From positions 1 to 64,000 of IMG/VR virus record IMGVR_UViG_3300014720_000030: a stretch of DNA of 64,000 nt; one strand, written 5' to 3'. This DNA is from a virus. This document shows positions 1-64,000 of this stretch, piece by piece (position 1 is the stretch's first letter; each line of letters starts with the position of its first letter). The position numbers and the translations under genes were made by a program. The notes below the pieces were generated by a model, which worked only from the letters and a program-made list of their open reading frames with translations, did not search any database and was not told where the DNA came from.

Positions 1-121
1 AGCTTCCGTTTATTTGTGGAATCACCGAGTTAAATAACCTGGCCATTGCTTGATTCAAATTTTCATCACGATCCGTAGTGGCTGAAGCCTGTTCAACTAA
101 AATATTTTTTAATTTTATCAT
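1..121 (-). CDS. N-terminal fragment of an unidentified protein (runs off left edge)
   Basis: Only the first 40 codons are inside the window. The start is ATG at 121, preceded by a GGACA Shine-Dalgarno sequence and a late-promoter element. The N-terminus reads MIKLKNILVE followed by QASATTDRDEN. The first ten residues are basic and hydrophobic and end in Leu-Val-Glu, which fits the [LI]-x-E cleavage consensus of T4-type prohead proteases and the 10-residue capsid-targeting peptides of T4 internal proteins. I infer that this may be a virion-packaged protein. The function cannot be called from the fragment. Confidence 0.7.
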   Translation of the reverse strand, partial: MIKLKNILVEQASATTDRDENLNQAMARLFNSVIPQINGS

Positions 122-138
122 TTTATTGTCCTATATAA

Positions 139-147
139 TATAAATAT
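139..147 (-). promoter_or_regulatory. Late-promoter-like element (exact)
   Basis: Coding strand reads GATATTTATATT, 17 nt before the ATG at 121, followed by AGGACA. It overlaps the stop codon of the upstream gene by one base. Confidence 0.6.
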
Positions 148-533
148 CAATTCCATGTAATTTTCTTGAAAAAGATCAAATCAATTACCCGGTATCCTGC
201 ATCATCTGTTAGAATAAAAGAATTTTGATATTTGGTCCAATCCAATCGATATGTTTTGTCTAATACGCCGTTATTAACAACTCGAATAACTTCATTAAGT
301 GCATTGACCGTATATAAAGTATTGGTTTCTTTTTTGCGGTGAATGCTAATTGTATTCTGTCCCCGTTGTGTTCCAGCATCTGCATTGTATGTGCAATACA
401 AATTGTCTGCGGCTTCTGCGTTAGCAAATACAAAGATTCTGTGTTCTGGTATGGTATAGCTTTGTTGTATGTAATCTGATACTATGTTTAAATCTGACTT
501 ATGTGCAAATGTGCAAAGTAATTGTGTTTTCAT
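147..533 (-). CDS. Conserved-looking phage protein, function unknown (128 aa)
   Basis: A 128-residue soluble protein with no signal peptide or membrane segment. The middle carries a charged stretch RKKETNTLYTVNALNEVI (about residues 66-83) and the end is hydrophobic and basic. This pattern (an 'LLCTF' N-terminus, a 'CTYN' segment and a 'KETNTLYTxNALNE' segment) reminds me of a hypothetical protein seen in many marine T4-like phages, but I know of no assigned role. It overlaps the upstream 360-aa gene by 4 nt (ATGA), so the two are probably translationally coupled. The TGA stop abuts the promoter of the next gene. Confidence 0.8.
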   Translation of the reverse strand: MKTQLLCTFAHKSDLNIVSDYIQQSYTIPEHRIFVFANAEAADNLYCTYNADAGTQRGQNTISIHRKKETNTLYTVNALNEVIRVVNNGVLDKTYRLDWTKYQNSFILTDDAGYRVIDLIFFKKITWN

Positions 534-1612
534 TCTTCATCAATCCTGCGGTTTTTTGTTACTTTAGTGTTTAATTGGCTACCTAATACAAATAATTTAT
601 TTTGGTGAAAATTTGCGATTGCTGGCGATAATCGATCATTTCGGCACATCAAGAGTGGTAATAATTCTGCAGATGATTCCAAAAATAAAGTTTTGTTAGA
701 TTTGATAATCATACCCCACCAACCTACAGATTCAATTTTATGTGTAACCATTTTATCTACAATATTACAAAATGCATGAATCATAGTATCTAAATTATCA
801 TCCAAATGATAGAATGATTGTAATTTTTTGCTTATGTTTTGTAACATTGGAATATCTGAGTCGTCGCCTAATTTAATAATACGACGAATATCTGTTTCGG
901 TTTTTTCTGTATCTAAAAAAACCAAAACCGAATTAATTTGTTCTCGACCTTTTGATTTGCTAATATCTTGACCAGTTAATAGTTTTGCCATTTCTAAAAA
1001 ACTATTCAACAATTGTACGCCTTCGGTTGGTAATGAACCAAAATCAAATGTAGTTTTTTCATAGTTTTTAAGAGATACTGTATCGGTACCTACTTCGATG
1101 TCAGCTTCAATACCAGTATTGCCAGCAACTGCACCTTTTACCTGGCCACCGTATGCAATTGCAAACCAAAGTTCTGAAAAATCTCCGTTTGGAATTTTAA
1201 TTGTGCTTTCAATAATGTTATATAATTCGCCATATATGCCACGAATAGGAACCGCGCCGGTGGCTAAACGCATTTGGGGTGGACTTGTAATGAGTTGTAT
1301 GAGCTGAGCTGACTCTGGATGATTCATAATCTCATTATACATTCCTTTTAAACCAATGAATTGTTGTTTGTCTACTGCAAAATTTTGTATGATATATTGT
1401 TCAAAAGAAGCTGCATCAGTAATCTGTGTTTGTTCTGTAATTACGTCTTCATGTAATCCTTGAGCTCGATTAACAACACGTTGCGCTTCAAGTGGTGAAA
1501 GGTCTGTCATTTCTAAAATGATATCATACAACATCTTGTAATCTCGAGATTGCGTTGGATATCCTTTTGGTAATCTATAACTCCATTCTGTTAATATTGA
1601 ATCTATAGTCAT
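530..1612 (-). CDS. Hypothetical protein, possible PD-(D/E)XK-type nuclease (360 aa)
   Basis: No confident family match. Around residues 168-182 there is an acidic pair followed by a short spacer and Ser-Leu-Lys (GIEADIEV ... VSLKNYEK). This resembles the D/E ... (D/E)-x-K active-site layout of restriction-endonuclease-fold enzymes. The N-terminus carries 'ILTE' near residue 8, and the C-terminus is basic. The start at 1612 is chosen because an exact late-promoter element lies 23 nt upstream, but there is no Shine-Dalgarno sequence. It lies directly downstream of the GIY-YIG endonuclease gene. The nuclease reading is a weak inference from one motif; a structural or DNA-binding role is equally open. 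Confidence 0.75.
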   Translation of the reverse strand: MTIDSILTEWSYRLPKGYPTQSRDYKMLYDIILEMTDLSPLEAQRVVNRAQGLHEDVITEQTQITDAASFEQYIIQNFAVDKQQFIGLKGMYNEIMNHPESAQLIQLITSPPQMRLATGAVPIRGIYGELYNIIESTIKIPNGDFSELWFAIAYGGQVKGAVAGNTGIEADIEVGTDTVSLKNYEKTTFDFGSLPTEGVQLLNSFLEMAKLLTGQDISKSKGREQINSVLVFLDTEKTETDIRRIIKLGDDSDIPMLQNISKKLQSFYHLDDNLDTMIHAFCNIVDKMVTHKIESVGWWGMIIKSNKTLFLESSAELLPLLMCRNDRLSPAIANFHQNKLFVLGSQLNTKVTKNRRIDEE

Positions 1613-1635
1613 AATGAGATAGTTTTCATTTTTAT

Positions 1636-1644
1636 TATAAATAT
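1636..1644 (-). promoter_or_regulatory. Late-promoter-like element (exact)
   Basis: Coding strand ATTATATTTATAAT lies in the 40-bp gap between the endonuclease stop and the 360-aa gene, 23 nt before its ATG. Confidence 0.55.
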
Positions 1645-1652
1645 AATGTACT

Positions 1653-2297
1653 TTATTTACTTATTTTTTTACAATTATCAAAATGCCATCTATACATATT
1701 TGCTGTATTTTTGCTAGATTTTTTACAATGTGGACATATAACATGTTTTTTAAATAGCCAAGCATTTGACATATTTAATTTTTCTAGTTCTGATTTAGGT
1801 CTTTTATTTTTATTTCGTATTTTTTCTATAGATTCTGCAGAATGAGTCCATGTACCTTTTCGATTTCTTAAAACTTCCTTATGTTGTTCAGATATAATTT
1901 TTCCAGAATGTATAATTTTATTACGTAATGCTACATCTGGTCTAGGCCCTTTTGGTTTTCCTTTTTGCGTTAAACTGCGTTTAATATTAGATTCTATAGA
2001 ATTTTTTCCAGATTTAGATTCTGATGTAGTTAATCTACAATTTAATCCATTTGGTCCTAAAACATTATATAAATCTTGATAATATCGTTCTCGATTATTT
2101 AATTGATTAATATCACATTCTTCTAAAATAATAAATTGATGCTGATCTATACCATATTTATCAATTGATTTTTTTAATCTTGTTTGAAATTTAAAATTAT
2201 TATTTCGTTTATATGAAGTCCATCGTTTTTCAATATTAATTGACTGTCCTATATAAATTTTATTAGATGGCGATATGATTTTATAAATTCCGATCAT
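1653..2297 (-). CDS. GIY-YIG homing endonuclease with NUMOD-like repeats and zinc finger
   Basis: Free-standing GIY-YIG nuclease of 214 aa, similar in plan to T4 Seg/I-TevI enzymes. The GIY (residues 3-5) and YIG (15-17) motifs bracket the active site. A conserved Arg follows near residue 26, and the catalytic Glu is probably in the NNRERYY segment (about 67-73). The middle has repeated Lys/Gly-rich segments of NUMOD3 type (KSGK, KGKPKGP, HSGK), used for minor-groove DNA contacts. The C-terminus has a CPHC ... H..NC zinc-finger pattern. Its ATG overlaps the polymerase stop codon (ATGA). Poly-A/T-rich codon use and its position immediately 3' of a DNA polymerase gene fit a mobile gene that invades conserved replication genes. 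Confidence 0.92.
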   Translation of the reverse strand: MIGIYKIISPSNKIYIGQSINIEKRWTSYKRNNNFKFQTRLKKSIDKYGIDQHQFIILEECDINQLNNRERYYQDLYNVLGPNGLNCRLTTSESKSGKNSIESNIKRSLTQKGKPKGPRPDVALRNKIIHSGKIISEQHKEVLRNRKGTWTHSAESIEKIRNKNKRPKSELEKLNMSNAWLFKKHVICPHCKKSSKNTANMYRWHFDNCKKISK

Positions 2298-3181
2298 TTT
2301 TTTATCTCTTGAATATTATGGTATGTAATACCATATTTCATTTTTATAGGAAATCCACCTTTTTCTAATAAATATTGCAATTTTGGTATAATTTGTATTT
2401 CTGATAATTCCAAATCTATCAAAATACTGTCATATGTATATAACACTATGCAACTTTCTGTATCTTGTAACAACGCTTGTATTTGTTGCAATTTGCGTAC
2501 GGATACTTCGGTTTCAATGGCCTGTAAATAGTAGTTAAACAATTTAAATGCTGTCATGTTTTGCACTGCATCTTTGCATATACTACGTTTTGTTATGGGC
2601 GTATAAATGCATCCGTTGCGTTTCCATTTATCCCATAATGCATACACAAAATCATTTACTTTGCGAAAAAATGGTATTGATAAAAATTCAGAATCAATGC
2701 CACCATATAACAAACGAAACGTTATGGCTTTGCTTTCTGCCCGTTGTTCTTCTGTTAATGTATCCGTATCGAAATAAAATCTACCTAAATAATCATGTAT
2801 AGAAGATGCGGGCAATTCATATCCAATAGCCGTTGCAATCAATCTAACATGATATGAATCAAAGTCCATTTCAACCAAAGCACCTCGTTCAAATCGACTA
2901 CAAAATGCTGCTCGAGTACCATCTTCTTTGTTCATTGCAGCAAAATTGAATCCACCAAATGCATTACTAGGTCGACCCGTTACGGTATGATAATTATATT
3001 GCGAATATACTCGTTGATTGTGAATCAATTCTGGCATACGAAAATCGTCGGTAACTGCTAACCCTGCAGATTCAATACGTGCAAATACTTGCGGATAGGT
3101 TGCGTTAAACTGCAAATATGATTCCGTTAATTCTGCATTAACACACATTGGCCAAGCATAATGACGAATCTTTTGACACAT
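2294..3181 (-). CDS. Family A DNA polymerase, polymerase-domain part (downstream of an in-frame amber)
   Basis: This 295-aa ORF carries the complete palm/fingers core of a Pol I-type polymerase. The TGRPSN segment (68-73) matches the conserved TGR motif. Motif A is VEMDFDSYHVR with catalytic Asp106. Motif B is K151-x3-F155-x3-Y159-G160. Motif C reads YTYDSILIDL, with Tyr-Asp-Ser in place of the usual His-Asp-Glu. The C-terminus ends normally for the family. The upstream 139-aa exonuclease-like ORF is in the same reading frame. Only one TAG codon and four sense codons (Q-H-L-A) separate them, so a 439-residue polymerase would result if the amber were read through. No Shine-Dalgarno sequence precedes this ATG. 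It is either a split gene, a readthrough product or a recent nonsense mutation. Confidence 0.88.
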   Translation of the reverse strand: MCQKIRHYAWPMCVNAELTESYLQFNATYPQVFARIESAGLAVTDDFRMPELIHNQRVYSQYNYHTVTGRPSNAFGGFNFAAMNKEDGTRAAFCSRFERGALVEMDFDSYHVRLIATAIGYELPASSIHDYLGRFYFDTDTLTEEQRAESKAITFRLLYGGIDSEFLSIPFFRKVNDFVYALWDKWKRNGCIYTPITKRSICKDAVQNMTAFKLFNYYLQAIETEVSVRKLQQIQALLQDTESCIVLYTYDSILIDLELSEIQIIPKLQYLLEKGGFPIKMKYGITYHNIQEIKK

Positions 3182-3193
3182 TGCTAAATGTTG

Positions 3194-3613
3194 CTACAAT
3201 GGAATGATACTATTAACTGCTGGCAAATTTGTGTGTCGTCGCCAATAAAAACGATGTGCTGCCGTTGGATAATGCGATTCATCGTATGCTTCTGAATATG
3301 TATACCACCACAATGTCTTAACATCCCATACAGACCCATTTCCTCCCGTTTGTAACCATTGCTTCTTGTCATGAACAAAGATATTCTCTAATGCCAAAAA
3401 CTCCGGGACAAGTTCGTTAAAGCCCCTTAGTTGTTCGGAATGACGTAATGGAATTATTCGTTCTATGTCATCTTCAGTATAAACATATACAGCACATAAT
3501 GCGTTTACTGCAACATGTTTTGTGGGACTACAAAATACAGGAACTAGCAAAGTTTTGCGACCTTGAACGAACTTCAATGCGGCGCGTGCATCTTCTATAG
3601 TATCCACAATCAT
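3194..3613 (-). CDS. Family A DNA polymerase, N-terminal exonuclease-like part (ends at amber)
   Basis: This 139-aa ORF looks like a shortened 3'-5' exonuclease (DEDD) domain of a Pol I-type enzyme. 'IPLRHSEQL' resembles the Exo I-II spacer, 'FVHDKKQWL' resembles the N-x3-D-type Exo II helix, and 'WDVKTLWWYTY' resembles the region of the next conserved Asp. I cannot confirm a full DEDD set, so exonuclease activity is uncertain. It stops at TAG (3194-3196) and resumes in the same frame 15 nt later as the polymerase domain. It lies 23 bp after a baseplate gene stop, with no promoter element or Shine-Dalgarno sequence. A replication gene in the middle of a baseplate operon is unusual. Confidence 0.72.
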   Translation of the reverse strand: MIVDTIEDARAALKFVQGRKTLLVPVFCSPTKHVAVNALCAVYVYTEDDIERIIPLRHSEQLRGFNELVPEFLALENIFVHDKKQWLQTGGNGSVWDVKTLWWYTYSEAYDESHYPTAAHRFYWRRHTNLPAVNSIIPL

Positions 3614-3636
3614 ATATGAATAATAAGAAAAAAATC

Positions 3637-4269
3637 TTAAGAATCCAAGCCGTTGATGTCTACTGGAACTAAATAATCAGTATCTGAATAAAACTCAATT
3701 AAATTATTTAATTTTGTTGCAAGTTCTGGAATTTGTTGATTTGCTACTGATAATTGCTTTTGATTTTTTGAATATACTCCTACAATTTTTATTTGTTTTT
3801 CGTACGTGTCTTCAATTGGACCAGAAATAAACCATAACATTTCAACACCATTGTATAAATTTCTATCAATGTCATTTGATTTCCATAAATTAAATTGTTT
3901 AGAATCAACTTCTAAAATAAGATTTTCGTTGTATTTTTTTAAAAAATATCTACGAAAGAATCCTAATTTATAATCATTTGTTGTAGGCGATATAACCGTA
4001 ATTTCCGGAGTTTGATATGTAACTTGAACATTGGGTTTTAATGTTCTATATATAATGTTTGTACTGTTGGCATCTTCTGATGAAATATATGGTATTAATC
4101 TAATAGAAAGTTTGGGATCATATGATGATTCAGAATATACTTCTCCAGTTGTATATGTATGATATTGTCCAATATATTCAATTGACTGCTCTGTCATCCA
4201 TTCAGAACCAGTTGTAAACAAATTGATTGATATTTCATCAGCTGGATAATATGTTTTAAATCTACTCAT
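3637..4269 (-). CDS. Putative baseplate-associated structural protein (210 aa)
   Basis: I do not recognise a named family. The protein is soluble, rich in Tyr, Ser and Ile, with alternating hydrophobic/polar segments that suggest beta structure, and has no signal peptide. It directly follows the hub gene (2 nt gap; no strong Shine-Dalgarno sequence), so it is probably translated with it. Position at the end of the tube-tape-cap-hub series suggests a hub- or wedge-associated virion protein. This is inferred from context only. Confidence 0.8.
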   Translation of the reverse strand: MSRFKTYYPADEISINLFTTGSEWMTEQSIEYIGQYHTYTTGEVYSESSYDPKLSIRLIPYISSEDANSTNIIYRTLKPNVQVTYQTPEITVISPTTNDYKLGFFRRYFLKKYNENLILEVDSKQFNLWKSNDIDRNLYNGVEMLWFISGPIEDTYEKQIKIVGVYSKNQKQLSVANQQIPELATKLNNLIEFYSDTDYLVPVDINGLDS

Positions 4270-4271
4270 AA

Positions 4272-6695
4272 TTATGGAATACTAGGTCTCATTATACATT
4301 TAACGTTAGTGGTCCATTGACCATCTGAAGATACCGTATGAGATACTCCTATAATGCTAAATACCGTATTTATGCGATATTTTTTTGGTAATGCCTCAAA
4401 TGTTAAAACATCGCCATATCGAAAACCGTTAATTCCATCAATCGTAAATTCTACAGTAAATGGAAAAATTGGTGCTGTTATTTGTTGCGATTTTGATATT
4501 GATGGGGTTGGTATTTTAATATAATCAGCCAAAGCTTTGTACAATTTTGTTATGTTTTCTTTTTGATTTGGCCATGACCCATTATCAAGTTTTACATTAA
4601 TTAAATTAGCTATAATTTCATAATGTCGAGTTTGATATAATTTAATTCCTGCATTTACAGCTGCAGCATCATTTGAATTATACATATAATTAATATATGG
4701 TGCAATCTGATTGGTACTAATTTTGTCGCCTGAATTTAAAACATATGATAAGTTTTTTACATTATCTGGTAGTTGAGCTTGAAATCTAAAATTTCGAACT
4801 ACAGATCCAAATTTATGATTTGAAAACATTGGTATCGAATATGGTTCTACTTTTGTTGGTGCTTTTGAATTTGAATTTTTATCAATTATTTGTTGTGATT
4901 TTAAGTAATTTGTATCGATAAAAATTAATATTGTAGGATCTGCTTTTGTAGATACAAGTTTTAAATTAATTGCATCGCCTGTTGCATAAGATATATAACT
5001 AGAAATAGATGATAAAAATTTAGATACTGTATATGTTTTTCTATTTGAATTGCTTAATGTAGATGTAATTGTTTGTATTTCTTTTAAATTAATAAAAATT
5101 CTAGATGTAAATATAACTTTATCGTCAGTTGATGTACTAGCATCATTTAAAGTACCATGAACTCCTGGCCATTCTGCATTTTTTGCACCTGTATTTTTTG
5201 TGGCTTGGACGATATCTTGAAAATATCCTAAGTTGCCGTGCCAATTCATATCATTTTTTTGAGTTGGATTGGATGGTAATAATATAACTTCATTAGGTAC
5301 GCATGAAGTAAGCTCTGGATAATAATTACTAAAACATTGAGTATCATTATGTACAATAGCCTTAAAAGTTTGATTAGTTCCCGTAGAATATTTGTCTATG
5401 GCAGTTTGATTTATAAACTCTAGCAATGCACCCAATGTAATATATCGTTCATATGATGCTGGCTGCGATTTTAATTGTATCCGATCAGGAGGAGTATATG
5501 GTGCTTTTAGGTTTGGTATTGTTAAATATTGTTCATATGTATTGTATAACGGGCCTGCTAAAATAAATTGATCTGTTGCTGCTGCGTTTGGGTTATTTGT
5601 TGTTGTAAATTTTGTTAAAATTTTTACTTCTTCTGGTTTAGCTTGGATGTTATTTTGTTTTATATATTGAGTTATTAATTCATCAACTCTATCATATAAT
5701 GTTTTGTAAAATTCATCACTACCGGTTGTTACCGTAGTGATAGTTTTACCCGTTGCCGGATCCTTTACGGAAGTTGTTGTTGCATTTTGTCCAAAATTTG
5801 GATCAACCGGAGTTGTATTTTTTGTTTCGTTGGTTTTACTGCCAGCACCTGGTAAATACATTGATATATCAGCATATACATTGCTAGTACCAGTTACAGA
5901 TAAATTTGCTTCAACTGAAACATCTTCTCCATATGAAAAATCAAATGATGTAATTAAACCTTCAAATGTAAATACATTCATTCTCCGGATATTTTGTTTT
6001 AAATTTTGTAATTTTTGACCAATATCTGGATATAATTCTTTTAATTTTTCTTCATTTGGCAAAACGTCTTCAGACAATAATAATTCTCGACCTTGTGCAT
6101 CTTTTGAAACAATTGATGAATTTGGATATGCAATTTCAATTTGAATAAATCTTCCTGGACGAAACCATGTATTTTCTACTGCATCTAAATCTTGAGATGG
6201 GTTTGGCACTGAAAATTGTACTGTAGCTTTATTTAACAATCCCATAGAATGATCGCCAATTTGAACATCTACGTTGGTTATATAAGGACCAATTCTTCTA
6301 GATCGATCTGTTGTTGTAATTGTTTTATCATATGCTTCTCCTATTTGCGGATTTAAATTAGCTTGTCGCGCTGCTGCTAAATCGTTTTCAGTTCCTGGAT
6401 TTCCGTAGAAATCTACTCTAGATGAGGTTATAATTCTATTGGATAAAAATCCTTGATCGCCGCTGGGTAAATATTGTGAAGATCTAGGTATGTTTCCTCC
6501 AAGTACTCCGAATTGAGTTGAAGATATTGGTTTTGATGCAGATCCGGTACCTTCGTATGCAGTAATTTTTACATTAGCAATTTTGCCTAACATAAAATTT
6601 AATGCATTATTAGTTCTGTCAGCAAATCCAGATCGCCCGCGAGCGTTTAATTCGGTTTGTAAATTTATATCAACATTGTCATAAAATATATTCAT
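4272..6695 (-). CDS. Baseplate hub protein, gp27/gpD-like
   Basis: An 807-aa protein with the plan of contractile-tail hub proteins (T4 gp27, P2 gpD). The N-terminal half has beta-rich segments (for example a YITNVDVQIG strand near 140 and FRPGRFIQIEIAY near 180, typical of the tube-like hub barrels). A Thr/Lys-rich linker lies around 280-310. The C-terminus has the 'GFRYGDVLTFEALPKKYR ... FSIIGVSHTVSSDGQWTT' pattern common to hub proteins that bind the spike. It is about twice the length of T4 gp27 (391 aa), so it contains insertions. It overlaps the LysM-like gene by 4 nt. It would sit at the centre of the baseplate, between the tube and the spike encoded near 60 kb. Confidence 0.82.
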   Translation of the reverse strand: MNIFYDNVDINLQTELNARGRSGFADRTNNALNFMLGKIANVKITAYEGTGSASKPISSTQFGVLGGNIPRSSQYLPSGDQGFLSNRIITSSRVDFYGNPGTENDLAAARQANLNPQIGEAYDKTITTTDRSRRIGPYITNVDVQIGDHSMGLLNKATVQFSVPNPSQDLDAVENTWFRPGRFIQIEIAYPNSSIVSKDAQGRELLLSEDVLPNEEKLKELYPDIGQKLQNLKQNIRRMNVFTFEGLITSFDFSYGEDVSVEANLSVTGTSNVYADISMYLPGAGSKTNETKNTTPVDPNFGQNATTTSVKDPATGKTITTVTTGSDEFYKTLYDRVDELITQYIKQNNIQAKPEEVKILTKFTTTNNPNAAATDQFILAGPLYNTYEQYLTIPNLKAPYTPPDRIQLKSQPASYERYITLGALLEFINQTAIDKYSTGTNQTFKAIVHNDTQCFSNYYPELTSCVPNEVILLPSNPTQKNDMNWHGNLGYFQDIVQATKNTGAKNAEWPGVHGTLNDASTSTDDKVIFTSRIFINLKEIQTITSTLSNSNRKTYTVSKFLSSISSYISYATGDAINLKLVSTKADPTILIFIDTNYLKSQQIIDKNSNSKAPTKVEPYSIPMFSNHKFGSVVRNFRFQAQLPDNVKNLSYVLNSGDKISTNQIAPYINYMYNSNDAAAVNAGIKLYQTRHYEIIANLINVKLDNGSWPNQKENITKLYKALADYIKIPTPSISKSQQITAPIFPFTVEFTIDGINGFRYGDVLTFEALPKKYRINTVFSIIGVSHTVSSDGQWTTNVKCIMRPSIP

Positions 6696-6991
6696 CTGGT
6701 AACATTTATAGAATTAATTAATTGTTGTATATCGCTTTGAGATGGAATTCTTAAAATAACACCAGTACCTACCATCCAAGATCCTTTGCCAATATTGTTT
6801 GCAGCTGCTATAATATACCATAACGTAGAATCGTTATAATATGATAATGCAATTCTATCTAAACGATCGGGAGATGTTATTTGTATGTATACATCGTTTT
6901 TTGATATTGGTATTTTTGGTAGTATGGTTGTTGACAAATAACGTTTTGCATTATCATCAATTAATATTCGAGATGTTGTATATCTACTCAT
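6692..6991 (-). CDS. LysM-like baseplate protein (gp53/gpX-like)
   Basis: A 99-aa protein whose C-terminal two thirds has a LysM-type pattern: 'DRLDRIALSYYNDSTLWYIIAAAN' followed by '...TGVILRIP'. Here a polar turn, a Tyr-rich helix and a final beta strand give the classic fold. Small LysM proteins of this kind are found in contractile-tail baseplates (P2 gpX; the C-terminal part of T4 gp53), where they clamp the hub or wedge. Its gene lies between the tube-cap-like gene and the hub gene, the usual gpX position. A TTGGAG Shine-Dalgarno sequence lies 9 nt before the ATG. Confidence 0.8.
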   Translation of the reverse strand: MSRYTTSRILIDDNAKRYLSTTILPKIPISKNDVYIQITSPDRLDRIALSYYNDSTLWYIIAAANNIGKGSWMVGTGVILRIPSQSDIQQLINSINVTR

Positions 6992-6994
6992 GGT

Positions 6995-9145
6995 TTATTC
7001 TCCAATTGGGGGGTCTGAATCTACATTTTGAGGCGAATATCCGCCAGGTGTATTTGGATCTCCGCCGATTGCAATTTTTTCTACTTCTGGAACATTTCCT
7101 TTAAAGTCACTTAACCAATTATTATTTCCTTGTTGAGGACGAGCTTGTTTATCAAATTCTTTAGCTAATGTGAAGAATCTTCCATTTTGTTCAGGTAAAT
7201 AATCCATTACTAGATTAAATTGACAAGTAACTCCAATTTTTAAAGGAACTTGCATCATGTGCGGATCATCTTCTATGTTAATTTCCCATGGAGCATCTAC
7301 TGCATATGTATATCCCAATGATGTTAATACTGCAGGTTGTTGTACAAATAAATCTCCAACCGTTAATCGCATCCATGGTGCTATCATTATATATGAACTA
7401 GCATCATATGTTGGAGCGGTATATCCGGCCAATGCATTTAGTTTTCTGTATATAGGTTTAACTTCATCTCGATCTGTTGCATATACATCAAAACTTATAC
7501 TTAAATCTCGACTATATCCGGTATAATGATAATTAGGATCGGCTCGTCCAATCATATTAATTGGAGTCCAATTGGCTGAAAATGAATCGTCTAGATTTGT
7601 AATTGCTGCGCGAAATACAATTATATTATCTTTATCGGTTTTTGAATCAGGGTTTCCGTTAAATAACGAAGGACCAGTAAAATAAAATTTTATAAAATCT
7701 TGTGTAACTCCTAATTTATTTAATTGTTGCGTAAGCCACGAATCATCTTTAAAAAATTTTGGTTTCCAATCGTATGCAAAACGAAGAGGGCTTGATTTAA
7801 AATCTACAACATTAACTTTATCACCACGAAATGGAGTTGCTAATGATAAAGGATTTCTAGTTGCTAAAAACTCTTTATCTGTTGAACTCCATTTTGTTGC
7901 AACATGACTTGTTTGCGTAAAATCTGCTCGATATGCATATGGATTATCATGATCTCCCCAACCATATCCGGTAAGTCCCATTCCATCTAAATTAAATACG
8001 CTATATGCACCCGCAGGACTTATTGATGCTGCAAGATAGGCACCCGCTTTCCATGAACCATGTGTTAATGCACTAGTACCATCTAAACGACGTTTTGTTA
8101 AATAGGCTACTGTTTGATTTGGTGTATTAAAATAATTTTCTGTTTGTCCTAAGTCATCAGCAGCTTGTTTATTTGCATCATCCGCTGATTTTTGTTGACT
8201 AAAATTATTTCCTGGAAATGAAAATCTACTACGAAAGTCTGCTGCTTTTACTCCAGGAAATCTTTTTAATCGATTGAAAGGTAATGTAACATATGCTGCC
8301 GGCTTTACTCCGTCAGCTTGATCTAAAAATGAATTTCCAATTTGGGCTATTTGAGGTACTCCGGTAAACGATGCACCTATACTAATTCCAGTTCCGATTG
8401 CTTGATTAGTAGCAGTATTAGGTGTTATATTTGTATTGTTATTTAATCCAATTAACAATTTTGCATTTTGTATTAATTTAGTTTCAGTTGCTGATCCTGT
8501 TATATCAAATGTAGCTGATTTATTGATTAAACTTTTACCAGTTGAATCTTGTGTTGGATTAAATGCTGGATTATTAGTTATTTTTGATTCTTGCGTAGTT
8601 GCAATATCAAATGGCTGTGTTGTATTAAGTTGGTTTACTGTAGGATTTAATATTGTATTTTCTTGCGTAGTTGCAATATCGAATGGCTGATTTGGATTGA
8701 TTTGCCCTAATGTTGGATTTGGATTTGGTGTATCTGTTTCTAATTCAAACGGAAAAAGTGATAGCGGCAAACTTGGTGTTGGTATTTGACCTATCGTAGG
8801 ATTAGTAATTACAGTTTCAGTTTCAGTTAAAATATCAAATGGGGTAACAAATTGACCTAGTGCATAATCCGTAGGATTTTGAAATCCTAGTAATTGAATT
8901 GCTATTTTAAATTCTTGGTTTGTAGCAATATCAAATGGCTGATTTGAATTGACTTGTCCTAATGTTGGGTTAGTAATTACAGTTTCAGTTTCAGTTAAAA
9001 TATTAAATGGTTGATTTGGATTGATTTGCCCTAATGTTGGGTTGTAAATTACAGTTTCAGTTTCAGTTAAAATATTATATGGTGTAACAAACTGCGATAA
9101 TGCTGCTACGGTAGGATTGGTTAATATTATGTTGTTATTTGGCAT
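6995..9145 (-). CDS. Baseplate tube-cap/initiator-like protein with N-terminal tandem repeats
   Basis: A 716-aa protein. The C-terminal ~250 residues ('FRAAITNLDDSFSANW' through 'PLKIGVTCQFNLVMDYLP') show the order of strands seen in T4 gp48/gp54-type tube-cap proteins, with a conserved 'GYSRDLSISFDVYATDRDE' element. The first ~200 residues are a low-complexity array of ~24-residue units built on NPT(L/I/V)GQ(I/V)NPNQPFDI(A/L)T. The middle is Gly/Asn-rich. It follows the tape-measure gene immediately, with a GAAGGA Shine-Dalgarno sequence. The function follows from the C-terminal pattern plus position. The repeat domain is extra relative to T4 gp48 (364 aa) and gp54 (320 aa), and I do not know its role. 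Confidence 0.75.
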   Translation of the reverse strand: MPNNNIILTNPTVAALSQFVTPYNILTETETVIYNPTLGQINPNQPFNILTETETVITNPTLGQVNSNQPFDIATNQEFKIAIQLLGFQNPTDYALGQFVTPFDILTETETVITNPTIGQIPTPSLPLSLFPFELETDTPNPNPTLGQINPNQPFDIATTQENTILNPTVNQLNTTQPFDIATTQESKITNNPAFNPTQDSTGKSLINKSATFDITGSATETKLIQNAKLLIGLNNNTNITPNTATNQAIGTGISIGASFTGVPQIAQIGNSFLDQADGVKPAAYVTLPFNRLKRFPGVKAADFRSRFSFPGNNFSQQKSADDANKQAADDLGQTENYFNTPNQTVAYLTKRRLDGTSALTHGSWKAGAYLAASISPAGAYSVFNLDGMGLTGYGWGDHDNPYAYRADFTQTSHVATKWSSTDKEFLATRNPLSLATPFRGDKVNVVDFKSSPLRFAYDWKPKFFKDDSWLTQQLNKLGVTQDFIKFYFTGPSLFNGNPDSKTDKDNIIVFRAAITNLDDSFSANWTPINMIGRADPNYHYTGYSRDLSISFDVYATDRDEVKPIYRKLNALAGYTAPTYDASSYIMIAPWMRLTVGDLFVQQPAVLTSLGYTYAVDAPWEINIEDDPHMMQVPLKIGVTCQFNLVMDYLPEQNGRFFTLAKEFDKQARPQQGNNNWLSDFKGNVPEVEKIAIGGDPNTPGGYSPQNVDSDPPIGE

Positions 9146-9147
9146 CG

Positions 9148-10959
9148 TTATCCTTCATAATATGGACCATTTAATGTTGTTGCACCAAATACTGCTGATG
9201 TATTGTTGTTTATATTAGTTACGGTAGTTCCGGAGCCTTTACTGTTGATTGCTGCAACAATCATGCGTCCTACTTGCATCATTACTGCAGATAAATTGTC
9301 TCCGTTTGCTGTATTGTTGTTTGTATCATTTACGGTAGTTGGATTTTGTAATGATGGATCAGTACCAGCTAATATTGTATCCTGTGGATCTAAAACGAAT
9401 GTTCCTGCTGGAGCTGAAATAATTGGAGCCGAACTGCCGGGTGGTATCATAACGTCCTGCTTTATTTCGGCATCAATAGCCTTCATATCATCAGATGTTG
9501 CAAGACTTGTGCTATCTAAACTTAAAGTTTCTGCTCCTTTCTTCCCCGTAGCGACTACTTCTGCAACTGCACCTCGTCCGACAAATGCAGGAGCTGCAGC
9601 TTCCAATGAAGCAAAATCAATTAATGCAGCTTGAAACTTTTCCATATTTTTATCATCTAATATGGCTTGTTTGTTTGCTTCAACTAATGCAGCTTGTTCT
9701 GTTGTTAACATAGCTTTCATTACAGCAGTTTGCTCAAATTGTAATACCAATTGTTGTTTTAAAATATCTTCTGTTCCGCGAGTATCAGTTGATTTTTTTA
9801 ATTGTTTATATTGTTCATCTGATATTTCTCCTTGTTTTTTCATGTTTTCGACTGCATCTGAAAAGGCCGTGCCATCTAAATTCATTAAAACTTTGAGATT
9901 TGAATCAGATTCTAATAATTTTTTCTTTTGAAGAGCTTTACTTAATTGTGCTTCGTCGATTCCTAATAATTTGGACATTTGTTGACGAGCAAACAAATTG
10001 TTTTCTAAAGTATCGCCTTCTTGTTCTAAAATGGTGTTTAATGTATCAGCTTGTTTAGACATATCGCCCATCAATGTTGCTTGACGATACATGTTAGTCA
10101 AACTTTCGCCTGATTGTTGATCTACCAATCTGCGTCCAGATAATAATTGATATTCTAATTCATCGCCTATACTAGATTCAATGTTTAAAAGTTGTTCTCC
10201 AGCTCCAGCTAAATCATCTAAACTAAATCCTAATGCAGTTGCTTTTAATGTAGCAAGTTCTAAATTGCCTGGTAATTTTCCATATTGTAATTGAACTTCC
10301 GATCCTGCACTTGCAATACCTTCGATAACTTGTTGCATATAATCTACAGTATCAAATGCATCTTTATTTGCGCCAGCTACTGCATCGGCATTAGCTTTAA
10401 GTACGTTTTGAATTTCCTCTCCTAAATAAAGATATTTATCTGCATTTTCTCCCATTTTGGATGTATATAATGTAAATGCTTCAGCGGACTGTGCAGTTAA
10501 TCCCATGTTTGTAGTTAGCATATCTTGAATACGTAACATTCCTTTATATTGACGATCATTTTCTTTACCATATTGCGTATACAATGGAAGCATCTTTTTA
10601 ATATTAACTGCATACGTAGCCATTTGTTTGCTAGTTGCACCTAGGCCGTCTTGAAAACTAAGAATTGACTGTGCTAATTTAGCAGTTTGAGTACTCGTTA
10701 ATCTAAACCCTTCTTGTAGATCTTTATTTCGCTTTTCTAATACTAATGTTGAATTATTTAATTTAGCGTATGCGCCAATCAAAGCTTCCTGTTTGCCAAT
10801 ATAATCATCAAATCCGCGATTTAACTGATTTACTTGTACAAATGCATCGGCCATTTGAGCGGCCATTTTGGCGTTTGCTGCTGAATATTTCCCGGTTGCT
10901 ATTGCAGCATGTGCAGCGGTACCTAACATGTTACTTAAACTATCAATGAATCCGGGCAT
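9148..10959 (-). CDS. Tail tape-measure protein (gp29-like)
   Basis: A 603-aa, Ala/Gln/Lys-rich, mainly helical protein located between the tube/chaperone genes and the tube-cap gene, which is the standard tape-measure position. T4 gp29 is 590 aa, so the tail should be close to T4 length. The N-terminal ~80 residues (Ala-rich, then 'KLNNSTLVLEKRNKDLQEGF') and the 100-430 region look like continuous helices. The C-terminal ~170 residues are Gly/Ala/Thr/Asn-rich and probably disordered. An exact late-promoter element lies 15 nt upstream of the ATG. It coats the inside of the growing tube and fixes its length. I assign it by composition, size and position rather than by motif. Confidence 0.85.
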   Translation of the reverse strand: MPGFIDSLSNMLGTAAHAAIATGKYSAANAKMAAQMADAFVQVNQLNRGFDDYIGKQEALIGAYAKLNNSTLVLEKRNKDLQEGFRLTSTQTAKLAQSILSFQDGLGATSKQMATYAVNIKKMLPLYTQYGKENDRQYKGMLRIQDMLTTNMGLTAQSAEAFTLYTSKMGENADKYLYLGEEIQNVLKANADAVAGANKDAFDTVDYMQQVIEGIASAGSEVQLQYGKLPGNLELATLKATALGFSLDDLAGAGEQLLNIESSIGDELEYQLLSGRRLVDQQSGESLTNMYRQATLMGDMSKQADTLNTILEQEGDTLENNLFARQQMSKLLGIDEAQLSKALQKKKLLESDSNLKVLMNLDGTAFSDAVENMKKQGEISDEQYKQLKKSTDTRGTEDILKQQLVLQFEQTAVMKAMLTTEQAALVEANKQAILDDKNMEKFQAALIDFASLEAAAPAFVGRGAVAEVVATGKKGAETLSLDSTSLATSDDMKAIDAEIKQDVMIPPGSSAPIISAPAGTFVLDPQDTILAGTDPSLQNPTTVNDTNNNTANGDNLSAVMMQVGRMIVAAINSKGSGTTVTNINNNTSAVFGATTLNGPYYEG

Positions 10960-10974
10960 GATATAATCTTTTAA

Positions 10975-10983
10975 TATAAATAT
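10975..10983 (-). promoter_or_regulatory. Late-promoter-like element (exact)
   Basis: GATATTTATATTAAAAG on the coding strand, 15 nt before the tape-measure ATG. Confidence 0.6.
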
Positions 10984-10990
10984 CTAGATT

Positions 10991-11293
10991 TTAGGTTTTG
11001 GAAGATGTCGGAACTTTGCTAGTTTTTGTGCGCATTTTTCTTTTTTGTTCTTCGATAGCTTTAGTTTGATCTTCAATAATCTTGTTGACTTTGCTTATAT
11101 AAAATCTTCGAAGAAATATTGGCATATTGTATACAGTATCCCAATCCCATCGCCCAGCACCGTGCCAAATTAAATTGAATAGATTTTCATGAAGTTTTAT
11201 TCGATCAACTGGTTTAAAACCAAAAAAAGTCTGGTCCAACTCGAAATCGCGCAGTGAAGGTGCTCCCATCTTCACCTTCAAATTCATAATCAT
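10991..11293 (-). CDS. Overlapping small gene after gp26-like gene (gp51-like or frameshift extension)
   Basis: A 100-aa ORF that overlaps the gp26-like gene by 80 nt in another frame. The conserved-looking part is 'WHGAGRWDWDTVYNMPIFLRRFYISK' in sense (about residues 43-69), followed by a charged, Lys-rich tail. Short proteins with such a W-D-W ... MP..LRR segment follow gp26 in T4-like phages and are sometimes labelled gp51. Its own candidate starts are at 11293, 11287 or 11269, the last with a weak AAGGTG upstream. The 0-frame gp26-like ORF ends TTT TTT TGG TTT TAA, and a +1 slip on the seven-T run (11222-11228) enters this frame. The product may therefore be a C-terminal extension of gp26 (about 327 aa total) rather than a free protein. 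Confidence 0.75.
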   Translation of the reverse strand: MIMNLKVKMGAPSLRDFELDQTFFGFKPVDRIKLHENLFNLIWHGAGRWDWDTVYNMPIFLRRFYISKVNKIIEDQTKAIEEQKRKMRTKTSKVPTSSKT

Positions 11294-11975
11294 AATTTAA
11301 ACCAGGTGCATTATCTGCATAAAATAAACGAAATTCTTTAGCATCTCGAGCAAGGAATTCGTATCGCAAAAAGTTTTCAATATCAGTTTCTTTGCGAGAA
11401 CCATTTACTTCACATATCATGTTTTTCATTAAACCCGATACTGTAAATTCTTCGTCTTTAAATGTTGTTGTATATCTAAATTTTATGCTAGTAGTATCAT
11501 TTACTTGGTATGTAAATTCTCCGGCATCATCAGATTCTAACGTAAATGGTTTATGACCAATTTTATTTAAATCAACAATGCGACTTAAATCTTTTTTAGA
11601 TTCTGGATCTTGTACTGTTACGGGATATTCTGATCCGTATGATGCAATTCTAGAATAAACAATCAATGCATCTCGATCTTGCGGTGATAAATCTTTTGAT
11701 TTGATAGGCGTTAATAAGATTGCATCAATAAGTTTATCAAACAAGATTCCAGATTGCAAATAACTCGAATTGGTTAAAATATCCTCATCATATGCAGTCA
11801 TATAACGTATTTCTACTTTGCCTTCTCGCAACAAACTAGATTTAGGATAAATCAATCCTTTACTTGGTAGATTGATTACGATGCTAGGTAATTTGCTTTT
11901 TTGTTGATTTTCATATTGCTGACGAGCAATATTTACGATGTCTTGATTTGCTAAACGTGTTGTCACTTTACTCAT
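11214..11975 (-). CDS. gp26-like baseplate-hub/tail-assembly chaperone-position protein
   Basis: A 253-aa protein with the T4 gp26-family pattern 'LPSKGLIYP' (about 37-45) and 'GKVEIRYMTAYDEDILTN' (about 52-69), followed by 'LFDKLIDAILL'. In T4 the family is annotated as baseplate hub assembly. Here it lies between tube and tape measure, which is where most contractile and siphophage genomes encode the frameshifted tail-assembly chaperone. The reading frame ends two codons after a seven-T homopolymer that could slip +1 into the overlapping 100-aa ORF. A good AAAGGA Shine-Dalgarno sequence precedes the ATG. A strong terminator hairpin lies between it and the tube gene. Confidence 0.82.
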   Translation of the reverse strand: MSKVTTRLANQDIVNIARQQYENQQKSKLPSIVINLPSKGLIYPKSSLLREGKVEIRYMTAYDEDILTNSSYLQSGILFDKLIDAILLTPIKSKDLSPQDRDALIVYSRIASYGSEYPVTVQDPESKKDLSRIVDLNKIGHKPFTLESDDAGEFTYQVNDTTSIKFRYTTTFKDEEFTVSGLMKNMICEVNGSRKETDIENFLRYEFLARDAKEFRLFYADNAPGLNYDYEFEGEDGSTFTARFRVGPDFFWF

Positions 11976-11992
11976 TATTTCCTTTATAACTT

Positions 11993-12015
11993 AATTAAAG
12001 GGGGCTTTCGCCCCC
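11993..12015 (-). terminator. Intrinsic terminator after tail tube gene
   Basis: Perfect 6-bp GC stem GGGGGC/GCCCCC closed by a GAAA tetraloop on the coding strand, followed by TTTAATT. It begins 15 nt after the tube stop codon. Confidence 0.85.
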
Positions 12016-12029
12016 GTGTTGTTTTTTTA

Positions 12030-12551
12030 TTAGAAGTTCAAGAACGCATAATCATATCGGATAGTCAATTCAATTTCTTGAACTGCATCTGATGTCCAAT
12101 CAAATGTTCCAAACGCTGCATCCGTGATGAATGCTCCACTTAATACCCATTCTTCAATAATCTCACCTAATGGTGAAAGTTGATGAAGTTTAATTTCTTT
12201 TTTATAAAATGTAGAATAACCATTACGTCCCGTTTTAGATTCATGATGCAAACGAACCCATTCCATTACTGATTGTGCTGCAGATGGAACAATTGCATCA
12301 TACAATGTCATTGTAATGGTACTCCATTCTGATTTGCCTTTTACGTAACGTTTAACGTTAATCATGTCCAATGCAACTTCGCCGTTTGTAATAGTCGGTT
12401 TTCCAGATGCTTTAACTAGGTGCGATGGAATATCATCAACTACCAATATAAATTGATGTTGCCGTTTTGGTTCCCAATTATATGCCAAGTTAAATAAATC
12501 AGCACCTTCGTAATTGTCTAATTGTCCGTTTAAATAATCTCCTAATGCCAT
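12030..12551 (-). CDS. Tail tube protein, gp19-like
   Basis: A 173-aa protein (T4 gp19 is 163 aa) with the tube-family pattern: 'NWEPKRQHQFILVVDDIPSHL' near 26-46, a central 'MINVKRYVKGKSEWSTITMTLYD', and a C-terminal 'FDWTSDAVQEIELTIRYDYAF'. Hexameric rings of this protein form the inner tube of the contractile tail. It is preceded by an exact late-promoter element and AAAAGGACC, and followed by a GNRA-looped terminator. It is thus a single-gene unit with its own start and stop signals, as expected for a highly expressed virion protein. It lies directly downstream of the sheath gene, the canonical order. Confidence 0.93.
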   Translation of the reverse strand: MALGDYLNGQLDNYEGADLFNLAYNWEPKRQHQFILVVDDIPSHLVKASGKPTITNGEVALDMINVKRYVKGKSEWSTITMTLYDAIVPSAAQSVMEWVRLHHESKTGRNGYSTFYKKEIKLHQLSPLGEIIEEWVLSGAFITDAAFGTFDWTSDAVQEIELTIRYDYAFLNF

Positions 12552-12570
12552 TTTTGGTCCTTTTATTTAT

Positions 12571-12579
12571 TATAAATAT
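12571..12579 (-). promoter_or_regulatory. Late-promoter-like element (exact)
   Basis: GATATTTATAATAAATAAAAGGACC on the coding strand is the clearest example in the window. It lies 19 nt before the tube ATG. Confidence 0.65.
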
Positions 12580-12588
12580 CAGCAACAT

Positions 12589-12618
12589 AAAAAAAGGTAG
12601 AACTAAAGTCCTACCTTT
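12589..12618 (-). terminator. Intrinsic terminator after tail sheath gene
   Basis: Coding strand stem AAAGGTAG/CTACCTTT around a 10-nt interior, followed by a run of Ts. It lies 20 nt after the sheath stop and just upstream of the tube promoter. Confidence 0.82.
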
Positions 12619-12637
12619 CTAAATTTTTATTTAACGA

Positions 12638-15112
12638 TTATGCTCCTCCCGGGAAAGCTGCACCTGTTGCTTGAATATTAAAATCCAACACAATAAATTC
12701 AGCCGTACGAGTTGGTTGCAAAAAGATTTGTCCGTAAAGGATATTTTGATCAATTAAATCCGGGGTATTATTTGTTTGATCCATAATAACTCGGAATGCA
12801 TATAATCCTTGACGAGCTTTTACTCCTTCCATATACGGATTCACAATGTTTAAGAATCTGCTTCTTGTAGCTGTGGTGTTTTGTTCAAATACCAAAAATC
12901 TAGTTGAAGATGCAATAAACTTTTTAAGTTCGATTAGCAAACGACGAACATTGATTCGATCTAATGCACTTGGACGAGCTTGCAATGTCTTTTGACCAAA
13001 TACCACTTTTCCTTGCACTGAGAAGTTTGCAATCGGATTAACTCGTGCTGCATACAATGTATCGCGATCTGCTTGAGTCAATTGCTTATATGTATTGTTT
13101 ACGCCAATTAATCCGCCCCTAGTTAAACCAGCCGGTGCATACCATGGAGCCGCAGTTCTATCATTTTGTGCTAATACTCCTGCAATTCTTACTGAAGGTG
13201 GTACATACCAATCTCCCCCTTCGTAATTTTTAGAAACGCCTAACCATGGCCAATATGTTGCAGTATAATTGCTATCTAAACCAGTTACTTGATTAACAAC
13301 TGTTGCTATATTATCTGTTATTGCATTTGAATCCATAATATAAAAAGTGTCTTGTCGATTACTTGCCAATGTTCTTGCAGCTGATGTTACATTGGAATGC
13401 AAACTGTCAATGATTCCTGGTGTAACTAACATGTTCATATCATAGTAGTCTGTATTACTTAGCAAAGAGAATGCTTTGTTGTATGCAACTGTACCAGTAC
13501 TGGTTGAAGTTGAACAATCAAATCCAAAACTGTTTGTAGCAGTAATGTATTCTCCTGAATATTTTTTCTGATTTGGTTTTGCTCCATCAAATCCGCCTTG
13601 GAATGGTACAACAAAATTTCTTGTATCTAATTTAACATTGCTAGCAATTGATCCTGATACTAATGCTGCCTCAATTGATCCGGTATAATATGCACTTGCA
13701 AGTCCCGGAGGAAAAGCAGCTATCGTAGCTTGTGCAACATTTCCTAAATAAAAGTCTGCATTGCTACCTGTATTAGAACCAGATGTTGGAATTGGTGCTA
13801 AATAATTAATATTATCTGGATTTGCTGCGCTAAAATCAAAATTAAATCCGAAACATGTTGTTAATGCAGTTTGCGTAGTTTGATATGATGCTGATGGAAA
13901 CAAGAAGCTTCCAGATAATGTTGCAATTGGTGAATTCAATGCACGGAATCCGAATGGTACATATGTTTTTGAATATGTTTTATTTGAAACACCTTTATCA
14001 ACTTCTACCCGTACAAATTTTGATAAGTTAGGATAATCACCTGTTATTACCAATTCATTTGCATTGTTAATACTTTGATAACGATCACCAATTTTCTTTA
14101 CAATATAATTTGGAGATGCTGGATTCAAATTACAGTTTTGAAATATTTCTACAACATCACGTAAACTGTCAGTGTCATTAGAAGAATATGGAGAACCTAA
14201 TGCAGCAAGTTGTGTTTGATTTACTCGTCGCAATTCTACCGTAAATGAACCATAGCCATCGGGATCACCAGTTTCTGTAGAAGTTCGTATATCGCGAATA
14301 CCAACCTTAATTTCATAATTTACAGATGTTCCATGAGACAATGTATGGAATCTAAACAAATCGTTGGTTACGGATCCGGCTTTTTGTGAAGTAATCCATG
14401 GAGTTGATGCAATGTTATAATCTTGCAAATATTCATGATTACTAATGATTTGCATTGACATTGTAACTTTAGTAATATCTGCAAATAATGATGTTACTGT
14501 TTTGTTTTCATACTGAACATATACTGGATATTGATTTGAATTTGGTGATTTTCCAAAAACGGTTGTAATGTAATCATTTGCCGATGTTACAATCGATGCT
14601 GAAATGTTTGCAGTTTTTGCAAATGCTCCAGAAAATCCAATAGCCGAATCGGCACCATATGCATATGAACCAGATAGTGTTAATGCAAATCTGCCGTTAG
14701 TATCAGCATTTAATATTGATGTTTGAAATACATTGGTTGCTCCGTCGGTTGTAACGGGACGTGTTGGATGTAATATATGTGTTGCATATTTTACAGATGC
14801 AGACTCAGCACAAATTGCTAATGCTCCATTTGTTAACTTATATCCATCTTCATATAATAAACGTGTTACTGTAATTACATTTCCACCTTTACTTAAATAA
14901 TCATCAACAACGTGTGGCACATATGAATTTGGAGTAAAACTTCCAAATATTGCCGTAAAGTCGTTCATTGATGAAATTTGCGTAGGGACTAGTGCAGGGC
15001 CTTTTACTGTTGGTCCTATCACAGCGGCACCTATTTGTGCAATTGCACCTGGTAAAAACGATTGATCAATCTCTTTTGTAAATACCCCAGGTGATACTAT
15101 TCTTTCTGCCAT
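12638..15112 (-). CDS. Tail sheath protein, gp18-like
   Basis: An 824-aa contractile sheath subunit (T4 gp18 is 659 aa). The N-terminus 'MAERIVSPGVFTKEIDQS' is the family's start signature. 'YVPHVVDDYLSKGG' (about 84-97) is the domain-I helix. The conserved C-terminal core from about 690 onward includes 'VVFGQKTLQARPSALDRINVRRLLIELKKFI' in sense, then 'NPYMEGVKARQGLYAFRVIMD' and the final strand 'TAEFIVLDFNIQATG'. The large middle part (about 130-530) is Ser/Thr/Asn-rich and longer than in T4, consistent with extra surface domains. An exact late-promoter element and TAGGAG precede the ATG, and a terminator follows the stop. Confidence 0.95.
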   Translation of the reverse strand: MAERIVSPGVFTKEIDQSFLPGAIAQIGAAVIGPTVKGPALVPTQISSMNDFTAIFGSFTPNSYVPHVVDDYLSKGGNVITVTRLLYEDGYKLTNGALAICAESASVKYATHILHPTRPVTTDGATNVFQTSILNADTNGRFALTLSGSYAYGADSAIGFSGAFAKTANISASIVTSANDYITTVFGKSPNSNQYPVYVQYENKTVTSLFADITKVTMSMQIISNHEYLQDYNIASTPWITSQKAGSVTNDLFRFHTLSHGTSVNYEIKVGIRDIRTSTETGDPDGYGSFTVELRRVNQTQLAALGSPYSSNDTDSLRDVVEIFQNCNLNPASPNYIVKKIGDRYQSINNANELVITGDYPNLSKFVRVEVDKGVSNKTYSKTYVPFGFRALNSPIATLSGSFLFPSASYQTTQTALTTCFGFNFDFSAANPDNINYLAPIPTSGSNTGSNADFYLGNVAQATIAAFPPGLASAYYTGSIEAALVSGSIASNVKLDTRNFVVPFQGGFDGAKPNQKKYSGEYITATNSFGFDCSTSTSTGTVAYNKAFSLLSNTDYYDMNMLVTPGIIDSLHSNVTSAARTLASNRQDTFYIMDSNAITDNIATVVNQVTGLDSNYTATYWPWLGVSKNYEGGDWYVPPSVRIAGVLAQNDRTAAPWYAPAGLTRGGLIGVNNTYKQLTQADRDTLYAARVNPIANFSVQGKVVFGQKTLQARPSALDRINVRRLLIELKKFIASSTRFLVFEQNTTATRSRFLNIVNPYMEGVKARQGLYAFRVIMDQTNNTPDLIDQNILYGQIFLQPTRTAEFIVLDFNIQATGAAFPGGA

Positions 15113-15132
15113 TTAAACTCCTATGATTTTCT

Positions 15133-15141
15133 TATAAATAT
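15133..15141 (-). promoter_or_regulatory. Late-promoter-like element (exact)
   Basis: Coding strand TTTATATTTATAAG, 20 nt before the sheath ATG. Confidence 0.6.
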
Positions 15142-15160
15142 AAACATCATTTGCCAAACC

Positions 15161-15430
15161 TTAGGCAGTTGGAGTAAATGTTCCTTGAGCAATATTTATT
15201 TCGCCATCGCCGTAACGTTCTCGCATCTTTTCTAAAAGTGCTTGTTCTTGTTTTTGCAAGTCGCTAAACGTTTGTATGTATTTTGCACGTTCTGCCTCTA
15301 ACAAATCAAATCGTTGTTTTAGTGCATGTTCTTCAAGATAAATATTACCTAATGTTTGTGAATTTTTTGCAAATGCATCGCGAAGCTGCGTAATTTCATC
15401 TACATGTTCTTTATCTAATTTTCGAGTCAT
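15161..15430 (-). CDS. Small coiled-coil protein (89 aa)
   Basis: Highly charged and helical, with heptad-like spacing of Leu/Ile from about residue 10 to 70 ('LRDAFAKNSQTLGNIYLEEHAL ...' in outline), then a short C-terminal tail. No membrane segment or signal peptide. The pattern of Thr-Leu-Gly-x-Ile/Leu and Leu-x-Glu-x2-Leu is common in small coiled-coil proteins of marine phages whose role is unknown. An AAAAGG Shine-Dalgarno sequence is present, and the stop lies 20 nt before the sheath promoter. It is probably a virion or assembly protein by position. Confidence 0.82.
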   Translation of the reverse strand: MTRKLDKEHVDEITQLRDAFAKNSQTLGNIYLEEHALKQRFDLLEAERAKYIQTFSDLQKQEQALLEKMRERYGDGEINIAQGTFTPTA

Positions 15431-15468
15431 AATAACCTTTTCTTGATATTATAAAGAATTTATATCAA

Positions 15469-15648
15469 TTATCCAAGCATTTCGGTTTTACTCATATTAA
15501 TAGAAATGCCGTCTACTGACAAAAGGTCTCCGTTTACTACAAAGTCTTCTCGAGTAGTTAGCGGTGTTCGTACGTCGTAAAACCGCCGCAAACGTATAGA
15601 TAATCTGGTAATGGAGGGGTAATGGTTGTTCCCATATAACTCAATATA
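15469..15648 (-). other. Open frame likely joined to the upstream small gene by a -1 shift
   Basis: This stretch is open in the -1 frame relative to the 52-aa ORF and has no good start of its own. Its C-terminal part reads 'REDFVVNGDLLSVDGISIN' followed by 'MSKTEMLG'. The 'VDGISIN' echoes the 'IDGISIN' of the upstream ORF, so the two are very probably halves of one ~82-aa protein. The junction candidate is the TTTT run (AAAA at 15579-15582 on the plus strand). Confidence 0.5.
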
Positions 15649-15716
15649 TTATTGATGGATATGCCATCAATATATGTTATAGATCCAAATGCTGCACCGT
15701 TTATTGTTGTAACCAT
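15558..15716 (-). CDS. Small fibre-type protein, 0-frame part (52 aa)
   Basis: Starts MVTTINGAAFGSITYIDG, with AAGGAT 5 nt upstream of the ATG. Short proteins made of repeated '(S/T)I..I(N/D)G(I/V)(S/A)I' strands are common fibre or fibre-associated proteins in marine phages. The ORF ends prematurely at TAA after 'YVCGGFTTYEHR'. Inserting one T, or slipping -1 on U-UUU after Phe46, continues in frame to a second 'DGISIN' unit and a stop at 15469. Either this is a programmed -1 frameshift or a homopolymer-length error in the assembly. Confidence 0.6.
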   Translation of the reverse strand: MVTTINGAAFGSITYIDGISINNILSYMGTTITPPLPDYLYVCGGFTTYEHR

Positions 15717-15725
15717 ATTACATCC

Positions 15726-17081
15726 TTATAATTCAATCCATTCATTGGATGGTCTAAATTTCATTATCCATTCATCTCCTCCTCCACCACCATTATTCCA
15801 ATAGCAGTGTCCTACAATTCTAACATATCCTGATGCAGGTACGGTTGTGTCCATTGTGGTTCCAGAACCTGACTTGATATATATTGGAAGGCCATAATCT
15901 GCATTATCGACTATAGGATACGGTGATCCAACAGAAACTACTACATCACCTTCTATTATAACAGAACCAGTTTGTGAAAATATGTTTTTAGCTATTCCTA
16001 GCATTTTTGTTGAAGAGTCTGTAGTCTGATCTACTTGATACCATTGACCGTCTGTGTTTAAATAAACCAAATCATTATCAACAACATTTGCATCAAAATA
16101 CGACTCCCCTAGAATTTGTCCAGCATTATTGTTGTTTGCAAACAAATTGACTCGTGTAGCTTCCCCAACGTATTGTTGATTGTACAAAAATGTTTCATAT
16201 GTTCCCGAAAAACCGTTCCAATCCAATGCAGTTACACCAGTTATGTCTAATAATCCTCTATTTCCGAAATCTATACTAGCGCTAGCACCCTGGAATGGTG
16301 ATCCATATAATTTGCGTTCATAATTTATATCATCTACTTTGATAGCATCATATGGACCCATGTCGGGAATAAATGGTGGAGAACCTGGAATTAAATCTCC
16401 TCGTACAATGAATGACCCAGATTCTATAATTACACCTGATTGCCAATTAAGTACTGGGTATTCACTACTGTTTTTAAGTTGTCGGGTACCCCAATCTATA
16501 GAAGTTCTAATTCCAGTAGAATCGACAGTCCATCGATTCTGCCAATCGATTGAGGTTTTAGCGCTAGTATCAATCGCAATTCGGTCTTGCCAATTAACAG
16601 AAAGACTAGAACCAGTGTCTCGCAATAGTCCTGCATTCCAATTGACTGTAAAATCGCCTGGACCATTATCAAACTTAAGCAATCGATTATTCCAATCAAC
16701 AGATTGTGATGCATTTGCATCATACATGCTTCGTAAAACGTCCCAACGCACCGAAAAATTTCCATTGGAATCAAACAATGTTCTGCTATCCCAATTCACA
16801 GAATCTTCCGTGCTGCCTGGTATAGGACCAGATCCAATCAATATTTTATTGGTACCATCGATACTGTCTAACACACTGAATGATCCAGTTACTCCTAATG
16901 AACCTGTAATCTCTGCACTTCCGGTGTATGGAAATGCAGGTGTACTTGGAGCATACGAAGCAGATAATGCTTGTGTTGCGTATGAAGCAGTACCTAATAA
17001 ACTTCCAGTTATGCTTGGAGCATACAATGAATTTAACGTGGCATCAGAGCCAGACGTTATGATCTTTTTCCATGATGGCAT
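15726..17081 (-). CDS. Tail-fibre-like structural protein with NW..R repeats (451 aa)
   Basis: N-terminal 'MPSWKKIITSGSDATLNSL' is shared with the 276-aa protein at 17356-18186 (MATWKKVVVSGSN). It is a recognisable start of marine phage fibre-like proteins. Residues ~95-320 hold about nine copies of a 16-18-residue unit with the core (S/T)(V/I)(N/D)W..R.L.D(S/T).G. These are beta-strand repeats typical of trimeric fibres or knobs. The C-terminal ~110 residues ('LVYLNTDGQWYQVDQT', 'MLGIAKNIFSQTGSVIIEGDVVV', '...WIMKFRPSNEWIEL') look like a capping domain. A strong AAAAGGA Shine-Dalgarno sequence is present. The 5' leader is unusually long and GC-rich. It may bind receptors or decorate the virion. 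Confidence 0.82.
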   Translation of the reverse strand: MPSWKKIITSGSDATLNSLYAPSITGSLLGTASYATQALSASYAPSTPAFPYTGSAEITGSLGVTGSFSVLDSIDGTNKILIGSGPIPGSTEDSVNWDSRTLFDSNGNFSVRWDVLRSMYDANASQSVDWNNRLLKFDNGPGDFTVNWNAGLLRDTGSSLSVNWQDRIAIDTSAKTSIDWQNRWTVDSTGIRTSIDWGTRQLKNSSEYPVLNWQSGVIIESGSFIVRGDLIPGSPPFIPDMGPYDAIKVDDINYERKLYGSPFQGASASIDFGNRGLLDITGVTALDWNGFSGTYETFLYNQQYVGEATRVNLFANNNNAGQILGESYFDANVVDNDLVYLNTDGQWYQVDQTTDSSTKMLGIAKNIFSQTGSVIIEGDVVVSVGSPYPIVDNADYGLPIYIKSGSGTTMDTTVPASGYVRIVGHCYWNNGGGGGDEWIMKFRPSNEWIEL

Positions 17082-17172
17082 ATCATTTTCCTTTTGTGTT
17101 GTGGTTGGTTACAGACACTTATGCCGTGCGTGTGCCCACTTCCTTGCGGCCTACAACATTTATAATAAATAT
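17082..17172 (-). promoter_or_regulatory. GC-rich leader of the 451-aa fibre gene with variant late promoter
   Basis: A one-base promoter variant (ATATTTATT on the coding strand, 17164-17172) overlaps the upstream stop. Unlike other genes here, ~80 nt separate it from the ATG. The leader contains a ~30-nt GC-rich core (17128-17156) with GCCG/CGGC ends, able to close a stem, in a genome that is otherwise about two-thirds AT. Confidence 0.4.
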
Positions 17173-17348
17173 CATTGTTTTAGATATTGTTCTTGCAATT
17201 TCAATATGATATTGTAGAATGTTTCTACTTGTTCTCCACGAATAGACACATCTTTAAGCAGCATCAACAAAAATTCAATTTCTTGTTTTGTTAATTGTGA
17301 TGCTGTTTGTGTTTCTGCTTTTGATTTTAATTTGTCAATTATGCTCAT
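17172..17348 (-). CDS. Small helical protein (58 aa)
   Basis: I start it at the ATG at 17348 (MSIIDKLKSK). Earlier in-frame codons overlap the upstream gene and lack a ribosome-binding site, while this ATG has an A-rich stretch upstream. It is charged and amphipathic throughout ('KQEIEFLLMLLKDVSIRG' near the middle). Similar small 'LTxxEIEFLLxxIKxxxFxGxxxExxYxxxxKLQ' proteins occur next to fibre genes in marine phages, and I know of no function. It lies between two fibre-like genes. Confidence 0.75.
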   Translation of the reverse strand: MSIIDKLKSKAETQTASQLTKQEIEFLLMLLKDVSIRGEQVETFYNIILKLQEQYLKQ

Positions 17349-17355
17349 AACTTTT

Positions 17356-18186
17356 TTAAGAATAAATGTAAATATCTCCACTCAATGTATCAACATGAAT
17401 TGTACCATGGCCATTGCCTGAGCCACCGTATATTGGTGCTGGAGATGGTGCAGCTGTGCTTGTTTCTACTGCTCCTGCATATACCGACGGTACAAATGAA
17501 TTGCCCGTGGCATCGAATGATGAAGTAAATCCCCATCGCGTAGTACCAGAATCATATCCATACAATTCACCAATATTTTGAGTACCTTGTTGTACAACAA
17601 TACCACCATCTCCTGCAGTATTAGATCCAGATGCAAACAATACAAACCGATCTGCAACAAGCAAGTTTGCAGTGTTTTGAAATGATGCAGTACCTAATAC
17701 AACCAAATCGCCTGTCAATGTTAATCCAACAAACGACGGTGAATCTGTTGTTTCTAATCCTAAATCGATTGTCGACCCAGCTACGCCATTTGTTGTTAAT
17801 AAAGCCTGACCCTGTCCTGGGCTAGATAACACTGATGCAGATACTACTGTACTACCTGCTAATATTTGTGTTTGAGTTACGCTACCACCTAATGATGTTG
17901 CATTACCTGCAATTGTTATAGATGAATTTGCTAAACTACCATTTGGAATGCTACCTAATGTAAATGTAATTGTATCTGAACCGGCATTTCCTGAAATATC
18001 TAATCCGGCGCCAGATGCAGATGCAAATGTTAATGTATCTACTGCACTATCTGCTAATACATTCGTACCGTTAATGGACATCGTAACAAATGAATTTTGT
18101 GCAGTTACTGATGTTAAATATCCAGCATCATTATTTAATTGGGAAATATTACTTCCCGATACTACTACTTTTTTCCAAGTTGCCAT
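17356..18186 (-). CDS. Tail-fibre-like structural protein (276 aa)
   Basis: Starts 'MATWKKVVVSGSNISQLNND', a signature shared with the 451-aa protein. The composition is Ser/Thr/Gly/Ala/Val-rich beta sequence with almost no charged residues. The centre contains 'LTLTGDLVVLGTASFQNT' (about 155-172), a unit repeated across many phage fibre proteins. The C-terminal 'HGTIHVDTLSGDIYIYS' probably caps the trimer. An AGGAAC Shine-Dalgarno sequence and an exact late-promoter element precede it. I expect a trimeric fibre or whisker. The target and attachment point are unknown. Confidence 0.8.
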   Translation of the reverse strand: MATWKKVVVSGSNISQLNNDAGYLTSVTAQNSFVTMSINGTNVLADSAVDTLTFASASGAGLDISGNAGSDTITFTLGSIPNGSLANSSITIAGNATSLGGSVTQTQILAGSTVVSASVLSSPGQGQALLTTNGVAGSTIDLGLETTDSPSFVGLTLTGDLVVLGTASFQNTANLLVADRFVLFASGSNTAGDGGIVVQQGTQNIGELYGYDSGTTRWGFTSSFDATGNSFVPSVYAGAVETSTAAPSPAPIYGGSGNGHGTIHVDTLSGDIYIYS

Positions 18187-18205
18187 GTTTTATGTTCCTA
18201 TTTTA

Positions 18206-18214
18206 TATAAATAT
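18206..18214 (-). promoter_or_regulatory. Late-promoter-like element (exact)
   Basis: Coding strand TTATATTTATATAAAATAGGAAC, 19 nt before the ATG at 18186. Confidence 0.6.
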
Positions 18215-18219
18215 AAGCA

Positions 18220-18549
18220 TCAATCTAAACCTACAAAAAAAGATGCAGATGTAAAATATAATGCACCATTAGGTGCTGTTCCTGCAGGATCTAAACTTTG
18301 TGTTGCTACTACTATAGTGCCACTTTGTGATACTGTTAATACGGGTTGATTATTAAAGTTTTTAATTAAAAATATATCATTAACATCACTTTTAATTTCT
18401 AAAGAGCCTGTAATTACAGCACTACCTGAAAACGGAAACAACGATCCGCCGCCGCCGTTAAGTGCAAATGAAGCTGTCACTGCATAACTTGAAGATATAT
18501 TATACAACGAACCGGTTTGTAATTGCCCGGGTCTAAACTGCCGTGCCAT
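18220..18549 (-). CDS. Small fibre-like structural protein (109 aa)
   Basis: I choose the ATG at 18549 (MARQFRPGQLQTGS) because GGGAGG lies 8 nt upstream. The longer ORF to 18558 would lack this spacing. The start codon overlaps the gp15-like stop (TAATG). It contains 'SGSAVITGSLEIKS', a fibre repeat unit shared with the two larger fibre-like proteins nearby. No signal peptide or membrane segment. It is probably part of the same fibre or virion-decoration group. Confidence 0.78.
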   Translation of the reverse strand: MARQFRPGQLQTGSLYNISSSYAVTASFALNGGGGSLFPFSGSAVITGSLEIKSDVNDIFLIKNFNNQPVLTVSQSGTIVVATQSLDPAGTAPNGALYFTSASFFVGLD

Positions 18550-19772
18550 TAAGCCCACCTCCCTTTAACTACAACAACATCTTGTGCAGTTAATGTATAT
18601 CCTAACGTTGCAGTATTGAATATGATTGTTTGTGCGGCAACGTCGCTAGGTGTCCACGTATATACTATTTTATCAATATATTGACCGTTAATAAATACAT
18701 CAAATTCATTTTTGCTAGCAACTGTAGTCGTAACTGGATTAATTGCAGCAAATGCTGATATGCTTACGGTAGTTCCAGAAACATAGGTTGCAATTTGTTC
18801 TGTAATGTTTGTTAGGTAATTCATTGCTTGTGCATTGATGCTAACATTAACACCTCCGCCGGATATAATTGCAGTGCCGCCACTCATTATATTAGTTTGC
18901 AGTTGTAACAACTGAGTTGGAATTTCTAATGTTTCAAATATGTTGTTATCAACATCAACAACTTGATCGAATGTTACTTTCTTTATAGAATACATTTTTT
19001 TAATAGTTGACATTCGAACTTCTTGTTCTGATAACAATGTTCCTAAAACAGACAATGGTATTGTTGCACGGACTAATCTATCCTCTCCAATCGTATTTAC
19101 CGTTTCAAATGATATTGATCCAATAGTTGTAGGAAATTTATTTGCATCATTTCCCCAAGAAAACCGACCATATGGTAAAATTTGATCAACTAATTCGTTC
19201 ATTTGAGTGGTAAAATCACACCACAACATCATATCATATTCTACAGTAACATATTTTGGTATATCAATAATATAAAATTGTTCTGATGGTTGCGGATTAT
19301 TTTTTGGAATTGGAAACAATTCATCTTCATATCTATTTCTAGAATTATATTTACTTCGATGTACTATGTAGTTTGCTGCATTAGGTCTATTCACATCCAA
19401 TGTTTTTTGTGCATCTCTTTCTCCTACGGAATTACGTTTTAGCATAATTAATGGAGATTGCAACATGCCCTTTTCATCACGTAAATAGCCTAATCTGCGG
19501 ACATTATCCCATTTTTCTCCGTTTGAAAATATTACTGGGACTGGTATTAATTCTTTATTTGCAGTTACTTGTGGTTGAATTTCATTTTCAATATACCATT
19601 TAATTGCAAAATCAATATCGTAAATTGTACGTTGTTTTGTTCGTACAACATCATCATCTCGACGAGTTTGCATTGCTCTATTTAACAATAGATCAGGAGT
19701 TATTCCTTCCGTTCTTTGCGGATTTGGGTTGTTTGTTTTTCTATCAATATCCTGTCTATTTAATCTAGGCAT
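18549..19772 (-). CDS. Tail completion/sheath-terminator protein, gp15-like
   Basis: A 407-aa protein (T4 gp15 is 272 aa). The pattern 'VPVIFSNGEKW' (about 80-90), then 'SPLIMLKR', then 'YVTVEYDMMLWCDFTTQMNELVDQILPYGRF' in sense (about 177-207) matches the gp15 core: a beta strand, a conserved aromatic run and a 'QILPY' turn. It forms the hexameric ring that caps tube and sheath at the head-proximal end. It is preceded by the gp14-like gene, the T4 order 13-14-15. The C-terminal ~130 residues (Thr/Ile/Ala-rich, with 'DVFINGQYIDKIVYTW') are an extra domain not found in T4 gp15. Confidence 0.82.
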   Translation of the reverse strand: MPRLNRQDIDRKTNNPNPQRTEGITPDLLLNRAMQTRRDDDVVRTKQRTIYDIDFAIKWYIENEIQPQVTANKELIPVPVIFSNGEKWDNVRRLGYLRDEKGMLQSPLIMLKRNSVGERDAQKTLDVNRPNAANYIVHRSKYNSRNRYEDELFPIPKNNPQPSEQFYIIDIPKYVTVEYDMMLWCDFTTQMNELVDQILPYGRFSWGNDANKFPTTIGSISFETVNTIGEDRLVRATIPLSVLGTLLSEQEVRMSTIKKMYSIKKVTFDQVVDVDNNIFETLEIPTQLLQLQTNIMSGGTAIISGGGVNVSINAQAMNYLTNITEQIATYVSGTTVSISAFAAINPVTTTVASKNEFDVFINGQYIDKIVYTWTPSDVAAQTIIFNTATLGYTLTAQDVVVVKGRWA

Positions 19773-19774
19773 TA

Positions 19775-20290
19775 TTATCCTTTAAATGAAAATGCATTAT
19801 TTCCGCCACGTCTTAAATTTTTAATACCCAGTGGGGTCTGACGCGTTGCATGTGCATTACACATAACGGAAACGCTATAACCATGGGTATCACCATTTGG
19901 CCACGTTTCTGGATTTTTTCCTACAAAGTATTTGTTTGCATCAATGTTATCCAATTCATAATATTCGTTATCCCAAAATACAATATCTCCAGCTTCTGGA
20001 TAAAATCCTGCTCGTTCTAATAAATCTCGCGAAATGCCAAATGTTAATGTACGAGTATATGAATGGCCATAATCATCCATCGTAGCAGATTTATCATCTT
20101 TTGTAATCATGCATGGTAATAGTATAGAATCATAATATGATTTAGAATCAGATTCTCCGTATATATTAGATTCCGTTGTATCTAAAATCAGTTTATAAAA
20201 TTCAATTTCGGTATCAACAACTGCATTGATTATTTCTCTGTTAATTGATGCTAAAAATTTAGCATCTCGCATTGTTCCAAATAGTGCCAT
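19775..20290 (-). CDS. Neck protein, gp14-like
   Basis: A 171-aa protein. The diagnostic stretch is 'PEAGDIVFWDNEYYELDNID' (about 105-124), which resembles the 'GD.I.F......FEI..V' segment of T4 gp14 and other head-closure proteins. A basic Gly/Arg/Asn tail follows. T4 gp14 is 256 aa, so this is a compact version. It has a textbook AAGGAG Shine-Dalgarno sequence and is flanked by gp13-like and gp15-like genes. It connects the portal vertex to the tail. Confidence 0.78.
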   Translation of the reverse strand: MALFGTMRDAKFLASINREIINAVVDTEIEFYKLILDTTESNIYGESDSKSYYDSILLPCMITKDDKSATMDDYGHSYTRTLTFGISRDLLERAGFYPEAGDIVFWDNEYYELDNIDANKYFVGKNPETWPNGDTHGYSVSVMCNAHATRQTPLGIKNLRRGGNNAFSFKG

Positions 20291-20299
20291 AATTTCTCC

Positions 20300-21526
20300 T
20301 TATGCAACATATATTTTTAATGGAATCTTTGCTTGCATTTCTAATAACTGTGTTGCTTCTGCATTTTGACGCGTCATCATTTGTTCCCGAGTCATTTTTT
20401 CTAAAAATTCTCGAAGCTGTGTTATCAACGCCTCTTTTTCCGTTTGTCCTTGCGATGTTAAATCAGCACCATTCATTGTCACTTCGCCATTTGGAATAGG
20501 AATACTACTATATTTGTTTCGTACATAACCTAACATTTCTTTTGTCAAAGCCAATGCATATCTAAATATCCACGCACGCCCCATATCATTAATTCTGCTG
20601 TATGTTTGGTATTTATATGGTATATTTGATGCGTCCGTAATAACACCTCGCATAAGTGCTGTATTGCCAAATAAGACGCCTTCATTTGTTTTTGCTTCTT
20701 CAAAAATAACATCAACCAATACTTTATCAAAAAATGGGGTTGCTGATGAAGATCCGGTTGGTCGTACTGGCACTGGCCAAAATTTTATATCATCTCCATG
20801 TATTTCAAATGAATATTGCGACTTACGTATTTGATCATTAAATTCAATTGATTGTAGTCTCATTAAATCTGCATGAATCGGCATCATCATAAATGATACG
20901 GATGGAGAAAATCCTCCAAAATCAAATGAATCAAGTAATTGTTGAGACCCTAAACCAGTTCCAACAAATGGATCAAAATATCGTACGATTGCCGGAGGTG
21001 CATTATGTATCACTCGTTTAATTTCTACGGAACTAGTTGTTAGTATAATACCTAATGATTTAGATACTGCAGTTTTTATACTATATGTTTGTTTGCCCGG
21101 TTCTATATCAAATGTTATTCTGGTCCATGGTTGATGCCCTCCGCTATCTGCTTCAGTACCATATGTTTTTGATAATTTAGATATATATCCAAATGAATTT
21201 CCAACTAATGCATCAGTAAAACTATTATTAGTTAAAAAACTAGATCCAGTTTGAACGCCGAGAGTATTTAATAAATTGTTAGAAATATTTACTTGATTTA
21301 CTTGATTTGAATATTCTACAACTGCCGCTTCAAATGCAGTATAAAAATTTACTGCTACCAATTCGACATCTAATATAGGATAGCCTAATGTTTGTGCTGC
21401 CATTTTTGCAAATTTATCTGCATGTTGCGCAAACGTAGCATCTGTGTCAAAAAATCCAAATGGAGTACTACCAGTATTAAACGAAGAACTTCCAGGCCAT
21501 ATGGGCCTATTTTCTGAATAATCCAT
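20300..21526 (-). CDS. Neck protein, gp13-like
   Basis: A 408-aa protein in the gp13 position, first of the neck trio. The C-terminal 100 residues ('WIFRYALALTKEMLGYVRNKY' then 'PIPNGEVTMNGADLTSQG' and a long charged helix) match the plan of gp13-type proteins, in which a helix, a Pro-Gly turn and a coiled segment contact the portal. The middle ('IEPGKQTYSI', 'DDIKFWPVPV') is beta-rich. An exact late-promoter element and AAGGAG precede the ATG. Naming rests on position plus this C-terminal pattern. Confidence 0.75.
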   Translation of the reverse strand: MDYSENRPIWPGSSSFNTGSTPFGFFDTDATFAQHADKFAKMAAQTLGYPILDVELVAVNFYTAFEAAVVEYSNQVNQVNISNNLLNTLGVQTGSSFLTNNSFTDALVGNSFGYISKLSKTYGTEADSGGHQPWTRITFDIEPGKQTYSIKTAVSKSLGIILTTSSVEIKRVIHNAPPAIVRYFDPFVGTGLGSQQLLDSFDFGGFSPSVSFMMMPIHADLMRLQSIEFNDQIRKSQYSFEIHGDDIKFWPVPVRPTGSSSATPFFDKVLVDVIFEEAKTNEGVLFGNTALMRGVITDASNIPYKYQTYSRINDMGRAWIFRYALALTKEMLGYVRNKYSSIPIPNGEVTMNGADLTSQGQTEKEALITQLREFLEKMTREQMMTRQNAEATQLLEMQAKIPLKIYVA

Positions 21527-21541
21527 TATACTCCTTTTTTA

Positions 21542-21550
21542 TATAAATAT
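21542..21550 (-). promoter_or_regulatory. Late-promoter-like element (exact)
   Basis: GATATTTATATAAAAAAGGAG on the coding strand, 15 nt before the neck-gene ATG. Confidence 0.65.
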
Positions 21551-22215
21551 CAATACGTTTCGTTTAGGAGTTTTAAAATTTCATTTAATGATTCATGTCT
21601 ATGATTGTCTAATAATATGATTTCATTAACGTATTTTGATTTGGTTAATTTAGGTACTTCATGCACTGCAGAATCATTTCCAAATTTTAAGTCTATTTGA
21701 TATCGATCGCCTGTAAGTATCATGATGCTTTCTTTTCCTAAACGAGATACAACCATTTGAAGTTGTTGTTTAGTTAAGTTTTGAAATTCATCTACAATAC
21801 AAATTGCATGATCAAACGTACGGCCTCGAAAGTGTGCTAAAGAAACTAATTCAATTTGTTCTTCTCGTTCCATTTTATCTAAAATATCTGGTTTATTATA
21901 TACTTTACGCATATTGCTACGCAAAGGAACTAACCATGGATCCATTTTTTCTGCTAATGACCCGGGAAGAAATCCGTTATCTTCATTTGATACAGTTGGC
22001 CTTGTTATAATAATTTTGTTGATTTGTCTTTTAAAAAACATATCTAATGCAACTTGTACTGCTAACAAAGTTTTACCAGAACCCGCTTTACCTAAAATAA
22101 AATTAAAAGGCGTTTGCAATATTTTTGATTTTGCTTGTTTTTGTTCTTCTGACAATGTAATTGAAAATTTAACATCAGTTTTTGGTGGAGTTTTTTCTCG
22201 ATTTTGTGTAGACAT
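21550..22215 (-). CDS. phoH: PhoH-like P-loop ATPase
   Basis: A 221-aa PhoH-family NTPase. Walker A is GKAGSGKT (42-49). Walker B is 'ICIVDEFQNL' (about 132-141). The C-terminal 'MILTGDRYQID' (about 165-175) matches the PhoH sensor motif. The family is common in marine phages; its physiological role is unsettled (RNA-associated ATPase activity has been proposed for cellular members). Here it lies between the capsid gene and the neck genes, inside the late morphogenesis block rather than among early genes. Its TGA stop overlaps the promoter of the next gene. Confidence 0.92.
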   Translation of the reverse strand: MSTQNREKTPPKTDVKFSITLSEEQKQAKSKILQTPFNFILGKAGSGKTLLAVQVALDMFFKRQINKIIITRPTVSNEDNGFLPGSLAEKMDPWLVPLRSNMRKVYNKPDILDKMEREEQIELVSLAHFRGRTFDHAICIVDEFQNLTKQQLQMVVSRLGKESIMILTGDRYQIDLKFGNDSAVHEVPKLTKSKYVNEIILLDNHRHESLNEILKLLNETY

Positions 22216-22224
22216 AAAATAACC

Positions 22225-22500
22225 TTAAAATAATTTTGTAAGCGTTGTTTGTAAAAGAGTCATATCTTTCAATGTTTCAATTTTTCCCAAACACATTTTT
22301 CGTATAGCAAAAAACGTTTGTTTTGGCGGATATGCGGTCATAACTTTTATTTTGATTAGTTCTTTATCTGGGCCTAGGTCTCGTTCTATATGAACCATCA
22401 AAACCATTCGTATAGCTCGAATTCGATCTAGTACATCGATAAGTCGACCAGCATATCGTATTTCCGCAAACATCTCGTATTTATGTCTTTCTACTGCCAT
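22225..22500 (-). CDS. Hypothetical protein (91 aa)
   Basis: I start it at the ATG at 22500 (MAVERHKYEMFAEIRY), which has AAAGGA 5 nt upstream and an exact late-promoter element 11 nt upstream. The longer ORF from 22524 would begin inside the promoter. The protein is basic and helical, with a mid-protein 'LIDVLDRIRAIRMVLMVHIERDL' in sense and a 'TAYPPKQTFFAIRKMCLG' segment. It resembles small uncharacterised proteins next to phoH in other phages, but I cannot name it. Confidence 0.75.
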   Translation of the reverse strand: MAVERHKYEMFAEIRYAGRLIDVLDRIRAIRMVLMVHIERDLGPDKELIKIKVMTAYPPKQTFFAIRKMCLGKIETLKDMTLLQTTLTKLF

Positions 22501-22511
22501 GTTTCCTTTAA

Positions 22512-22520
22512 TATAAATAT
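22512..22520 (-). promoter_or_regulatory. Late-promoter-like element (exact)
   Basis: TATATTTATATTAAAGGAAAC on the coding strand, 11 nt before the ATG at 22500. Confidence 0.6.
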
Positions 22521-22528
22521 ACAATCAG

Positions 22529-22556
22529 TAAAAAAGGGTGACCGAAGCCACCCTTT
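22529..22556 (-). terminator. Intrinsic terminator after major capsid gene
   Basis: Coding strand AAAGGGTGGC-TTCG-GTCACCCTTT stem with a UUCG tetraloop, followed by TTT. It begins 50 nt after the capsid stop codon. Confidence 0.85.
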
Positions 22557-22606
22557 CCGTTTTAATTAGTTAATTCGTTAAATTAAAAGCTAATCGAAGT
22601 TAACTA

Positions 22607-24253
22607 TTAAAGCGTGTTAAGACCGTGTACGTATACTTTTCCGTAGAATTCTGGACGAACTACTTGCTTCGCGTAACGTGTCATGACACCTTTACGCGGA
22701 GTGAAGTTCACCGGATCATATACAAGCGGAGTCATAATTAATGGAATATAAGGAGCAAATACAGCACCTGTTTCAAGGAACTGAGAACCTCTGAAGCCCA
22801 TCAAAATTACGTTCTCTAACATGTATGGATTTTTGTATACAGTATAACGGTTATTGATTGAACCAATTTTTTGAACGCCAGCAGCAAATTCCATTTTAGT
22901 TCCATCAGTGTCGGCAGCAAATCCTGGGATAGACTCAAGGATAGTTGCAACTGCAGGAGATGTTACTAAGAAGTTAGCACCACCACGCAATGTTTTCTGA
23001 TGAATTTTATTAGATACTTTTTGCAGTTTAGTACCCAAAGTTTGGAACCAACCACCTTGAGTGCTATAGAATCCATCACCTAAATTTTGGTTAGCTGTAC
23101 CAGCAGCAAGAGTTTGGAAAGCTGAACCGTCCCATATGGTGTTGTTTCGAGCTGACCAAAATTCAGTGGTTGGAGCTGCGGCAATCAACATATCAAGGAT
23201 CTCAAGATCGATTTCCATTGATACATACTCAGAAAGCATTGAAGTCAATTCAGCTTCAGCATCAATTGAGTGGTATGCGTTCAAGTCTTGAGCAAATTCA
23301 GGTGTCCATACAGCCTTTAACTTACGTGTTTTAGCAACAATTGGGTTAGACTGCATTTCAAGATTGATTTCTGGAATATCGATATCAGTATTGTATCCGT
23401 TTCCGTAAGCACCTTTATTGTCTTCAAAATCACCTCTAGTAATATCGGTAGGCTGTTTGCTATAATTCAAACCAAAGTTACCCGCATTAATTGCTAATTG
23501 AAGTGCAGTTGCTTGAGTTGTTGTTACAACAAATGATGCAGTGTAATTGCTGTTAATTGTTGAAAATGCTTGTACTGGGGCAATTTCTGTACTAGCTGAT
23601 CCAGAACGAAATGTCCATGAACGAACTGCATATAAATCTGCATTCGTAGGAACGTTGATTGTCAACATTTTGTATGAAGCTGAACCAGAATAAGTTGAAT
23701 CTCCATTTACTTGAGCAGTGGTTGGTGTTGAACCAGTAGCTGCAGTTACAAGTGAAGATGTTTCGTTAATTGAATAACCAAAACGTCCTGCACCATAAAG
23801 ACCTCCGCTTGGATCACCAGTTGTAGTAGTAACACCAAACATTGAGTCATCTGCATTAGGAGAACCAAATGGATCACCTGTTCTGTTGTTGTTGTCGTCA
23901 TCGAATCCTGGCTGAGCTGTACCATATTTAAAGTCTAGATAAAATATAAGACCTGATGGCAAGTTCATTGGCTGAACTGAAACGAATTCTTTTGCAGCAA
24001 ATTCAGCAAAGATACGTCGTACCAATGGAAGTGCTACACCTGCCCACTCTTCAGATCCTTGTGCGGTACCTGTTTGTGAAGCTTCTTTTACTAATTGACG
24101 AGCTTGGTTCTCAAGTAACTGAGACATACCAGCACGTTCGGTCTCACCACGAAGACCTTCTAATAGACCTGTTCTTTCCCACTTTGCAGCTAAAGCTTTT
24201 GCATTGTTTCGTTGAACAAAGTCATTTGTTTGAAGTAAGTTTGAAATACTCAT
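22607..24253 (-). CDS. Major capsid protein, gp23-like
   Basis: A 548-aa HK97-fold capsid protein (T4 gp23 is 521 aa). Recognisable parts: 'EEWAGVALPLVRRIFAEFAAKEFVSVQPM' (about 68-96) with 'LPSGLIFYLDFKYGT', the gp23 N-arm and E-loop start. Later come 'EINLEMQSNPIVAKTRKLKAVWT' (about 290) and the C-terminal 'NPYMLENVILMGFRGSQFLETG' and 'RYAKQVVRPEFYGKVYVHGL'. Possible prohead-protease sites before the body are G-LLE|G at 32 and Q-LLE|N at 48. The ATG has AAAGGA within a ~30-nt A-rich leader, a strong initiation context. No late-promoter element lies directly upstream. A UUCG terminator follows. Confidence 0.96.
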   Translation of the reverse strand: MSISNLLQTNDFVQRNNAKALAAKWERTGLLEGLRGETERAGMSQLLENQARQLVKEASQTGTAQGSEEWAGVALPLVRRIFAEFAAKEFVSVQPMNLPSGLIFYLDFKYGTAQPGFDDDNNNRTGDPFGSPNADDSMFGVTTTTGDPSGGLYGAGRFGYSINETSSLVTAATGSTPTTAQVNGDSTYSGSASYKMLTINVPTNADLYAVRSWTFRSGSASTEIAPVQAFSTINSNYTASFVVTTTQATALQLAINAGNFGLNYSKQPTDITRGDFEDNKGAYGNGYNTDIDIPEINLEMQSNPIVAKTRKLKAVWTPEFAQDLNAYHSIDAEAELTSMLSEYVSMEIDLEILDMLIAAAPTTEFWSARNNTIWDGSAFQTLAAGTANQNLGDGFYSTQGGWFQTLGTKLQKVSNKIHQKTLRGGANFLVTSPAVATILESIPGFAADTDGTKMEFAAGVQKIGSINNRYTVYKNPYMLENVILMGFRGSQFLETGAVFAPYIPLIMTPLVYDPVNFTPRKGVMTRYAKQVVRPEFYGKVYVHGLNTL

Positions 24254-24284
24254 GTTTTCCTTTGTTTTTTGTTTTTTTTTTGTT

Positions 24285-25325
24285 TTACAATAATCCTGCT
24301 AATTTTTTCCATCTGTTAGCTAATTCAAAGCCTTCAGACAAAACTTGCGTTGTTGCTACACTTGGTGCTGTAGTTGTAACTGGTTTAGAAGCTGCAGAAT
24401 ATGATTCTTTAACTATTCGCTTCTTAGTTGTTGGTCGTTTAAAACTTTCAGCTAATGTAGTAAATACTAATTTTGTTTCCCTTGTATTGCTTGCTCTATC
24501 AAAATTTTCAATTACTTTCATTTTTTGAGCTTCAGTCAATTCAAAGTTTCGGAACAATTTGTTAGTGTAAAGAAGTTTTGCATTAAGAAGATTTACTTCG
24601 TTGATAACTGATTGAAGACGTTTAACCGTACGATATGCTTCTTGAAGTTCTTTTTCTTGTTTTTCAATTTTGTCTTCCATTTCTTGCACTACATCGTCTT
24701 CTGGTCCGAATGCATCTGGATCTTGTTCGGCATCCATTTCGCGAAGAATTGACTCGATAATTTCATTAACATCATCTTCATCATCTTCATACATTTCGTT
24801 AGTCATATCCTCATCCTCATCTTCATAATACATCCCTTCGTTTGGCATATCAACATCTAATTCATCTTCTTCTCCCATCATATCATCTTCTAATTCTCGG
24901 ATGATTGATTCTAGATTTAGATCTTCAGGTGCATCTTCCATACCCATACCTTCGTTGTACTCGGCAGACATTTCTTCTTCAGATGCTGGTTCTTCATCAG
25001 ATACCATTTCTTCGCCTTCTTCACCTGCCATTCCTACTTGAAAAGAATAATCATTGCCGCCAACTGATGCTGACAATGAATCATCTGTCCAAGTAAAATC
25101 ATCACCACCCATCTCTTCTGTTCCTGCCTCTACACCTGTATCTACAGCTGCATCGGCCATTTCTTCATCTTCGCCTTCAATCTCAGTTGTTAGTTTAGTA
25201 GCTAACATTTCTTTGATTCTTGGCGAAAATGCTTCTTGTAAAGCAATCTTTGCGTTTGCTAAAGCAGTTTCTTTAACAGCTTTTGCATCAGCAATTGCTT
25301 GTTTAAGCAAGTCTGATTTTGCCAT
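24285..25325 (-). CDS. Prohead core scaffolding protein, gp22-like
   Basis: A 346-aa, extremely acidic protein: residues ~45-210 are dominated by Glu, Asp and Met. The C-terminal half is helical, with the gp22-family segment 'NAKLLYTNKLFRNFELTEAQK' in sense (about 245-265) and 'TRETKLVFTTLAESF'. Many [LI]-x-E sites would allow the prohead protease to degrade it during maturation. It lies directly before the capsid gene, as in T4. The 184-bp upstream region holds promoter variants and two small hairpins. Confidence 0.9.
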   Translation of the reverse strand: MAKSDLLKQAIADAKAVKETALANAKIALQEAFSPRIKEMLATKLTTEIEGEDEEMADAAVDTGVEAGTEEMGGDDFTWTDDSLSASVGGNDYSFQVGMAGEEGEEMVSDEEPASEEEMSAEYNEGMGMEDAPEDLNLESIIRELEDDMMGEEDELDVDMPNEGMYYEDEDEDMTNEMYEDDEDDVNEIIESILREMDAEQDPDAFGPEDDVVQEMEDKIEKQEKELQEAYRTVKRLQSVINEVNLLNAKLLYTNKLFRNFELTEAQKMKVIENFDRASNTRETKLVFTTLAESFKRPTTKKRIVKESYSAASKPVTTTAPSVATTQVLSEGFELANRWKKLAGLL

Positions 25326-25460
25326 TTTTCTCCTTAAATTTTGTTTTTTGGAAATAAGATTATTTGAAATCTTAATAGAATATAAATAATTAATATGACG
25401 CTATATAAAGAACAAATAGCGTATTCTTACAATAAATATAAGCATGAATTACAAAACAGT
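25326..25460 (-). promoter_or_regulatory. Leader of the scaffold-capsid unit with two promoter variants and two hairpins
   Basis: Promoter variants are at 25431-25439 (coding ATATTTATT) and 25381-25389 (coding TTATTTATA). Inverted repeats CGCTAT/ATAGCG (25399-25421) and AAGATT/AATCTT (25356-25373) lie between and after them. TAAGGAG precedes the scaffold ATG. No ORF is evident in this gap. Confidence 0.5.
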
Positions 25461-25490
25461 AAAAAAGTCCTAACATTTCTGCTAGGACTT
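25461..25490 (-). terminator. Intrinsic terminator after bS21 gene
   Basis: Coding strand AAGTCCTA/TAGGACTT stem around a 10-nt loop, followed by a run of six Ts. It begins 20 nt after the bS21 stop. Confidence 0.85.
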
Positions 25491-25509
25491 AAAATAATTT
25501 TAAATTAAT

Positions 25510-25749
25510 TTACATTTTGTTATGCAAATCTTGCATTTTTTGTCGGTATTGTGCTTTAGAAATATCATCTCTGCGTTTAACACTTGGTTTAACAAATGTA
25601 CGATTTTCTTTAACATATTCCAATACTCCTGAAGTTTTTACTCGTTGTTTCCAAGTTCTTAGTGCAAATCCTAAATCTTGATTTACTACGCTAACTGCTT
25701 GTGCATTTCCTGGTACAATGCTTTGGTGTTGTTTTTGTTTTTTATTCAT
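25510..25749 (-). CDS. rpsU: Ribosomal protein bS21 homologue, phage-encoded
   Basis: A 79-aa basic protein. From residue ~20 it follows bS21: a short N-terminal strand 'VSVVNQDLGFALRTWKQRVKTSG' in outline (the family's 'E.....ALRRFKR..EKAG'), then 'VLEYVKENRTFVKPSVKRR' (family 'VL.E.R.R..FEKPS..R') and a helical Lys/Gln tail 'AQYRQKMQD'. The 'KPSVxxR ... A.YxQKM' ending resembles Bacteroidota bS21 more than the E. coli form. bS21 sits near the mRNA-exit site and anti-Shine-Dalgarno region of the small subunit. It is encoded between head genes and followed by its own terminator. No Shine-Dalgarno sequence lies at normal spacing (AAGGA is ~18 nt away), unlike most neighbours. The extra N-terminal ~18 residues are Lys/Gln-rich. 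Confidence 0.9.
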   Translation of the reverse strand: MNKKQKQHQSIVPGNAQAVSVVNQDLGFALRTWKQRVKTSGVLEYVKENRTFVKPSVKRRDDISKAQYRQKMQDLHNKM

Positions 25750-25758
25750 ATATAACTA

Positions 25759-26238
25759 TTAAATTTTTCCTTGTGGTTTTGCTTGCCGTACATTAAATCT
25801 AAAATGTTTTAATTCTGGTTTTTGAGCTAAATACCCTTGAAGTTTTTGTGATTCTAATGCAGGATCTTGTCCCAATCTAAAATAAAAATATCCAATCTTA
25901 CCAGATGACGATAATGTTTTTTTAATTACGGTAAATCCTTTCCTTTCGGACCAATCTTGAATTTCTTGTGCTACTGCTTCAGCCGTTGCCGGGTCTCGAA
26001 GTACGTATTCTATCCCACCTCGATAATCGGTTAAGTTGTTAACTAATTGTGCTTCTTCTAAATCTGATTCTCCTAGTTGTTTTTGAACTTTTTCCATGGA
26101 ATCGCTTACTGCATCAATCGATGGAGCTAATTCATCAAACGCACCTTTTACTTTAGAAACCATATCGGGATTCGGAAGATCAGACCGTTCGGTTAATCCA
26201 AAAAATTCTCGATATAATTTTTTAAATTTACTCATCAT
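25759..26238 (-). CDS. Putative head-assembly or internal protein (159 aa)
   Basis: Unrecognised. The N-terminus 'MMSKFKKLYREFFGLTERSD' is basic/amphipathic and ends in Leu-Thr-Glu, a possible prohead-protease site. The middle is a helix ('VSKVKGAFDELAPSIDAVSDSMEKV' in sense), and the C-terminal half is an alpha/beta region ('GFTVIKKTLSSSGKIGYFYFRLG'). Two tandem ATGs (26238 and 26235) follow AAAGGTGC and a promoter variant. It lies between protease and scaffold genes, so a prohead-core or packaged role is plausible but not proven. Confidence 0.78.
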   Translation of the reverse strand: MMSKFKKLYREFFGLTERSDLPNPDMVSKVKGAFDELAPSIDAVSDSMEKVQKQLGESDLEEAQLVNNLTDYRGGIEYVLRDPATAEAVAQEIQDWSERKGFTVIKKTLSSSGKIGYFYFRLGQDPALESQKLQGYLAQKPELKHFRFNVRQAKPQGKI

Positions 26239-26248
26239 GCACCTTTAT

Positions 26249-26257
26249 TATAAATAA
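26249..26257 (-). promoter_or_regulatory. Late-promoter-like element (one-base variant)
   Basis: Coding strand TTATTTATAATAAAGG, 10 nt before the first ATG of the 159-aa gene. Confidence 0.45.
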
Positions 26258-26276
26258 TTTTTTTTCAATATCCAAT

Positions 26277-26654
26277 TTATCCAACAGAAAAATATCTATT
26301 TAAATGTTGTCCAATATTTTCATATGCTAGAGCCATTCGGTCTTGTGCTTCTTTAAGATCTCGCGCAGCTTGTTCGAAATCACGATAATCTTCATGCATT
26401 CTTTTATTACCTTTTTTATGAGCAACATTGGCCATCCAATCATCACTTTCAGTCATAATTCTATCTGCACGTTCAACTATATTTTTAACGCGTTGTGCAA
26501 TTTCTTCTAAATCACCTTTTCCATAAACCGAATCTCCCATTGCAGAAAAATTTGCAATTTCTTGTACGAATTGTTGCTTTTCTTCGCGAGTTAATGGCTT
26601 AGGTTGATCTTGCATCATAGTTTCTAAAATAAACTTTAAATTTGGTGTTCTCAT
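26277..26654 (-). CDS. Helical hypothetical protein in the head cluster (125 aa)
   Basis: Starts 'MRTPNLKFILETMM', where Ile-Leu-Glu at 9-11 fits the prohead-protease consensus. The rest is almost entirely charged helix. The start overlaps the protease stop, suggesting coupling. No known family. By position it may be a minor prohead-core or internal head protein (compare T4 gp67/gp68/IP proteins, which are small and processed by gp21). That comparison is inference. Confidence 0.75.
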   Translation of the reverse strand: MRTPNLKFILETMMQDQPKPLTREEKQQFVQEIANFSAMGDSVYGKGDLEEIAQRVKNIVERADRIMTESDDWMANVAHKKGNKRMHEDYRDFEQAARDLKEAQDRMALAYENIGQHLNRYFSVG

Positions 26655-27289
26655 TATATTATCCTACATTTACCATCTTCACATAAAATCGAAGTGATTA
26701 TTTCGTTTGTTTTTGCGTATCTATTTGTTTTTATATTATTTTTATTAACTGATTCATGCATGTGCGTAGGACGCATAAAAGCCCCGTGCGTTGATGGATT
26801 TGATACGAAGTCCCAACATATCAATTCAAAATCTTCTTGTACTTCTACTACGCCTTCATTTCGTAATTCTTTTACTGATCCCAAACCCCGTGATGAAATA
26901 CCTAATGTAATACCTGCTCTAAACAGTTCTTTAAGAATCTTACCAGATGGAGTATCTAAAATTTGTACGGCGCCGTTCAAATCATCGCCATTCCACCATA
27001 TTTTTAAAACATTGTGAGAAACGTTATTTAAGTTAACTACTGATGATTCTGGGTGATCTAATTCTCCTAATGCTCTATGTTGATTTATATATTCTTTTTG
27101 ATAACGTTGACATTCTCGTTGTAAAATATGTTTTGGATAAACACGGCCGTTTTGATTTTTAGCGCCTGCTCGTTGCAAAACACCTTGCACAACAAAACCA
27201 CCAGGTAAACCATATGCAGCACCATTTGATTCAGTTAATGAACCAATTGGCTTGAATGGCATATATTCTACTATTAGATGTTTTGACAT
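26654..27289 (-). CDS. Prohead maturation protease, gp21-like (S78-type)
   Basis: A 211-aa protein (T4 gp21 is 212 aa). Catalytic His79 lies in 'ALGELDHPESS', and the nucleophile Ser is in 'GISSRGLGSV' (Ser132/133). 'NQNGRVYP' (46-53) is the conserved substrate-channel segment. It cleaves scaffold, capsid and internal proteins after [LI]-x-E. Its own sequence has such sites at Ile-Val-Glu 8 and Leu-Thr-Glu 20, consistent with self-processing. It is flanked by prohead-core-type genes, one base after the previous stop. Confidence is high from motif, length and position. Confidence 0.95.
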   Translation of the reverse strand: MSKHLIVEYMPFKPIGSLTESNGAAYGLPGGFVVQGVLQRAGAKNQNGRVYPKHILQRECQRYQKEYINQHRALGELDHPESSVVNLNNVSHNVLKIWWNGDDLNGAVQILDTPSGKILKELFRAGITLGISSRGLGSVKELRNEGVVEVQEDFELICWDFVSNPSTHGAFMRPTHMHESVNKNNIKTNRYAKTNEIITSILCEDGKCRII

Positions 27290-27290
27290 T

Positions 27291-27812
27291 TTATTCTCCT
27301 AATGCTCTTACGCGTTCTGATATTTTAATTAATCGTTCTGATATTTTTGTTAATGCTGAATCTACTGCATTACCATAACCATTACGTGCAACACCCGATT
27401 CTGTTTTTAATCGAGTTGCATAATTTACTGTTTGTTCAATTAATTGAAGTTGTTTTGCTACTTCTTTAATTGTATGTTTTATTTTTTGTTCAGGAGTCGT
27501 TTTTGAATCACCTGTTGCATATGTTCGATATGATTCAATAAGTTTTTCATATTTTGAATCCATTGCTTCAGCAACCGTCATTTCGCCAGCTGTTATTGTT
27601 GATTGCTTTGCTTTTCCAACCCAATTAGGTGTTGATATTGGAGCCACTGCAGCTGTAACATTTTGTTCTTCTAATTCTTTATCATCTTGAAGAATAGCAT
27701 GCTTTTTTACTTTTCTTTCATTATCAATATCATCATCTTCATGATCAACTGCATCCAATGATTCTTCTAATTCAATGAACTTGCTTTCTATTTCTTTTAA
27801 TAACGATTTCAT
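27291..27812 (-). CDS. Putative prohead-core protein (173 aa)
   Basis: Highly charged. Acidic N-terminal third (residues 1-50, with 'MKSLLKEIESKF' carrying a Leu-Lys-Glu site), then helical. 'AEAMDSKYEKLIESYRTY' and the C-terminal 'ISERLIKISERVRALGE' look like coiled coils. AAGGAG lies 8 nt before the ATG, and the gene overlaps the preceding stop. No family match that I can name. Its place between portal and protease genes is where T4 has gp67 and gp68 (prohead core), hence the tentative label. Confidence 0.75.
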   Translation of the reverse strand: MKSLLKEIESKFIELEESLDAVDHEDDDIDNERKVKKHAILQDDKELEEQNVTAAVAPISTPNWVGKAKQSTITAGEMTVAEAMDSKYEKLIESYRTYATGDSKTTPEQKIKHTIKEVAKQLQLIEQTVNYATRLKTESGVARNGYGNAVDSALTKISERLIKISERVRALGE

Positions 27813-28663
27813 CGATGCACTCCTTGTAATTCCGTAAGCAAATCAAAGTAACGTAACAAAGAAAGAATGTTTGATTCTTTAATTGTTTTCATATTTTCTA
27901 CAGTGCATAACATTTCTGAAAGTTTTTGAACTTTTATTTTTGTAGCTCGATCTGTGATTAACTTTGCTTGTCCGGCAAGTTGTTTTTTAATACTTGGTAT
28001 AATTTGCTCTATATATTCTTTTAGTGCAGTCGTATCATTTACATTTGTTATGTATTTATTTAACAATTGTTTTTGCGATTCATTTAAAACAGAATATTTT
28101 TCATTAAATTTATCTACAAGTATTTTATATGCTAAAAGTCGTACTTCTTTTGGTTGATTTTGATATGTTTCATATACTATATCTCTAGTTTCTTTTTTTA
28201 TTGTAGAGACTAAAACGTTGTTTAATATCGCCGATTTACATTCCATTATTTGATTTGGATTATCAGTTTCTGCATATTCAAATAACATGTATATTGATGC
28301 TAATGTTTTGTAATTTGGAATATGGATTTTTGCCATATCTTCAAAAACAAATTTTTCTGAAATTTCTTTTACAAGACTATACTTTTGTCGCTTTAACGTT
28401 TGTTGATTTAATTTGTTATAAGAATCTTTAATTGTTCGAATATAATCTAACGCACGAGCTTCGCTTTTAAATTGTTGTTCTTTTAACAACGAATTATAAA
28501 GTTGTAATTCTTTAGATAATTCAGTATTTCGTCCAAAATATTTTTTAATAATATCTACAGTTACTGTTTTATTCGAAGATAATGTTTCAGATGTTAGCTT
28601 TCTAACTAAAATTTCAAAAAGAATTCCAGTGTTTTTATATTTTGAATGTTTTAATTTTTTCAT
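27809..28663 (-). CDS. Conserved head-cluster protein, function unknown (284 aa)
   Basis: Starts 'MKKLKHSKYKNTGILFEILVRKLT'. The 'KYKNTGILFELLVRQ' pattern recurs after the portal gene in marine T4-like phages, to my recollection, without an assigned function. The protein is Lys/Leu-rich and helical throughout, with no membrane segment. AAGGAAGC precedes the ATG, and a promoter variant lies 28 nt upstream. It may be a prohead-core or packaging accessory protein. Confidence 0.82.
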   Translation of the reverse strand: MKKLKHSKYKNTGILFEILVRKLTSETLSSNKTVTVDIIKKYFGRNTELSKELQLYNSLLKEQQFKSEARALDYIRTIKDSYNKLNQQTLKRQKYSLVKEISEKFVFEDMAKIHIPNYKTLASIYMLFEYAETDNPNQIMECKSAILNNVLVSTIKKETRDIVYETYQNQPKEVRLLAYKILVDKFNEKYSVLNESQKQLLNKYITNVNDTTALKEYIEQIIPSIKKQLAGQAKLITDRATKIKVQKLSEMLCTVENMKTIKESNILSLLRYFDLLTELQGVHR

Positions 28664-28691
28664 CGCTTCCTTGTACAGTATCTCGATTTTA

Positions 28692-28700
28692 AATAAATAT
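28692..28700 (-). promoter_or_regulatory. Late-promoter-like element (one-base variant)
   Basis: Coding strand CATATTTATTTAAAA, 28 nt before the 284-aa gene; it starts 8 nt before the end of the portal-portion gap. Confidence 0.45.
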
Positions 28701-28708
28701 GTTTGAAT

Positions 28709-30553
28709 TTATAAAATATTGTTTTCATCTAACATTGTACCTGTATCTAAATTTGCTATATCCGTTGGATTAGCTAATGATTCAGTTATTATATTAGCCG
28801 TTTTATGTGTACGTTGTTTTATATGTTTTAAAATTTCATGCGATTCTCGTTGATATGGTTTAATTGTATCTGCAGCTCGCGGATCGGGTTGAAATGTTGT
28901 TTTTTGATTTTCTGGGCGAAATTGTTGATTGATTGTTTTGTTGCCAATCGGATCCCATCCAAATTCATTTTTATGTTGACCAAATTTAATTCCTTCTTTT
29001 GGACGACCTCCTACATCTTTTTTCTCAACTTCATCTGATGACATATGCATCGATGCTAAATCGTGTGGAGTGCCAAATGATACGCCTGTTACAGCTGGAT
29101 CATTTCCTTCTTGTTCAATTTGATTTTGACGGAATCGCAATTTGAGATCTTCAACGACATCGGTACGTTGTTGCAACCATTGGTCTTCCGACATATTAAA
29201 TATGTATTCATAAATAAATTTATCTGATACTAATTTTGAATCTTTCATTGCTGTTGCTAACGTCATTTTTTCAGTCATTAACGCAACTTTTTGTTGATCA
29301 TAGATAATTGATGGAGCTGTTAATTCTAACTCAAATCCGACTAAATCTTCTCCTTCAAATCCTTGTGTATATAAATGTACAATTGCAATTTTGTATAATT
29401 CTGAAACAAGTATTTTTTGAATACGTTCGATGGTTCTTGCAAAACGCATATCCATTGCTGCTAAATTAGTTTTACCTTCTACTGCTTCTGCATATCCTAA
29501 AAATGCTTTAGGAATTTTTAAAGCTCCGACCATTTTGTCTTTAATATAGTTAATATCATCCATACCAGTAAATGTCATTCCTGGTAATGTATCAATCGAT
29601 GTAGTAGAATTGCCACCGCGAACTGGTAAATAATAATCTTCCAACATGTTGTTAAGATTAAATTTTAAATTGTAATTACCCGTGTGCGGATCAACGTGTG
29701 GAATTTTTTTCATTTTATTGATAATTTGTTCCATGAATGAATCAACTTCATTTGGCGGAATATTACCAATATCGATCTTAAAAATACGTTTTTCTGGTGC
29801 ACGCATGATACGATGTATTAACATTGCATCTTCCATCATCATTAATTTTTGAAATTCTTTACGTGCTCCTTCTAACATGGATCTACCATACGGCAAAAAG
29901 TTAGAATCTGATAACATTCGAAAATGTGCAATTTCGAAAACATCGTATGTTAAATGTTGATTTCCTACATGTTTAAATTGAATTTTATACTCACCCGTGG
30001 CTTCGTCATATTCTTCCCAACGTTCAATTTCATAACTAGAAAATGGTCTTACGTTAATAACGCCAATTTCATTTGCAATATCTAATTTTAAAAAGAAATC
30101 GCCATATTTGGTCATGTTACGAATCCATGTCCACAAATTAAATTCTATGTTTAAAATATCATAAAATAAATTATAAAGTATTTTTTGAATTCTAGTATTG
30201 TTAGTTTTAATAGTTAAAACATCTCCGAATTGATCTGCAAGTGTAGATTCATCCGAATAAATATCTAATGCAGCACTAATTATCGGATCGCGGTCCATCA
30301 TTTCGTAATCTGCATAAAGTTGCATACGATTTTGATGCATATAGTAATTTGAATCATATCCCCCCATACCACCAACTCGATGCTTATTAGCACCATGTAA
30401 TCGCGTATAACGGTCAGCAACTTTGGTTTGATTTAAATTTCCGCGGGCTTGCAATTGATTTGTATCTACAACTTTAAGTCGATCTTTACCATATGATCGC
30501 ACAACGACGTTAGTAGCAAAAAGGTTTTGTAAGCGTTTTCTTAATGTAGGCAT
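28709..30553 (-). CDS. Portal vertex protein, gp20-like
   Basis: A 614-aa portal (T4 gp20 is 524 aa). Family markers include 'YADYEMMDRDPIISAALDIYSDE' in sense (about 80-102), 'NLWTWIRNMTKYGDFFLKLD' (clip/wing region), 'RGGNSTTSIDTLPG' and 'IPKAFLGYAEAVEGK' (about 335-365). It forms the dodecameric ring through which DNA is packaged by the adjacent terminase. The C-terminal ~90 residues are Lys/Gln/Thr-rich and longer than in T4. An exact late-promoter element lies 17 nt upstream, though no clear Shine-Dalgarno sequence is present. Confidence 0.95.
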   Translation of the reverse strand: MPTLRKRLQNLFATNVVVRSYGKDRLKVVDTNQLQARGNLNQTKVADRYTRLHGANKHRVGGMGGYDSNYYMHQNRMQLYADYEMMDRDPIISAALDIYSDESTLADQFGDVLTIKTNNTRIQKILYNLFYDILNIEFNLWTWIRNMTKYGDFFLKLDIANEIGVINVRPFSSYEIERWEEYDEATGEYKIQFKHVGNQHLTYDVFEIAHFRMLSDSNFLPYGRSMLEGARKEFQKLMMMEDAMLIHRIMRAPEKRIFKIDIGNIPPNEVDSFMEQIINKMKKIPHVDPHTGNYNLKFNLNNMLEDYYLPVRGGNSTTSIDTLPGMTFTGMDDINYIKDKMVGALKIPKAFLGYAEAVEGKTNLAAMDMRFARTIERIQKILVSELYKIAIVHLYTQGFEGEDLVGFELELTAPSIIYDQQKVALMTEKMTLATAMKDSKLVSDKFIYEYIFNMSEDQWLQQRTDVVEDLKLRFRQNQIEQEGNDPAVTGVSFGTPHDLASMHMSSDEVEKKDVGGRPKEGIKFGQHKNEFGWDPIGNKTINQQFRPENQKTTFQPDPRAADTIKPYQRESHEILKHIKQRTHKTANIITESLANPTDIANLDTGTMLDENNIL

Positions 30554-30570
30554 ATTTTTAACTATTTTAA

Positions 30571-30579
30571 TATAAATAT
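30571..30579 (-). promoter_or_regulatory. Late-promoter-like element (exact)
   Basis: Coding strand GTTATATTTATATTAAAATAG, 17 nt before the portal ATG. Confidence 0.6.
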
Positions 30580-30601
30580 AACTTGATTTAGAACTACACC
30601 G

Positions 30602-32179
30602 TTAACGTATCAACCATGTCAAATCTTCATCATTTCGGCCATTGTTCCATGTCCATCCATCTGTGTCGTTAGACGGCCGACCTGTATATATTTTTGTTTC
30701 AGATTTTTGAAACTGCGAAAGTGTGCGCTTATGAAGTTCTATTCCTTGTTGTCGCAATTTAAGCGATGTATCTCGTAACCATAATCCAATACAGAATGAC
30801 ATAACAAGGTCATCATTATAACCACTTTGTGATTGTGCTTTGCCATTTAACCAAATAAACACAAACAATTCTTGTATCAATCTTTTTGAACGAATTACAG
30901 GTGTTCGTTCTCGCATATACATTTCAAGTGCTGATATCATTAATGGCCGCGTACGCGAGGTTGTTGATACTCCAGGAACCATCTGTGATTTATCCTTCAT
31001 ATCATAACCTTTTTTAAGTTGCACATCTACATCAATATATCCATCATCTTTATATGTATAAAATAAATTTTCATAGCTTCGGTCTAATGCGGGTTGAATT
31101 GCTGCCCAACCAATATTGGCATTTTCTATTGCTAGCAATGCATTGTTCCATTCCGTTGCAACTGATACAAGCATATTACCAAAATCTTTAGGAGGCAATT
31201 TACCTTTATATTCTGCAACTTGCGCAACTGTTTCAACATCAATAACATGAAAAGTAGACCAGTCAGCACCGTCACCACGAGCAACGTCTGCTACTACTAT
31301 GTAATTTTTTTCATAGTTAGGATATTCCCAAATCCAATATGCATTATCAAATCCTCTACGTTCAATTGGCTCACTGCATTTATTTTCATAATCTAAAAGA
31401 ATAGAACCATCTATGACAGTGTGCCCGGATGAAATAAAGTCACAGTCACATTCTTGTGCTGCACTTCGTTCTCCTAGCAATTGAGTTTGTTCATCGCGCC
31501 ATTGTTGATCTCGATCCGGATGTACGGTCCAATGCAATTTAATTGTGTGAAATCCGTTGATGTTTGATTCAGCATCTGCCCAAGTTTGATGAAACCAATT
31601 ACCTACCCCATTGGGTGTAGATAATACAACCGCACCGCCACCTGTTGATAATGTTGCTTGCGATGCTACCCATATTTCTTCAATGTTTCGAATAAATGCA
31701 GCCTCATCAATAATTAACAACGACAATGCTTCTGAACGTGCACCGGTGGTTGCAGATGAAACTGCTTTAATTTGCGAGCCATTTTTAAACTTCAACGAAA
31801 GTTTGTTGTCTGCTTCAATAGTTCCCTTCAACCAACTTGGTAAATTGTCATGCATTACGCGCACTTTAGTTACCAAATTTTTTGCTACTTCTTGAGTTGT
31901 TGCAATAACAAGAACATTGAAATCTTCTTTAAATAACATGCTCCATAAAGCAAATCCGGCTGCTAATGTTGATATACCTAACTGACGTGATTTCAAAATT
32001 ACATTGTATCGATTATCTCGCAATTCGGTTAATGTATGTTCCTGAAAATTGTAAAGATTGAATTTGATCTTGCCGCGTTTTGGATGTTGAATATAACAAT
32101 ATTGCCGCATAAAAAAAACAGGATCTTTAGCACACATTGTGTACTGTTGTTGAATGATCTGTTTTATGTTTTGTGACAT
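30602..32179 (-). CDS. Terminase large subunit, gp17-like
   Basis: A 525-aa packaging motor (T4 gp17 is 610 aa). The Walker A-like loop is 'SRQLGIST' (64-71), in which the usual Lys of 'GKT' is Ile; such 'RQLGIST' variants occur in other terminases. Walker B is 'LLIIDEA' (154-160). 'LSTPNG' (about 188-193) is the coupling motif. The RNase H-like nuclease domain begins at 'VVADVARGDGADWS' (about 297) with its first Asp, and 'GYNDDLVMSF' (about 455-464) carries the later Asp residues. The next gene is the portal, the expected neighbour. No small terminase subunit is recognisable nearby. Confidence 0.95.
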   Translation of the reverse strand: MSQNIKQIIQQQYTMCAKDPVFFMRQYCYIQHPKRGKIKFNLYNFQEHTLTELRDNRYNVILKSRQLGISTLAAGFALWSMLFKEDFNVLVIATTQEVAKNLVTKVRVMHDNLPSWLKGTIEADNKLSLKFKNGSQIKAVSSATTGARSEALSLLIIDEAAFIRNIEEIWVASQATLSTGGGAVVLSTPNGVGNWFHQTWADAESNINGFHTIKLHWTVHPDRDQQWRDEQTQLLGERSAAQECDCDFISSGHTVIDGSILLDYENKCSEPIERRGFDNAYWIWEYPNYEKNYIVVADVARGDGADWSTFHVIDVETVAQVAEYKGKLPPKDFGNMLVSVATEWNNALLAIENANIGWAAIQPALDRSYENLFYTYKDDGYIDVDVQLKKGYDMKDKSQMVPGVSTTSRTRPLMISALEMYMRERTPVIRSKRLIQELFVFIWLNGKAQSQSGYNDDLVMSFCIGLWLRDTSLKLRQQGIELHKRTLSQFQKSETKIYTGRPSNDTDGWTWNNGRNDEDLTWLIR

Positions 32180-32180
32180 A

Positions 32181-32561
32181 TTATTTTAATATTTCGTTAA
32201 TTAATATTCCAGAACCCAATGTTGTGAATATACCCGCAGCAAACCATAATCCTTTTGAATCATACCATTTTGGTTTAAGATATCGTTCTCTGCGTATGTA
32301 TAGATCTACGTTTTCTTGAAGCAATTTGATTTGTTGATTTTTATATACAAGCTGTATAGAATCTAGTTTAATCAATGCAGATTGTTGCGTTGTTAATGTT
32401 TTAAATGTTTCAATCATTGCATTGTTAATTGAATCTGCCGCATACAATGAATCTAATGTATACGAAATATCAACAATTTCTTGTTGAGTAAAACATGTAT
32501 CTGGTGTAGTTTGTGCAACAGCAAATACCGGAAATAATAATGCTACTAATAATCGTTTCAT
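32181..32561 (-). CDS. Exported/membrane protein with signal peptide (126 aa)
   Basis: I start it at the ATG at 32561 (MKRLLVALLFPVFAVAQ), directly after the upstream stop (TAACATG). This gives a clean N-terminal signal peptide with likely cleavage after Ala-Gln or before Thr-Thr-Pro. A Gln/Leu-rich coiled coil follows (about 30-95), then a second hydrophobic segment near the C-terminus ('GLWFAAGIFTTLGSGILI'). One Cys lies after the signal, but no lipobox. The 'VAQT' ending resembles Bacteroidota signal peptides. With the upstream membrane coiled-coil gene it could form a spanin-like or envelope-directed pair; a virion role is also possible. Confidence 0.75.
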   Translation of the reverse strand: MKRLLVALLFPVFAVAQTTPDTCFTQQEIVDISYTLDSLYAADSINNAMIETFKTLTTQQSALIKLDSIQLVYKNQQIKLLQENVDLYIRRERYLKPKWYDSKGLWFAAGIFTTLGSGILINEILK

Positions 32562-32562
32562 G

Positions 32563-32898
32563 TTATTTTTTTGTTTTTCGTCCACGACGTGTTTTATTTA
32601 AAATGTTTTGTTTTGCTTGATCAACCGGTAATTCTGCAGGTTGAATATTTTCTTTCGCATTTTGTAATGTTGCAATGTCTTGTTGAGTTTCTTGAATGTC
32701 TTGTTTAACTGCATTGCGTTGATCGTCAATTACTTCAGTTTTGCCTTGAAGTACATCTATTTGTTGATTGTTAGCATCAATTTTTTTATCAATTTTTGAT
32801 ACTTTCTTTTTGTCTATTTTATCTTTTGCAAATAAAATAGCAACAACTGCTAAAATTGCTCCTACAATAACAGCCCAATATTTTTTAATTGTTTTCAT
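32563..32898 (-). CDS. Membrane-anchored coiled-coil protein (111 aa)
   Basis: An N-terminal transmembrane segment (residues ~8-25, 'YWAVIVGAILAVVAILFA') is followed by a Lys/Gln/Asp-rich coiled coil of ~75 residues and a very basic tail (RRGRKTKK). Topology N-in with a periplasmic coiled coil would match an inner-membrane spanin. However, the partner gene is not a lipoprotein, so lysis function is only a possibility. The start overlaps the upstream zinc-binding gene by 14 nt. The stop is 1 nt from the next start. Confidence 0.75.
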   Translation of the reverse strand: MKTIKKYWAVIVGAILAVVAILFAKDKIDKKKVSKIDKKIDANNQQIDVLQGKTEVIDDQRNAVKQDIQETQQDIATLQNAKENIQPAELPVDQAKQNILNKTRRGRKTKK

Positions 32899-33535
32899 CT
32901 TGTTTTTCTTTTCTGTCTAAATTAGCTAAAAATTTTATTTTAAATTGTTCAAATTGTTGTTGTATGGTATTTTCAAATTCTTCTACAGTCATTTTTGCCG
33001 ACCAATGTTCTACATGACCATCTGAATTTGATACGAATTGTTGTGTTTGTGTATATGTTTGTTTTAGTAATTCAACATCGCGTTCGGCATCTCGTAACCA
33101 AGCTAATGCATTTTCTCGAATTTTATGTTGTTCATATTCTTCGTACGTGCCTGCCTTTTTCATTTCGTGTTCCATTTCGATTACGCAGTCAAAACACATT
33201 CCATGAATTTTTCTCATTTTTTGATCTAAATGATGAGTGCCGATACAAGTACATACATTTTTTCTACAATTTGGAAATGAATGTAATTCGTCTCGCACGG
33301 ACTGAAATATTTCAGAATTTTTTGTTTTTCGAATTCGAAAACCATCTCGTTGTTCTACAATGTACGCGTTTCCGTGAGCATCAGTTTCTTCCCACACGTC
33401 TCCGATTTCGCGATGTTCAGATTGTTTTCCTTTGGATTCTGCATCAGAAAATCCAACTATTTTTTTGGTTTGAAACTTGTGAGTGCCATCCAACATTTGT
33501 TGAACAGCTTTGATGTTTTGTAACTTTTTTGACAT
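32885..33535 (-). CDS. Hypothetical protein with Cys cluster, possible zinc binding (216 aa)
   Basis: The centre (residues ~90-125) has 'CRKNVCTC' followed by 'HHLDQKMRKIHGMCFDC': a C-x4-C-x-C ... C-x2-C arrangement that could hold a metal ion. N-terminal to it is a small beta region ('AYIVEQRDGFRIRKTKN'). C-terminal to it is a long charged helix. No family name comes to mind. A very similar arrangement (a Cys-rich knot followed by 'CFDCV...ME') is found in uncharacterised phage proteins near terminase genes, as far as I recall. Confidence 0.78.
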   Translation of the reverse strand: MSKKLQNIKAVQQMLDGTHKFQTKKIVGFSDAESKGKQSEHREIGDVWEETDAHGNAYIVEQRDGFRIRKTKNSEIFQSVRDELHSFPNCRKNVCTCIGTHHLDQKMRKIHGMCFDCVIEMEHEMKKAGTYEEYEQHKIRENALAWLRDAERDVELLKQTYTQTQQFVSNSDGHVEHWSAKMTVEEFENTIQQQFEQFKIKFLANLDRKEKQDENN

Positions 33536-33550
33536 ATAACTTTATTAATT

Positions 33551-34429
33551 TTAAGATTCTTCATCCTCTGATGGAGTTTCTATTGTTATGTTTTTAATTT
33601 GACGAATTGCTAATTTTTTAGCACGTGCTGCATCTTCTGGACTTAACTTTTTAATCATTGCAGATAATGGAGCAACTGCTGTTTGTGTTAATGTAGACGG
33701 GCCTTTTTCTTGTTTAGTTTTTAAAAATTCTAACCATTTTTTTACAATAATAATTTTTTCTGCTTCTTTTTGTTCAGGCGTTTTTTCAGCATCTGGTGTT
33801 GGTGCCGTTGTTGCATCTGGTGTTGGTGCCGTTGTTGCATCTGGTGTAGGTGCTGTTGTTGTAGCTGTTGTTGCATCTGGTGTTGGTGCTGTTGTTGCAT
33901 CCGGCGTTGGTGCCGTTGTTGCATCTGGTGTAGGTGCTGTTGTTGTAGCTGTTGGGTCTTCTTCCGGTGGTGGTGCCGTTGGGTCTTGTTGCTCTCGCAA
34001 TACTTTAGCAATTTTTTTACGTAAGTATTCTCTAACCAATTGTTCTCGTTGTTTTGGCGATAATCGTTTAATTCGTTCATCTAATTCCGATGTTGTTACA
34101 CCATGGTCGATTTTTTCGCGAGTATCAAAATATTCATCGGTATCTGTTTCTTGACGTTTACGTAAAACATTCATTGCATGTTTTGGATCGTAATCACCAT
34201 CTTCAATTTTTTTATATAGTCGATCTTTTTCGGTATATTTAGGAAACATTTTTCCATCATCTTGAATTGGTTTATCTGTTTTTCTAGCAACTTTTTCTTG
34301 ACGTTTTCCTGTAGAATACGGATTCAATGCTCCAGCCTTATCATCGTGCGTATAATCTTTAATATCTTTGCGACGAGTTGGTTTTGCATTTTCTGGTTTT
34401 TTATATTTGCTTTTGTGTCGTTCAGCCAT
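33551..34429 (-). CDS. Low-complexity protein with (T)TAPTPDA repeats (292 aa)
   Basis: The N-terminal ~145 residues are very basic and charged ('ERHKSKYKKPENAKPTRRKDIKDY'-like, no fold evident, in outline) and include 'LSPKQREQLVREYLRKKIAKVL', a helix. Residues ~155-210 are six PTPDA units in two blocks of three. The C-terminal part is helical and acidic at the end. No signal peptide. An exact late-promoter element lies 19 nt before the ATG. Flexible Thr/Ala/Pro linkers of this kind join domains in virion proteins, but the function is unknown. Confidence 0.75.
   Translation of the reverse strand: MAERHKSKYKKPENAKPTRRKDIKDYTHDDKAGALNPYSTGKRQEKVARKTDKPIQDDGKMFPKYTEKDRLYKKIEDGDYDPKHAMNVLRKRQETDTDEYFDTREKIDHGVTTSELDERIKRLSPKQREQLVREYLRKKIAKVLREQQDPTAPPPEEDPTATTTAPTPDATTAPTPDATTAPTPDATTATTTAPTPDATTAPTPDATTAPTPDAEKTPEQKEAEKIIIVKKWLEFLKTKQEKGPSTLTQTAVAPLSAMIKKLSPEDAARAKKLAIRQIKNITIETPSEDEES
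33788..33956 (-). repeat. Tandem 24-bp repeats, two ~84-bp blocks
   Basis: Six 24-bp units (plus-strand core GCATCTGGTGTTGGTGC with small changes) encode PTPDATTA. Each block of three is followed by a 12-bp spacer encoding TTAT, so the whole 84-bp block appears duplicated. Unit number may vary between relatives. Confidence 0.85.
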
Positions 34430-34448
34430 GATTAAATTCCAATTTTAA

Positions 34449-34457
34449 TATAAATAT
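34449..34457 (-). promoter_or_regulatory. Late-promoter-like element (exact)
   Basis: Coding strand GATATATTTATATTAAAATTGG, 19 nt before the ATG at 34429. Confidence 0.6.
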
Positions 34458-34458
34458 A

Positions 34459-36462
34459 TCAACGTGCATATTTCAATACTCCTAGTATCTGATTAACAGG
34501 TGCGAATGCTCCGGTTAATTTGTATGTATTACCGCCATACGTAAAAACTACTCCTTCAGATGGAACAATTGCATCAAATCCTCCCAATCGTTCAATGCGT
34601 TTAAGTTCTAATTCTAATTTTGCAACTGTCTGCGGATTTGGATTATTTTGAAGTTCTTGAATAAGTTGTGCCAGCTCTTGTTTAATTTCTTGTACCGTTT
34701 TTGACGGATTAGCTGCTAAGAAATTTTCTGCATTTTTTAATGCCACTGCACCTAAACGTAAAAACAATGTTTCAAATGGTTCCATGTTTTGTTTGTAGTA
34801 ACGTTTAAATTCATTTTTATCAAATTCTTGCACCCAATTTAAAAATTCTGCATTATCTATTTGTTTTTTAAGTGTGGTCATGCTTTCTGATTTATCGAAA
34901 AATGCCCAACGATATATCAATGCATTTAATACAGTTTCCGGAATATCATATCCCATTTTATTTGCTTGTGTTTTAATAACATCTGACCACCAAGCTCGAT
35001 GATACTCAGTTAATCGATCAGTATCTTTAAGACCGTAACGATTTTGTAATTGTGCAACTTCATTAAAAAATGCTGCTTGTTGATCTTCAAAATCAGAAAT
35101 TTTACCTATCTTGATTCGCTGCGGAGGAATAAATGAAAATGTTTTTTGAAGATGTGCATTGGCATCTTGAATAATACCTTGCAAAGTGCCGCCGCCTGAT
35201 AGATCTGTTTCTACTTGATTACCTTGTTCATCATATTCTATTAAATTGTGAAATTGTAACACTGCAACTTCATATGAAATAACATTTTTTGTAGCCGGAT
35301 AAATAATTTCCATGTTTGCAAATACTCGACCATTCTTAAAAATTTGATTGAGTTTATCTTGCGGTACGCGACTAAATGCTTCAGCTAAATCTTCTGCCGC
35401 ATTTCCAAATGCATCTGATATTGGGCCACGACCTCCAAATTTATCTTGTATTTCTTGTACCGTCATTGGATTAATAACAGTACCTTTATTTCGTGCAAAT
35501 CCAATTTGTCCGTTTTTCCAAGTTACTTGAATGTTTTGCCCGTCGGTTTTTTCTGTTACTGCTTGTTCAATATCTAACCGGCCTTCTAATGCACGAGATA
35601 TAATTTCTTTGACATCGCTAAACGTTAAACCATGATCATCCCATGGATGTGCCATATGACCTGCAGCACCACCTTCGGTTAAAATTGCTCCGTATACTGT
35701 TTTTGGAAATTTATTAAAATCATATACAAAAGAACGTTCTTGATGTGAATCTAAGTATGATCTTAGTTTGTTTATTTTTTTGTTATGTAGATTACGTTCT
35801 GAAGTATTCATTACTGCTTCAATTACTTCATCTACATCTTCTTGCAATTGTTTAGTCCACCAAGTCGACGTAAATAATGCTTCTTGCAAACCGGTTACAA
35901 CTTGCCACGCATTTTTTACTAGAGCATCTTTGAATTGCGGATATGATGCACGAAATGTTTCATAATCTCGATCCGTAATAGCTTTGCGTACGACGGTTGC
36001 TGATATAGGTGTTCCATCAGCATATGTTTCTGGATCTACATCGATACTTAATTCGGTTGCATCAACGCCCATAGGTATTTTGCGTCCTTTTTTATCACCA
36101 ATGGTTGCATATTTGTCTACATTAGGAATAAATGCTTTTGCTCTAACATAATCATCGCCTTTTGTAGATGCAGCCATGGCATATCGTCCTTTTGCATCTG
36201 ATGATAATGCAAACAAATATTCGTACGCTGCCATTATCGGTGAATTGAATTCGGTAGGTTGAATTCGTATGTCCGGATTATCATTGAGCAGATTAAACAT
36301 TTCAATGCTTTGTTCTCGCGTAATTCCTTCTCTAGGTTGAGGTCCAATCAATAATATTACTTGGCCTACTTGTGGCGATTCGGCATATCGTTGTGCTAAT
36401 GCTAAATGTGCTCCTGTTAATGGTTTAAATCCACCTGGAAATAAAACTGTTATTTTATCCAT
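34459..36462 (-). CDS. Bifunctional nucleotidyltransferase (NMNAT/cytidylyltransferase-like) fused to ligase-like domain
   Basis: Start chosen at 36462 (MDKITVLFPGGFKP), just after an exact promoter element and CGGAAC; the longer ORF would run through the promoter. The N-terminal ~200 residues have the HIGH-superfamily layout: 'PGGFKPLTGAHLAL' with T-G-A-H (16-19) and 'ISATVVR' (153-159) matching ISxTxxR. From ~255 to the end, motifs of nucleotidyl-lysine ligases appear. 'EKTDGQN' supplies motif I K305-x-D-G, 'FANMEII' a candidate motif III Glu385, 'EGVVF' (636-640) motif IV and 'YKLTG' (Lys648) motif V. I infer an enzyme that forms or joins nucleotides (for example RNA repair or NAD-linked chemistry). 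The substrate is unknown, and the pairing is discussed in the findings. Confidence 0.78.
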   Translation of the reverse strand: MDKITVLFPGGFKPLTGAHLALAQRYAESPQVGQVILLIGPQPREGITREQSIEMFNLLNDNPDIRIQPTEFNSPIMAAYEYLFALSSDAKGRYAMAASTKGDDYVRAKAFIPNVDKYATIGDKKGRKIPMGVDATELSIDVDPETYADGTPISATVVRKAITDRDYETFRASYPQFKDALVKNAWQVVTGLQEALFTSTWWTKQLQEDVDEVIEAVMNTSERNLHNKKINKLRSYLDSHQERSFVYDFNKFPKTVYGAILTEGGAAGHMAHPWDDHGLTFSDVKEIISRALEGRLDIEQAVTEKTDGQNIQVTWKNGQIGFARNKGTVINPMTVQEIQDKFGGRGPISDAFGNAAEDLAEAFSRVPQDKLNQIFKNGRVFANMEIIYPATKNVISYEVAVLQFHNLIEYDEQGNQVETDLSGGGTLQGIIQDANAHLQKTFSFIPPQRIKIGKISDFEDQQAAFFNEVAQLQNRYGLKDTDRLTEYHRAWWSDVIKTQANKMGYDIPETVLNALIYRWAFFDKSESMTTLKKQIDNAEFLNWVQEFDKNEFKRYYKQNMEPFETLFLRLGAVALKNAENFLAANPSKTVQEIKQELAQLIQELQNNPNPQTVAKLELELKRIERLGGFDAIVPSEGVVFTYGGNTYKLTGAFAPVNQILGVLKYAR

Positions 36463-36476
36463 TATGTTCCGTTTTA

Positions 36477-36485
36477 TATAAATAT
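36477..36485 (-). promoter_or_regulatory. Late-promoter-like element (exact)
   Basis: Coding strand ATAATATTTATATAAAACGGAAC, 14 nt before the ATG at 36462; overlaps the upstream stop codon. Confidence 0.6.
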
Positions 36486-39193
36486 TATGACACTGGATTC
36501 GTCGGTGCAAGAACGCTACCGCCGACGGTTCTACTAGTTCTAAAAACAAAATTCTTTAATTTTAATGTACCTGTCAAGCTTGTTGCATTTGACACTTCAA
36601 TTTGAGTATGAATTAATACGTAATGTCCTTGTCGGTTTGTTATGCCATTAGCACTACCTTTAATTTCAATAGTATCTGCTCCAGATCTTTGACTTGATGT
36701 GGGTACGGTAACGATAGAAGCTTGTTGTAATAATTGAGCTTGATTATTAAATGTTCCGTATGATCCTAATCCAGTATTAGAACCAGTTATCGCACTCGCA
36801 ATGAATGATGATATTTGAAATGTTTTATTACCACCGACTGCATCAGTACGATCTGCGTAATATGTATATGATAATTGCATATTAGTTTCGCCAGGTAATA
36901 TAAATGTTTGAAATGATGGGCCTGCTACATGAGAGCCTGTAATTCCAGACGCAGTAGTAGGCAATGTAGACATATCATATGTATATTCAGATTGATCAAA
37001 ATAAACAATGCGACCTACATTCAAACCATCGACAAATTCATTATTTGAATCAAATAATACTTGTCCTCCTTGTATTGCAATAAAAGCTGATGCTGTTACG
37101 TTACCTTGTGCGGTTAAATGAAATCCGCTTGCAGATATTTCAATATTACCGTTAGCCCCACTAATAAACGTTGTTGCAGGATTTCCAAAAAAGAATTTAT
37201 CCGTCCGAACATCAATTTCTGAATCTGTAGTTGAATATCTAAAGTAGCTTGATGTATTTGCATAAAGTTCTAATCCAACGCCACTATATGCTCCACCCCC
37301 CTTGGTTCCAGCACTGCCTGGTAATGCTGAACCAGACCAAAGCAAGAAACCAGGAAATCCTGCTGCAAATCCTTCATATCCTAGCGATCTAACGAAACCC
37401 GAATTTGGATATCCACTGATTGCTACGCCACTATTTAATGAATCGGCTACATACAAAGATCCAGTAAGCATTGAATAATCGCCATCAATGTATCGGTTAC
37501 CGCCTTCCCAATCTTTATTGTAAACATATGATATTTGTTTGCTTCGCTCTCCCGTTACATTGTAAAATTCTGCTTTAAATGAAATTTGGTTGTCAATTTT
37601 ATGCGTAGTTTGTATAGGCGTTTTTATGCGAGCGTAATTAGGAGTATATCCTGCATCATTGTCTGTAGTTACTCGAATGTCTGCAACTTGCCAGACGCCT
37701 GACTCTGCTACTAAGAGCAACGTGCCTGTTCCGCGATACTCTGATTCAAAGTTTAAAACAACATCATCAAATCGCTGATTATCGCCCGTAGCACGTAACT
37801 CGCCAATGCGTTTACCAAATTTTACAGAAAATTCTTGATTGAAATAATCAGTGGGGTCTGCATAAAATGAACTACCAGATACGTATACTGATAATACTGG
37901 ATCCTCTGTTATGCGTGTTGCTAATGCATCAATCGTAACTTTATATGCAGAGTTTTCAATGAATACGCCATTAGTTGTTGTTTTTGCAACAAGTACAGAA
38001 TTTTTTGCAGACAAATCAATTGAACTAGAAATTTTCATTGCATTGTTCAATGAAGCCGTTGTATACACTAATGCAGGAGCTGTGGTTTGAACACCTTGCA
38101 AATAAGCTGATGCTGACCAATATGTATCGATCGTGTTTTGCGATGTAAATGACCCGACTGCTAAATCAGGAAACAATGATGCAGTGTTTGCAACAAAAAT
38201 TTCTGTTTCTTCTAATTCTACATCATTAACCAAATCCCATGTACCAACGGTACCGTTATTGTTTGTAAATACTTTGATTCTAGAAACATCACCGGTTGCT
38301 GGGTCTAATCCTTTAATTTGTATGTAAGCAAATGATTGAGAATTTTCAGTTGCAACATAGGTAGGTGTTGCTTCATATGTTAATGAAAATGTAGAATTTG
38401 CAAATGCTGAATATGTATGTGCAGATATACTTTGACTGCTATAAACTGTATATTCTGTATCTAACAATGCCGTTGTTGGAGATAGTATCTTTTTAATTGT
38501 TGATACATATGGCGTAGTTGCAACAGCATACGCCGGGGTAGGACTAGGCGTCGTTGGAGTAGAAACTGTTATAGTTCCGGTTTGCATATCCGCAGTAAAT
38601 TGTCCTCCGGTGATTTCAATCGCTGGTTGATTGTTATATGAATAATATCGTACTTGACCCGTTGTGTACACAGGAAACTGCGTACTACCTGAATATATTC
38701 TATTTAGTTGTACTCCTATTATTTCTTCAACTGTTATCTCAGGAACAGTTTCAAAAATTATTTCTGATACGTTTGATACATTTGGATTAACTGGCACAGT
38801 TCTTGACCATCGTACGTTAGGTTTTCCTTGCCATTCTGTAGGTACAGCCCGTTGATTAACAATACTAGCTTCTGCTAAAAGTGTTACGGTGCAATCTCCC
38901 GGAGATGTTTCTTCATAAATGTAAATTGCAATAACGCGCGATTTATCTTCATCAATATAATCCACAACTTCATGATAAATTGGATCGCCGTTATAATCTA
39001 ATATTTCAATGCCTAACGAACCACCTACTTTGAGATTAAATGGATTACCGCGAAGTTTAAATAGATTTTTACCTGCAGTTAGGCGCGTTGGAAATTCAGA
39101 TATTTGAAAATAGTCAGGAGATGTAAGTGAAGCATCTTCAAAATAAACTGGCGTAAATTGTAGTCCTTTATATACAGCTTCTTTGCGTTTCAT
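36485..39193 (-). CDS. Large structural protein, probably tail fibre or baseplate-associated (902 aa)
   Basis: Start placed at 39193 (MKRKEAVYKGLQFTPVYF), 18 nt after an exact promoter element; the longer ORF would overlap the upstream gene and the promoter. The protein is beta-rich and Ser/Thr/Gly/Asn-rich, with a globular N-terminal domain (about 20-110: 'LFKLRGNPFNLKVGGSLGIEILD'-type strands in outline). The middle is repetitive, and the late segment 'GNIEISASGFHLTAQGNVTASAFIAIQGG' (in sense, ~710-740) is the parallel-beta phage fibre pattern. It ends in a beta-sandwich-like 'LKLKNFVFRTSRTVGG'. It is separated from the main fibre cluster. The attachment site on the virion is unknown. Confidence 0.8.
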   Translation of the reverse strand: MKRKEAVYKGLQFTPVYFEDASLTSPDYFQISEFPTRLTAGKNLFKLRGNPFNLKVGGSLGIEILDYNGDPIYHEVVDYIDEDKSRVIAIYIYEETSPGDCTVTLLAEASIVNQRAVPTEWQGKPNVRWSRTVPVNPNVSNVSEIIFETVPEITVEEIIGVQLNRIYSGSTQFPVYTTGQVRYYSYNNQPAIEITGGQFTADMQTGTITVSTPTTPSPTPAYAVATTPYVSTIKKILSPTTALLDTEYTVYSSQSISAHTYSAFANSTFSLTYEATPTYVATENSQSFAYIQIKGLDPATGDVSRIKVFTNNNGTVGTWDLVNDVELEETEIFVANTASLFPDLAVGSFTSQNTIDTYWSASAYLQGVQTTAPALVYTTASLNNAMKISSSIDLSAKNSVLVAKTTTNGVFIENSAYKVTIDALATRITEDPVLSVYVSGSSFYADPTDYFNQEFSVKFGKRIGELRATGDNQRFDDVVLNFESEYRGTGTLLLVAESGVWQVADIRVTTDNDAGYTPNYARIKTPIQTTHKIDNQISFKAEFYNVTGERSKQISYVYNKDWEGGNRYIDGDYSMLTGSLYVADSLNSGVAISGYPNSGFVRSLGYEGFAAGFPGFLLWSGSALPGSAGTKGGGAYSGVGLELYANTSSYFRYSTTDSEIDVRTDKFFFGNPATTFISGANGNIEISASGFHLTAQGNVTASAFIAIQGGQVLFDSNNEFVDGLNVGRIVYFDQSEYTYDMSTLPTTASGITGSHVAGPSFQTFILPGETNMQLSYTYYADRTDAVGGNKTFQISSFIASAITGSNTGLGSYGTFNNQAQLLQQASIVTVPTSSQRSGADTIEIKGSANGITNRQGHYVLIHTQIEVSNATSLTGTLKLKNFVFRTSRTVGGSVLAPTNPVS

Positions 39194-39211
39194 TGTGCAA
39201 AATATCTTTAA

Positions 39212-39220
39212 TATAAATAT
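39212..39220 (-). promoter_or_regulatory. Late-promoter-like element (exact)
   Basis: Coding strand GTAATATTTATATTAAAG, 18 nt before the ATG at 39193, overlapping the end of the Mre11-Rad50 gene. Confidence 0.6.
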
Positions 39221-42200
39221 TACATACAATTAATATTGCTAAATCCGTTTTGTTTGTTAACTTCAATTAAATTATCAACCATGTCTCGCATAGAATCAAC
39301 GTGTGATATGATGATTGAAAAATCAAATTTAGTACGAAAATATTCAAATAAATTTACTACTGACGAAATATGTTCTGCATCTAATGAACCCCACCCTTCA
39401 TCAATTGCAATGAAATTGGGACGTGGTAATGCTGAAACATTGATAAGTGCAATGCGAATTGCTAATGACGAAATAAAACGTTCCATACCGGATGTTAATT
39501 CCAATGGCCAAAAATTATCTTCATCGTAAATAATATATCCGTTGATGTTTTTGCCATCAGTGTTTAATACCATGTTAAATTCAACAATTTGATTGAGTAC
39601 GTTATTGATTTCAGCTTCAATTTTCGGAATAGCTTTTGCAACTAATTCATATGGAATGCCGTTACGTTTAACTGATTCTAAATAATATTCATATGCTTTG
39701 TATTCCGTTTCAAGTTGTCGATAACGTTCCAATTGTTCCATTGCAGTGCCTTTATTTGTACGTGCAACTTCAATAGCACCAAACAATGATTTAATTTGAT
39801 CTTGAATTAGTTTGATTTGTTGAGAACAAGTTGCAATTTTAGTTTTACATTCTTCAATTTCAGCGTCAACTAGTTGATTGTGTGTAATTGCGGTTTCATT
39901 TTTACGGAATGATTCTTGACGTTCAATTGCGGTTTCTAATTCTGATTCTCGTGTTTGCAAATCACTTTCTAGGATTTGAAGTTGCAATTCGTTGCGTTCC
40001 AATGTAATTTTTTTAGTTGCAATATCGGATTTTAATTTGTTGTATTGGTCTGCTATTTCAAATACAGGTTGTAATTCATTTAATTCTACGGTTGCAGCTT
40101 CAATATGTTGTTGCAATTCCTCTAATATCGCTCTATCCGAATCAATTGTATTTTGAGCTTCGATTGCATTTTGCACGAAAACGTTAGATGTACAGTATTT
40201 GCAGTTTGGATCATATTCATGAGATTCGAGATGTTTAATTTTTTCTTGTTTTGCATTTACTTGTTCCTGTTGTTGTCTAAATTTTTGAGTTTGTTTGTTT
40301 ATGTTAGATTCTAATTTTTGATATTGTTCAATTTGTGCGTTTATTAAATCTGCATCAATATTAACTAATTCAGATTGTAATGAATCAATGTTTTCTGATA
40401 ATGTTTCTAATTCTTGTTCTGCTGTTTCTATTTCCGTTTGAATTGATTCAATCTTACTAATTAGTACGCGTTCTTGTGATTGCAATTCTTTGATGTTTGG
40501 ACCATCGTATGTTGTTGGCAATTTAGTTTCAATTAACTGTACAATTTGTTCTTGTAATCCATTTCGTTGATCTTGTTGTTGATCTTCAAGTTGTTCTAAC
40601 GAAATAATAGTATCTTGATTTTCTATTATTACTGCATCAGCATGCACGATTATCTCGGCAAAGTCAGTTTTTTTATAATCTTTTAATCGGCCTGCAGTTT
40701 CTTTGATTTCATCTGCTGCAAGTTGATAAAGTTGTTCAAACACCGTAATATCTAAAAACTGCGACAATAAATCTTTGCGTTCTTTTTGCGACTTTTCAAT
40801 AAAATTGTTGTTGTCTGCTTGCAGAGAAAATGCCGTTAAAATAAAATCATCATATGTGCCTAAATAGCGACGAATGTTTTTATTTGTTTCACTGCGTTCT
40901 TCACCATTTAGATTTTCTGAATCAGTGTAAAAATCTACATCAACTTTGACGTGCGTATCTTTCTTTTTGTTTTGAGTGCCACGTCGTTCAATAGTATATG
41001 TTATGCCATTCATTTCAAAACGAAATACACCACGAAACCATGTTTTTTTATTGTTTAATACTTCATTTGCTTTGCTTGTTTTGCTGCATTTATCAAATAT
41101 AGTATATGTAATTGCATCAAGTAAACTTGATTTGCCGGATGCATTTGCAGCAAAAAGTCCGCACACATCAGAAAGTTTGTCAAAGTTTAATGTGTTGCCT
41201 TCTCCATATGAAAACATGTTATCAAATTCAAATGATATAGGATGCCATGTAGTATGTCGTATTGATTCTACTGCTGGCAATTTTGAATTTATTGTGCGAT
41301 TAATGTGTCTGATAGCATCAACTTCTTGCGGAGTAGCTTGTGGATAATTTGCGTCAATATATTCCGTTAACAAGGTGTTTTGATATTCAACATCGCGCAC
41401 ATTTCCAATTGCCAAGCTAGAAGATGCATTGGTTGCTGCAGCTCCTATAGTTCGTTGAATTGTAATGTCTTCTACTTGATATTTTTTTCGAATCGTTGCA
41501 ATCAACCGTTTCATATCTGCCGCGCTTGTTTCATTAAACTTGATGCGAATGCGTGGACGTTTTGGCATACGATGCGGCGAAGATATAATTGCAGAGCCTT
41601 GAGTTTCTATAGTTACATAACCATAGTCATTTTCAATTTGCACAAAGTCTGCAGTACGTCGTTCCATATCCCAAACCAAAATGCCATGATCTAATGCTTC
41701 ACCATGATTTTGTTGAATAAGTGAACCTGGATATGCAACGGTGCGTGCATCATCTAAAAACTGTGCTGGTTTATGAATATCTCCTAGCAACGTAATGTCA
41801 TGTCCTTCAAACAAATCAACGCCTACATGTTCATTTGATATTTGATAACCAATATCAGTACGAGCTGTATTTACTGCACCATGGTGTAACGCAATTTTAT
41901 ATGATGCCGAAAAATCTTTTGCACGAATGTATTCTGCAGGTGTTTTATCAACAGCCATATGATTCCAAGTTACTCCACCTAATTCAAACAATCCATTTTC
42001 TTTAATGAAATGAATATTAGGATTTTTAATCACATCGAGAACTGGACTAACTGCATCTACGCGATGCATATTGTTCAAATTCATATCATGATTGCCTAAA
42101 ATAACAATTGTAGGAATTGTGAATTCATTGAAGAAATCAACAAGCATTTGAACTAATTCCGGTGACATATCCAATTTACTATGCACAATATCTCCGGTCA

Positions 42201-42366
42201 CAACCGCAATGCTGTTTGCAGTACAATTTGTTTTGATATAATCAAATAAATTTTTAAACACTTGACGATATTCAGTATGTCGTTTCAATGTACGAATATG
42301 TACATCGGATATATGAAAGATTTTGTCAATCCGTTCAATTCCAGTTTCAATTTTTTTTATGTCCAT
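39220..42366 (-). CDS. Single-chain Mre11-Rad50 (gp47-gp46) recombination nuclease
   Basis: One continuous 1048-aa ORF contains both subunits. Residues 1-~370 are an Mre11/SbcD/gp47 phosphoesterase: 'HISDVH' (D21, H23), 'VVTGDIVHS' (D59), 'GNHD' (91-94), 'ALHHGAV' (~161) and 'LLGDIHKP' (~195). Residues ~375-1048 are Rad50/SbcC/gp46: Walker A 'AANASGKSS' (407-414, K412), coiled coils, a zinc hook 'NCKYC' near 700, a second coiled coil, a signature-type 'TSGMERFISSLAIR' and Walker B/D-loop 'FIAIDEGWGSLDAEH'. It resects DNA ends in recombination-dependent replication. It overlaps the primase stop by 10 nt. In T4 these are two genes. Confidence 0.95.
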   Translation of the reverse strand: MDIKKIETGIERIDKIFHISDVHIRTLKRHTEYRQVFKNLFDYIKTNCTANSIAVVTGDIVHSKLDMSPELVQMLVDFFNEFTIPTIVILGNHDMNLNNMHRVDAVSPVLDVIKNPNIHFIKENGLFELGGVTWNHMAVDKTPAEYIRAKDFSASYKIALHHGAVNTARTDIGYQISNEHVGVDLFEGHDITLLGDIHKPAQFLDDARTVAYPGSLIQQNHGEALDHGILVWDMERRTADFVQIENDYGYVTIETQGSAIISSPHRMPKRPRIRIKFNETSAADMKRLIATIRKKYQVEDITIQRTIGAAATNASSSLAIGNVRDVEYQNTLLTEYIDANYPQATPQEVDAIRHINRTINSKLPAVESIRHTTWHPISFEFDNMFSYGEGNTLNFDKLSDVCGLFAANASGKSSLLDAITYTIFDKCSKTSKANEVLNNKKTWFRGVFRFEMNGITYTIERRGTQNKKKDTHVKVDVDFYTDSENLNGEERSETNKNIRRYLGTYDDFILTAFSLQADNNNFIEKSQKERKDLLSQFLDITVFEQLYQLAADEIKETAGRLKDYKKTDFAEIIVHADAVIIENQDTIISLEQLEDQQQDQRNGLQEQIVQLIETKLPTTYDGPNIKELQSQERVLISKIESIQTEIETAEQELETLSENIDSLQSELVNIDADLINAQIEQYQKLESNINKQTQKFRQQQEQVNAKQEKIKHLESHEYDPNCKYCTSNVFVQNAIEAQNTIDSDRAILEELQQHIEAATVELNELQPVFEIADQYNKLKSDIATKKITLERNELQLQILESDLQTRESELETAIERQESFRKNETAITHNQLVDAEIEECKTKIATCSQQIKLIQDQIKSLFGAIEVARTNKGTAMEQLERYRQLETEYKAYEYYLESVKRNGIPYELVAKAIPKIEAEINNVLNQIVEFNMVLNTDGKNINGYIIYDEDNFWPLELTSGMERFISSLAIRIALINVSALPRPNFIAIDEGWGSLDAEHISSVVNLFEYFRTKFDFSIIISHVDSMRDMVDNLIEVNKQNGFSNINCM

Positions 42367-43298
42367 AACATGTCCATTTTGAGTGCCATTATGCCTTCAA
42401 ATGTTAATATATCAGTATCGTTAATAATTCGTGTAATTTGTTCAAAACCTAATTCTGATGCATCTGCATCTTGCAATCGTACAAAATAAACATTTAAACC
42501 TTCTGCCATGAATCGTTCTGCAATTTGCACTGCATTGCGAAGTGCATCAGCATCCAAGCAAATATAGATATCTCGAACTCGTTTTTCAATAATTTTCTTT
42601 TGCAATGCCGGTTGAATGATTTTACCAAATAACGGTATTGCATTGCGTTTAATTGCAATTGCATCAAACGCCCCTTCACAAAGAACGATAGGTTGTGACC
42701 AATTTATAGTTAAATCGAATCCAATGATATCTTTTGATATTTTAGGATTTTTATGTTTTTGTTTGTCTGCTCGATAAAATGCTCGAGATACAAAATAATT
42801 TAGTTGTCCCGCTTCATCATAACTAGGAATGATTATTTTCCCAGAATATTCACCTTGTTCGCAATATCCAATTCGATACTTTAAAATATCCAACATTCCA
42901 ACATCTCGTTGTTGCAAATAATGAATTGCATTGCGATAATCAGGTGTATTTTTTTTATTCCATAATGGAACATAATGTTCCGGCAAAGCCAATGTTACCG
43001 TTGATTTTGTTTCTGCAGTATTTCGATATCTAGCAGATTCAATTATTTTTGAAAGTTGTTCAAACCATTCTTTTGACAAGCCCATTTGCTTAAACAAGCT
43101 GTTAATAGTTCGACCTTTCTTATCTGATATCCAACAATGCCATGGATTTTCTCCTGCATGATTAGTATTAACGTCAATTTCTAATTTCGGTTTGTAATGT
43201 GAAGTAAATGGCGAAAAGAATGCAATGTTATTGCCGGAAGTAGATTTGCCTTTACCTAAAACTGATTCTAATAATTGTAGCAGTTTAAGATTCTTCAC
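42357..43298 (-). CDS. DNA primase, gp61/DnaG-like TOPRIM protein
   Basis: A 313-aa primase (T4 gp61 is 342 aa). 'NPWHCWISDKKGRTINSLFKQMG' (about 51-73) looks like a zinc-binding/CHC2-derived N-terminal region with few cysteines left. The TOPRIM core has 'PIVLCEGAFDAIAIKRNAIPLFG' in sense (catalytic Glu, ~207) and 'IYICLDADALRNA' (Asp-x-Asp, ~241). It would make RNA primers for lagging-strand synthesis. The start is GTG at 43298, with a TATAAT-like sequence upstream and no Shine-Dalgarno sequence. It lies between the resolvase and the Mre11-Rad50 fusion. Confidence 0.88.
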   Translation of the reverse strand: MKNLKLLQLLESVLGKGKSTSGNNIAFFSPFTSHYKPKLEIDVNTNHAGENPWHCWISDKKGRTINSLFKQMGLSKEWFEQLSKIIESARYRNTAETKSTVTLALPEHYVPLWNKKNTPDYRNAIHYLQQRDVGMLDILKYRIGYCEQGEYSGKIIIPSYDEAGQLNYFVSRAFYRADKQKHKNPKISKDIIGFDLTINWSQPIVLCEGAFDAIAIKRNAIPLFGKIIQPALQKKIIEKRVRDIYICLDADALRNAVQIAERFMAEGLNVYFVRLQDADASELGFEQITRIINDTDILTFEGIMALKMDMLWT

Positions 43299-43479
43299 AA
43301 TTATATTATAATGAAAAACTGTAAGGAATCCAATTAAATATAATTAATATATAATATATGTTAAGCACATACATTTCATTACTAGCTTAACGATTGAATC
43401 AATAAATTCTTCAATCTATTAATAAAATAAATTTCATTAACTTTCATGAATATATTAAAAATAATTCACAAAACAAACC
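43299..43479 (-). promoter_or_regulatory. 181-bp noncoding gap with two inverted repeats
   Basis: No ORF is visible. It holds two adjacent perfect 7-bp inverted repeats: GTTAAGC/GCTTAAC (43360-43366 and 43385-43391, 18-nt loop) and GATTGAA/TTCAATC (43392-43398 and 43410-43416, 11-nt loop). Downstream towards the primase is an AT-rich tract with TATAAT-like words. It is the largest intergenic space in the window and is a candidate promoter/operator or structured leader for the primase-recombinase operon. No ATATTTATA element is present. Confidence 0.5.
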
Positions 43480-43962
43480 TTAACTAAAAAAACGTTTTGG
43501 GTCTGCTGATACTTCGCCTGTTTTTACGCATTCTGTAAACCATTCTGCTGGAATATCTTTTTTTGCAATATGTTGAATACCTAGCTTGCGAGCAAATGCT
43601 TCATATGTAGTTGGCGATGTTTTTGACAATTTTTGATTAGGATTTTGAAATACTATGCGAATGTCGATGCCTGGATTAGACTGTAAAACATGTTTCATTT
43701 TAGTACGATCTGCAGTAGTCCAACGTCCTTTAGTTTCAATGTACATGGTACCGCCATTGCGTTTTGTAAATACAAAATCTGGAGTATATTTTGCTTTGCG
43801 TTCTGGTACTACGTAATGCAATGTTTCTGTTTCATATCGAAGTTCGTAGTCTGTTTGTTTGATTTGATCAGAAACTGTAAGTTCTAGTCCAGATTTATAA
43901 CCATGTTTAAGTGCATTAGCTCGTTTTGAATTACCCGAACTATGAAAATGATTTCGTCTCAT
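43480..43962 (-). CDS. Holliday-junction resolvase, T7 endonuclease I-like
   Basis: A 160-aa protein (T7 gp3 is 149 aa). The PD-(D/E)XK active site is complete: Glu27 in 'SGLELTVSDQ', Asp62 in 'YTPDFVF', and Glu76 and Lys78 in 'MYIETKGR', matching T7 E20, D55, E65 and K67. 'DIRIVFQNPNQKLSKTSPTTYEAFARKLG' in sense (about 98-126) matches the T7 enzyme's conserved second half. It cleaves branched DNA, needed before packaging. T4 uses endonuclease VII (gp49) for this, so a T7-type enzyme in a T4-type genome is a replacement. The start follows the upstream stop by 3 nt (TAAGTTATG). Confidence 0.93.
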   Translation of the reverse strand: MRRNHFHSSGNSKRANALKHGYKSGLELTVSDQIKQTDYELRYETETLHYVVPERKAKYTPDFVFTKRNGGTMYIETKGRWTTADRTKMKHVLQSNPGIDIRIVFQNPNQKLSKTSPTTYEAFARKLGIQHIAKKDIPAEWFTECVKTGEVSADPKRFFS

Positions 43963-43965
43963 AAC

Positions 43966-45747
43966 TTATTCTAAAATAGATGATTCAACCCAACATATTA
44001 ATTCTATGTCTTCTTCGCCTCGTTTACCTAATATTTTAACTTTTGTATATTTATCTTTAACCTCAAATTTTTCTAATTGTTTAGTTGTTTCATCATTAAC
44101 AGTCATGGTACCTTTATTTTTAAATACAAATTTACCTTTGTCTTTTTCATATTGATAAACAGCAAACGATTTAATATCAGATCTAACTGTACCGTATTTT
44201 TTACTTACATCAATATTAAATAGTTTAATTAATTTGTCCACATCGCCTGGAGCATCAACTGTTGTCATTTTAGATATAAATTCCTGAGATGACATAGTTT
44301 TGTTTACAAGTTTTGCATGATCTGCTTTGTCAGCAACATACCATTTATTTTCTTCAATTGAATATGTATATACACGCGTATCGTCTGCCGATTGTGTGTA
44401 AACTATTTTGTTGGTTGTAGGGTCTGTATATGGATATGTAACGGGTTTTTCATATGCAATAAACTTTCCATTTTTTAGTTCTCCTGTTGCAGTATACTCG
44501 CTACTTGCATCGTTACGTTCATAATAAACTCCGTTTTTAGGTGTATCATGTCCCATAAATGTACCAGTGTATTTAAACGCATATAAGTCTGATTGATCTC
44601 GATAATAATACATAGAGCCTTTGTCGAATTCGAATTCGAATTCTGTTTCTACACGGCCGTTGGTTTTATTATACGCTGATTGTATATATATGATAGTCGT
44701 GCCTATAAATTTTGATTTATCATATTTGTTAAAATTTTTATCTATATCAAACGTAAATGTACCATCATAATATGCACCACGTTGAAATTCTCCTTCAAAT
44801 GTACCATACTTACAATTTTGTTCACAATCTTTAGGAATCCTAAATCTTCCTTTACCCTTCAGTGGAGTTAGTGAATAATACCCAGTAATTGGATCAATAC
44901 CAATGTCAGCTATTCCAGTAAAAGAAGTGTCAATATTAAAATTATCCGCCGCTGACCCCGGAGTTACGTGTTGTGATCCTAAAGTGACTTGATTTGGTTG
45001 TTTAGTTTGAAATGTAGATACATTAATTCGATTCATGAATCTAAAATCCGGCACGGAATTTAGCATTGACGTTGATTGTTTAGTTGCTGGAAAATTTTGC
45101 TCCCACCAATTCGGTGCATCTTTTTCTATAGTTTTCATTGTATCTTTTAATGCAGCTGTCCATTTAATAGCTTGTGGCTGTGTTATAACTAAAGTACTAT
45201 ATTCATCATCTGAACTAGTAAAAGATAATATATTTTTCATATACAAGCTTAGTTCACGGCTAACTGTTTTATTTAAATATCGTTTTATTAATTCTAATAA
45301 TCGACCCAACGGAGTTTCAGTCGATGTATCTACAATCCAAACTGCAAAAACCTTTCTACGATCAGTTCCTTTAGGTACACTAACAACAATTCGATAACTA
45401 TAACTATAATATTCATTTAATGTTTTATCCATTCTCATTCTATCAACAATTGCAGAAATCATTTGCTCATATGTTGGATTTTTAGATTTATCTTTTCGAA
45501 TTGCAACAACTAAAAATCCTCGAGTAGCACCATTTTCTTTAGCAGCGTTATCAATAAAATGAACACGAAGTTTTTGTAAATTGCTGTCACCATATGTTGT
45601 TTTTGGTATTTTATACACATATCCAGTTGTTGGATCAAACTCTAGATCTTTTTTCTTTTTTTTCGAATCATCATCTTCGATTAAGTGCTGTTCTAACAAT
45701 CGTTTTTGAATTAAAACTGACCGTATATATTGTTCTACTCGATTCAT
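43966..45747 (-). CDS. MORN-like repeat protein with possible capsid-targeting N-terminus (593 aa)
   Basis: Start placed at 45747 (MNRVEQYIRSVLIQK); the longer ORF would run through the promoter variant and the kinase stop. The N-terminus has Leu-Leu-Glu (17-19) and Leu-Ile-Glu (22-24) followed by DDD and a Lys-rich run, fitting a prohead-protease-processed leader. Residues ~30-230 form an unassigned alpha/beta region ('RKVFAVWIVDTST'). From ~310 there are MORN-like units ('GKGRFRIP', 'YGTFEGEFQRGAYYDGTF', 'YTGTFMG', 'ATGELKNGKF'). The C-terminus is beta-rich. I infer an ejected or internal virion protein; the function is unknown. Confidence 0.75.
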   Translation of the reverse strand: MNRVEQYIRSVLIQKRLLEQHLIEDDDSKKKKKDLEFDPTTGYVYKIPKTTYGDSNLQKLRVHFIDNAAKENGATRGFLVVAIRKDKSKNPTYEQMISAIVDRMRMDKTLNEYYSYSYRIVVSVPKGTDRRKVFAVWIVDTSTETPLGRLLELIKRYLNKTVSRELSLYMKNILSFTSSDDEYSTLVITQPQAIKWTAALKDTMKTIEKDAPNWWEQNFPATKQSTSMLNSVPDFRFMNRINVSTFQTKQPNQVTLGSQHVTPGSAADNFNIDTSFTGIADIGIDPITGYYSLTPLKGKGRFRIPKDCEQNCKYGTFEGEFQRGAYYDGTFTFDIDKNFNKYDKSKFIGTTIIYIQSAYNKTNGRVETEFEFEFDKGSMYYYRDQSDLYAFKYTGTFMGHDTPKNGVYYERNDASSEYTATGELKNGKFIAYEKPVTYPYTDPTTNKIVYTQSADDTRVYTYSIEENKWYVADKADHAKLVNKTMSSQEFISKMTTVDAPGDVDKLIKLFNIDVSKKYGTVRSDIKSFAVYQYEKDKGKFVFKNKGTMTVNDETTKQLEKFEVKDKYTKVKILGKRGEEDIELICWVESSILE

Positions 45748-45760
45748 AATACTTTTCTTT

Positions 45761-45769
45761 AATAAATAT
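45761..45769 (-). promoter_or_regulatory. Late-promoter-like element (one-base variant)
   Basis: Coding strand ACATATATTTATTAAAG, 13 nt before the ATG at 45747. Confidence 0.45.
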
Positions 45770-45772
45770 ATG

Positions 45773-46315
45773 TTACCAATCAATCATTACAAATTTGTTG
45801 TTCCAAATCATAACGTTGTCAGGTTTAAAATCTAAATCCAAATCTAAATCTTCAATACCAATTGATTGTATATCTTTTTGTAACGCCCGTAAAAAATTTA
45901 TCAATTTAATATCAAAATCACGTCCGCCATCTGCATCTAAATAATCAAAAATAGAAACTTCTCCGCCTTGCTTACGTGCGTATATTTTGTAAGATGAAAT
46001 AAATTGATCGATCGATTGTTTTTGATCATTTGATAAATTGTCAGCTTTTGCCATGATATACATGTTACGACCATCCACATAATATACCGGTATAAAAGTT
46101 GTATATTGTGAATAACGATCAACAATTATTTCTGCAACACGATATTCTTCAGATTCAGTTGTTATTTTAAACAATTTATCTTCGTCATCGATTTCATAAA
46201 CACGTCCATTATCTCCACTTCCAAATAATTTAAATTGTTTGTTTTGTATTTTTTGTAAAATTCGTTTTAAATCAACATCAACAATTTCATTTAATAATTT
46301 TTTAAGTCGTATCAT
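45773..46315 (-). CDS. Minimal protein-kinase-like protein with capsid-targeting-type N-terminus
   Basis: A 180-aa protein with the kinase-fold catalytic set in order. The Gly-rich loop is 'GSGDNGRVYEI' (32-42), the ATP-binding Lys is Lys50 in 'KLFKIT', and a candidate alpha-C Glu is at 57 or 62. A hinge-like 'NMYIMAKAD' follows (84-92). The catalytic loop is 'DFKPDNVMI' (D162, K164, N167) and the metal-binding Asp179 is in the terminal 'MIDW'. The chain stops there, so no C-lobe beyond the DFG position exists. The first ten residues, MIRLKKLLNE, end in Leu-Asn-Glu like a T4 capsid-targeting peptide. AAAGGA precedes the ATG. The combination suggests a kinase packaged in the head and injected, as T4 Alt is. 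That is inference. Confidence 0.8.
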   Translation of the reverse strand: MIRLKKLLNEIVDVDLKRILQKIQNKQFKLFGSGDNGRVYEIDDEDKLFKITTESEEYRVAEIIVDRYSQYTTFIPVYYVDGRNMYIMAKADNLSNDQKQSIDQFISSYKIYARKQGGEVSIFDYLDADGGRDFDIKLINFLRALQKDIQSIGIEDLDLDLDFKPDNVMIWNNKFVMIDW

Positions 46316-46317
46316 TA

Positions 46318-47898
46318 TTATCCTTTAACCGTTATGTTTTTATCTAAATCTAAACGAATTAAAAAATTCATATCAACATCACTACGTTTACGTACTGGCT
46401 GAGCTAATTTACCAATAGCTAACAATTCGCCAGAGCCATTATATAAACCTATAGTTGTTATATATGGTGCAAACGTTTCCGTTGAAACAAATGATTGGTA
46501 TGTTGCATCATCATCAGCTGTTAATGTAACATTGGTTGACATATTAAAATCGTCAGCATCTAATCTAGTTATAACACCCAATTCATGAATTGTTACGGTG
46601 CTACGATATGATGCAGTATATGGTGTATTAATTATATTGTTAATGCGATAATCTGCAGAAGAAAAAACAATAATTCCATGTTTAGAAAATACATTACCTA
46701 CATACGGAGTTTGTAATGCAGTTCCACCTTCCGTACGGTTAGATAACGCACTTATCTGCGAAGCGGTAAGTGACTTGTTAAAGATTCTTATTTCATCTAA
46801 ATAACCTTGTAGATTCAAACTATTGGGGCTAAATCCGCCGATTTTTAACGTATCTCGATTATCAATTCTAGCAGATGCAGATAATGGGGATGTAGGAATC
46901 GTAAATAATGGAGTAGTAGTAGATGATTGCAAAGTACCATTTACATACATTTGCATACTGCTACCTGATTTTTGACAAACTACATGGGTCCAACTCGATG
47001 TTACAACGGTTGACGATGTAATAAAAGCTTTAAACCTATCACTACCTGCAGTTGTAAAAATCAATTGATTGCTACCACTTAATTCTATTCGAAACGGATA
47101 TGTAGGTGTAGTGCTTCGAGATGCTTTTGTTGCAATCAATTGATTGGCAGATGTTGAATTTGTACCACTAATAAAAAACGAAACTGCATAATCATGATCT
47201 CGGTCATATAAACCTGTTAATGTAGATTCAATATAACCAGAACCAGAAAAATATGCTGCTAACCCTAAAGCACGTTGTTGCCCGGTTGTTGTTGTAATAC
47301 CAGGTACATACGTTACGCCTGCAGATGTATATGTAATTCTAGATGTATCAAAATATTCATTAAATCCTTCATACCACATTACATTTGTTACGATTGATGC
47401 AGTATTAAATGCCGAATCTATAATATTGCCATACCGATCACTAGAAAATGAACCAGATACAGAAGATGTAAATGAAAATGATGTAGGTTTTATGCCTTCG
47501 CCTATTCGCACTTGAGGAATAGACAGTATTGATGCAGTTTGATATAATGCTTTTTTAGTTCGAGTTAAATCAGTAGGACCATATGTTTTTGCAGGTTCTG
47601 ATTTATTTTTATAATATAAATGATTTACAGAAAAATACGTAACGCTTTGCAAACTGCCGTCAATGTTTGCAGCATCATTGTATGTTAATTCACTTCCTAA
47701 TGCAGGTAAAACATTAACATCAGAATATATTCCTTGCAAAGGCAATGCACTTGAAGTTACACTACCCGAATAAAACGTCCAAGATTTATATGATTGAAAT
47801 GCATTGATTGTAACATCGGAGCTATCAATTTTTTTAAAAACTGATGGATATACGCCTACGTATGAATCTTCTGTTTGACTTGTTTTTAATTGTGCCAT
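46318..47898 (-). CDS. Structural protein with LamG/concanavalin-like domain (526 aa)
   Basis: Residues ~205-390 form a laminin-G-like jelly roll: 'AYFSGSGYIESTL', 'DYAVSFFISG', 'SWTHVVCQKSGSSMQMYVNGTLQSS' in sense and 'GYLDEIRIFNKSLTASQI'. This is a carbohydrate- or surface-binding fold common on phage tails. The C-terminal ~45 residues ('YITTIGLYNGSGELLAIGKLA', in outline) are shared with the protein at 47959-49257, so both probably dock to the same partner through this tail. It is likely a baseplate-periphery or short-fibre protein. The start follows a promoter-in-hairpin element. Confidence 0.82.
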   Translation of the reverse strand: MAQLKTSQTEDSYVGVYPSVFKKIDSSDVTINAFQSYKSWTFYSGSVTSSALPLQGIYSDVNVLPALGSELTYNDAANIDGSLQSVTYFSVNHLYYKNKSEPAKTYGPTDLTRTKKALYQTASILSIPQVRIGEGIKPTSFSFTSSVSGSFSSDRYGNIIDSAFNTASIVTNVMWYEGFNEYFDTSRITYTSAGVTYVPGITTTTGQQRALGLAAYFSGSGYIESTLTGLYDRDHDYAVSFFISGTNSTSANQLIATKASRSTTPTYPFRIELSGSNQLIFTTAGSDRFKAFITSSTVVTSSWTHVVCQKSGSSMQMYVNGTLQSSTTTPLFTIPTSPLSASARIDNRDTLKIGGFSPNSLNLQGYLDEIRIFNKSLTASQISALSNRTEGGTALQTPYVGNVFSKHGIIVFSSADYRINNIINTPYTASYRSTVTIHELGVITRLDADDFNMSTNVTLTADDDATYQSFVSTETFAPYITTIGLYNGSGELLAIGKLAQPVRKRSDVDMNFLIRLDLDKNITVKG

Positions 47899-47904
47899 TA
47901 TAGT

Positions 47905-47940
47905 AAAAACCCTGCTACATTTAATATAAATATAACAGGG
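47905..47940 (-). promoter_or_regulatory. Late-promoter element inside the loop of a terminator/RBS hairpin
   Basis: On the coding strand CCCTGTTA (47933-47940) pairs with TAGCAGGG (47910-47917), and TTTTT follows. The exact element ATATTTATA (47925-47933) occupies the 15-nt loop and the base of one arm. The 3' arm supplies the only purine-rich (AGGG) site before the ATG at 47898. Confidence 0.6.
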
Positions 47941-47958
47941 CTTAAATCAGTGTCGATT

Positions 47959-49257
47959 TTAGAAATCTAGTTTAACTCGTATAAGAGCTTCTCGCTGAAA
48001 TGATTTCAATAGTGGTTTAGACAGTTTTGCTACCGCTAATAATTCTTGACTATCATTATATAATCCAACCGTTGTAATATATGTTTTAGGATCGCCTATA
48101 AAAGTTGATTGTGCAATTTGACCAACACTGCCAGATACATATGACGGATTATTTGAAAAATTATATTCTGCATTTTTAATTCTTACAAAATAATGCGTAC
48201 TTGTTACTTTTTCAGAATTACGTGCAATAAATCCATATGGATCGGCTGTTGCAGGATCTGTAAATACCGCAGACCCGGAAATGGAATGATATAATACGAA
48301 ATGATTATTTCCTTCCGAACTAGAACCAGTATTAGTTGCAAAACCTAATTTTTGATCAAGCATTTTACCATCTAAAATCAAAGTACCATAATCTGGATAT
48401 GCTAACCCGTAATATACCGGAGCGGTTGAATTATAAACTCCCGAATTAATTGAACCAGAAACAATGTTATAAACTTTACCCGATTGACCAATAGCAGCAG
48501 ATGCAATCGAAGAATCATCAATAAGTTGAATTACACTCGATGTTGCATGCATAGTTACAGAACCGGTTGCATTTGTTGCTCGTGTTGCAACTGACTGTAA
48601 TGGAATTTCCCAATTTCCTGGATCTAAACGTTCTTTCATTCGATTACGTTTAAAGTTAACAACATATATATAGTCTGTACTTCCGGATCCGGCCGTTGTA
48701 AAACGTGTATCAGTTGGAGCAAGTAAAAGTTGTCGATATTGTGAGTAAACTGCTTTACTTGGAGAATCGTTAAGTTGTCCTTGAGAATCAGATCCACTAC
48801 CTAATGCATGGCCAAATGCTAAAGCAAACTGTACAGCAGCACCGTCTGCACTAGGAGTTGATTGATATACATCAGCATAATACCGTCGTTGCGTTGTAGT
48901 TTGACCCGATGCAGTAAAATATGTAGTTAAATTAGCTAAATTATCACTCCATAAACCTGCAGTAACCGTTTCAATTTGATTTGCAACAACATCATTTATC
49001 GGATCAAACTTTGTATAGGTTCTACCATTACGAGCTAAAATTTGTGCTTGATCGCGTTCTGCTACAATTTGATTTGCCAACTGTTGTGCTAATTGTCGTA
49101 CTTGATCATTAATTATAGAATCCGTACCAGCAGTAGTTGCATTAGCTGTCATCGATTCTTGCGCCGGCGAAAACGATTGTTGCTCCCTTGATATAATAGG
49201 TACTCCGCCTATTCTAGGTTGTTGTTTTAATCGTGTAATGAATTCATTCATTTTCAT
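47959..49257 (-). CDS. Structural protein sharing a C-terminal docking motif (432 aa)
   Basis: Beta-rich Ser/Thr/Gly sequence with no signal peptide. The C-terminus ('YITTVGLYNDSQELLAVAKL', then a basic strand) is nearly identical in plan to that of the LamG protein downstream. The N-terminal ~75 residues contain a helix 'DQVRQLAQQLANQIVAERDQ' in sense. I place the start at 49257 because TGGAAAA precedes it. An ATG at 49269 directly follows the upstream stop and cannot be excluded. It probably belongs to the distal baseplate or short-fibre group. Confidence 0.78.
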   Translation of the reverse strand: MKMNEFITRLKQQPRIGGVPIISREQQSFSPAQESMTANATTAGTDSIINDQVRQLAQQLANQIVAERDQAQILARNGRTYTKFDPINDVVANQIETVTAGLWSDNLANLTTYFTASGQTTTQRRYYADVYQSTPSADGAAVQFALAFGHALGSGSDSQGQLNDSPSKAVYSQYRQLLLAPTDTRFTTAGSGSTDYIYVVNFKRNRMKERLDPGNWEIPLQSVATRATNATGSVTMHATSSVIQLIDDSSIASAAIGQSGKVYNIVSGSINSGVYNSTAPVYYGLAYPDYGTLILDGKMLDQKLGFATNTGSSSEGNNHFVLYHSISGSAVFTDPATADPYGFIARNSEKVTSTHYFVRIKNAEYNFSNNPSYVSGSVGQIAQSTFIGDPKTYITTVGLYNDSQELLAVAKLSKPLLKSFQREALIRVKLDF

Positions 49258-49269
49258 AATATTTTCCAT

Positions 49270-49920
49270 TTATATTGTTGCAGTAGTTGCTCGGTTAACA
49301 GTTAAATTAATAGTTACACTACCACCAGTTTCATTTGCAATCACTGTTATAGTTGCAGTTTTAGTTTCAATTAATTGTGTTTTAGCAACAACTCGGAATT
49401 CAAATCCTGCAACTGCAATGCTTTGTGCATCTTCATTATCTCCAATAAAACGAGGAGTAGTTGGAAGTACTGAATTTTGCAATGCTCTAGTTACTTGAAT
49501 ATTAGCTACACTTGAATCTGATAAAATTGCCGTATAACCTAAAGTTGCATTGCCTCCTCTAAAGTTGCTTGTATTAGGAGCAATAATTGTAGAATCGCCT
49601 GGCGCTGCTAATGTAATTGCGGTATTTCCTACTGTAACAACTGGTATATTAGTTGTTTGTTTTGGCAATGTAATTAGTTTGTATTTAAGCGCTTGAGTTT
49701 CGTCAGCAACTGCTTCTACGATTGGCATATTTTCAATAATAGTTCCGTAATAAGCAGTTCCAAGCGGATGATCTGGATTCCATAATGAATAATCAATTTC
49801 ATCATCTCCTACTGCAAATTGTGTAATACTAAATGCATTACCACCTCGAGCTAAAAGTTCTCGGCCTTTCAACGTTAAAATTGCGTCGACCGTAACGCTT
49901 GAATTATCTAAATATCCCAT
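49270..49920 (-). CDS. Baseplate/tail-fibre-type structural protein (216 aa)
   Basis: Starts 'MGYLDNSSVTVDAILTLKGRELLARG', a recognisable N-terminus of marine phage tail proteins in which a short helix precedes 'FSITQFAVGDDEIDY', the first beta-sheet of a gp8- or collar-like domain. 'DHPLGTAYYGTIIENMPIVEAV' follows. The C-terminal third looks like an Ig-like beta sandwich ('ATITVIANETGGSVTINLTV'). It has an exact late-promoter element 19 nt upstream and AAGGT. By order it occupies the place of T4 gp8/gp9-type proteins, but I do not assert homology. Confidence 0.8.
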   Translation of the reverse strand: MGYLDNSSVTVDAILTLKGRELLARGGNAFSITQFAVGDDEIDYSLWNPDHPLGTAYYGTIIENMPIVEAVADETQALKYKLITLPKQTTNIPVVTVGNTAITLAAPGDSTIIAPNTSNFRGGNATLGYTAILSDSSVANIQVTRALQNSVLPTTPRFIGDNEDAQSIAVAGFEFRVVAKTQLIETKTATITVIANETGGSVTINLTVNRATTATI

Positions 49921-49939
49921 ATGTTTTTACCTTATTTAA

Positions 49940-49948
49940 TATAAATAT
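49940..49948 (-). promoter_or_regulatory. Late-promoter-like element (exact)
   Basis: Coding strand TTGTATATTTATATTAAATAAGG, 19 nt before the ATG at 49920. Confidence 0.6.
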
Positions 49949-49963
49949 ACAATCTATAAATTT

Positions 49964-52900
49964 CTATACTAAAACAAAACTACCTTGTTCACCATTGTTT
50001 TGATAAATTAATTGATTTGGATTTGCCGTTCTCCACTCTACAACAGGTCCGCCATCTACGGTTTGAGTTGAATTGATATTAAAATCAGGCGAAGTAAGTT
50101 TTGCACCAGCATACCGTTGATTTTCAATACCTTGTGGTAAATAATCTTGAAACTCGGCAAAACTTCCGGTAAACTTTTTACTTAATGTTAAAGCATATGA
50201 ACTAGAGCCATATGTACCAGTACCGTAAAACCCAATTACGCCCGAAGATGTTATTGCAGTTGCATCAATCAATTTAAATTCTGAATATGTGCTTGTAATA
50301 TAAATTGGAGCCGTTCCTTCGCTGAGCCAATATGGTGTTGATGCTGTAATATAAGTACTACCAGACCGTACTAAATATTGATGCGAATACGTAACACCAT
50401 CATATTTATCAGCAGTTGATGCAGTCAAATATATTTGCCATTGATCATCATCTTCGGCTGTAAGTGATAATATTGCTCCATCAATTGCACCTAAATATTG
50501 TAAATAATCTCCCGATGTTGTTGGCGCTGTGTCTACAATTGTAGTTGTAAATGAACTATCATATCGTTCTATTTTTGGAAGAATTGAATCTTTGCTACGT
50601 TCAAAAATGTTTGGCTGAATCATGATGCCTGTTAATTTATCAGTTCGCGCCGGTAACAATTGTTCTAATTGCCGGAAAAATGATAAATCAAACATTGTAA
50701 ACATGGAAATATATGCATTGATATCATTTTTATTTTGATATTTTTTCCAATATGATTGTGCTGCTTGAATTAATTTAGGATATGATTTTGAATCAGTTTC
50801 GCCCGGATCACCAATGTATTGATCTAATTCTGCAAATCCTAGTTGTGCAATTATATCTTCATCAATCATGGTCTGCGGAGAAAAATAAACACCTAATTTT
50901 TTGCTATCTAACGGTGCAGTATCAAACTGACTACGTTCTGCTCTAGTTTTTATATCTAATGAGCCAACTAATCGATTTGATTCAATTCTAATTTTATTAT
51001 CATCAAGTGTACCAACTCCTATCGATGGCGCATCATAATAATACGTTTCTTCATATGAATCATATGGGGTGTTTATAGACCAACCCGCAAATGATGCAGA
51101 TATTGTAGATGACTTAGGTTGCACTCCAGTTAAGCTACCCGTTAATGCATGATTGATTTTTTGTGTTAATGGCAATCTAAATACCAATTCATCATATGCA
51201 TCTATATTTGCATTATATGCTCCCGGAGCTTTAACGTGATTATTAAATGCATTATCATTTAATGATGATGACCAAAATCTTAATTCTTGTAATTGACCAA
51301 CAAATCTACTAGCACCTGCAGAAGTTCCGCCTAATGTAAGTGTACTCGATCCAGCAAATGATGCAGTAGCTGAAGCTGATACTGCAGCTACAACTTTGCC
51401 ATATTTAGATTTTTTTGTAATTAAATCTAAATTAGTACCATTTGTTCGCAATACGGTAGAAACCCATTCGTCATTGTATAATTCAATTAATCCCGAAGAT
51501 GTGCCATTAATTTTCATGACACCCTTGTTACCACTATTAAACTCCATTGTAACCGCATTAGCACCTATGTTAAACAGGTTCATAGTAGTTGGTATCAAAG
51601 GATTAGTTGCAATATTATCTGGTCTAAAACGAAGTTCAACCGCGTTAATTGACTGCGAATAATTTACAGTAACCGTTCCTGCTGCATTGCCACTTAAATC
51701 TAATGCATAATCAAAATTGTATTTTTCATATACAGGAGCTCGATCTAATCTTGGTCCACCATATTCGTTGATACTTATAAATGATTGTGGAATTCCGTAA
51801 CATGCAAGTAGTGCTTGTACGCTGCGTTTAGTTCCTTTTGATTTTAATAATAATGGCAAGTTATTAACAATCCTACGCCATATAGCATATGTTATATTTT
51901 GTCCAGAAACTGACGGATCTCCAACGGTATTTGATCCAGTTAACGGAACTCCAGCTTCTGATGTTCCCAGTACATACTGCCATAATTCTTGCGATTGATT
52001 TCCATTAGTTAAATTCCATCCGAATTGTTTTGCAACTGAATATAATAATTCATTAGGCATACCCAATTTAGGATTCTCTTCTCGTTTATTAACTAATGAT
52101 ATATTACGGATATATGTATGCAATATATCAAAATGTTGACCTAACATATGAGTAAATGTAATCAAATCAACATTTGCCGAATCATTTCGTATAAATTCTG
52201 GTATAACATAGTATAAAGAATTTATATTTTCAACATCATAAAATGAAGCTGAATCGTATAGTCCGTTATACCAATTATTGAATATACTACTAGTAGTTGA
52301 AACTAATGCGTATGGTTTTGTTGCATTTAATTTTGGTACTGGACTAACATAGCTACCAGTTAATCTACTAACATTAGCTAATTCTAATGGCAATGTATAC
52401 GTAGTTAATTTTGATGATGATTCATAGTATAGAAATTTTTCAAAATCATCAAATCCACTAATTAATGAAGTTTTTAAATTAAAAAAGTCTTGTGAATTAG
52501 TAGTAGCAACACTGCCAGATAATGATGCTACTGCTGAACTTTGACTAGTATATTGTTCTAATAGTTGTAATTTATATTTAAAGTTTTCTAAACGTTCTGT
52601 TGCAGAACTATAAAAAACAAAGTTATTGAAGTCCGAATAATCAATATTTAATTTAACTCCAGATAAACTTCCTGAAAAATATGCATCTACAATTTGTTGC
52701 GATGTTTGAACCGATGAACCTAATATATCTGTCCAAGTTCTATAATCAGTTCCTGCTGAAGTTTGTTGTGGAGAAAATGCTTGCCAATTTGGTCCAGCTA
52801 AAGAATTAAATTGTTTTTTATTAACCTTAGGTTGAATTGCAACTCGGTCAATATATGTAGGTTTTTGTTCTTCTACAACCCAACACTTAAAATCTACTGC

Positions 52901-53536
52901 AATATCTTGCGATAATGGGTCATGAAGTTTAACGTATAGATATTCCCCAATTACTACACTATTAACAAATAATGCGCAGTTATTTCTACTAAAATTTAAT
53001 AGATATGGTTTATAATACTGTTGTGTTGTTTGATTTACAGTTTGAATATAATTGGTAATCTGCTGTAAAAATTCTAGGTCGGTATCATCAATTGCACGAA
53101 GCCGTATCTCGGTACGATCTGGAGATATTTCATCTATTCGTAGATGCTGTCGCTCATAACTACCAATTAAATTTTTAAAGAAATTAAATGCAATACGGAA
53201 ATTGCCTGCCGTTAATTTTAATTTTTCAAACTCAGAATATAAATCAATACCAATTGCAGTATTAATTGGTATTATTGCATTAGTAGCTTTGTCTTTAAAT
53301 TCAGGTATTTTTGTTTGAAATTGAATTTTATGATTTCCTGTTAACCAAGTATCATTAGAATATACATGAAATTCAATTCGATTATCATCGGACACATTAA
53401 TAATATCCGTATTTAGATATACTGGCTCTACAAGATCATATGCTGCAAATTCAGATTTAGTTCGAACAATACGTTCACCAGAAACGGATTGTATTGCCGA
53501 TTTAATTTGTTCTATATTTTTATACTGGGTTAACAT
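49964..53536 (-). CDS. Very large baseplate/wedge-position protein (1190 aa)
   Basis: The longest structural protein in the window, in the slot of T4 gp7 (1032 aa), after gp25 and gp6. Residues ~570-620 hold 'LLLKSKGTKRSVQALLACYGIP', a helix-turn pattern also seen in P2 gpI-type tail proteins. Around 650-790 is a LamG-like beta sandwich ('GVMKINGTSSGLIELYNDEWVSTVLRTNG', 'RFVGQLQELRFWSSSLND', in outline). The rest is mixed alpha/beta with Ser/Thr-rich linkers. It stops with TAG. The start overlaps the previous gene by 17 nt. It probably links the wedge to peripheral fibres. Homology to gp7 itself is not shown by the sequence. Confidence 0.82.
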   Translation of the reverse strand: MLTQYKNIEQIKSAIQSVSGERIVRTKSEFAAYDLVEPVYLNTDIINVSDDNRIEFHVYSNDTWLTGNHKIQFQTKIPEFKDKATNAIIPINTAIGIDLYSEFEKLKLTAGNFRIAFNFFKNLIGSYERQHLRIDEISPDRTEIRLRAIDDTDLEFLQQITNYIQTVNQTTQQYYKPYLLNFSRNNCALFVNSVVIGEYLYVKLHDPLSQDIAVDFKCWVVEEQKPTYIDRVAIQPKVNKKQFNSLAGPNWQAFSPQQTSAGTDYRTWTDILGSSVQTSQQIVDAYFSGSLSGVKLNIDYSDFNNFVFYSSATERLENFKYKLQLLEQYTSQSSAVASLSGSVATTNSQDFFNLKTSLISGFDDFEKFLYYESSSKLTTYTLPLELANVSRLTGSYVSPVPKLNATKPYALVSTTSSIFNNWYNGLYDSASFYDVENINSLYYVIPEFIRNDSANVDLITFTHMLGQHFDILHTYIRNISLVNKREENPKLGMPNELLYSVAKQFGWNLTNGNQSQELWQYVLGTSEAGVPLTGSNTVGDPSVSGQNITYAIWRRIVNNLPLLLKSKGTKRSVQALLACYGIPQSFISINEYGGPRLDRAPVYEKYNFDYALDLSGNAAGTVTVNYSQSINAVELRFRPDNIATNPLIPTTMNLFNIGANAVTMEFNSGNKGVMKINGTSSGLIELYNDEWVSTVLRTNGTNLDLITKKSKYGKVVAAVSASATASFAGSSTLTLGGTSAGASRFVGQLQELRFWSSSLNDNAFNNHVKAPGAYNANIDAYDELVFRLPLTQKINHALTGSLTGVQPKSSTISASFAGWSINTPYDSYEETYYYDAPSIGVGTLDDNKIRIESNRLVGSLDIKTRAERSQFDTAPLDSKKLGVYFSPQTMIDEDIIAQLGFAELDQYIGDPGETDSKSYPKLIQAAQSYWKKYQNKNDINAYISMFTMFDLSFFRQLEQLLPARTDKLTGIMIQPNIFERSKDSILPKIERYDSSFTTTIVDTAPTTSGDYLQYLGAIDGAILSLTAEDDDQWQIYLTASTADKYDGVTYSHQYLVRSGSTYITASTPYWLSEGTAPIYITSTYSEFKLIDATAITSSGVIGFYGTGTYGSSSYALTLSKKFTGSFAEFQDYLPQGIENQRYAGAKLTSPDFNINSTQTVDGGPVVEWRTANPNQLIYQNNGEQGSFVLV

Positions 53537-54374
53537 TTAACTCCTGATTCCAAAGATCTACATTTTTATTTGCATCTGTAATAACCCAATATGACTGTAA
53601 TGCATTTATTGTGTGAAATTGCGTATCATTATTTTGTCCGGCTTTCGCTCCGATGCTAAAGCTATCTCCAATTTCAAATTCTGAATTAGGAATAACGATG
53701 TCAACTTCTAAATCTTGAACTTCATATTGATTTATAGATCCTGGCGTATTAGGTACAAATGTTGAAGTATTTTCAAATGTACGATATTCCCTATCTAAGC
53801 CTTGTTCGCTTGCTTTAATTATAGAAAAATACGCAGTACCATGGCCAGACGGTGCATCATATCGATGTTGCAATTTGATTCTAAATCGAAGATCGACGTC
53901 TAAATTTTTAATTTCTTTTGAAATTGTATATCTGTTTGTATATTGTTGCGATAATCCATCTTGTACATCATCCATTAAAATACCAGAATAATCTGTACCT
54001 TCTAAAATTAGTCTGTTTTCACTTGGACGATATCTTGCAAACACCGGATCTGGTAATGCTAGATCTACATTTAAATCTAAATCAAGTGACGCATTATCAA
54101 ATTTAATACTAACAGGGAAACTATAGTAAGTAAACTGAGTATCTATTACTTTAAGTATAGATGCATTAGTAATTCTTTGTGTAGTTGGTTCTATAATCAA
54201 TAATTGGTTTTTTTCTATACCCTCCTGTAAATTTATATTACCATTTTCATCTCGAATTACAACAGAATTATTATTAGAAAGTTTAGTTAAACCATCACGT
54301 TGATATTCCGTTTGACGTTTAGCCGCAAAATCGTCTAATTTTGATAACGCAGATGTATTTAATTGTATATTCAT
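53520..54374 (-). CDS. Baseplate-region structural protein (284 aa)
   Basis: Unrecognised. The N-terminal ~25 residues are helical ('SALSKLDDFAAKRQTEYQRDG' in outline), and the remainder is beta-rich with many Asp/Asn/Ile strands ('LDLDLNVDLALPDPVFARY', 'VDLRFRIKLQHRYDA'). The start codon overlaps the upstream stop (TAATG) and the stop overlaps the next start, so it is translated within a tight series from gp6. I infer a wedge or peripheral baseplate component from position alone. Confidence 0.8.
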   Translation of the reverse strand: MNIQLNTSALSKLDDFAAKRQTEYQRDGLTKLSNNNSVVIRDENGNINLQEGIEKNQLLIIEPTTQRITNASILKVIDTQFTYYSFPVSIKFDNASLDLDLNVDLALPDPVFARYRPSENRLILEGTDYSGILMDDVQDGLSQQYTNRYTISKEIKNLDVDLRFRIKLQHRYDAPSGHGTAYFSIIKASEQGLDREYRTFENTSTFVPNTPGSINQYEVQDLEVDIVIPNSEFEIGDSFSIGAKAGQNNDTQFHTINALQSYWVITDANKNVDLWNQELNVNPV

Positions 54375-55489
54375 TATCTAGTTACTTTGAAATATATTTG
54401 ATCATCTATATATTGTTCTGTAAATCCATCTACTAATTTTAAATTTATTCGATAATAACGCTCTGGCATTAAACCGTTCATATCCATGTAAATAAAATTA
54501 CTAGTACTATCACAACTTACTTTAGTATAAATATTATCGTAAGGAATTATGACTTCATCTGTAGCTGCATCAGAAACTGAATAATATGATGATGTTGGCA
54601 GAAATTTTACGGTTTGAATTGGAAATAAATTTGTTGCAGATTTTTGCGGATATTTATCTCGTGCGTAAATTCGTATTTTTGAAATTTCTGTGTCTTTATA
54701 AGTTGGTTTAATCTTTGTATATACCTCATACGAATCTAAATTAACGGATGTTAATGATCCGGTTGTAAACGTAGTATTATTAAAATACATTGTTAGTTTA
54801 GGCACATAAATTGTATGAGTTTCTCTACTAAAAAATCTTACATAGCCAGCAACATTATTATTTGTTTCATCTGCATCCGAAAATTGAAGCAAAAATCCGT
54901 AATTCGGAATTGATATTCCGTTGCTGCCACTTAACCAAATTTTAACTGCATCAGTTACATCGAGATTTAAATCACTTGTACGATAAGAAAATGATTCAGA
55001 TGCAATTAATGATAATGTATTTCCTGAACCAGAATAATACAAATAATTTCCTCCTGCCCCTGACCCAGAAATATACAAACTACTAGAATTAATATTGACG
55101 TATTGACTACCCGATATCCATGTAGATCCAGATGCCGATCCAGACCACGTTGCACCATCAATATTTAATGCAGCTAAATATCCTGTACCATTAACCCAAT
55201 CTTGACCCAACATCTTTGCGTTAATGATATAATCAGACGGCAAATTTTTTGCATGAGATGTATATAAATTTAATATGAATTTACAATCATTAACCGTTTT
55301 AGAATATTTTGATAATGATGCTGAAATTTCAGTCATATCAAATTTGACAATACTTCTAGATTTTAATAACGTATCACCTTGTGCATCTAAACGTTTTCCT
55401 ACTTCTAGTATTTCATCTAGTCCTGTATTATAATCAGGGTACCGTTCATACAACGTTGTGTCTTTTGATGCATAAAATATTCTAAACAT
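54374..55489 (-). CDS. DNRLRE-like beta-sandwich structural protein (371 aa)
   Basis: The N-terminus 'FYASKDTTLYERYPDYNTGLDEILEVGK' (in outline) followed by 'SRSIVKFDM' matches the DNRLRE pattern (D-T-x-V/L ... N-x-G ... L-x-V-G ... R-x-x-V-x-F-D). This is a beta-sandwich domain known from secreted cell-surface proteins and some phage tails. 'WSGSASGSTWISGSQY' and later strands continue the beta fold. The C-terminal third ('YRINLKLVDGFTEQYIDDQIYFKV') looks Ig-like. It lies between gp6 and the 284-aa gene. It may bind host-surface glycans, but this is an inference from the fold class. Confidence 0.78.
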   Translation of the reverse strand: MFRIFYASKDTTLYERYPDYNTGLDEILEVGKRLDAQGDTLLKSRSIVKFDMTEISASLSKYSKTVNDCKFILNLYTSHAKNLPSDYIINAKMLGQDWVNGTGYLAALNIDGATWSGSASGSTWISGSQYVNINSSSLYISGSGAGGNYLYYSGSGNTLSLIASESFSYRTSDLNLDVTDAVKIWLSGSNGISIPNYGFLLQFSDADETNNNVAGYVRFFSRETHTIYVPKLTMYFNNTTFTTGSLTSVNLDSYEVYTKIKPTYKDTEISKIRIYARDKYPQKSATNLFPIQTVKFLPTSSYYSVSDAATDEVIIPYDNIYTKVSCDSTSNFIYMDMNGLMPERYYRINLKLVDGFTEQYIDDQIYFKVTR

Positions 55490-55497
55490 TTTAATCC

Positions 55498-57378
55498 TTA
55501 ATAATTAACTACTCGGCCACGTATATCTTGATTAGGAAACTTAACTTCAAACATACTAGGATCCAATGACGGATAAATTATTCCATTTTTTGTAGCCGAT
55601 GCTAAATCATATGCATTGCCAGAATAATTTAAATCAGAATCATATAAATTTTTAAATGAAACATTAACTACTGACTGAACTCCTTTTACGTTTGCTATTA
55701 AATTTGCAACATCTGATTTTATAATAGGTTGATTTATTTGCCAACGATCAACGTTAAAATACGCTCTAAGATCACTAATACATTTCAACAATACTTCATT
55801 GCTATTATAATTTGTTAATACTGATATTTCAAAATCAATACCAACGTTAATAATAAATGCATCTTTAATATTTACCGCATCTGTTAAAATTCGATAATAA
55901 TTTAAATATGTTTTTAAATTTTGCTTGATTGCATCATTAACTGCAGTAAGTTGTTTATTTTTATTATAGCCCAAAATATACATATTCATTGCATACGGAT
56001 TTAAAATTCTGTTTTTTTCTAAATCCTGTTGAGAAATTTGATCATCGGGAACTATATATGCCTTAGCAACGCTTCCAAACTTTGCCGGCATTGAATATGT
56101 TCGAATTATATAATCGTCTCGGGTTACTAAACGATTTTGTGTAGCAAAATTAGCCAATGCGTTATTCTTAATATCATCTAACGTGTCTGCCGTTTTTGCA
56201 CCAACAGCTGGATTCACGTTTGTTACAGCTAATGATGATTTTATAAGATTTACAATGTTTATGTTGTTTGTAGAATTAATATCCTCAACATACTCTATTC
56301 CGATAATATTAGTCAATGTATTTGCATCTACATTATCTTCAATTCCATTACCAACTGTATATGTAATTGTTAGCGTTGTGTTAGATGGCGCTTGTCCGTA
56401 TGTTCGAGTATATAAAAAATTAGATGGATCAATATCTATATTAACATTTCTTCGAAGCGTAGATAATCCATTTCCTACGTTAGACGGATTTGGAACAATT
56501 TCTTCATCGTTATTATCAGAAACACCTGCACCAAATTGAATTTCTAATTTATTATCTGCACGTAATCTACTAACAAATCGTTTTGCAGTTTTACGTAATT
56601 TTAATAAACTAGGAGCAGATGAACGATATGATGCAAAGTCTGGATCATTTTCTAGTAAATTTGGTACTTCTTCAAATATCGTATCTTGTGCTAAATATGA
56701 AACTTCATACCAATTATCTCCGTCTGATTCAGTAACCGAAACTATTTCAATAACATTTAAATCTGACAATACTACCTTGTCATAAGGTATAGGAGCGCCA
56801 AATGTAAAAGTAGCTGTTTTAATTTCACCCGAAACAGCAGGTACTTGTTTTTTTAACAAATAATACGTTGGTAATTTTGTAGCATTATTACTTTCATATA
56901 TGGTTATTTCAGTTGGATCATATGATGATGAAAATCCAAATTCTACTGATTCTAAGGTTCTAAATACTGAATTTGATGTTGTATGTTTAACTCGCATTCC
57001 TGGTTTAATTGATAATGCATAATTAAAATCGGGTCGTACGGAAGTACCTGTTCCTATTGCAGGAACCAATTGATATACATCTAATACTACATGTGCAGGA
57101 ATTGAATTTTTTGGTTGATACCCCAATGTTTTTGCAATATCATATATATTACCTCGTTCTGTCGCATATTGCAACATCGATTCTTTTAAATTGTTATCAG
57201 TATAATATGAAAGAACATCGCCTACATATGATGCCATATTAATAAACAATGTTCCTGGCGACGATTCATTGAAGTTAGTATATGTAGTAGGAAAGTATTG
57301 TTTAGCAAAATCAATTAAATTTTGCCGAAATTGTCCAAAATCTTTTCCTAAATATGAAACATCTTTATTATTTTCCAT
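55498..57378 (-). CDS. Baseplate wedge protein, gp6-like (baseplate J family)
   Basis: A 626-aa protein (T4 gp6 is 660 aa). The N-terminal signature 'YFPTTYTNFNESSPGTLFINMASYVGDVLSYYTDNNLKE' spans about 29-67 (quoted in outline: FNESSPG, MASYVGD, DNNLKE). It is the gp6/J hallmark of membrane-like helices around an acidic turn. 'ERGNIYDIAKTLGYQP' follows. The C-terminal half has the J-type 'NALANFATQNRLVTRDDYIIRTYSM' (about 405-430) and 'LLKCISDLRAYFNVDRWQINQPI'. Two gp6 chains and one gp7 make the wedge core in T4. It is preceded by gp25, the expected neighbour. Confidence 0.93.
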   Translation of the reverse strand: MENNKDVSYLGKDFGQFRQNLIDFAKQYFPTTYTNFNESSPGTLFINMASYVGDVLSYYTDNNLKESMLQYATERGNIYDIAKTLGYQPKNSIPAHVVLDVYQLVPAIGTGTSVRPDFNYALSIKPGMRVKHTTSNSVFRTLESVEFGFSSSYDPTEITIYESNNATKLPTYYLLKKQVPAVSGEIKTATFTFGAPIPYDKVVLSDLNVIEIVSVTESDGDNWYEVSYLAQDTIFEEVPNLLENDPDFASYRSSAPSLLKLRKTAKRFVSRLRADNKLEIQFGAGVSDNNDEEIVPNPSNVGNGLSTLRRNVNIDIDPSNFLYTRTYGQAPSNTTLTITYTVGNGIEDNVDANTLTNIIGIEYVEDINSTNNINIVNLIKSSLAVTNVNPAVGAKTADTLDDIKNNALANFATQNRLVTRDDYIIRTYSMPAKFGSVAKAYIVPDDQISQQDLEKNRILNPYAMNMYILGYNKNKQLTAVNDAIKQNLKTYLNYYRILTDAVNIKDAFIINVGIDFEISVLTNYNSNEVLLKCISDLRAYFNVDRWQINQPIIKSDVANLIANVKGVQSVVNVSFKNLYDSDLNYSGNAYDLASATKNGIIYPSLDPSMFEVKFPNQDIRGRVVNY

Positions 57379-57400
57379 TTATTGTCCTACTTAATATACG

Positions 57401-57862
57401 TTAGTTGCCACCAACTATTTGATTATTTTGAATAATTACAGTACCAGTATTAGTTGCTGATATAACTAGTTCTGCAGCAACTTCTACAACATTAACATTG
57501 AATTGAATTTTTACTACAACATCATATGTTAATTGCGGATTATCTTCAGGTGTAGTGACATCAATTGATGTAATTTCTATTAATCCAACTACAAAATACG
57601 TACTTACTGCACTACGTATTTCTTCATCAATATCTTGTTTAATGAACGAATTATTTGGTTCAAACAATATACGTAACAAATTGGTACCGAAACTAGGATT
57701 ACCAACAATTTCACCCGGCATTGTTAACAATAAAAATTTTAAATCGTTGATTGTTTGATCTAAAGTTTTATTTGTAGAAGTAAATATATTTTGTGTAGAA
57801 ATGCCTAAACCATACGGTGTATTTTTAGTAATAGTTGCAGGATTAACTACTAAATATGGCAC
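57401..57862 (-). CDS. Baseplate wedge protein, gp25-like
   Basis: A 153-aa GPW/gp25-family protein (T4 gp25 is 132 aa). Recognisable are 'TPYGLGISTQNIFTSTN' at the N-terminus, 'LKFLLLTMPGEIVGNPSFGTNLLRILFEP' in sense (about 42-70; the conserved 'EIR..PSFGt.L...lFEp'), and a C-terminal series of beta strands ending with 'GTVIIQNNQ'. gp25 connects the sheath's first ring to gp6. The stop is 22 nt before the gp6 start. Confidence 0.93.
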   Translation of the reverse strand: MPYLVVNPATITKNTPYGLGISTQNIFTSTNKTLDQTINDLKFLLLTMPGEIVGNPSFGTNLLRILFEPNNSFIKQDIDEEIRSAVSTYFVVGLIEITSIDVTTPEDNPQLTYDVVVKIQFNVNVVEVAAELVISATNTGTVIIQNNQIVGGN

Positions 57863-57863
57863 G

Positions 57864-58367
57864 TTATTTTCCTTTTTTATTGTTAATGGCTTTCATTAAA
57901 GCCGAATAATCTCGAGTCATTGCTTGTTGAACTTCTTGCGGTACTTCAAATACCTTACCCGTTTCAGGATCTTCCATTACTTTAGGTGCAGCAGGGGCAA
58001 CACCTATTGCCTCTTTCATGTTTTGTCGCATTGCACCAAAATTAACTGCATCGCGTGATGTCATTCGAATTTCTTCCATTCCTTCATTCATTATATCTCG
58101 AAAACTATTTAATGCTAATGGTTGATCTTCCGTTAATGCATCAGTTTCATTAAGTACGTTAGCCCATTTATTATCATTAAACTGAACTGTTTTACGTTTC
58201 GGCGATGGTGGTAGATTTTTATGACTAGGCATATTAGTTGTTTTTGCTGGTTGTTTCATCTCCGTAATTGTAGATTGTAAACCCTCACGAAGAATTTCAG
58301 TTAATTCTTCTTTTATAACTTCTCGTACGGCAGTTTTAAGTGCTTTTACTAATGTTTTTGAATCCAT
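57864..58367 (-). CDS. Charged hypothetical protein in baseplate operon (167 aa)
   Basis: Starts 'MDSKTLVKALKTAVREVIKEELTEILREG', an amphipathic helix with several [LI]-x-E sites (Ile-Lys-Glu, Leu-Thr-Glu, Leu-Arg-Glu in sense). A Pro/Lys-rich linker follows ('PPSPKRKTVQFND'), then another helical part. No recognised fold. An exact late-promoter element lies 13 nt before the ATG. It ends 1 nt before gp25. Small helical proteins like this appear next to gp25 in other marine phages, but I cannot name a function. Confidence 0.78.
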   Translation of the reverse strand: MDSKTLVKALKTAVREVIKEELTEILREGLQSTITEMKQPAKTTNMPSHKNLPPSPKRKTVQFNDNKWANVLNETDALTEDQPLALNSFRDIMNEGMEEIRMTSRDAVNFGAMRQNMKEAIGVAPAAPKVMEDPETGKVFEVPQEVQQAMTRDYSALMKAINNKKGK

Positions 58368-58380
58368 ATGACTTCTTTTA

Positions 58381-58389
58381 TATAAATAT
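58381..58389 (-). promoter_or_regulatory. Late-promoter-like element (exact)
   Basis: Coding strand CTAATATTTATATAAAAGAAG, 13 nt before the ATG at 58367. Confidence 0.6.
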
Positions 58390-58394
58390 TAGGT

Positions 58395-59240
58395 TTAGTA
58401 ATTTATGCCTAACGGCCATTCTGTATCAGATAATTTCGGTCCGTAAAATATTAAATTTTCTGTATCAATATAATAATCACCCAATTTACCAATATCTGCT
58501 GTTGGTCTTCCGGTTTGTTGAAATACTGTACTCGGAGCTTCTTGTAAATTACTTAATACATTTAATTGTCTAGTAATTAAAGTTTGAATTGTATTAGCTC
58601 TATCAAGTAAATCTTGTTCCGACACATTAATGTCTCGATAAAAATCTGATGGAAATAAATCGTTGTATGTATTTATGTCGACTGGGGCTGAGGTATCAAT
58701 TGTAGGCATTGTAATATCAGGTACATCCCCATTACATGCACTGCTTAATTTTTTCAATGCTTCTTGAATTGGCGGCATTACTACCGGCGGCAATTTATTA
58801 ATTAATGTTGGAGGATATTCTGCTAATTGATTAATACATGTTAATGCATTCGAAATAGTTGCATTTTGAATTTCTTGTAATTGTTGTGCAATAAACAATG
58901 GAGCCGTAACTGGATTTGACAATTGTGCAGCTGTAATTGCAGTCTTTATACCTTGCGCAACGTTAACCACAGTTTTTACCGTATTAACTACTTGTTGAAC
59001 TTTAGGTATAGTTTGCTGTACTTGTTGAATTTGTTGTTGAATTGCTTCTAAATCTCGTTTAAGTTTTTTGATTTTAGGATCATCACACTTACATTTTATT
59101 GGGATCTGAATCGAATCTTGTACTACTTTTAAGGATTGATCAATCAACTTATCCGCCTCCTTTAAACCTAATTCAACTAGTTGATTAGTTAATTTACCAG
59201 CTAATTTAGGTATTTCATCTAATGGTGGTACTATTGCCAT
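58395..59240 (-). CDS. Baseplate-operon structural protein with coiled coil (281 aa)
   Basis: Helical N-terminal part with 'KCKCDDPKIKKLKRDLEAIQ' (C-x-C at about 49-51), then a Gln/Val coiled coil (about 65-100). Two Ala/Pro-rich hydrophobic stretches follow ('AITAAQLSNPVTAPLFIAQQL', 'PPVVMPPIQEALKKL'), which look like helices rather than membrane spans. The C-terminal ~35 residues ('GKLGDYYIDTENLIFYGPKL' in outline) match the short 'GDxYID...LYGP' repeat that caps many phage fibres. It lies directly after the spike gene. It may be a spike- or fibre-associated protein; the role is inferred. Confidence 0.8.
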   Translation of the reverse strand: MAIVPPLDEIPKLAGKLTNQLVELGLKEADKLIDQSLKVVQDSIQIPIKCKCDDPKIKKLKRDLEAIQQQIQQVQQTIPKVQQVVNTVKTVVNVAQGIKTAITAAQLSNPVTAPLFIAQQLQEIQNATISNALTCINQLAEYPPTLINKLPPVVMPPIQEALKKLSSACNGDVPDITMPTIDTSAPVDINTYNDLFPSDFYRDINVSEQDLLDRANTIQTLITRQLNVLSNLQEAPSTVFQQTGRPTADIGKLGDYYIDTENLIFYGPKLSDTEWPLGINY

Positions 59241-59252
59241 ATTTTACTTTTA

Positions 59253-59294
59253 TTTTCTAGGATTAAACTACACTGTTATTTTTCTAGGATTAAA
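59253..59294 (-). repeat. 15-bp direct repeat (27-bp period) across the spike stop codon
   Basis: Plus-strand TTTTCTAGGATTAAA occurs at 59253-59267 and again at 59280-59294. The copy inside the gene encodes FNPRK, and the same peptide is encoded again just after the TAG stop, ending at TAA. Confidence 0.8.
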
Positions 59295-60305
59295 TTCCAT
59301 TCGGTATTTTGAACTTACTAAATCATCTAATTTTTTACGGGCAGAGCTTAACTGAGTTTGTGATATAAATCCTCCAGTTAATTCACCGCATTGTATAGAA
59401 ACAAATTGTAAATGATCTAATATTTTTCCTAATACATCTAACAATACATCTCCATGAACCAATGGTTGACTTGCCTTTTCTCCACCAATATGTATTTCTC
59501 CTGGCGTATTTAATATGATACCCATTTCAGAATCAATAACGGCAACATCGCGTTTAGCTCGAAGTATGATTCGATCTGCAATGCCTACAAATTGCGAACC
59601 TGCAAATGAATTATGTACTGTCAAATCTCGAGATAATTTTAATGTACTTAAGTTTTGTGTGCTAGTTAAATACAATGATGATGCATCTCGTTCTGCGTCT
59701 TCTACAACAAATTCTTTTTTCGATAAGTTTTCACTCCCATTAGATAAAACAATAATTGGATCGCCTGAGTTATTGCTTGACCATGGCGCTTGTTTATGAT
59801 AATGTCCGGCAGGCGATGATGCAATGCTACTACCCAATCGAATACTATTACTCCAACGACCTTCTAGCAACGTATCACCCTCATATGGTTGTAATGGAGA
59901 TATTACACGTTGTTCAAACGTCTTCCCGGGTTTAATATTTTGAATTTCTTGTTGAGAACTGTTTGATGATATTCCTGGCAACATGTTTTCATTGATAGAT
60001 GAATGAACCGATAATGTAGTTAGATAATACCAAGTTTCTCGCCATTGTGTATTAGTAGTTAATTCATTGAATGTTTTATATATTAATACAAATTCGCCAA
60101 TTAATGGAATTTGTTTGTTAGTAATATTAGCTGGTTTTGCTGTTATTATGCGGGAATTAAAATAATCGCCGCACGTTCTAATTTTAATAGCAAACAATGA
60201 GTTTGTATTTCCTACGGATGTTGTATCCGGAGCTTTGTAGTTATAAGTATATTCATAATCAATTACTTCACCTACATCCCATTCTAATTTACGTTCTTCA
60301 GACAT
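59268..60305 (-). CDS. Baseplate central spike, gp5-like without lysozyme domain
   Basis: A 345-aa protein. The N-terminal ~120 residues include 'QIPLIGEFVLIYKTF' (about 65-80), the OB-fold pattern of gp5/VgrG/gpV spikes. 'GDTLLEGRWSNSIRLGS' (about 143-160) is the junction typical for these proteins. The 'IILRAKRDVAVIDSEMGIILNTPGEIHIGG' segment (about 246-275, in outline) is the triple beta-helix start. The T4 gp5 lysozyme domain is absent. No gp5.4-type PAAR tip is seen nearby. It ends with TAG, and a 27-bp duplication at the end repeats part of the coding sequence beyond the stop. Confidence 0.85.
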   Translation of the reverse strand: MSEERKLEWDVGEVIDYEYTYNYKAPDTTSVGNTNSLFAIKIRTCGDYFNSRIITAKPANITNKQIPLIGEFVLIYKTFNELTTNTQWRETWYYLTTLSVHSSINENMLPGISSNSSQQEIQNIKPGKTFEQRVISPLQPYEGDTLLEGRWSNSIRLGSSIASSPAGHYHKQAPWSSNNSGDPIIVLSNGSENLSKKEFVVEDAERDASSLYLTSTQNLSTLKLSRDLTVHNSFAGSQFVGIADRIILRAKRDVAVIDSEMGIILNTPGEIHIGGEKASQPLVHGDVLLDVLGKILDHLQFVSIQCGELTGGFISQTQLSSARKKLDDLVSSKYRMEFNPRKITV

Positions 60306-60736
60306 TATATGGTACCACCTTGAATTTTATTTTTTGTTGCATCAATAGTTTGTTTTAACGCAGCAGTTTCTTGTTCAATGTTATCCAATTCATCAGATAA
60401 TTCGGATGATAACGTTTGTTCAGCAACGCGTAATAATTGTTGTTTTTCTTCGTCACTAAGTAAACCATCAGCACCAGATATCGTTTGTTTGGTTGAAATA
60501 TATCGTTGAACTATTGCAGTTAATTTTACAAGATGATCATCATTTTTAACTGCAACATCTAGATATTCTTTAATTAAAGGAACAATAATAGTAGCATCAG
60601 ATGCATTTTTTATTAGCGGCTGAAGTTGTGCAATAAGCTGATTAATTTGACGATCTTTTTTTTTAGAATTGTGATATACGTCGGACATTAAATCAGCAAA
60701 AGTAGTTCCTTTAAATAGTTCATCATTCTTGTCCAT
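60305..60736 (-). CDS. Helical hypothetical protein before the spike (143 aa)
   Basis: Entirely charged/helical ('DKNDELFKGTTFADLMSDVYHNS', 'SSELSDELDNIEQETAALKQTID', in outline) with no recognised family. The stop overlaps the spike start by one base. It starts from a promoter variant that lies inside a small hairpin whose arm covers the AAGG ribosome-binding site. It could be an assembly factor or a UvsY-like helical protein by size, but I see no motif to support the latter. Confidence 0.75.
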   Translation of the reverse strand: MDKNDELFKGTTFADLMSDVYHNSKKKDRQINQLIAQLQPLIKNASDATIIVPLIKEYLDVAVKNDDHLVKLTAIVQRYISTKQTISGADGLLSDEEKQQLLRVAEQTLSSELSDELDNIEQETAALKQTIDATKNKIQGGTI

Positions 60737-60740
60737 ACGT

Positions 60741-60769
60741 AAAACCTTTTAAAATAAATATTAAAAAGG
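60741..60769 (-). promoter_or_regulatory. Promoter variant inside a hairpin that covers the ribosome-binding site
   Basis: On the coding strand CCTTTT (60764-60769) pairs with AAAAGG (60745-60750), followed by TTTT. The loop carries AATATTTATT (60753-60761 on the plus strand). AAAAGG is also the Shine-Dalgarno sequence for the ATG at 60736. Confidence 0.55.
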
Positions 60770-61459
60770 CAATTTTATAAAATCTGTTTGTTCATATTCT
60801 TTAAATTTTTCATCATATATTTGTTTAAGCGTTTTAACTACCCGCGTAATATTAGTTGTTTCTAAACCGGTTCGTTCTCGTATGTAGATGTACAATGCTT
60901 TTTTATTGAAATTTTCAATATTTTCTCGTGTTTCAAATATATGTAATACTGAATCTGCCACATGAATATCTGCAGAAGTTGAAAAAATATAATTTAAATT
61001 ATCATAACAATATGTAACATATGCATCCATAAATTCTTGCAGAGTCTCTAGCATATCTGCATTAGAAATTTCTATAATTACGTTGCGTTGTTCATCAACA
61101 TCGAGTTCAAGTGCATCGGATTTTAATTTTGTATAAGCTTTTTGATTTTCTGCAATCAAATAATTAAATGACGTGCGCGTATAATATGAATATGCTTTGC
61201 CCGCTGCTGGATTAAATTTGTCTAATCGGGCAGTTAAATATGTAACCAAATCGGTTTGCAAATCTTGAAATGAAGAATCAATATAATCAGGTTTGACTTT
61301 ATTGATAATATTTTCGGTAAGTTTCATGAATGCAGGATATATAAATCTGCGATATATTTTTTCACGAACAGCACCATCTGGACTTTTATTATATCCTGCA
61401 ATTGCTAGGTCTGTTATTTTAGTAAAATATGTTTTACTTGTTTTCTTGGCTCTCGGCAT
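60761..61459 (-). CDS. Late-transcription sigma factor, gp55-like
   Basis: Start placed at 61459 (MPRAKKTSKTYFTK), where AAGGA lies 8 nt upstream; the longer ORF to 61483 lacks this. The 232-aa protein (T4 gp55 is 185 aa) has the region-2-like plan of phage late sigma factors: 'IYRRFIYPAFMKLTENIIN' (about 36-54), 'DLQTDLVTYLTARLDKFNP' (about 66-84) and 'GKAYSYYTRTSFNYLIAENQ' (about 87-106), the -10-recognition helix. It would direct host RNA polymerase to the ATATTTATA elements found before late genes. It overlaps the upstream membrane-protein gene by 26 nt. I see no gp33 co-activator or sliding clamp in this window. Confidence 0.88.
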   Translation of the reverse strand: MPRAKKTSKTYFTKITDLAIAGYNKSPDGAVREKIYRRFIYPAFMKLTENIINKVKPDYIDSSFQDLQTDLVTYLTARLDKFNPAAGKAYSYYTRTSFNYLIAENQKAYTKLKSDALELDVDEQRNVIIEISNADMLETLQEFMDAYVTYCYDNLNYIFSTSADIHVADSVLHIFETRENIENFNKKALYIYIRERTGLETTNITRVVKTLKQIYDEKFKEYEQTDFIKLPF

Positions 61460-61751
61460 TGAATTCGTCCTTAAGTGTTTCAACTATTTCTTTTAACATA
61501 TCAAATGTAGTTCCCACTTCATCTTCTGCAGCAAATGCTCCACGCAAATCAACACGTTTCATGTTTTCATATGCATTAACAACTTTTGTGTACATGAATT
61601 GATTGGTTACTTCTAATGATTCAATATACTTGGTTACATCATCATCTTGTTCCTGTATATCTGCAACTGCTCCGGCTAGATACCATACCCGATATGCTAA
61701 ATATGCTGCTACCCCTAGTAGCATTATGTTTGTTATGATTAAAAATAACAT
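61434..61751 (-). CDS. Small membrane protein (105 aa)
   Basis: An N-terminal transmembrane segment ('LFLIITNIMLLGVAAYLAY', residues ~2-21) precedes a charged, helical cytoplasmic or periplasmic part. The position immediately upstream of, and overlapping, the sigma gene is what I have seen for a similar small membrane protein in other marine T4-like phages. No function is known to me. It overlaps the HD-domain gene end by 1-2 nt spacing (stop 61753), so the group 62529-60761 is probably one transcript. Confidence 0.78.
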   Translation of the reverse strand: MLFLIITNIMLLGVAAYLAYRVWYLAGAVADIQEQDDDVTKYIESLEVTNQFMYTKVVNAYENMKRVDLRGAFAAEDEVGTTFDMLKEIVETLKDEFNAESQENK

Positions 61752-61752
61752 G

Positions 61753-62529
61753 TTATTCCTCGTTAAATGCTTTGAATATATCCGTTAATGACTGTTCAAC
61801 ATCCGGATTATTCTCAGCTAGATTTTTTAAGCCCATTGATTTTTGAACACGACTTTTTTCTGCAACTGGTTTAGGAGATTCTTTGTCTTTATTTCTCCAA
61901 CGTTCAAATTCAATTTGTGCTGCCATATGATCTGCATGATGCAAAATGATAGGAAGATTTGTTTTCAATTTGGCTTGTGCTGAGCGAGCAACAAAATATG
62001 GTTTATTTGCCTCATCATACATTCCATCGTGAATCTTAATTGCTTGATATTCCGTCCAAGACATTTTAACATCATATTCTTGTAGCAACCAAATTGAAAG
62101 ATCCGGCACCATGGTAAACGGAATGTTTTCATTGTGACGATACATTTTGTTTTGATTTTTTCGATGCCAATCTGAAGTTTCTATTTGATATACTTCATTA
62201 CCTTCGCCCGGAAATCCTACTTTGCCCAAATCATGATGCATTGCAGCAAAGCGAAGTTCTTCAATAGTATAACCAGACATATCCGCACCCATCTCACGCC
62301 AAGATTCATAAAGTTTCTCAGCACAAGCAATAACTCGAAGTACATGATCTACATATCCTCCGGCAAATGCATTATGAAAATGCGCTATTGATGATGCTGG
62401 CATCATTGCCATGCGATCTTCAAATTCATCATACATTTTATTTAATTGATCTTTACGGGTAGGAAAATAAGTATTCACTAATTCGCGATACCGTTCCCAG
62501 TTTGATTTGATTTTTTCTGCTTGTAACAT
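61753..62529 (-). CDS. HD-domain phosphohydrolase
   Basis: A 258-aa protein with the HD superfamily metal-binding set: a leading His in 'HFHNAFAGGYVDHVLRV' (about 48-66), 'AAMHHDLGKVG' (H-D at about 98-99), 'IKIHDGMY' (His near 166) and 'LHHADHMAA' (Asp near 199). Such enzymes hydrolyse nucleotides or cyclic-nucleotide signals. In phages they may adjust dNTP pools or counter signalling defences, but the substrate cannot be told from the sequence. The C-terminal ~40 residues are a charged tail. No Shine-Dalgarno sequence is obvious. Confidence 0.87.
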   Translation of the reverse strand: MLQAEKIKSNWERYRELVNTYFPTRKDQLNKMYDEFEDRMAMMPASSIAHFHNAFAGGYVDHVLRVIACAEKLYESWREMGADMSGYTIEELRFAAMHHDLGKVGFPGEGNEVYQIETSDWHRKNQNKMYRHNENIPFTMVPDLSIWLLQEYDVKMSWTEYQAIKIHDGMYDEANKPYFVARSAQAKLKTNLPIILHHADHMAAQIEFERWRNKDKESPKPVAEKSRVQKSMGLKNLAENNPDVEQSLTDIFKAFNEE

Positions 62530-62545
62530 AACTTATTATATTGAT

Positions 62546-62713
62546 TTATTTTCGTATTTCCAATTGTTGTCCATTGACAAGTTTTGATACACACTTATAA
62601 CATGTAATTGCTGTTGCATTTACATCGACTCGTTCGCAAATATCATCGCAATATTTGCATTGTAACTTTTTAAATCCTCTTGAAGTAGGACTACTTTTTG
62701 TATTTTTTTTCAC
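62546..62713 (-). CDS. Zinc-ribbon miniprotein (55 aa, GTG start)
   Basis: A short ORF overlapping the end of the membrane-protein gene. It has two Cys knuckles, 'LQCKYCDD' and 'ITCYKCVSKLV', spaced ~18 residues, the C-x2-C ... C-x2-C layout of small zinc ribbons. N-terminal 'KSSPTSRGFKKL' is basic. GTG at 62713 is the only plausible start that leaves the basic lead-in; there is no strong Shine-Dalgarno sequence. Related 'RGF...CKYC ... TC..C...LV.GQQLE' miniproteins are common in marine phages. A role in nucleic-acid or protein contact is likely but unassigned. Confidence 0.78.
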   Translation of the reverse strand: MKKNTKSSPTSRGFKKLQCKYCDDICERVDVNATAITCYKCVSKLVNGQQLEIRK

Positions 62714-63698
62714 GTTCAATTTTAAATTTATTTCGGTATGACAATATTTCTGGATTAGGACTCGTTATTTTGGTATTGCTACTTTTGAGTGGCAATACAA
62801 TTTCATTGTCAGAAGCTTGAGTTGGGGCTTTAACCCTCTCGGCTTGACTCTCCTCAGTTGCTTCCGACTGCTCCGCCTGCAGAGATGATTCATCTTGTAG
62901 TTGGATGATTTTTTTATTATGTAAAATTTTATTTGCTGAAATGAGCAATATGATTGCTAAAGGATCAAATACCATTATAAGCATTAAAATCAGCCAATTA
63001 ACTACGGTATCCATGCTCTTGTTAGTAATCTTTGCAATGTATTTTAATGGACCTACTTCTGCTGCAACGGTAGATGTTGTTTGCAAATTAGTAATTTTAA
63101 GATCCATTGCTGATACCGAATCGGTCATTGCTAATTCTCGTTGCATTAGTTGTTGATTTCGTTGAACGGCTACATCCAGTTGTTTTTCATAAGCCTTTCT
63201 GTTACCAGCATCTGTTTTTATAATTTGATTGCCATTTCGATCTGTATATTGAATACGATTATTAGATAATGCAGTTGTTAGATTTTCTATGTTTGCATTA
63301 ACCGTTTGTTTTTCTTTGGTTATTTGATCCAATTGAATTTGAAATCGATCGCGCTTAGTTTTAACATTATCAATTATCAATTCAGAATTTTGTAAACGAT
63401 ATGATGTATCTTGATATGATGATGCTAAAAATCCATAGATGCCCAATGACGTAATTGCCATCAATATAACAACTGCTGTAGTTAAATAAATTTTCATTAA
63501 TCCGGAAATTGTATTCCAATAACGATGCAAGTATGATGCTGTTATAAGTTTTGAAATTTCTAAAGTCGATGCTAAAATAATTACGGCCGTTGCTTGTGAT
63601 GCAAATAATTTACTCAATCCGAATACGCTGTAATATGCAGCACTTGCAGCTAAACTAAATGCAGCTGCTAATACAATGTACGGAAATCGTTTTGCCAT
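62691..63698 (-). CDS. Four-pass membrane protein with central coiled coil (335 aa)
   Basis: Hydrophobic segments lie at about 7-32, 37-55, 68-90 and 231-256. A ~110-residue Gln/Asn/Lys-rich coiled coil (about 100-210) sits between the third and fourth. The C-terminal 75 residues are acidic then basic, probably disordered. The 'ASTLEISKLITASYLHRYW' segment near 43-61 is a pattern I recall from conserved phage membrane proteins of unknown role. It may remodel or sense the host inner membrane. It stops at TAG. The N-terminus overlaps the previous stop by 1 nt. Confidence 0.85.
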   Translation of the reverse strand: MAKRFPYIVLAAAFSLAASAAYYSVFGLSKLFASQATAVIILASTLEISKLITASYLHRYWNTISGLMKIYLTTAVVILMAITSLGIYGFLASSYQDTSYRLQNSELIIDNVKTKRDRFQIQLDQITKEKQTVNANIENLTTALSNNRIQYTDRNGNQIIKTDAGNRKAYEKQLDVAVQRNQQLMQRELAMTDSVSAMDLKITNLQTTSTVAAEVGPLKYIAKITNKSMDTVVNWLILMLIMVFDPLAIILLISANKILHNKKIIQLQDESSLQAEQSEATEESQAERVKAPTQASDNEIVLPLKSSNTKITSPNPEILSYRNKFKIEREKKYKK

Positions 63699-63880
63699 TA
63701 CCCTCGGTCAATATAGTATTTTGCTGATTCTAATTTTTTTAATGCACGAGCCAAATTGTCAAGTGCAGAAGCTTTGTCAGTTTTGCCTTCGGTTAATGCT
63801 TTGCCTACTGCACGGATAATGTCATGTGCATCAGCAATATCATCAGTAATTTTAACTTTGTAGCGATAATCTGCTTTCAT
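63698..63880 (-). CDS. Small helical protein (60 aa)
   Basis: Charged helix-rich miniprotein ('MKADYRYKVKITDDIADAHD', 'LDNLARALKKLESAKYYID' in outline). No family recognised. AAAGG precedes the ATG with ~6 nt spacing, and an exact late-promoter element lies 32 nt upstream. The stop overlaps the start of the membrane-protein gene, so the two are probably co-expressed. Confidence 0.78.
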   Translation of the reverse strand: MKADYRYKVKITDDIADAHDIIRAVGKALTEGKTDKASALDNLARALKKLESAKYYIDRG

Positions 63881-63912
63881 AATAACCTTTATAATAAATT
63901 AATAATATTATA

Positions 63913-63921
63913 TATAAATAT
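63913..63921 (-). promoter_or_regulatory. Late-promoter-like element (exact)
   Basis: Coding strand AAGATATTTATATATAAT, 2 nt after the stop of the right-edge gene and 32 nt before the ATG at 63880. Confidence 0.55.
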
Positions 63922-63922
63922 C

Positions 63923-64000
63923 TTATTCTAAAATTAATTGAGTGTTTTGACAACATTCTACATTCAACGCAATCAATGATTGTTCTTTAGCCTTAGCCTC
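63923..64000 (-). CDS. C-terminal fragment of an unidentified protein (runs off right edge)
   Basis: The last 25 codons of an ORF (ending ...QNTQLILE then TAA) enter from the right edge. It contains an adjacent Cys pair. The fragment is too short to identify; I call it coding because it is open to the edge and ends just before a late-promoter element. Confidence 0.5.
   Translation of the reverse strand, partial: EAKAKEQSLIALNVECCQNTQLILE

Follow-up and report, generated by a model that had tools for sequence, protein, structure and literature searches.

The window analysed here is a stretch of 64,000 nucleotides belonging to a 75,546-base virus record. Its minus strand carries, at 45773..46315 (stop codon included), a gene for a protein of 180 amino acids that starts at an ATG and is translated as MIRLKKLLNE...FVMIDW. 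A search of the record itself found one copy of this gene, the product of which we refer to as the mini-kinase. Twenty-eight close relatives were identified in IMG/VR, and a profile of the family matched at least 269 IMG/VR stretches; because of these relatives, and of the residues that are invariant over 62 unique full-length homologues (the set on which residue conservation was counted throughout), the open reading frame can be considered real and not a product of chance. Three of the homologue genes begin with GTG.

The window also encodes, again on the minus strand, a head maturation protease of the T4 gp21 type (26654..27289; phrog_207, E=8.3e-55), which is the presumed leader peptidase, and a gp23-type major capsid protein (22607..24253; phrog_138, E=5.3e-67) whose N-terminal sequence includes a predicted T4-like cut site, QLVKE/A. 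The mini-kinase gene adjoins DNA-metabolism genes and tail-like structural genes. Comparison with relatives places a gene for 593 amino acids (43966..45747, minus strand) in a variable slot between the mini-kinase and an endonuclease; across the window and L002, L010, L063, L065, L081, L082 and L085, this slot holds zero to two genes of about 250-940 amino acids, many with LxE-type starts. A gene for a GIY-YIG-type homing endonuclease lies at 1653-2297 of the window (phrog_314, E=2.3e-27). Outside the window, on the plus strand of the record, two tandem genes (65076-65663 and 65702-66316) share a near-identical 19-residue start, MKN[I/L]LSENMLRFGTKNLSE, followed by about 30 similar residues and by C-terminal halves that differ. 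Neither has a PHROG match, and their shared start is possibly a second class of leader.

The kinase residues named in the initial annotation are present in the translation and are backed by the homologue alignment. The glycine-rich loop, G32-S-G34-D-N-G37-R-V39, is encoded at 46199..46222, the codon for invariant Lys50 at the ATP-binding lysine position lies at 46166..46168, and the equivalent of the catalytic loop, D162-F-K-P-D-N167, occupies 45815..45832 (all minus strand). Residues G34, D35, N36, R38, Y40, K50, E54, E57, D162, N167, D179 and W180 are invariant in the 62 homologues. The assertion that every core kinase residue is present holds for the window protein but not for the family as a whole, since position 164 is Lys in 39 homologues, Ser in 11, Arg in 9 and Asn in 3; this variability fits the APH-type motif HGDxxxxN better than the HRDxKxxN motif of Ser/Thr kinases. 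The description of a very small kinase ending at the DFG position was confirmed in 62 of 62 homologues. The stop codon follows one residue past D179, and D179-W180 (45776..45781, minus strand), the DFG-position Asp and a conserved C-terminal Trp, terminate all of them, with the activation segment and the full C-terminal lobe absent. Given that Asp-Trp ends every full-length homologue, the short C-terminus is a feature of the family, and a frameshift was rejected as its cause.

Structure prediction agreed with the proposal of a kinase-like fold. AlphaFold models of the mini-kinase reached a pLDDT of 83.4 with 23 sequences and of 88.8 (pTM 0.82) with 55 sequences; in the latter, residues 1-11 were disordered (pLDDT <50) and nearly all remaining residues scored above 70. 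The top PDB matches in Foldseek were APH(2'')-IIa (E=4.0e-4), APH(2'')-IVa and CK2 (E=5.1e-4), and OspG was matched at E=0.011. The rows listed by VIA-align were kinase-fold chains throughout, with Z up to 9.0 and an rmsd of 4.1 over 125 residues, to PKR. These fold matches are moderate, and identity to the matched kinases is 11-18%. In BFVD the nearest entries were an uncultured phage protein (62% identity) and a large number of kinase-like phage proteins, some small and some large. The features that define protein kinase-like (PKL) proteins, namely an N-lobe sheet and the start of a C-lobe with GxGxxG, Lys, catalytic Asp/Asn and the DFG-position Asp, were found in the mini-kinase, and the models lead us to read it as a kinase-like fold truncated past the metal-binding Asp. 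Residues 11-180 (45776..46285, minus strand) form the predicted mature domain according to the AlphaFold models and fold searches. There was no Pfam kinase match and no PHROG match at a clear E-value (the best was phrog_18305, 'kinase', E=0.0072), and searching the PDB with a sequence profile of the family returned no confident kinase match. When the protein was compared by tblastn with 50,697 phage records, the sole match was a weak one, to a Bacillus phage kinase (E=0.7). Sub-threshold matches to Glyco_hydro_62 and S100 were rejected.

The mini-kinase may be inactive or may need a partner, because Lys164 varies among homologues and the protein lacks a C-terminal lobe with its activation segment and the helices that bind substrate. 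These same properties, together with an Asp at the position of the HRD His, would suit a packaged pseudokinase whose role, on binding nucleotide or a partner in the host, is that of an inhibitor or decoy and not of a phosphotransferase, and a packaged protein of T4, IPI, does work as a binding inhibitor (PMC3012670). However, none of G34, K50, D162, N167 and D179 varies among the 62 sequences, which would be unusual for a pseudokinase, and we regard this explanation as unlikely.

Preceding the predicted domain is a capsid-targeting-like leader, MIRLKKLLNE (codons 1-10; 46286..46315, minus strand), for which the alignment, the T4 rules and pLDDT predict a prohead-protease cut after Glu10. The consensus over the 62 homologues is MIRLKxLLxE, with positions 1-5, 7, 8 and 10 conserved and positions 6 and 9 free. 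Met1 and Leu4 occur in 62 of 62 homologues and Ile2 in 61; L/I/M-x-E occupies positions 8-10 in 58 homologues, and in 4 the leader is one residue shorter, with L-L-E at 7-9. Position 7 is encoded by TTA (22), CTT (20), TTG (7) or the Ile codon ATA (13), and the synonymous variation of leader codons indicates that selection acts on the protein. In T4 IPIII, ten residues suffice, with positions 4 and 7 serving in targeting and 8 and 10 in processing, and gp21 cleavage follows L/I-x-E (PMC9026906). The mini-kinase leader carries a hydrophobic residue at positions 4 and 7, L/I/M at 8 and Glu at 10, and the N-termini of ipII and ipIII in the T4 record read MKTYQEFIAE/A. The P1' residue is usually L, M or I in the mini-kinase family versus Ala in T4 IPII and IPIII; this counts against packaging but is not fatal, as virion proteins of the T4-like cyanophage S-CREM2 with such leaders carry F, E, A, Q and D there. 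The proposal of a 10-residue targeting leader of the T4 type has thus been strengthened by its T4 spacing, by the gp21-type protease in the genome, and by the portability of the leader and the virion proteomes of other phages, described below.

The gene adjoining the mini-kinase varies in related phages, and several unrelated versions begin with the kinase-type leader, among them an M15-peptidase-like protein (MIRLTHLLTEQ) and multidomain proteins of 900 amino acids (MIRLKSLLIEQ). At least 127 IMG/VR sites match the degenerate pattern M-I-x-[L/F]-K-x-[L/F]-[L/F]-x-E-Q, and at least 91 of them begin open reading frames of 80 amino acids or more. Among the leader-pattern frames listed, 81 of 91 have at most 20 open codons upstream, and the bodies sort, among the matches listed, into at least 45 clusters that show no BLAST similarity to one another. 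Over the entire IMG/VR collection, an equally degenerate permuted pattern matched 22 stretches, of which 3 begin such a frame. Four kinase-carrying records of 159.6, 130.6, 140.6 and 65.0 kb contain 6, 5, 3 and 3 leader genes, respectively, and the reversed pattern found none in these four. The leader is therefore shared by unrelated proteins, in kinase-carrying relatives as well as across IMG/VR. Among the bodies that carry it are glucosaminidase, LysM, peptidoglycan-binding and cell wall hydrolase proteins, as well as tRNA nucleotidyltransferase, cytidyltransferase, ADP-ribosyltransferase-like and weakly Acb1-like proteins. Mere hitchhiking of the leader with the mini-kinase was rejected, since unrelated bodies carry it. 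Within the 75.5-kb partial record that holds the window, the leader-pattern scan found no second leader protein, and only the mini-kinase gene has a plausible start that matches the pattern exactly.

Three side observations concern leaders in related records. A second kinase-like protein of 242 amino acids, with MIRLKDLLQE and LGRGANGVAY, is encoded in the kinase-carrying 140.6-kb record (L249:1501-2226). Another kinase-carrying record encodes a leader protein with a YHGSS stretch that is ART-like by eye and has no Pfam match. Leader-like segments (e.g., ESKNISLKALLFE) also recur inside the large proteins L065:6570-9296, L082:1031-3841 and L063:5266-7836, often before linkers, an arrangement reminiscent of polyproteins that are cleaved at multiple LxE sites.

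Published virion proteomes provide a link between the leader and the phage particle. Non-structural proteins detected in S-CREM2 virions include a kinase, a cytidylyltransferase, a SAM hydrolase and Cas9, and virion-associated kinases have been reported in the T4-like cyanophages S-CRM01, S-TIM5 and S-CREM2; as the S-CREM2 authors point out, virion detection can reflect carry-over (PMC10665884). The suggestion that no virion-packaged kinase had been described was consequently too strong. None was found in the form of the mini-kinase among open papers, and an earlier description may exist elsewhere. Translation of the S-CREM2 record gives the N-termini MKDFDSFLEE for the SAM hydrolase, VKRFDAFLTE for the kinase, MKNFSSFLTE for the cytidylyltransferase, MKDLHSFLTE for gp13 and MQTFSMFFSE for gp136. 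The leader pattern occurs at 6 of 219 annotated S-CREM2 starts, and five of the six belong to virion proteins, including the kinase (P=0.003; P=2.4e-4 among the 195 non-structural genes), a strong retrospective test and not a prediction, as the pattern was formalised after the N-termini were known, with its positions taken from T4. When 160 placements of three hydrophobic positions and one Glu were compared, only the T4 placement (4, 7, 8, 10) was associated with virion detection; the next best gave P=0.24. The S-CREM2 Cas9, also a virion protein (L241:7704-10313), has a leader-like PLRFASFMAEA approximately 15-25 residues into its annotated N-terminus, and its true start may lie further in or the leader may be internal. 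The virion NMNAT of S-SCSM1 begins MKSFLQFLKE/A. The cytidyltransferase T4-GC190 has been detected in S-SM1 virions (PMC3037559), and its relative in S-ShM2 begins MKKFSTFISE.

These comparisons bear on two further explanations. The N-terminal motif could be no more than an amphipathic helix or a dimerisation segment, in a phage kinase that stays in the cytoplasm and never enters the particle. An L-x-x-L-L-x-E spacing arises by chance in N-terminal helices, residues 4-24 form one helix in the second AlphaFold model (although 1-11 are of low confidence), and the gene has DNA-metabolism neighbors. Such a segment, however, would not be expected on at least 45 unrelated bodies with a nearly empty permuted control, nor would its association with virion detection be expected to depend on the T4 spacing, and we consider a cytoplasmic kinase improbable. 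Chance composition of an N-terminal helix is likewise disfavoured by the permuted and reversed patterns and by the 159 other position sets. Alternatively, the leader could direct proteins to the tail or baseplate instead of the head interior, as the leader proteins include several cell-wall enzymes (glucosaminidase, LysM, M15 peptidase, Phage_lysozyme2) of kinds more usual in tails, and the mini-kinase gene lies beside tail-like structural genes. We consider tail targeting very improbable, because the leader obeys the T4 rule for head targeting and other cargo (nucleotidyltransferases, ART-like proteins, SAM hydrolase) is not tail-like. Moreover, the virion lysozyme and DD-carboxypeptidase of S-SCSM1 (gp213/214), encoded beside baseplate genes, have no such leader; not every non-structural virion protein therefore uses one.

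The explanation we favour, and hold to be reasonably probable, is that the gene encodes a packaged mini-kinase. MIRLKKLLNE would act like a T4 capsid targeting sequence and dock the protein on the prohead scaffold, and the gp21-type protease would cut it after Glu10. The 170-residue kinase-like domain would stay in the head and be injected with the DNA; it would probably bind ATP and, soon after infection begins, phosphorylate a molecule of the host (or of the phage). Packaging appears well supported, short of proof, by the sequence and by analogy with other phages, and the case for it is stronger than that for catalysis. Should the leader prove a genuine packaging tag, sequence alone would suffice to list the preloaded proteins of many uncultured T4-like phages, and the old question of what a phage injects besides its DNA would become a testable catalogue. 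We give about even chances to the broader proposal that the 10-residue leader marks a large injected repertoire in uncultured T4-like phages (mini-kinases, ADP-ribosyltransferase-like, Acb1-like and nucleotidyltransferase proteins, and hydrolases), in which the widely conserved mini-kinase acts on host molecules at time zero.

Cargo with a capsid targeting sequence and virion-associated kinases are known classes; what is new is the minimal form of the kinase and how broad the leader repertoire is. The mini-kinase resembles T4 IPI-IPIII and Alt in its N-terminal leader, which is hydrophobic at 4, 7 and 8 and has Glu10 (as in IPII and IPIII), in sharing that leader with unrelated bodies, and in a genome that also encodes a protease of the gp21 type and a capsid protein of the gp23 type. 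It differs in that its cargo is kinase-like and not an IP or Alt, its leader is of the Leu type (MIRLKxLL versus MKTYQEFI), and its packaging is predicted. S-CREM2 gp14 is likewise a kinase-like protein of a T4-like phage with the same leader spacing, but it has 755 amino acids, whereas the minimal mini-kinase has 180 and ends at the DFG Asp. APH/choline-kinase, CK2/PKR-type kinases and the bacterial mini-kinase effector OspG match the mini-kinase in fold, and the IDWE motif of APH resembles its IDW end. OspG is also a minimal injected kinase. The phage protein is set apart from these by its low identity to them, the lack of a C-terminal substrate lobe and the absence of any sequence-level family match above curated cut-offs. 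It would be a minimal injected kinase that ends at the metal-binding Asp and is conserved across many environmental phages.

By its TerL, the phage falls near Microcystis phage Mel-JY01 (58.5%) and Flavobacterium phage immuto (54.1%). An open-paper search for immuto returned nothing on its virion proteome at the level of titles and abstracts. Immuto gp177 (QQO92333.1, annotated as hypothetical) is a protein of 146 amino acids, encoded between tail-spike and primase genes, with the leader MISIYNILKE, the Gly loop GEGDYGAVF and the end IIDV, one residue past the DFG-position Asp. It matches the mini-kinase profile over the leader and N-lobe at about 29 bits and gave no tblastn match, and we regard it as a distant homologue, a cultured one that makes the packaged mini-kinase testable and offers a practical test object.
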